20,118 nucleotides of DNA from a virus. A model generated the notes under the pieces. That model worked only from the letters and a program-made list of their open reading frames with translations. It was not told the DNA's origin and did no database searches. Where the stretch lies: positions 1 through 20,118 of the IMG/VR virus record IMGVR_UViG_3300028920_000316. One strand, written 5' to 3'. Shown here piece after piece: positions 1-20,118 of this stretch; positions within the stretch are counted from its first letter, which is position 1, and every line of letters starts with the position of its first letter. The position numbers and the translations under genes were made by a program.

Positions 1-1025
1 GCACCAACTGCTTGGTCTGCTGGTGGAGCGTTAAGATCAAGCACTCCCTCGGAGCCAGTCAAGGATGCGTTTATTGCGTTTGCTCTTGATGTAAGATTTT
101 GGTAAAGCGGGTCTTCTTCTGGATTGCCGCCGAGAGTGATGACACGGTAATACTGATCTGTGATCTGGTCGTAAAGTTTGTTGACAGCGTTCCATTGGTT
201 CTGCGATTCCTGTGATCCGATATAGGCTTCGTTTCTTTCGATGTTTGACCTAAGCTCAGCGCGCTGTAGCTTCATCTGCTCGTCAAACTCTTTAGCTCTC
301 ACCTTCATCAGCTCTTCATGCTGTTGCTGGTCAAGAGCAAGCTTGTCTGCTTCAAACGTAAATTTGGCAGCCTGCTGAACCTGTTCCAGCTTGCGATCCT
401 GCTCGGCCTCGGCAGACCTCCATACCTGATCCATGCGCATTTTTGCCAGCGCGTCCTGGGCCATGTCTCTCTTGCTCAGCATTTCAAGAGCAACGTCCGG
501 TGCCTCTGGAGCAATGGCACCAGCAAAATCATACAGGGCATTGCGCTCAGGCTCTGGCATCTTCTTCAGAAACTCTTCGTTCTTTGTCTGCTTCAGCTTG
601 TCTGCCTGACCAGCGAAGTCTACAACCGGCATTCCGGTTTCGTCGAACGTTGTCTGTTCTGCGCCTGGGGCACCAGCAAGAATGGAGTCTTCAACTCCCA
701 TTCTTGTAGCTTCTGTCTTGACCTGATTCCACATGTCCTTGCGGATCTTCAGGTCTTCCTCTGCCTTAAGGTCAGACATTCTCACAATCTTCTTGCCAAG
801 CTCACGCCTGCGCTTGTTCTCTTGGAGGGATTCGATTGCCCTCATTCCAACAGCGGCACCAGCCGCGTACCTCGGCCCATATGTGGAGGCGACGACTGCT
901 CCAGCGGGGGCGATGAAGTTTGTAAAAACGTCGCCAAAGTTCATCTTATTTCCGCCACCGGCACCCTGTCCTGCGCCACCCGCACCCTGTCCTGCTCCAC
1001 CGGGTTGTCCCTGTGCTCCAGCCAT
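1..1025 (-). CDS. Coiled-coil ejection protein candidate, 3' end outside window
   Basis: The frame from the ATG at 1025 stays open to the left edge, giving at least 341 residues. GGAGG lies five bases upstream. The N-terminus is a Gly/Gln/Ala repeat (MAGAQGQPGGAGQGAGGAG), followed by a short hydrophobic stretch (TNFIAPAGAVVASTYGPRYA) and RRRELGKK. From about residue 90 it is a long, charged, helical protein with coiled-coil segments (KLALDQQQHEELMKVRAKEF, LQRAELRSNIERNEAYIG). This resembles large podoviral ejection proteins such as those with lytic or conduit roles, but no muramidase motif is seen in the visible part. It is the fourth gene of the ejection cluster and truncated by the window. 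Confidence 0.7.
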   Translation of the reverse strand, partial: MAGAQGQPGGAGQGAGGAGQGAGGGNKMNFGDVFTNFIAPAGAVVASTYGPRYAAGAAVGMRAIESLQENKRRRELGKKIVRMSDLKAEEDLKIRKDMWNQVKTEATRMGVEDSILAGAPGAEQTTFDETGMPVVDFAGQADKLKQTKNEEFLKKMPEPERNALYDFAGAIAPEAPDVALEMLSKRDMAQDALAKMRMDQVWRSAEAEQDRKLEQVQQAAKFTFEADKLALDQQQHEELMKVRAKEFDEQMKLQRAELRSNIERNEAYIGSQESQNQWNAVNKLYDQITDQYYRVITLGGNPEEDPLYQNLTSRANAINASLTGSEGVLDLNAPPADQAVG

Positions 1026-1037
1026 CGCTACCTCCGA

Positions 1038-1796
1038 TTATCCATATGCTCCAGAGTATGGGTTATTGCTCTGAAGTTGACTCATCTGCATATACTGTTG
1101 CATGTCCATTTGACCGCTTGGGTTGTATGTGTCTGTCCACTGCATATTGGGGGCTGGCGGTGGAGGACCCTGTTGAAGCGCACCGGAATCATTGATTGAC
1201 CCGGCAACGTCCATGACAGTATTGAACTTTTCTTCTGTAGTATCGCCAAACATTTTGTCGATGCCCTGTCGGAACTTCCCAGGCTGTTTGACGTAGTCTG
1301 GGATCATGGCGTTGCCCGTCATAGTTCCAGAACCGGCCTGTGCCGTCATGTCTGTGCCGGGTGACAGGAAGCTCTGCATGTCTGCGCCACCGGCCAAGGC
1401 AGAGCCTGTTGCCGCGCCTGTCGGCATGAACATGTTTGACGCCTGCATGCCAGCATCCATGAGGGGGCTTGCGTTTGCGGCCTGTGCAGCAACGTCGTCC
1501 ACCATGTTAAACGCCTGACCAGCAGAAGACGCCGCTCCTGCACCAGCGCTGAGCGCATTGACGGCACCAACACCACCGGCTACCGCGCCGCCGACATCGC
1601 CAATTGTTTTAAGTGCTTCGCTTCCGGTTGCGTCACCGGCATAGCTTGTCCCAAGGGCAACCGCTGCTGGAACGTTTCCTGTAGCGATGGACCCGGCCAT
1701 CGCTGCCATCTTCAGATAGTCGGAAAGGTTCATCTTCCCATCGCCGCCAGTGGCGGCTTGTCCGAGACCTCTTGCAATTGACCCAAAGAAGCTCAT
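1038..1796 (-). CDS. Ala/Gly-rich ejection protein candidate (252 aa)
   Basis: The N-terminus (MSFFGSIARGLGQAATGGDG) is an amphipathic opening seen in phage ejection proteins. Residues 22-105 form Ala/Gly/Val-rich, weakly hydrophobic helices (YLKMAAMAGSIATGNVPAAV, ALKTIGDVGGAVAGGVGAVN) that could insert in the host membrane after ejection. The C-terminal third is Met/Gln/Pro/Tyr-rich and disordered (QMDMQQYMQMSQLQSN). I infer an internal virion protein taking part in genome delivery. Start is TAATG-coupled with GGAGGTAAG just upstream. The next gene starts 12 bases after its TAA. Confidence 0.7.
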   Translation of the reverse strand: MSFFGSIARGLGQAATGGDGKMNLSDYLKMAAMAGSIATGNVPAAVALGTSYAGDATGSEALKTIGDVGGAVAGGVGAVNALSAGAGAASSAGQAFNMVDDVAAQAANASPLMDAGMQASNMFMPTGAATGSALAGGADMQSFLSPGTDMTAQAGSGTMTGNAMIPDYVKQPGKFRQGIDKMFGDTTEEKFNTVMDVAGSINDSGALQQGPPPPAPNMQWTDTYNPSGQMDMQQYMQMSQLQSNNPYSGAYG

Positions 1797-2377
1797 TACT
1801 TACCTCCGCCAGCTCCTACGCTGTTATACATTGGAGGGTTGTTGATTGTGCTCGGTGCCCAACCACCTGGACTTGGTCCCATCATCATGTTGTTGTCAAA
1901 CTGTGCCCCAAGATTGTAGCGCTGTTCGGGGGTGAGGCTCGCAGCCCAGTTTGGAGCCACGCCTGTATCCTGTGGTGCCCCTGGTCCGATTGGCTGGATG
2001 GCATCCATCGCTCCCCATTTTCCTGGGTTCACTGGACCCGACTGTATTGGCCGGAAGTTTTTGTTAAAGTTGCTCCAGCCGCCCATGTTTAGCGCTTTTT
2101 CATTACGCGGGTACATTGGCCTTGGAGCAACGGTGTTGCCCCAACCGGCGTTGCCAAAGCTAAACCCAGGTGCCTTAGGCAGAGACAACTGGTTGTCTCG
2201 GAGCGGCAGGCTATCAGATGCCACCGACTGCCTCTGCCCTGGATCGATAGCCATTGACCTACCAGCTACGCCAGAATACTGTGTGTTCTGTGATGGAACT
2301 GCTCGTCCCTGCGAGCCGCCGCGATATGTTGAACCGCCGCCGTCGCTTCCCATTTGGTTGTTTCTCATGTATGCCAT
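1796..2377 (-). CDS. Gly/Pro/Asn-rich internal virion candidate (193 aa)
   Basis: This protein is low complexity, with many Gly, Pro, Asn, Ser, Met and Trp residues, and appears disordered (GGSQGRAVPSQNTQYSGVAG; MYPRNEKALNMGGWSNFNKN). I recognise no domain. Position between two ejection protein candidates suggests an internal virion or tail-tip component, perhaps a flexible linker within the ejectosome. The start is preceded by TAGGGGGCAGAC, whose TAG is the stop of the previous gene. The final residues (AGGGK) are encoded by the GC/purine stretch GGCGGAGGTAAG, which doubles as the ribosome-binding site of the next gene; the stop overlaps the next ATG (TAATG). Confidence 0.65.
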   Translation of the reverse strand: MAYMRNNQMGSDGGGSTYRGGSQGRAVPSQNTQYSGVAGRSMAIDPGQRQSVASDSLPLRDNQLSLPKAPGFSFGNAGWGNTVAPRPMYPRNEKALNMGGWSNFNKNFRPIQSGPVNPGKWGAMDAIQPIGPGAPQDTGVAPNWAASLTPEQRYNLGAQFDNNMMMGPSPGGWAPSTINNPPMYNSVGAGGGK

Positions 2378-2386
2378 GTCTGCCCC

Positions 2387-3364
2387 CTATTTCCCACCAC
2401 TTGTTCTGCTGACCTGAGTTGCCAGATTCCCGGACTGACCGAACGGTGCGTACAGTGCCTGCTGTGACAAGCCCTGCTGTCTCAGGAAGTCCTGGTATGC
2501 AGCCGTATTGCCCTGCTGTTCAATATCACGCATTGCTGTCCCAACCTGCATGCCTGTGTCGATGGCACCCTTCTGTTGGTTCCATCTCTGCTGCGCCTGT
2601 GCTGACGCTTGGTTGGCTAGGTTGGCCCCGCCCTGAATGTTCTGCTGTTCGAACTGAGCGGCGTTCATCATCCTGTCAAGACCGGCACCCTGCCTGTCTG
2701 TGATGTATTGTCCAAGCCTCATTCTCTGGTCAGCGCTCTGCTGGGCAGTGGTTCTCATGGCGTTAAGTCTGTCCTGATCACGCTGTACAGCGTCACGCAC
2801 AAGCGGAACCGCGCTCTGTGTCCATGCGTTAGCCAACTGCTGGCCGTGGGATGCGGAGTCAGCCATACCCATTGCAGCCATCTTGTTTGCTAGCATTGGT
2901 GCGGTTGTCATTTCGAACGCCTTCTGCTGTGCCTGTAGTGCTGCATCGTTGGCAATTGAGTCGGCGTCAGAGTCAACTCTCCGCGCAGCCAATTGCTGCG
3001 CATAGTCGATGTTTGATGCCGCCTTACCGGCCTGTGGTGCGTCGGCGCGTCTCATCTCATCAGCTCTGTCCCAGATGGATCTGCCCCTGGCAAAGTTCTG
3101 GTTGTTCTTATCCCACAGACTGTTGGTGTAGTCACGCGCCCGTGCCTGCCCAGGTGCCTCGTCCCATAGCTGGGGGACAAGCCTTGAAGCTCCTGTCTGT
3201 AGCGGGTCAGCACCCGCAACCTGCATTGGGTTGTCTCGCATGAAGTCCGTTATAGGGCTTGCATTCTGCGCGTTCAGTACGTTCTGCCCTGACTGCAAAT
3301 ATAGCTGTCGCAATTCCTGTGGCAGTTGGTTCGAAGTTGAAGTAGTTTGTCCTCCACCACCCAT
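2387..3364 (-). CDS. Ejection (internal virion) protein candidate, Gln-rich (325 aa)
   Basis: The protein opens with MGGGGQTTSTSNQLPQE, a Gly-cluster start common in podoviral ejection proteins, and is extremely rich in Gln, Ala, Met and Arg, with long helices (SIANDAALQAQQKAFEM, QRDQDRLNAMRTTAQQSA). It has no membrane segment and very few aromatic residues. Such proteins are carried inside the capsid and injected to form a conduit through the cell envelope (role known for P22 gp7/gp16/gp20 and T7 core proteins). The gene is the first of four similar ones. The start follows TAAGGAG, which begins with the stop of the GNAT gene. The C-terminus is RTSGGK. Confidence 0.72.
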   Translation of the reverse strand: MGGGGQTTSTSNQLPQELRQLYLQSGQNVLNAQNASPITDFMRDNPMQVAGADPLQTGASRLVPQLWDEAPGQARARDYTNSLWDKNNQNFARGRSIWDRADEMRRADAPQAGKAASNIDYAQQLAARRVDSDADSIANDAALQAQQKAFEMTTAPMLANKMAAMGMADSASHGQQLANAWTQSAVPLVRDAVQRDQDRLNAMRTTAQQSADQRMRLGQYITDRQGAGLDRMMNAAQFEQQNIQGGANLANQASAQAQQRWNQQKGAIDTGMQVGTAMRDIEQQGNTAAYQDFLRQQGLSQQALYAPFGQSGNLATQVSRTSGGK

Positions 3365-3374
3365 GATTGACTCC

Positions 3375-3857
3375 TTATCTGTCTGTCATTCTTTTTTCCA
3401 GGAGGGACAGAGAACTGTTCATGATAACCTTCTCATCCCTTTCAAACCCAAGACCCCTACGGAAGAGTCTTGCGACTGATTCGTTTCTTGCCCACAGTCT
3501 AACCCTGTCCGTCCCGTGAAGCTCTCCCCACTTCTTGATGGTGGAGAAGAACTCCGTGTAGAGATCACTCGGAATGGTACACCCCCTGTTTTTCCAGTGC
3601 TGGAAAATGTTGATATACTTGTTCCCGTAGTAGTTCTCCATTGTTACGACCGCATGTGCAATGATCTCACCATTGTCAACAATGACAAACGGAATCATGT
3701 ACGGTGAGTCTGAGAAATAACTATTCATGAATTCATCGAACAACATGTTGATGTCCGACTCAGATTCATACCTCTCACAAAACTCTTCCATTCTCCTCCA
3801 TGTTCGAAGAGCAAGTCCGGGCACGGCACTTGTGTAGTGAACGGCTAGTAGTTCCAT
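3375..3857 (-). CDS. GNAT-fold acetyltransferase-like protein (160 aa)
   Basis: I set the start at the ATG at 3857, with TAGGGAG four bases upstream built on the previous stop; an upstream in-frame ATG at 3917 would add an Arg-rich leader within the previous gene. The sequence reads like a GNAT fold: PYMIPFVIVDNGEIIAHAVV (52-71) for the central strands, then NKYINIFQHW, then a helix LYTEFFSTIKKWGELHG, then VRLWARNESVARLFRRGLGF (119-138), the GNAT ending in which Asn and Arg precede a Leu-Gly-Phe. The Arg/Gln-x-x-Gly-x-Gly/Ala acetyl-CoA loop is poorly matched (HWKNRGCTI), so catalysis is uncertain. It may be a virion structural component with a GNAT-like fold, since it lies between spike and ejection genes, rather than an enzyme acting on the host. 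Confidence 0.75.
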   Translation of the reverse strand: MELLAVHYTSAVPGLALRTWRRMEEFCERYESESDINMLFDEFMNSYFSDSPYMIPFVIVDNGEIIAHAVVTMENYYGNKYINIFQHWKNRGCTIPSDLYTEFFSTIKKWGELHGTDRVRLWARNESVARLFRRGLGFERDEKVIMNSSLSLLEKRMTDR

Positions 3858-3865
3858 GCTGCTCC

Positions 3866-6265
3866 CTAAATCGCCCAGTTGATAGGCTGATCGCCGCCGA
3901 GTTCGCCTCTCAACCATAGTTCAATGGTTGGCGATGTTAGTGATGTTGTAACCCGGAACGAACAGTTTAGCTGAGTTGTAATGGATGAGAATACCGCAAT
4001 TGCAAGCGTTCCTGTCGAAACAAGATTCTCCTCCTCTGTGTAGCTGACGATAGAAGATGCTGTACCGCCAGATGCGTTCTGTCCAAGAATTGTGAAATAT
4101 CCCATCGAAGCCTGCGTGTTGCCGGAAGCATCTGTTACGCGGACATGCCAGTGGAACTTGCCGCCAGCGGTTTTGTCTGACGGGCATGTGATGGTGAAGA
4201 CGCCCTTCCCAACTCCGCTTGCCAGCGTGTTGTCGTAGCGGCTGGACCTTGTGTCCATCTGTACATCACCAGTGCCGTCAATGTCGTTGGCACCAACGTC
4301 AATTGTTCCGTCTGAGTCGATGATCGTTGATAGGCTTGAACTTCCAATGTTCAGTTCGTTGGAGCCGTTTACGTCAGCGACGTTGCGCAGCGTGCCACCG
4401 CTGTCTTTGATTGAAAGACCGTAGGTATTGGGTAGCTGTACCTCCCCGCCAATGTCAACGGCATTACCGGCTGGGGTGAGAGTCATTGTGCCGCCGGATA
4501 TGATATTAGTTCCAACAGATCCAGATCCAACCGTAACAATGTCGGAAGAGTTCAGCCCAATCAGATAGGCGTACCCGGCAACCTTCCCATAACCAAGAAG
4601 GTACTTGGCGTTGGGCATGATAAGGTCAGAGCCAACCTCAACCTGATCTGCCGCGTTCCCCTTTACAAGGCTGATGGTTCCTGTGCCAGCAAAGTCCGCG
4701 CTGTAGACAGCGGCAGTGTTATTGTCAAATCCAATTCCCTTGTTCTGCCACCCATCAATTGTTGATATCACATCGTCAAGATCTATTGCACCAGACAGAA
4801 GCTGGGTTGGCGCAACTGACAGCCTGATAGAAGAATCCGGGTGCTGGTTTTCAAGGTCCCGATTTGTCAGGTTTGGGTGGCTGTCTGGCGAGGCACCAAC
4901 GGACACCGTGTCGTTTGAGATCCAGCTAACATAATCGTCGCCGTCCTCTGTTGTTGTTATGGCTGCATGCCATGTGTTTGAATATCCCGAGTTGGTCTTG
5001 TAGATTATGCTTGCGAGTGGAACGATCTCTTCAACCGGAAGATCTCCATAAAGAATTTGTGAAAGTTCCTCCAGGGCACCATCTCTTGCGTTTGATCTTG
5101 TTGTGTATTCATTCTCTCCCATGATGGAAATGATTGGCTGATCAATATCGTTGGTCGCAAAGATGTGAGCAAGCACAAAGTCGTTGTTGCTTCCAACCTC
5201 TGTCAGTTGCCATGCCCCGCCTGTGTACTCATTGAAGTACAGCCTGTCAGTAGCCAGAACAACGGGAGCGTTTGTAGTCGTGGCTCTTTTCCACAGTGGA
5301 GTTGCGCCAGTCTTGTACAGCACAGGGATTTGTGCTGGCGACGACTGTGTATCTATGTTATGAACAAGATCTTCATCTCTGACCGCGCCAGATGACACCG
5401 ACATTGTGGCCTTGTCGTCGGAGTTCCCGTTTGGGCTTGCCGATGCCGTAATGTCGCCAAGCGTTAGTCCGCTGACAATCTGTGTCCCGTGGTGAATGTG
5501 AATCCAGGCATGCGTTGCCCAGTCCATGACAACGCCATGACGCTCGTCACCAATATAGATTGCCTCATGGTCGGAAATGGTGTCTCTCTGGTACACTGCG
5601 GCAACATAGGCATACGTGCTCAGGAGATCAGTTGTCCATGTTAGCGTCTCTCCGAGGGTGCCGTCTTGCTTAACGTAGATGTGGTGCATCCCCTCGTCTG
5701 CGGAAAGTGTGATGGACAAGTCACCAGTGATTGTAACCCTTTTCCCGGCGACATAAACGTCAGCCGAGGTTGCTGGCGCAACAAGTGACAGCGTGAAATC
5801 TCTGTTCGGGCCAGAGTATGCGTACTCGGTGTCCTCTCTTGCGTCTGTTGTGAACCCGTTTGGTTCACCTGTTACCTGCCCAATGTTGTCAATGCTTTCA
5901 AGCGCAGTCTGTATGTCATCGTCCGTAGACTGTAGCCAGCTTGCAAAGTTTGTGGTTGTAACAATCACATCAGCGGCGGCTCCGCTGTCACCAACCCTCA
6001 CCCATGACCCGTTGTCGTAGTAGAGAATTCCTGTTACCACATCGTAGTAGAAGTTGCCAAGCCCGCTTGCTGTTTGGGCTGATTCTCCAGACGGGACAGA
6101 TGTTGTGAAGTAATCAATTCTAGTCGCAAGCTCAACCAGCGCATTGGTGACAGCCTCGGTCAGCCTGGAAGACCAAGCGACGGTATCCTCTGGTGTAGCC
6201 GGTGGCGGTGGGAACCAGGGAACTACAAGGAACTTAGTCCCATAGAATCTGTCGTCTGTAGACAT
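3866..6265 (-). CDS. Tail fibre/spike protein (799 aa)
   Basis: This is a long, Ser/Thr/Gly/Asp-rich protein after the nozzle and before the ejection genes, so a receptor-binding fibre or spike. Residues 1-50 (MSTDDRFYGTKFLVVPWFPP, then a helix) look like the tail-attachment part. FYYDVVTGILYYDNGSWVRV (72-91) is a motif common in phage fibres. Residues 250-270 (THAWIHIHHGTQIVSGLTLG), 390-425 (ARDGALEELSQILYGDLP, EEIVPLASIIY) and 463-480 (HPNLTNRDLENQHPDSSI) are phrases I associate with fibre proteins of aquatic phages. The C-terminal region shows two similar beta repeats (about 550-596 and 611-657), suggesting a triple-stranded shaft, and the last 120 residues may be the receptor head. No glycosidase motif was identified. 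The next start lies eight bases beyond its TAG. Confidence 0.8.
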   Translation of the reverse strand: MSTDDRFYGTKFLVVPWFPPPPATPEDTVAWSSRLTEAVTNALVELATRIDYFTTSVPSGESAQTASGLGNFYYDVVTGILYYDNGSWVRVGDSGAAADVIVTTTNFASWLQSTDDDIQTALESIDNIGQVTGEPNGFTTDAREDTEYAYSGPNRDFTLSLVAPATSADVYVAGKRVTITGDLSITLSADEGMHHIYVKQDGTLGETLTWTTDLLSTYAYVAAVYQRDTISDHEAIYIGDERHGVVMDWATHAWIHIHHGTQIVSGLTLGDITASASPNGNSDDKATMSVSSGAVRDEDLVHNIDTQSSPAQIPVLYKTGATPLWKRATTTNAPVVLATDRLYFNEYTGGAWQLTEVGSNNDFVLAHIFATNDIDQPIISIMGENEYTTRSNARDGALEELSQILYGDLPVEEIVPLASIIYKTNSGYSNTWHAAITTTEDGDDYVSWISNDTVSVGASPDSHPNLTNRDLENQHPDSSIRLSVAPTQLLSGAIDLDDVISTIDGWQNKGIGFDNNTAAVYSADFAGTGTISLVKGNAADQVEVGSDLIMPNAKYLLGYGKVAGYAYLIGLNSSDIVTVGSGSVGTNIISGGTMTLTPAGNAVDIGGEVQLPNTYGLSIKDSGGTLRNVADVNGSNELNIGSSSLSTIIDSDGTIDVGANDIDGTGDVQMDTRSSRYDNTLASGVGKGVFTITCPSDKTAGGKFHWHVRVTDASGNTQASMGYFTILGQNASGGTASSIVSYTEEENLVSTGTLAIAVFSSITTQLNCSFRVTTSLTSPTIELWLRGELGGDQPINWAI
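4295..4618 (-). repeat. Two imperfect beta repeats in the spike C-terminal shaft
   Basis: Residues about 550-596 (begins MPNAKYLLGYGKVAG) and 611-657 (begins LPNTYGLSIKDSGG) align with shared positions: PN-aromatic, GT/GY, a NGS or NSSD turn, I-V-x-G-S and TIIS/TIID near the end. This repeat layout is common in phage fibre shafts. The alignment was by eye. Confidence 0.5.
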
Positions 6266-8916
6266 TACAATCCACGCTCCGTAACTGATGCTTCAGATCC
6301 GGCCCATTCAACTCCCTGTCTATAATTGCCTGACATTCTCAGTGAGAACAGCCTTCCTGTGGTTCTGTGGCCCGTTAGAAGAGGCTTGCCGTTTCTGTAT
6401 ACCTGTAGCGTCTGTACGCCGCTGGACTCTCTCTCATGGCCCGATAGCGACACCAGAAGCTCTACGCCGATCTCTTCGCCGGTTGCAGCCAGGAAGAGGT
6501 GATCAATCTCATGAACTGTTTTGTATGACGTGATGCTGCCCATGTCATACATTCCCGTTTCAAAGCTGTGGTAGATCGGCCCATCAAGATCCTTGTGACC
6601 TGAGAAGAATGTCACCCTGCCGAGCGGGTCAAGGAATACAAGCTCTTTTCTTGTGCTCCCGTATGAGTCAATAACTCCACGCAGGTCATCAATAGGCACA
6701 TCGCCAAGCTGGTCGATTGTCTTCGACAGGTCAATGATAATGTCTCCACCGGCACAGAGGCCAGCGGGGAACACCTGAGGCCACAGCGTCGCCTGCTGTG
6801 TTGTCATGTCAAGAATAACAGCTTCCTTTGGTGACGTGTCGTTATACGGCACATACACAATGAAGAGCCTCTTGTTCTCATCATCGTAGACGAGATATGA
6901 CTGGTCGATCTTTTCAAAATCAATTCTCTTCTTTAGATATGCCTGAACGTGTGATCCAACGCTCCTTGGTCTGACGCCATCAAACAGAACAACGTCGGCA
7001 GACTTTGTTAGATATGCGTGCAGGCCGTCGTTGATCGCAACAACAGACCCTGCGGAGCATGGACCCTCAACGTTGGCAGCGCGAAGCTCAAACCTGAACG
7101 GCGGTTCAAGAACCTGCCCAATGGCAACGTAGATCGAATCCGTTTTGTAGATCGCTGCCTGCATGTTACCCATTTCCAGGCCGGTAACAATGAATCCCGG
7201 AGTGTCTACAAGTCTAAACTTTGTTGTTGCCCTGTCCCACTCATCAATAGAAAATGTATCCGTGTACAGCCCTGTGTTGCCGTCGTCGTCCTCGCCATCA
7301 AGGACACCAAGATAGATAACTCTCCTGAAAATTGTTACAAGAGATTTACATATCATGTTTGTCGGGCCAACACCGCCGCCGTGCATTGTCAGCGTATTAA
7401 CGGTTCCAGTTCCGTTCCAGTAGATGCCCTCCGATTCGTCGTTAACTCCGATCATGTACCTGTCTTGGCTTGCGCCACCGACTGTACCAGCAAATGTTTT
7501 GAATACGGGCTGAACATTGTCTGATGTGATTGTGGTCGGCCAGTCCCCGATTGAGTCCCATGAATAGTCCGACTGGATTGCATAAAGGCTGGACTTTGTT
7601 GAAGCAACACCCTGAGTTGAATCTTCGTCAACCTGGAATGTAAACACCGCGTTTGGTCTTTCGCCAAGAACGAACCCGCTCTGAATGTCTGCCTCACTGA
7701 TTGCAAACTCATCACCGGATGCCGCTGGATAGAAAGTTATCAGCAGGGCAAGATAGTTTGCTTCTGTCTGAATGTTGTTGAACGTTGCCTCTAGGTAATC
7801 ATCAGGATCATCCCATTCAAGATCTTCCTGAAATACTTCTTCTCCAATATAGAACAGCTCGCCGCTTGATTCATAGTCCGATCTCGTCCAATCATTGACT
7901 CCATCGTCATCGTAATAGTCAAACCCAAGAATTCTCAGTCCAACCTTTGAGTTTGCGTTGGTCCCGGCGACCTTAACTCTTCCGGTCATCTCTGCCGCGC
8001 CTGTGGCAACCATTGGGCTTACAATCTGCAATACGCCGTCAGCTTGCACCCCAGTTGTGTAAACTGTTACATCTGTCTCCGTTGCTGAGTAGTATACAAG
8101 CTCTTCACCTGCTGCGGCAGAGCCGTTTGTTTTGATCACAAACCCGGTTGCCCCAGGTACCCCGTCCACAACGGTCAGAAATCCGTCAGATCCATTGATT
8201 GGTATTTGGACACCTTCTGTTGGGAACCCAGGAACACCCCAGGTTTCAAGTTGTTTAGATGGGTCAGCCGTCGGGTTTAGGAATATTACTGCTCCGTCAT
8301 TCCCGTAATTAATTGTAATATAAGATGTGCCGTCCGACAAGTAATAGTCAATTGTGTCTCCGGGAGACCCGCCAATCCAATAGGAATTAAGCACTGGCGT
8401 GTCAGCGTCCCATTCTAGCTGTAGATAGCCTTGACCGGCAATAGATGTCTCTCCGTAGACGGTCATGGTTAGATCAGTCGTCGGAACATCATCAAACGTT
8501 ACCTTGAAATATCCATCTCCGCCATGGTTGAGGAAATCTGGATCTCCGGCCTGCCATGTCTCCCATGTTGCCGAGTTGGTTAGTGATGTTGCGTCGTCGG
8601 AATTAAGGCCCCACCCAACCCACTTTGCTGCATAGTAATCAGGCCCCTGCGGGAAGTCTGTGTTATATAGGCCAAAGTGCAGATTGGCAAACGAAAAATC
8701 GTCTGATTCATTGATGTAGCTCAGCGCATCGCTGTACCCGGCTGTATAGTCGTCAACGATGTAGTCAAGGCCATCTCTGACCCTGAATCTACCGTCGTCT
8801 CCGATCCAATTCTTTGACGAGACAAGTCCATCGGCACCGATTGCACGTGGACTTTTGTCCGCAATCACCCCAGCAAGTGGGAGCGGGATTGGCACCTTTG
8901 GTGCGCTGCTAGCCAT
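6265..8916 (-). CDS. Large tail nozzle-like protein (883 aa)
   Basis: This is the best candidate for the podoviral nozzle (tail tubular B/gp10-type) below the adaptor. The N-terminus has the typical opening: PLPLAGVIADKSP, GLVSSKNWIGDDGRF, then RVRDGLDYI, matching the usual 'asn-x-gly-x-x-arg-x-gly' pattern. The C-terminus ends with GRLFSLRMSGNYRQGVEWAG, also typical. The middle has repeated propeller-like strands, for example SSLYAIQSDYSWDSIG, QDRYMIGVNDESEGIYWNG and AYLTKSADVVLFDGVRPR. Residues about 100-430 contain extra jelly-roll-like segments (GYFKVTFDDVPTTDLTMTVYG, then YYLSDGTSYITINYG), which would explain a length above the smaller nozzles such as P22 gp10; they may bind glycans. Both ends are TAATG overlaps with neighbours. 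No in-frame disruption is seen. Confidence 0.72.
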   Translation of the reverse strand: MASSAPKVPIPLPLAGVIADKSPRAIGADGLVSSKNWIGDDGRFRVRDGLDYIVDDYTAGYSDALSYINESDDFSFANLHFGLYNTDFPQGPDYYAAKWVGWGLNSDDATSLTNSATWETWQAGDPDFLNHGGDGYFKVTFDDVPTTDLTMTVYGETSIAGQGYLQLEWDADTPVLNSYWIGGSPGDTIDYYLSDGTSYITINYGNDGAVIFLNPTADPSKQLETWGVPGFPTEGVQIPINGSDGFLTVVDGVPGATGFVIKTNGSAAAGEELVYYSATETDVTVYTTGVQADGVLQIVSPMVATGAAEMTGRVKVAGTNANSKVGLRILGFDYYDDDGVNDWTRSDYESSGELFYIGEEVFQEDLEWDDPDDYLEATFNNIQTEANYLALLITFYPAASGDEFAISEADIQSGFVLGERPNAVFTFQVDEDSTQGVASTKSSLYAIQSDYSWDSIGDWPTTITSDNVQPVFKTFAGTVGGASQDRYMIGVNDESEGIYWNGTGTVNTLTMHGGGVGPTNMICKSLVTIFRRVIYLGVLDGEDDDGNTGLYTDTFSIDEWDRATTKFRLVDTPGFIVTGLEMGNMQAAIYKTDSIYVAIGQVLEPPFRFELRAANVEGPCSAGSVVAINDGLHAYLTKSADVVLFDGVRPRSVGSHVQAYLKKRIDFEKIDQSYLVYDDENKRLFIVYVPYNDTSPKEAVILDMTTQQATLWPQVFPAGLCAGGDIIIDLSKTIDQLGDVPIDDLRGVIDSYGSTRKELVFLDPLGRVTFFSGHKDLDGPIYHSFETGMYDMGSITSYKTVHEIDHLFLAATGEEIGVELLVSLSGHERESSGVQTLQVYRNGKPLLTGHRTTGRLFSLRMSGNYRQGVEWAGSEASVTERGL

Positions 8917-10106
8917 TATTCAGTGTCCGTGCTAAGCATTACAATGTTGCATGTCCAGTATGATGCTCTGAGAGATACATCACCACCAATGGCCTGCGCA
9001 TGCAGTGTTACATTTTCATTGGCGTCAATCGACTGTACCCACGTAATGGGGATGGAAGTCCAACACTGATCATTTACAAGGTAGCCAATACCGTCGGCCG
9101 GGCCGCCGAGGCTGGACAGGTCACCAAGACCGGTGACATAAACGCCCTCAGGTCTAGCGTAGTTCTGAACAACGACTGATCCTCCAACCTTTACTTTAAA
9201 GGCTACCCTGTATTGTGTTGATTCTGCCCCAGCTTGACTGTTTGCTGTTCTTATCTGCATAAGAGCCTGTATCAAATATGTTCCGTCTGTTGGAATATCA
9301 ATTGAATACCCACTAGACAAAGACATCCCACCGCGAAGATTTGCAGACGAAGCAAGAACAAGTGAGGACTCTGTTGATGTCGTATATTGATGAGCGGTTT
9401 CGTTACTACCGGAAAACTTTCCGTGCGCGAACAGAGACGGCGCTGTCATCACCCACTGCCCTGTTGACGCATTCCAGATCGGAGAAACACCGGAAACGCT
9501 CGGGTATGCGTATGTCCAGTTCCCATTTGCATCTGCCGCGTATGGGATTGATCCAAGAACACCAGGGGCTGGAGAGGTTATTACGCCAACACCATTGTTA
9601 ACACTTGCGGCAAGACCACCGCCATAGTCTGGGCTTACCGTGAGGTTCGTTAGACCACCTCCGTCGCCACCGAGACCGGACAGGTCGCCAAGTCCAGAGT
9701 GCCAGATTGTGCCAGAGGTAATAGCCATCCATTCAGTATAGGTTGGCTCAGTGTCCATGTCCCCCGCTGTTGCGCCGTCGGCATATTCAATGACGATGGC
9801 GTCTCCAGTGACGCCCCCTCCAGACCAGTCAGCTTCGGCTCTGATTCTTACCTGGAAGTCTCCGGTTGAGTTGTGAATTCTATAGCCGTTCTTCGCGTCC
9901 GGTCCCACCACTCTGAGTTCGTCAAAGTATTTGTTTGACCCAACAGTAGCAACGGATGCAAGCGCAGCCTTGATGACAACGTCTGTTGATAGTCCGGGTG
10001 ATGACGCAAGGAATTGAAGAATGCCAGTTGCGAGAGCCATTACGCTCTCGTCAATCTGGTTCGCTCTTGTCTGACCAGTAATTAGGCTACCACTGATTTC
10101 TGGCAT
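8916..10106 (-). CDS. Tail fibre with C1q/TNF-like C-terminal domain (396 aa)
   Basis: The N-terminal part is helical and simple (NQIDESVMALATGILQFL), probably the attachment part. Residues 80-130 are beta-rich. The segment GLGDLSGLGG occurs at 138-147 and recurs as GLGDLSSLGG at 326-335. Residues about 222-393 fit a C1q/TNF-like jelly roll: LFAHGKFSGSN, IPTDGTYLIQALMQIRTA, YRVAFKVKVGGSVVVQNYA, SIPITWVQSIDANENVTLHA and the final WTCNIVMLSTDTE. C1q-like heads trimerise and are common on phage fibres, so a receptor- or glycan-binding role is likely. The gene lies between adaptor and nozzle, suggesting attachment near the head-tail collar. Its start is TAATG-coupled with a strong GGAGGAATA upstream. 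Confidence 0.75.
   Translation of the reverse strand: MPEISGSLITGQTRANQIDESVMALATGILQFLASSPGLSTDVVIKAALASVATVGSNKYFDELRVVGPDAKNGYRIHNSTGDFQVRIRAEADWSGGGVTGDAIVIEYADGATAGDMDTEPTYTEWMAITSGTIWHSGLGDLSGLGGDGGGLTNLTVSPDYGGGLAASVNNGVGVITSPAPGVLGSIPYAADANGNWTYAYPSVSGVSPIWNASTGQWVMTAPSLFAHGKFSGSNETAHQYTTSTESSLVLASSANLRGGMSLSSGYSIDIPTDGTYLIQALMQIRTANSQAGAESTQYRVAFKVKVGGSVVVQNYARPEGVYVTGLGDLSSLGGPADGIGYLVNDQCWTSIPITWVQSIDANENVTLHAQAIGGDVSLRASYWTCNIVMLSTDTE
9102..9131 (-). repeat. Second copy of fibre repeat GLGDLSSLGG
   Basis: These 30 bases encode residues 326-335, inside what should be the C1q-like fold, and match the copy at 9666-9695 in 25 of 30 positions. It probably forms a loop inserted between strands of the jelly roll. 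Confidence 0.85.
9666..9695 (-). repeat. First copy of fibre repeat GLGDLSGLGG
   Basis: These 30 bases encode residues 138-147 of the C1q-type fibre and match the copy at 9102-9131 in 25 of 30 positions. It lies just before a Gly-rich linker (DGGGLTNL). Confidence 0.85.
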
Positions 10107-10759
10107 TATTCCTCCAGGTATCCAGGCTCAGTGCTCTGAGCCTCCTTGCCAGAACTCTTGGATCTAGCATGTTCAATTAGAAACTGTCTTCTAAGTTTTT
10201 CGTATTTGGAATTGAAGATTGGATACCTTTTATCTTCAATGAGGTATAGACACACCTCTCCCAGGGTGCCATATCTGATGACATCCCAGGCGTATTCTAG
10301 GTATTTGTTTGTCGAAGTGTCGCCAGTTAGATCGGCGGGGTATCCGTAAAATTTAAACGTTAGTGTTAGTTCTTCATCTGGGATTGGCCCAAGAATCATC
10401 TTGTGACCCCAGATTGTATAGCTTGCTAGATCGCCAGTTGCTGTGACATTCTGGTACTTCTTCTCAAACGCATCCGGTGGCATATACTCCACCCTGTGAA
10501 TGTTGCTGGAAGAGTCCGTGTACCACAGCGAGAACGGTCTGCTGAATTTATTTGTGAGACCAGTTTGTAGGTCCACACTGTCTGAGCCAGCCTTGACAGT
10601 AATGTTCTCCGTGAATTCGTTAAACATGGAGTCATGTCTTGCCAGCTCAGAGATGATGCTGTTGATAATTTCTTTCGCAGGATCATCTTCAAGTCTTTGA
10701 CCAGTGTGGTCTACCCATCCCCTCACACTTGAAATTAGAGTGCTGAGGTTTTTGTCCAT
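10106..10759 (-). CDS. Head-tail adaptor protein (217 aa)
   Basis: The adaptor forms the ring beneath the portal that joins it to the tail nozzle. Evidence: helix at the start (STLISSVRGWVDHTGQRLED) followed by a second (AKEIINSIISELARHD), a central beta region with FSRPFSLWYTD and YMPPDAFEKKY, then IWGHKMILGPIPDEELTLTF and FYGYPADL, and a helical C-terminus (YEKLRRQFLIEHARSKSS). This pattern of PxxFxxxY plus GPxPDxxxTLxF plus YYxxP is shared by podoviral adaptor families, including the SU10-type adaptor, and agrees with the capsid type. The start lacks a strong ribosome-binding site (GGAG about 11 bases upstream). The stop overlaps the next start as TAATG. Confidence 0.8.
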   Translation of the reverse strand: MDKNLSTLISSVRGWVDHTGQRLEDDPAKEIINSIISELARHDSMFNEFTENITVKAGSDSVDLQTGLTNKFSRPFSLWYTDSSSNIHRVEYMPPDAFEKKYQNVTATGDLASYTIWGHKMILGPIPDEELTLTFKFYGYPADLTGDTSTNKYLEYAWDVIRYGTLGEVCLYLIEDKRYPIFNSKYEKLRRQFLIEHARSKSSGKEAQSTEPGYLEE

Positions 10760-10763
10760 TTAA

Positions 10764-11270
10764 CTAAACTCCAAGTTTTAGTCTAATGGCCCTTCTGAGT
10801 CTAGTTGTTGAACCCGCTTTATCTGGTGTATCGTCTTCAATTCCAAGTTCTGCTGCGAGTTCCTGGATATCGGCAACGCGCATTCTAGTGATTTCGGTTG
10901 CCGTCAAAGATGAAATCCAATTACCTTCTTTTAGGTCGGCAGACTCTTCTTCCCTCTGTTCTTCTGGCTGCTCCTCAACATCGTCAACGTTGTCATCAAC
11001 AATATCAAGAATATCTTCTTCAAAGAATGGATCAGCCTTCTGGGCCATAACCTCAGTCACAGCGGCTTCCATCTCCTTGTTCTTCGGCGCGATCAAAGAA
11101 ACGCCTTCAGGGGCGGGGATCTCAAAGATCCTCGCACCCCAAAGGTCGTTTTGTTCGATCAAACGCTGAAGAGAAGACAAGTCAGTTTCAAAGAACCCAT
11201 TCGAAAATTTGATTCTGCTCCCAATTCTAAGATTGGGTACCATCTGACAAGAATATCTCTTCAGAGCCAT
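10764..11270 (-). CDS. Acidic head-completion candidate with SAP/HeH-like C-terminus (168 aa)
   Basis: I set the start at the ATG at 11270 (MALKRYSCQMVPNLRIGS), because TAGGGAG lies four bases upstream; a longer frame to 11345 adds a Cys/Arg-rich leader that only overlaps the previous gene. Residues 1-55 look like a compact folded domain (IKFSNGFFETDLSSLQRLI). Residues about 80-125 are strongly acidic (DILDIVDDNVDDVEEQPEE). The C-terminal 40 residues (MRVADIQELAAELGI, then TTRLRRAIRLKLG) resemble the helix-extended loop-helix SAP/HeH/Rho-N type, which often binds nucleic acid. Its place between the small head proteins and the adaptor suggests a connector or minor head role. Function is inferred. 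Confidence 0.72.
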   Translation of the reverse strand: MALKRYSCQMVPNLRIGSRIKFSNGFFETDLSSLQRLIEQNDLWGARIFEIPAPEGVSLIAPKNKEMEAAVTEVMAQKADPFFEEDILDIVDDNVDDVEEQPEEQREEESADLKEGNWISSLTATEITRMRVADIQELAAELGIEDDTPDKAGSTTRLRRAIRLKLGV

Positions 11271-11278
11271 GATTCTCC

Positions 11279-11605
11279 CTAGTTGGTTCCCATGTAGAAG
11301 CAACGCACAACATCTCCATCGTTGAGGTCGTCGGCTGACACACACGCGACAAGCGCTCCGGCGTCACCGTCTGCCTCATAAGCAAGGAGCTTAGATGTTG
11401 CAACATTGAAGAAGAGAACCGTTCCGCCCGCTGATGTTGCCTGAGGCGAAAGAATGTGAATAGATTCAAGATCCAGATCGGAAGCGGCGATTGCCCACCC
11501 GCCGTCCGGGTATGAGTCGTCAAGCGTAATGTCAACGACACCAAACACTTCGTTTTGGCAACCAATCGGAGTCTTTTCGACTACATTAGTGAATGAAAGT
11601 GCCAT
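11279..11605 (-). CDS. Small head protein B, tandem paralogue (108 aa)
   Basis: This is the second member of the pair that follows the capsid gene. It shares with protein A the segments GVVDITLDD (22-30) and DGDVVRCFYMG (96-106) and a similar length and acidic beta-rich character, while the middle (LLAYEADGDAGALVACVS) has diverged. It may be a second decoration protein or form a heteromer with protein A on the capsid surface. The ribosome-binding site is AAGGAG within the last codons of gene A. Its stop TAG forms the beginning of TAGGGAG, the ribosome-binding site of the next gene. Confidence 0.75.
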   Translation of the reverse strand: MALSFTNVVEKTPIGCQNEVFGVVDITLDDSYPDGGWAIAASDLDLESIHILSPQATSAGGTVLFFNVATSKLLAYEADGDAGALVACVSADDLNDGDVVRCFYMGTN

Positions 11606-11608
11606 AGC

Positions 11609-11944
11609 TTATGCTCCTTCGTAGTAGCAGTAGATTACAGCTCCGTCAAGGATGTCCACATCGGTGCTTGGAGATCCGGTGTCTGCATCATAGATTGTCC
11701 AGTATTGATTGGCGTATGACCAATCAAGTTCATATCTGTCGTCGTCTGTGCCCACTACACCAGAGATGGGGGTGAGCTGATACAGCGTGCTGCAATTGGG
11801 GTTTACGTCCTCAGCATCAATGCTGTAGGTGCTTGCCGGGTCGGCAGAAGCGTCATCGGCCATTGTGATATTTACATAGCCACAGTGAACACCTGGACGA
11901 CTCTTGTCTACCCATGATTTTACGATCGAATATGTGTGAGCCAT
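11609..11944 (-). CDS. Small head protein A, tandem paralogue (111 aa)
   Basis: This is the first gene after the capsid gene, read from an ATG with AAAGGAG six bases upstream. It is beta-rich, acidic and without membrane segments. Residues 22-31 (GYVNITMADD) and 100-110 (DGAVIYCYYEG) match residues 22-30 and 96-106 of the following gene in the same register, indicating an old tandem duplication. Position directly behind the capsid gene suggests a capsid decoration (cement) or head-fibre protein, a place where such genes are often found. No named family is recognised, so the role remains inference. The next gene starts four bases after the TAA stop. Confidence 0.75.
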   Translation of the reverse strand: MAHTYSIVKSWVDKSRPGVHCGYVNITMADDASADPASTYSIDAEDVNPNCSTLYQLTPISGVVGTDDDRYELDWSYANQYWTIYDADTGSPSTDVDILDGAVIYCYYEGA

Positions 11945-11956
11945 TGTGTCTCCTTT

Positions 11957-11988
11957 AAAGAATTAAGGGGGAGGGATTACCTCCCCCC
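11957..11988 (-). terminator. GC-rich hairpin after the capsid gene (terminator or mRNA-stabilising stem)
   Basis: Read on the minus strand, GGGGGGAGG (11988-11980), loop TAATC (11979-11975), CCTCCCCC (11974-11967), then TTAATTCTTT (11966-11957). The stem has eight perfect, nearly all-GC pairs. The following tract is T-rich but interrupted, so this may be a weak intrinsic terminator that lowers expression of genes downstream of the capsid gene, or a stem that protects the capsid mRNA 3' end. It sits in the only intergenic gap above 50 bases in the window, between the capsid stop and the ribosome-binding site AAAGGAG of the next gene. Confidence 0.7.
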
Positions 11989-11995
11989 AATTATG

Positions 11996-13237
11996 CTATG
12001 CCTGGAAGGCAGCAGCGTTCTTGAAGAGACCGTGAGTTGAGGCGTGTCTGATTTCAAGACCAGCTTCAGTCAAGAACTCATGAACAATGGCGTCCTGACC
12101 GTTGCCCTGACGATCTTTCAGGTACTTGGTGTCGCGGCCCTTAAGCGGACGATAGACCATGTTGGACGTATCGATCACAAGACCCCAGTCGTTGAATCCT
12201 GAGTTCTGGCTTAGGAGCGGGTGACCCTTCAGCATAAGTGATCCGTATGGGGTTTCCCAACGCATCAGCTTCATGCCGAACGCTTCACTGGTAGGAACAA
12301 GTCCAATGTGTCCATATGCAGCCGCCATTGAGTTGAGGGTCGTAAGAGCCTTGTTACCACATAGGCAAAGCTTTTCGTCTCTGCTGTTCGGCACAAGGAA
12401 TACGTCCTCAAGGAAGCTTTCCCATCCAGCCTTGGTTACAACGTTGCTGAAGTCAGTCACGTTGGTTGTACCAAGTCTCTCAACGAATCCACCAGTAGTG
12501 CGCTCATACAGACCGCTTCCACCGGCTGCAACAGCAGACTGATTCTTCTTACCGAAGATCCATGCCCACTCCTGCTCAATCGCGTGACGTTCCGCTGCCA
12601 TGCGCTTCAGTTCGGTCTCAATGTCACCAGTACGCAGGTAGGTTTCCTTCGCTGTACCAGTTAGGTGAAGCGGAGTACGGAAAATCTGCGTGTAGTTGGT
12701 GATTACGGTGCTGTCGTGTGTGATTGCCCGTGGGGTATCCGCACCTTCAGCGTTGCGTGTGCCGATGATTAGGATGTAGTCACCGGTCTCAACATTGGCT
12801 TTGTCATCTGACGAAGCGTTGCCACCGCGTGTGTTTACATCAATGTACGGCTTGCTACTCTGGCTGGCGTCTTTGCCTGAGCCAGTGATCCACAGGACTT
12901 CCTGGGTGCGCTCTACGATTGCAACCTGACCATCACGGAAGTAGTAGTCTGGGTTGCTGTCGCTTGAGGTGTCCAGGTAGATGCGTGTGCAATCATCAAG
13001 GTCTGACGAAGAAGCCGAGTCCGTAGTGTCAAAGTCAATCATTGCACGCTGCGGGGGAAGACCCTTTTCAAAGATGTTGAAGACGGGGTCGTTTGTTGTT
13101 TCGCTCTTCAGTCTTCCTGAAATAGAAGTTAGAATAGCAGGCGAGTTCGGGTATAGGTAGAGAATCTTGTCACGAAAGTTTTCGGGACGTTCGTCAGAAC
13201 TCCAAGATCCTGTTCCTCTCATTCCTAGTACAGCCAC
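11996..13237 (-). CDS. Major capsid protein, SU10/DUF5309-like (413 aa)
   Basis: This is the HK97-fold shell protein. Order (portal, scaffold, this gene, small head proteins, adaptor), length and sequence agree. Features consistent with the SU10/DUF5309 group as I know it: an N-terminal arm with PENFRDKILYLYPNSPAIL (residues 18-36), a TQIFRTPLHLTGTA segment (183-196), the spine helix with KRMAAERHAIEQEWAWIFGK (211-230) followed by TGGF, an A-domain region with GWESFLEDVFLVPNSRDEKL, then CGNKALTTL, YGSLMLKGHPLL, and a final FLTEAGLEIRHASTHGLF. The start codon is GTG: AGGAGA lies five bases upstream of it, whereas the next ATG (residue 6) has no comparable site. A hairpin follows the stop. No signs of a cleaved N-terminal delta domain are seen; the separate scaffold makes one unnecessary. 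Confidence 0.88.
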   Translation of the reverse strand: MAVLGMRGTGSWSSDERPENFRDKILYLYPNSPAILTSISGRLKSETTNDPVFNIFEKGLPPQRAMIDFDTTDSASSSDLDDCTRIYLDTSSDSNPDYYFRDGQVAIVERTQEVLWITGSGKDASQSSKPYIDVNTRGGNASSDDKANVETGDYILIIGTRNAEGADTPRAITHDSTVITNYTQIFRTPLHLTGTAKETYLRTGDIETELKRMAAERHAIEQEWAWIFGKKNQSAVAAGGSGLYERTTGGFVERLGTTNVTDFSNVVTKAGWESFLEDVFLVPNSRDEKLCLCGNKALTTLNSMAAAYGHIGLVPTSEAFGMKLMRWETPYGSLMLKGHPLLSQNSGFNDWGLVIDTSNMVYRPLKGRDTKYLKDRQGNGQDAIVHEFLTEAGLEIRHASTHGLFKNAAAFQA

Positions 13238-13242
13238 GGTAA

Positions 13243-13248
13243 TCTCCT
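13243..13248 (-). promoter_or_regulatory. Ribosome-binding site that sets the GTG start of the capsid gene
   Basis: On the minus strand AGGAGA is followed by TTACC and then GTG. Spacing of five bases is ideal, and this site decides in favour of GTG at 13237 over the in-frame ATG at 13222. It is one of few junctions here where the start is separated from the preceding stop by more than about 12 bases. Confidence 0.75.
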
Positions 13249-13264
13249 CTCAGAGATATGTGAC

Positions 13265-14395
13265 CTACAAATCCATCCACGTCTCCTTGGCTGACATCTC
13301 ATCTTCAGTTGGTTCTGGAGTGGCCTGTGTCCCAGGTTTTACACCTCCGCCTTCACCTGTTGCAAATCTTCGGTTATCTTCGTTCTTCTTGCCGGAAAGC
13401 TTTTTCTTGTGATCAGCCGCAGCCATCTCAACTAGCTTCTCATGGTGAAGTCCGATGTAGATATCCCTCAGAACGCTTGGGTCTGAAAGCAGTGCTTGTA
13501 CGGGTGGATTGAGTTTTTCAGTCACATAGTTCAAGAATTTATCTTGATTGTCAATGGACTTGAGAGGTTCGAAGATTCCACCTTCGTCTGCGATACCGCC
13601 AAGAATTGATCTGAACTGACCCTCTACGGTTTGGTGTGTTTCGCGCACAGCCCTCGTCTGTGTTTCATTGAGGACTGATCCAACAACGGATTCAAGCTGG
13701 GCAAGGCGCGTGAACATCTCGTCTCTCAGAGAAACGATGCCAGTAATAGCTTTCGGATACAGGTCCTTTGCATCCTCATCAATCCAGCCGTCTTTGACAA
13801 GCTGTTCGACTTCTGACTCATAATGAGCCATCATCTGCTGAGGTGTTAGCTTAGGCTGTTCCTGCTGCTGCTTTTCCTGTTGCGCTCTCTGCTGACGTTC
13901 ATACTCTTGCTGCTGTCGCTGTTGTTCAATCTGCTCAATCCTGGCAAGCTTGGCTTCATACTCCTTCAGCTTCTGCTGAGTTTCCTCATGCCTCTTCTGG
14001 AAGTACGTCTGCTGCTCTGCGCTTGTGAACACCTTCGCTCGTAGTTCGGGGTTCTCTTGTAGATCGGCAAGCGTGTATTTCTTGCCCTTATACTTAAACG
14101 TTACCTCTGACTCAGGTTCCTCTTCCTTCTCTCCTTCTTCGTCCGATGGTTGATGTTCTTCCCCTTCCGGCTCAGGCTTTGCCTCTTCGCCCTCAGGCTC
14201 TTCGGCAGTGGTGTCGGCTTGGGGGTCTTCGGGTTCCTCGCCCTGTGGCTGTGTGTCGCTCTCCGCGTCACCGTCAGGAGTGATCTCCTCGGCGGGGAGT
14301 CCGGCGTCACTCAGAAGATCGTCCATCCCGTCATCAGGCTCAACATAGCCTTCGACTTCTGGAGTCTCTTTGGGGGCTTCTTTTTTCTTCGTCAT
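13265..14395 (-). CDS. Capsid scaffolding protein (376 aa)
   Basis: Scaffolding proteins guide assembly of the empty procapsid and then leave. This one has the expected composition and position just upstream of the capsid gene. Residues 1-97 are extremely acidic and proline-rich (many Glu, Asp, Pro). Residues about 98-125 contain VTFKYKGKKYTLADLQENPE, a short motif of the sort common in phage scaffolds. Residues about 128-185 form a Gln/Glu-rich coiled coil (for example QKLKEYEAKLARIEQIEQQ). The remainder is helical and ends with a basic patch (DHKKKLSGKKNEDNRR) followed by an acidic tail ending in ETWMDL, which may be the capsid-binding end. No protease domain is visible. Start is TAATG-coupled with GAGGAGATC just upstream. 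Confidence 0.85.
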   Translation of the reverse strand: MTKKKEAPKETPEVEGYVEPDDGMDDLLSDAGLPAEEITPDGDAESDTQPQGEEPEDPQADTTAEEPEGEEAKPEPEGEEHQPSDEEGEKEEEPESEVTFKYKGKKYTLADLQENPELRAKVFTSAEQQTYFQKRHEETQQKLKEYEAKLARIEQIEQQRQQQEYERQQRAQQEKQQQEQPKLTPQQMMAHYESEVEQLVKDGWIDEDAKDLYPKAITGIVSLRDEMFTRLAQLESVVGSVLNETQTRAVRETHQTVEGQFRSILGGIADEGGIFEPLKSIDNQDKFLNYVTEKLNPPVQALLSDPSVLRDIYIGLHHEKLVEMAAADHKKKLSGKKNEDNRRFATGEGGGVKPGTQATPEPTEDEMSAKETWMDL

Positions 14396-14745
14396 TAGAT
14401 CTCCTCAAAAACTGTTGGTTTTTTGCCCTCGGCAACACACGCTTCGATATACCGTTTTCTCTTTGTTTCGAATTCGGCTACGATTCGGCGTGGGGCTGCG
14501 AGTTCTTGGAAAATAGATTGCACCTGTCCAATAATCAAAACTGCCTTAGAGGCTGGGTCTTGACCCTGAAACCCTGCAATCTTTCTACCAGCTTCAAGAA
14601 TAAGTTGTTCCTTTTTATCCTCCCATAGCTTGTCTTCGCCTCTAAGTCTAATCTTCGCACGCTCATACACCGGAGCCATGGCAGCAAGCACTGACTGCAT
14701 GCTGGCCGTTGACTGGACCGGAGAGTGAGTTTGTTCTTGGTACAT
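14395..14745 (-). CDS. Small helical protein between portal and scaffold (116 aa)
   Basis: I do not recognise the family. The protein is predicted mostly helical: a short Ser/Gln-rich N-terminus, then charged amphipathic stretches (YERAKIRLRGEDKLWEDKKE, then ILEAGRKIAGF) and a final basic helix (FETKRKRYIEACVAEGKK). It lacks membrane segments. It starts eight bases after the portal stop with a TAGGAGAG ribosome-binding site and its stop overlaps the scaffold start as TAATG, so it is probably co-translated with the scaffold. A role in head assembly is likely from context alone, for instance as a scaffold partner or minor head protein. Confidence 0.75.
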   Translation of the reverse strand: MYQEQTHSPVQSTASMQSVLAAMAPVYERAKIRLRGEDKLWEDKKEQLILEAGRKIAGFQGQDPASKAVLIIGQVQSIFQELAAPRRIVAEFETKRKRYIEACVAEGKKPTVFEEI

Positions 14746-14752
14746 AACTCTC

Positions 14753-16699
14753 CTACATCATTGGGTTGCCCATTTCATCAACAGGCACCATGTTCCCATC
14801 CTGCACGCCCTGCTCAACCTGCTGGTCATCCATGACCTGTGGTGGCGGTGGCAGTTCGGTGTAGAACCTGTCAATGTTTCTGGCACCCATGGTTCTGAAT
14901 CCTTCCTTGAGGATCGCGTTAACATCTGGAACCATACCGTCGTTTGGCTGGATGCCCATCTGCTGCATAAGAGGAACGAACCTCATTACTGATTCAGCGA
15001 TCTGCATCCATGTGCTAGCCTGTCTAACTGGATCTGGCGGAAGAATGCCATCGTTTGGAACGTAGTCGTAGTTACCCTGAATCAACTCCCTGTTCCCGAA
15101 GACGTGCTGGTTGTTAGAGATCGCCGCGTCTTCTCCGGCGATTCTGTACATCTGGTCAAGCGAAGTGTACTGGAGCCTGTTGGCAATAAGTCTCTTCGCC
15201 AGCGGATTGATTGCCATCGCGTCGATCATTCTGGCAAGGATCGTAATCCTCTGTGAGGCAGATGCGTTGATAACCTGGATCTCTCCAAGCGTTCTCTTGT
15301 CGGGAGTCGGCATGCCCATCTGTGGGTCGTTCGCCGCAGACATGCGCTGGGCAAGCTGGAACAAGTTCGCAACAGCACTAAGGTGCGGAGCGGTTACGTC
15401 GCCAACCTGCATCTGGTGAACGAACTGGTCAACTGAGTATCCACCAGACATGATCAGCTCTTCACCAAGCTGTGTGAGCCTCATGTGTCTGGCCGGTCCT
15501 GGGTTCTGCACGTCGTACTCTTCGATGAGAGCTGGCGCGTAGATCATGGCATCATTAAGGTGGCGCATTAGGTTCTGGAGGTGTGAGTTGTACATCCAGT
15601 CCATGTAGCGCTGTAGGCCATCAAGGCTCTCAATCATTCCTGGGTTGAACGCAGAGTGGAAGTCCGGGTCTGACTCGGCAACAGAGTAGGTGAACTGCTG
15701 GTGATCATACGGGCACGGGTGTGCTCTGATGATCACGGCATCGTCGGCCCACGTGAACCACCAGATTTCCGGTGACTCTTTCTCTGACAGTTTCCATTCC
15801 TTCGGGATGATCTTGACCTGCATGTGGTCAAGCTGGTGTGTACCCTGGTCGGTTTCGTCGATATCGTTCTCGGAGAACCCGCCAACACCAAGGTCGGTCC
15901 CGTCGTCTGTGTCTCTGCTCTTAGATGACGAAATCTTTTGTAGCTTGTCAACATTGAAGTACGGACCACCGTTGTTCTGCGCACGCTCAATGAGGTACAT
16001 GCGTCCACGGTGGAACCGGTGCCCAACGAACTCACCCTCCTGCGGGCTGGCAATCGGAATTCTTGGGTCTGGGTAATACTCAAAAGGATTCACCGGAGTC
16101 CACAGGTTGTGTTCCTTGACAACGCCATAAACGGTGTCATGGAATGTCAGCGGAGGCCCACCCATGATCGGTGATGGAACCTCAGTTGTGATAACCTTGT
16201 TCCCGTATTCACTCGTCCATGAGTCATACATGATGCCGCAGCCGAACTTAAGTGAGTCCTGGCACATGGCATACACTGATCTGAACGCGCCCATCTCTTC
16301 AAGGTCATACGCTACCATTGACTCAAGAATTCTTGATGGCTCAACGTCCTCTGGACCTCTGCCCCTGAGCTGAATCATTGGCTCTCTTGAACCAAAGATC
16401 GACATCAACTGGGTAAGAAGAACTCGGAGAATTGAATAGGACGCGGGCACAACGATGGCCCGGTCGAACGGCATCTCTTTCGTATCGTTGTCCGTTGACC
16501 CGTCCGCCCTCTTCGCTTTGCGCGTGAGGTCAATGTACATCCTCATCTTGTTATTGGTAGAACGCCACTGGTCCTTTCGGCTTGAGATGTGAGACTCAGC
16601 CGAATCTCTTCTTGCAAGCAGTTTGGCAAGCACCTCTTGGTGAAGAGAACCGGAAGGCTCAAGTCTGGTTTCAATAGGTTCGTCAAGAACTTCTACCAT
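14753..16699 (-). CDS. Portal protein (648 aa)
   Basis: The portal forms the dodecameric DNA channel at one capsid vertex and docks the terminase. The call rests on position directly after the terminase nuclease and before the scaffold and capsid genes, on length in the usual range for podoviral portals, and on sequence character: a helical N-terminus (LLARRDSAESHISSRKDQW), the region ELPFDRAIVVPASYSILR-like segment near residue 80, an aromatic wing region (LWTPVNPFEYYPDPRIP), the helix with GLQRYMDWMYNSHLQNLM near residue 370, and a long helical C-terminus with RITILARMIDAMAINPLAKR. The C-terminal tail is rich in Gln, Met and Pro. The ATG is preceded by TAGGGAGGAT, whose TAG is the terminase stop. 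The next gene begins eight bases after the portal stop. Confidence 0.88.
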   Translation of the reverse strand: MVEVLDEPIETRLEPSGSLHQEVLAKLLARRDSAESHISSRKDQWRSTNNKMRMYIDLTRKAKRADGSTDNDTKEMPFDRAIVVPASYSILRVLLTQLMSIFGSREPMIQLRGRGPEDVEPSRILESMVAYDLEEMGAFRSVYAMCQDSLKFGCGIMYDSWTSEYGNKVITTEVPSPIMGGPPLTFHDTVYGVVKEHNLWTPVNPFEYYPDPRIPIASPQEGEFVGHRFHRGRMYLIERAQNNGGPYFNVDKLQKISSSKSRDTDDGTDLGVGGFSENDIDETDQGTHQLDHMQVKIIPKEWKLSEKESPEIWWFTWADDAVIIRAHPCPYDHQQFTYSVAESDPDFHSAFNPGMIESLDGLQRYMDWMYNSHLQNLMRHLNDAMIYAPALIEEYDVQNPGPARHMRLTQLGEELIMSGGYSVDQFVHQMQVGDVTAPHLSAVANLFQLAQRMSAANDPQMGMPTPDKRTLGEIQVINASASQRITILARMIDAMAINPLAKRLIANRLQYTSLDQMYRIAGEDAAISNNQHVFGNRELIQGNYDYVPNDGILPPDPVRQASTWMQIAESVMRFVPLMQQMGIQPNDGMVPDVNAILKEGFRTMGARNIDRFYTELPPPPQVMDDQQVEQGVQDGNMVPVDEMGNPMM

Positions 16700-16710
16700 C
16701 CAGATCCTCC

Positions 16711-17592
16711 CTACATTTCCCCAAGTAGCTTGCCGTATGAGATCGGTGCTCTTGGTTTGTTCTTTGATTTAAGTTTTGCCGCTTCCCTGGAGATGGGCCA
16801 TTCTCTGTGGATGAGGTATCCAAGAGCGTCCGATGCGTGAGTTCGGCGGGCGTATGGGTTGCCCTCTCTGTAGACCTTCAGCACGTCATTGCCGTCCGGT
16901 CTCAGAACAACCTGATGAAAGTCAGCAATCAGCTCAACACATTGATCACTGACATAGACGCACTGTATGTTGTCGTACCCCTTCAGCCTGTTGTTCAGTG
17001 AGTTGATTCTAGCCCTGCTGGGCGGCGAGGATCTCGGCACCTTGATAACAAACCTGGAGGGATAACCCTGCATATGGATCTGCATCAGCTCATAGTCAGA
17101 CTTCTCAGTCTGTGATGTTCTCCGAAGACCGTTGGAGTCTCCGTAGACATGAACCTCTGCCGGGTGATCCGGGTATCTGTTGCGGAACTCTGTGATCATG
17201 TCCGGGATATTGCCCGGAGATAGGCAGATCTCATCAATGACAAACAGTTTTCCGCTTCTCGTCTGGCAGACTTCAAAGACACACGGGTCAACGTTGAAGT
17301 CGCAGGCCAGCAAGAGCGGAGCGTTCTTTCTGTAGATCAGCCCGCTTCTTACATGAATCTTTTCGTTGAATGATGGGTATGCAGCGATTCCGAGCTGGGC
17401 AGTGAAATCCATTTCCATTTCACGGTCCCAGTCCTCATCCCTGTCGTATGTCTGTCTGAGAGATGCCATGTCTCCAGGCGTCTTGGCGTTGTCGTGTGAG
17501 TAGTGTATCGGCACAACAACGAACCCGGACTTGGAGTCTAGCACCTCCAGCACATCCATGCGCTGATTCAGTTCATCAGCGTGAGATTCCAT
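16711..17592 (-). CDS. Terminase large subunit, nuclease domain only (293 aa)
   Basis: This matches the C-terminal half of a phage terminase large subunit: the RNase H/RuvC-fold nuclease that cuts concatemeric DNA at the portal during packaging. Residues 25-75 resemble the linker that normally joins ATPase and nuclease domains (HYSHDNAKTPGDMASLRQTY then FTAQLGIAAYPSF). Candidate metal-binding acids are D98 in LLLACDFNVDP, D120/E121 in FVIDEI, D152 in VYGDSNG and D255 in HASDALGYL, in the expected order. Complete large subunits are usually around 450-650 residues, and the Walker A/B ATPase domain is missing here. Upstream in the same frame a TGA stop occurs at 17617-17619, and none of the four genes further upstream carries a Walker motif. 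The start overlaps the preceding stop (TAATG). I infer a genuinely split terminase with the ATPase encoded beyond the right edge. Confidence 0.88.
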   Translation of the reverse strand: MESHADELNQRMDVLEVLDSKSGFVVVPIHYSHDNAKTPGDMASLRQTYDRDEDWDREMEMDFTAQLGIAAYPSFNEKIHVRSGLIYRKNAPLLLACDFNVDPCVFEVCQTRSGKLFVIDEICLSPGNIPDMITEFRNRYPDHPAEVHVYGDSNGLRRTSQTEKSDYELMQIHMQGYPSRFVIKVPRSSPPSRARINSLNNRLKGYDNIQCVYVSDQCVELIADFHQVVLRPDGNDVLKVYREGNPYARRTHASDALGYLIHREWPISREAAKLKSKNKPRAPISYGKLLGEM

Positions 17593-17981
17593 TATCTGTA
17601 GTCTCTTCCACCAATTTCAACTTCGCATTCAGCGCTCTGCTGAACCGGGTCTGTGCCGTCCGTGGCCTGGAGTCTCGCATAGTCCCAGCCGCCGAAGTAA
17701 GACGGTGGCACGTTAACGCTGAACCCTGTTTCCGCCAAGCCGGTTGGGACTGTGATCTTCAGCCTGTCTGTATTGCCCTTGCAGTCGTCAAGATATACGC
17801 CAACACAATTGTCTTCGTCGCTGTCGTATGATCTCTCAAACCAGATCTCAGTCGTTGAGGCGTCAAGTGCGCCGAACGTTAGGCTTGCAATGTGAAACCC
17901 GTTCATGTGAATAAGGTCCGAGTATCCGCTCGCACCAGTACCAATCGTCCACCCCGCATCTCTTGGGTCTACTGTTGACAT
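17592..17981 (-). CDS. Beta-rich virion-type hypothetical protein (129 aa)
   Basis: The ATG at 17981 lies inside the end of the preceding gene and is preceded by a strong AGGAGGACAA ribosome-binding site. The protein shows alternating beta-strand patterns throughout: IASLTFGALDASTTEIWFE, a central VGVYLDDCKGN, then a C-terminal PPSYFGGWDYARLQATDG and a short ending. This layout (effect of a displacement-like strand, Asp-rich middle, aromatic-Gly-aromatic turn, short charged tail) is one I associate with small beta-sandwich proteins common in aquatic phage structural clusters, where function is usually not assigned. I cannot name a family with confidence. Its stop overlaps the start of the terminase nuclease gene as TAATG, so the two are likely translated together. 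Confidence 0.7.
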   Translation of the reverse strand: MSTVDPRDAGWTIGTGASGYSDLIHMNGFHIASLTFGALDASTTEIWFERSYDSDEDNCVGVYLDDCKGNTDRLKITVPTGLAETGFSVNVPPSYFGGWDYARLQATDGTDPVQQSAECEVEIGGRDYR

Positions 17982-18502
17982 TTGTCCTCCTGTTGCTTCT
18001 CTGGTGCGGCAAGATCTTTCATTGCCTGTTGAGCAAGCTCTCTTCTCTTCCTATCCTCTTTGTCAATCGGTTCGTAGATGTGCTTCATTCCAAACTGCTC
18101 AAGCCTGAAAACGTTGTGCATCTCTTCACAAAAGTGGCCTAGGTATTCAGGCTTTGTCGGATTCACCACCAGTTTTCTGCCGACAACCCTTGTCCATTCG
18201 GCAGCCTTTGGGTATTCCTTGTCGATCATCAGTTGATCAATGCTGCATCTGGCCTTTGGGACATCGTAGATCTCTGACAGTTTAGCCATAGCGGATGCCC
18301 TGAGGTCCTTCAGGACATCCACAATCTTCGCCGCCTCTTTGTCTGTCGTCTCTTCCCTGTCATACACTACAGCCGCAAATCCGAATGCGGCGAGCAGTAC
18401 AAATGTTGCATCGTCCTCAAACTCTCTTCTCTTGTTCCGAGAAACTAGATAGGAAACGATTACAATAAGACAACCAACGAAGATGATTCCAAGCCAATTC
18501 AT
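17969..18502 (-). CDS. Membrane-anchored protein with His/Glu-rich segment (177 aa)
   Basis: I chose the ATG at 18502, which overlaps the preceding stop as TAATG; the longer frame starting at 18535 would add residues that overlap the upstream gene. The protein opens with a hydrophobic segment (about residues 4-20, LGIIFVGCLIVIVSYLV) followed by RNKRR. A second hydrophobic stretch runs from about 32 to 47, so it is probably a two-pass or signal-anchored inner-membrane protein. The rest is soluble and highly charged. Residues 122-141 (GHFCEEMHNVFRLEQFGMKH) hold a cluster of His and Glu that recalls zinc-peptidase helices, but there is no exact HExxH, so activity is doubtful. Candidate roles are holin- or spanin-like lysis function or a membrane-associated late protein. 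The gene overlaps the next one by 13 bases. Confidence 0.7.
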   Translation of the reverse strand: MNWLGIIFVGCLIVIVSYLVSRNKRREFEDDATFVLLAAFGFAAVVYDREETTDKEAAKIVDVLKDLRASAMAKLSEIYDVPKARCSIDQLMIDKEYPKAAEWTRVVGRKLVVNPTKPEYLGHFCEEMHNVFRLEQFGMKHIYEPIDKEDRKRRELAQQAMKDLAAPEKQQEDKCQQ

Positions 18503-19044
18503 TATCTGGTGAACCTCTTCAGGGCAAGTAGCCACTGCTCAGGTGTGCCCTCAGGGTTCTGCGTTCTCCAGTTCGTCATCAGTGTTGCGACTTGGTCGGC
18601 CTGATCGTCTCCGACTTCTGACCTTGTCACAGCTTCAATCTTTGTTGAAAGCTCGGCCCACAGGTCTTCACTGATGGGGTCTTTAATACCGCGACCCTCG
18701 GCCCAGGCCGGGATTCCTTCTCCGTCGTCGTCCACCGCCAGCACCATGAAGCGTGCATCACTGTTGATGTCTAACACAACGGTAGAGTCGCAGTGATTTG
18801 TCTCGCCGCGCAGGGGCGGGTACTTCGGAGGGGCAACAAGTAGGTCACCGTCAACTGGACCCTGTAGACCCTCTGTTGTGACAGTGCGGGCCTGTCTAAC
18901 TCCTGTGAACAGATCGCGGCTAAGGTCACCAGACTTCCTCACAATAGTCGCCTGACCGGCGTCTGCCCAGTCGCCGTAGACGTGTGGGAATTCCTCTCCT
19001 GGGAGGATGTCGTACTTGCAGAGTAGGGTTACTTGAACCTTCAT
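18502..19044 (-). CDS. Hypothetical protein (180 aa)
   Basis: No family is recognised. The N-terminal half is beta-prone (MKVQVTLLCKYDILPGEEF at the start, then VVLDINSDARFMVLAVDDDGEG around residues 88-109). The C-terminal third is helical and ends with PEQWLLALKRFTR. It has no membrane segment. The ATG is preceded by TAGGAG, which again includes the stop of the upstream gene. Its own stop overlaps the start of the next gene in the sequence TAATG, implying translational coupling to the membrane protein that follows. It belongs to the group of four unassigned or fibre-like genes lying ahead of the terminase nuclease gene. Confidence 0.75.
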   Translation of the reverse strand: MKVQVTLLCKYDILPGEEFPHVYGDWADAGQATIVRKSGDLSRDLFTGVRQARTVTTEGLQGPVDGDLLVAPPKYPPLRGETNHCDSTVVLDINSDARFMVLAVDDDGEGIPAWAEGRGIKDPISEDLWAELSTKIEAVTRSEVGDDQADQVATLMTNWRTQNPEGTPEQWLLALKRFTR

Positions 19045-19052
19045 GTGCGCTC

Positions 19053-19304
19053 CTAAATCTTAAACAGGTTGACGTAGATGGGCCATGTTTCAATGGCGTC
19101 CATTGTCATGTTTGAATCTTCATACTTACCGCCGGTCCCGGTAAGCAGGGTTGCCGATGAACTGGACCCGACTGATGTGCCGTCGTCAAACAGTTCCGCG
19201 TCGGCACCATCAAGAACAATCTGGAGATCGCTCTCGGCGTCTGGTGTGCTGCCGCCGTCAATAAGCTCTGTCTCGGCTGGGAGAATTTCAAGTGTAAATC
19301 CCAT
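19053..19304 (-). CDS. Small acidic hypothetical protein (83 aa)
   Basis: I do not recognise this protein. It is 83 residues, very acidic, with a Ser-run (VGSSSSATLL) and a final segment ending in WPIYVNLFKI. No membrane segment, signal peptide or catalytic motif is visible. The start is supported by a TAGGAGAT ribosome-binding site, whose first three bases are the stop of the preceding gene. The next gene follows after eight bases with the same arrangement, so the gene sits firmly inside the operon and is likely translated. Its composition (Gly, Ser, Thr, Asp, beta-prone) would fit a small virion-associated protein, but this is a guess. Confidence 0.7.
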   Translation of the reverse strand: MGFTLEILPAETELIDGGSTPDAESDLQIVLDGADAELFDDGTSVGSSSSATLLTGTGGKYEDSNMTMDAIETWPIYVNLFKI

Positions 19305-19312
19305 AGTATCTC

Positions 19313-20118
19313 CTATAGCTGAGGCTTGTCATAGCCTGGGAAAGCATCAGTGAGAGACCCTAGCCAGTATCCACAGAGATGTATGTCTCTTAGATAGACG
19401 TTTGCGTGGTAGTAGGCCGACGCAGATAGCGTATCAATCTGAGACCAGCTTGTAATGCTAGATCCCCAGTTGACGCCTCTGGCTGTCCAGCCAGCTCTCA
19501 CAAAGCCGGTTTCACTCTCATACAGTGCTGTTGTGAGCGTCTTGTTTGTCTGATTCCACTCAGCTCTTAGTTGGTAGTATCTCTGGTTGTTCGCGTTGTT
19601 TCCAGTGTTTGGGTCGTCCTTTGAGATGTAGGTTCCGTTGTAGTATCCGTATGAGAGTAGGTCCTCCTGCCCGTTGACGGTGTTTGGCTCACAATAGAAC
19701 CCGGTTCTGCTGTCCCCACCGGTCCTTGTGCCGTCCCAAACGCCAACATTGAGCGAAGTCTGATTGTTGGCCTCCCCAACGTACCACCAGCAACACCTGA
19801 ACCCGGTTGTGAAGTCATATGGAACCGGCAGCGGAAACTCTGCCCAAACTGCCTCTGTGACGCTAGAATTGAGCTTTACGATGTTGATGTTCGGATTGTA
19901 CGAATATGAGTCGGTTGGGCTGGCTATAACTCTTGCGAGGTTCGCTGTGTAGTAGCCACCGTCGGTGTAGTAAGTAATACCGGCTGGTTCCTGCCCAATG
20001 GTATCAGAGTCAAATGTTTTGAGATATGGAACTGTGAGACTGTTTTCGCCAACCACTATTTGAAGTGCCGGGTCCGTTGTCTGCCCGCGAAGAAGGATCT
20101 TTGACTCACCAGACGGAG
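19313..20118 (-). CDS. Fibre/lectin-like virion protein, 5' end outside window
   Basis: The reading frame stays open to the right edge: 20 codons upstream of the GTG at 20056 contain no stop and read as a plausible protein (residues PSGESKILLRGQ then TTDPALQIV). The GTG is therefore probably internal and the gene is 5'-truncated by the window. About 268 residues are visible. The stretch YLKTFDSDTIGQEPAGI is the type of opening seen in concanavalin A-like jelly-roll domains, and the rest is rich in Tyr, Trp, Asn and Thr in alternating beta-strand patterns, with a CCWW cluster. I infer an adsorption or virion-surface protein with a lectin-like C-terminal domain. The stop TAG is part of the ribosome-binding site of the next gene. 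Its place upstream of the packaging genes, away from the tail module, is unusual. Family assignment is by pattern only. Confidence 0.6.
   Translation of the reverse strand, partial: PSGESKILLRGQTTDPALQIVVGENSLTVPYLKTFDSDTIGQEPAGITYYTDGGYYTANLARVIASPTDSYSYNPNINIVKLNSSVTEAVWAEFPLPVPYDFTTGFRCCWWYVGEANNQTSLNVGVWDGTRTGGDSRTGFYCEPNTVNGQEDLLSYGYYNGTYISKDDPNTGNNANNQRYYQLRAEWNQTNKTLTTALYESETGFVRAGWTARGVNWGSSITSWSQIDTLSASAYYHANVYLRDIHLCGYWLGSLTDAFPGYDKPQL

What the first reader, a model, noticed from the sequence alone, without database searches (positions are those of the whole stretch)
16711..17619. Terminase nuclease encoded without its ATPase: a split large subunit
The 293-residue protein has the interdomain linker and the nuclease acids D98, D120/E121, D152 and D255, but no Walker A/B. 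A TGA in frame at 17617-17619 sits 24 bases upstream of the ATG, so this is not a start misassignment, and the four genes just upstream are fibre-like or unassigned. The start is neatly TAATG-coupled, so the gene looks stable rather than broken. Large subunits normally carry both domains in one chain. The ATPase must lie beyond the right edge, or a host or other protein supplies it. Intron or mobile-element disruption would normally leave an intervening endonuclease, which is not seen.
Basis: partly seen in the sequence, partly recalled or inferred. Interest (0 to 1): 0.75.

Follow-up and report, generated by a model that had tools for sequence, protein, structure and literature searches.

The report
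Phage DNA-packaging motor in two pieces
In a whole family of uncultured phages the DNA-packaging motor protein, normally one chain that both pumps and cuts DNA, is encoded as two separate genes with other genes often lying between them; this matters because cutting the phage T4 motor in two at its hinge abolished DNA pumping.

Summary
The 293-aa gene is a terminase (TerL) nuclease with its linker and no ATPase, beside an SU10-like portal. The window is a whole 20,118-bp record, so its own ATPase is not held. IMG/VR relatives supply it: 41 distinct sequences encode a separate ~230-aa ATPase, and 36 of these loci also show a separate nuclease gene downstream. The gap runs from overlap to about 4.5 kb and holds unrelated genes, with no recognised intron or homing endonuclease. 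The nearest kin, L014, has ATPase, two fibre-like genes, then nuclease. Both halves fold as TerL domains, show purifying selection in close pairs, and diverge together. No second TerL was detected in 14 records. The halves match different TerL lineages: T4-like ATPase plus linker, and a nuclease from another branch. Two relatives, L187 and L197 (in a Megasphaera genome), are fused; the tree nests L197 among split ones, favouring fission then re-fusion. I infer one motor assembled from two polypeptides. In T4, cutting gp17 at the hinge abolished translocation (PMC3012670). No complex, protein or activity was shown.

The parts
16711..17592 (-). TerL nuclease gene (linker plus RNase H-like nuclease), 293 aa, no ATPase
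   Evidence: PHROG 10250 E 2e-15; AF2/Foldseek TerL nucleases; 53% identical to L014 nuclease
17413..17592 (-). residues 1-60: N-terminal linker segment, weakly similar to the linker that follows the ATPase in T4-like TerLs
   Evidence: profile match at the collinear position after the ATPase end; 0 of 100 column shuffles reach the score, but profile probability only 45%
17299..17301 (-). D98, invariant acid
   Evidence: invariant in 20 split nucleases
17230..17232 (-). E121, invariant acid
   Evidence: invariant in 20 split nucleases
17137..17139 (-). D152, invariant acid
   Evidence: invariant in 20 split nucleases
16828..16830 (-). D255 of the RTHASDA motif, conserved in most relatives
   Evidence: Ser in L016 and L053
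17617..17619 (-). in-frame stop 8 codons upstream of the start
   Evidence: stop-to-stop frame 16714-17616 is 301 codons
17592..17981 (-). 129-aa gene, TAATG-coupled to the nuclease; its homologue in L014 lies on the other side of the nuclease
   Evidence: 34% identity, E 6e-10 to L014 frame 7204-7659
17969..18499 (-). 176-aa gene of unknown function in the spacer
   Evidence: no family
18502..19044 (-). 180-aa gene of unknown function in the spacer
   Evidence: no family
19053..19304 (-). 83-aa gene of unknown function in the spacer
   Evidence: no family
19313..20116 (-). fibre-like gene cut by the right edge; in L014 and L036 a fibre-like gene follows the ATPase directly
   Evidence: open frame; context; no family match, fibre label by appearance only
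14753..16699 (-). SU10-like portal gene next to the nuclease
   Evidence: PF23899 E 3e-16; 58% to L014
11996..13237 (-). SU10-like major capsid protein
   Evidence: PF17236 E 2.5e-29

Best explanation
The gene is the nuclease subunit of a two-polypeptide terminase large subunit. Its partner is a ~230-aa T4-like packaging ATPase encoded upstream, beyond the right edge in this record. Inferred working: the ATPase supplies ATP-driven force, the nuclease polypeptide supplies the linker and the RNase H-like cutting domain, and the two dock without a covalent hinge at the portal to initiate, translocate and cut. The pair looks like a chimera of a T4-like ATPase and linker with a nuclease of another TerL lineage, later divided between the ATPase core and the linker; two lineages are fused. 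Shown by sequence: the separate genes, the conserved split point, the conserved motifs, purifying selection in close pairs, correlated divergence, fused relatives. Not shown: expression, complex, stoichiometry, activity.
For: ATPase and nuclease are separate ORFs in every core-clade contig that holds both; in L002 and L039 they abut as TAATG. ATPase model (L014) matches T4 gp17 ATPase, 2.5 A rmsd, E 2e-13. dN/dS 0.08-0.22 in close pairs of both halves. Distances of the two halves correlate, r 0.74, Mantel p 1e-4, 16 contigs. No second TerL detected. Split nucleases lie on one side of a 99% branch. The ATPase profile hits T4-like TerLs only and the nuclease profile the other group only. In fused L187, listed phage matches divide near residue 279 and none of 294 records covers 80%. 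L197, fused in a Megasphaera genome, is sister to split L196.
Against: The window's own ATPase is not held, so its presence is inferred from kin. No protein, transcript or complex data exist. The ATPase lacks the P-loop Gly and Lys of T4 at the aligned positions. Two relatives have Ser in place of D255. Correlated distances may reflect shared ancestry alone, and no unrelated gene pair was run as a control. T4 gp17 cut at its hinge lost translocation, so function of a split motor cannot be assumed. Weak points of the chimera claim: the linker match has only 45% profile probability, and the ATPase tree joins long branches.
Confidence: 0.85

Rival explanations
1. The two genes are joined before or during translation: a self-splicing or trans-splicing intron, or a programmed frameshift, yields one TerL chain, as in mirusviruses where split ATPase and nuclease exons are trans-spliced.
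For: Trans-spliced split terminase genes are reported in mirusviruses and proposed for alloherpesviruses (PMC12768974); inteins occur in phage TerL (PMC7156551, PMC3670811).
Against: Each half begins at its own start codon near a conserved position and the ATPase ends at a stop; L002 and L039 have no spacer at all; no intron family of Rfam in 8 loci or the window; no homing endonuclease recognised in 20 proteins scanned; relatives lie in bacterial genome records. By eye no slippery heptamer at the L002 junction.
Confidence: 0.05
2. A broken gene: the window carries a decaying remnant, and packaging is done by another terminase or by the host.
For: Only the nuclease is seen in the window; L022 carries a nuclease in two overlapping frames.
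Against: Same split in dozens of divergent contigs; dN/dS about 0.1 in close pairs; catalytic acids invariant; no other TerL detected in 14 records.
Confidence: 0.04
3. Two functional proteins, but the nuclease is not a motor part: the ATPase alone translocates and the nuclease is recruited only to cut at start and end, with its own stoichiometry.
For: Separate gene, variable distance from the ATPase, movement relative to a neighbour (129-aa gene); the phi29 motor works with a vestigial nuclease domain (PMC7672431, abstract and title).
Against: The linker stays with the nuclease; correlated divergence of the two halves; two fused relatives; in the T4 model the C-domain is the DNA-moving part (PMC3012670).
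Confidence: 0.25
4. Not a chimera: both halves descend from one TerL of the nuclease-side lineage and the ATPase simply diverged fast after the split.
For: Long stem branch for the split ATPases; the two fused groups are themselves related in the ATPase (profile score 143).
Against: The ATPase profile scores 126 against T4-like and 24 against the other group, the nuclease domain 16 and 394; fused L187 shows the same division.
Confidence: 0.15

Closest known systems
T4 gp17 (large terminase) and T4-like TerLs such as Rhodothermus phage RM378 gp17
   Same: ATPase fold, Walker B, coupling motif, linker; RM378 has a similar lysine-first Walker A (KPRQMGVTW)
   Different: gp17 is one chain; here ATPase and linker-nuclease are separate genes, the nuclease is of another lineage, and the T4 P-loop Gly and Lys are replaced at the aligned positions
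PHROG 10250 and single-chain TerLs L003-L013, Pseudomonas phage hairong, Pelagibacter phage HTVC026P
   Same: nuclease domain, 99-164 bits to the split profile
   Different: those proteins carry a GRRxGKT-type ATPase in the same chain
Mirusvirus and alloherpesvirus terminases
   Same: ATPase and nuclease encoded apart in the genome
   Different: reported (mirus) or proposed (allo) to be trans-spliced into one protein in eukaryotic hosts
Kuravirus SU10
   Same: gene order terminase-portal-scaffold-capsid, portal and capsid families
   Different: SU10 TerL is a single 513-aa chain that neither profile matches

Membership tests
Terminase large subunit | RNase H/RuvC-like nuclease domain with conserved acids | tested here: met
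Terminase large subunit | ATPase and nuclease in one chain | tested here: not met
   separate ORFs in all core-clade contigs holding both; only L187 and L197 fused
Terminase large subunit | gene next to portal | tested here: met
   portal at 14753-16699
Terminase large subunit | DNA packaging and cutting activity | not testable with these tools
   no wet-lab data
T4 gp17-type packaging ATPase (partner, seen in relatives only) | ASCE ATPase fold | tested here: met
   T4 gp17 TM 0.74, 2.5 A; profile E 1e-9
T4 gp17-type packaging ATPase (partner, seen in relatives only) | Walker B (hydrophobic-DE) and coupling motif | tested here: met
   D173 and E174 invariant in 22 sequences; S[ST]SNG-like motif
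T4 gp17-type packaging ATPase (partner, seen in relatives only) | Walker A GK[ST] at the T4 position | tested here: not met
   PKSRRMxxSW; Gly165 and Lys166 of T4 aligned to other residues
Intron- or intein-interrupted terL | intron RNA, homing endonuclease or intein between the halves | tested here: not met
   no Rfam intron; 20 proteins scanned; an unusual CxxC...HH protein in L018/L021 not resolved
Trans-spliced terminase (mirusvirus type) | joined transcript | not testable with these tools
   no transcript data; zero-spacer members argue against
SU10-like (Kuravirus) phages | SU10 portal and capsid families | tested here: met
   PF23899, PF17236
SU10-like (Kuravirus) phages | SU10-type single-chain TerL | tested here: not met
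   no significant match of either half to SU10 TerL

The most novel reading that the evidence does not exclude
A tailed-phage motor whose ATPase ring and nuclease are separately made and can dissociate, so that the nuclease joins only when DNA must be cut; covalent coupling, held essential in T4, is dispensable, and fission and re-fusion have both occurred.
Probability: 0.3. Interest if true: 0.88.

Novelty: new variant of a known kind. Interest (0 to 1): 0.74.

Why it matters
TerL is described as a two-domain chain (PMC7824862 calls its nuclease domain universal in Caudovirales). In T4, cutting gp17 at the hinge kept both enzyme activities but abolished translocation (PMC3012670, PMC9958956), which underlies hinge-coupled models of force generation. 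A clade that appears to live with a natural split, and whose relatives include fused forms, would allow a direct test of whether the hinge is needed for force, and of how the nuclease is kept off during pumping. It also gives a practical warning: domain-based annotation can miss or mislabel these terminases, since the halves tested have no NCBIfam match.

Tried and rejected
Second complete TerL in the same records: PF03237 gives none and PHROG 2 hits only the split pieces. Intron or homing endonuclease in the spacer: none recognised. Start misassignment: excluded by the upstream stop. ATPase hidden elsewhere in the window: no hit. Phage collection with the L014 ATPase: nothing; with the L015 ATPase: only distant T4-like TerLs. 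First genome-contig scan with A4: none; the second, with the distant clade A8, gave 10 loci. lambda gpA as the ATPase source: four members touch PF05876, but lambda gpA itself scores at noise level. SU10 TerL as ancestor: no match. Literature searches found no report of a TerL made as two polypeptides in tailed phages, but only open-licence papers were searched. A single origin of the split with no re-fusion: rejected on the ATPase tree (AU p 1.6e-4), with the caution that the grouping was defined by the trait and long branches are present.

Full report
Observation. The minus-strand ORF 16711-17592 encodes 293 aa from an ATG that overlaps the preceding gene's stop as TAATG; the in-frame stop lies 8 codons upstream. 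The protein matches PHROG 10250, a 228-position 'terminase large subunit' nuclease profile, at E 2e-15, and no Pfam or NCBIfam family. Its AF2 model (pLDDT 83.9, 20-row alignment) matches solved TerL nucleases of D6E, SPP1, P22 and G20c. D98, E121 and D152 are invariant in 20 relatives; D255 is conserved in most; D120 is not conserved. No ATPase profile hit occurs in the window. The window is the entire IMG/VR record, so nothing to its right can be read.

The missing half, in relatives. L002 (40% identity) has a 244-aa ORF directly before the nuclease, sharing TAATG with it. L014, nearest kin (nuclease 53%, portal 58%), has an ATPase ORF, two fibre-like genes, then the nuclease, a 140-aa gene and the portal. 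L015, in a 44-kb contig, has ATPase, a short ORF, nuclease. The ATPase proteins carry PKSRRMxxSW, a hydrophobic-DE Walker B and an S[ST]SNG-like coupling motif and end about 15 residues later; the nuclease proteins begin shortly before a conserved 'VxPIHYSxDPxK' strand. The ATPase profile matches T4 gp17 in the PDB at E 1e-9, and the L014 model (pLDDT 90.8) matches the gp17 ATPase at 2.5 A rmsd, E 2e-13.

How general. After the last two scans 44 ATPase sequences were listed. Removing short or repeated ones leaves 41 distinct split sequences plus one fused. In 36 of the listed loci, by my count after setting aside the repeats L054 and L067, a separate nuclease ORF is also seen downstream on the same strand; in L036, L049, L050, L052 and L162 the contig ends soon after the ATPase. 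Gaps run from overlap (L074 -4, L002 and L039 -1) to about 4.5 kb (L046). Counts are of distinct sequences, not of species. Sister contigs differ in gap (L020 34 nt, L033 633 nt; L002 -1, L037 about 1,050), so the spacer changes readily.

Spacer content. An N6/N4 methylase (L016), an amidase (L022), a weak laminin-G match (L046) and a tRNA gene (L018) were identified; most spacer ORFs have no family. The fibre-like label for L014, L036 and the window is by appearance, not by a family hit. The gene coupled to the window nuclease has its homologue on the other side of the nuclease in L014, so the two genes have changed order. No Rfam intron was found in the eight loci scanned or the window.

Selection and co-inheritance. 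In close pairs dN/dS is 0.08-0.22 for both halves where dS is not saturated. Evolutionary distances of the two halves correlate (r 0.74, Mantel p 1e-4, 16 contigs); this fits joint inheritance and was not compared with an unrelated gene pair, so it does not by itself show interaction.

Two lineages in one machine. The ATPase profile hits T4-like TerLs (33-47 bits) but not the TerLs that carry the related nuclease (1 bit or less); the nuclease profile does the reverse (62-164 bits against 5 or less). Profile-profile scores agree: ATPase 126 against T4-like and 24 against the other group; nuclease domain 394 against the other group and 16 against T4-like. The first 67 residues of the nuclease protein match the T4-like linker just after the place where the ATPase match ends (score 31.5, best of 100 shuffles 21.2; profile probability only 45%). 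I read this as a chimera that was later divided upstream of its junction.

Fused relatives. L187 (513 aa) is one chain with 42-45% identity to the split ATPases and 37-39% to the split nucleases of L183, L185 and L186. Against 294 phage records none covers 80% of it; in the rows listed, matches either end by residue 279 or start between 269 and 280. A second genome scan found the distant clade in ten bacterial genome records; L188, L190, L192, L193, L194 and L196 are split, and L197 in Megasphaera massiliensis NP3 is fused, with an internal Met aligned to the split nucleases' start. The others are MAG contigs, so host names are tentative; the Megasphaera contig is 1.38 Mb. On the ATPase tree L197 is sister to split L196 (100/99), and holding all split rows together is rejected (AU p 1.6e-4); L187 is unresolved there and nests with split members at 94 on the nuclease tree. 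One early fission with later fusion needs fewer steps than many fissions, but repeated fission is not excluded.

Mechanism. Shown by sequence: two genes, conserved split point, preserved catalytic motifs. Inferred: the two polypeptides dock non-covalently into one packaging motor. T4 gp17 cut at its hinge retained both activities but lost translocation (PMC3012670, PMC9958956); here the division falls earlier, between ATPase core and linker, so the linker travels with the nuclease. That difference in cut position may be what makes a split motor workable, but this is untested.

Novelty. Mirusvirus and alloherpesvirus terminases are also encoded apart but are reported or proposed to be trans-spliced (PMC12768974). 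I found no open-access report of a two-polypeptide TerL in tailed phages; unheld literature could contain one.

Noticed in passing
L018:8194-8266: A tRNA gene lies in the spacer between the ATPase and nuclease genes.
   Followed up: no
L022:5762-6611: The nuclease is spread over two overlapping frames, either a sequencing error or a decayed copy; an amidase gene sits in its spacer.
   Followed up: no
L018:8747-9652 and L021:4507-5580: Spacer proteins with a CxxC...EIHHY pattern resembling zinc-binding nucleases; no convincing Pfam match for the L018 copy, L021 copy not scanned.
   Followed up: partly
all split ATPases: Walker A has lysine first (PKSRRMxxSW) and lacks the Gly and Lys of T4 gp17 at the aligned places; RM378 and lambda gpA show similar lysine-first forms.
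   Followed up: partly
window 17592-17981: Homologue lies downstream of the nuclease in L014, upstream of it here.
   Followed up: yes
L036 (contig end) and window right edge: Both contigs break inside a fibre-like gene of the spacer, and the L036 record has no portal or nuclease hit.
   Followed up: partly
L197:5902-7440: Fused TerL in a Megasphaera genome with an internal Met aligned to the start of split nucleases.
   Followed up: yes
window 3375-3917: 180-aa ORF that looks like an acetyltransferase among the tail genes; not searched.
   Followed up: no
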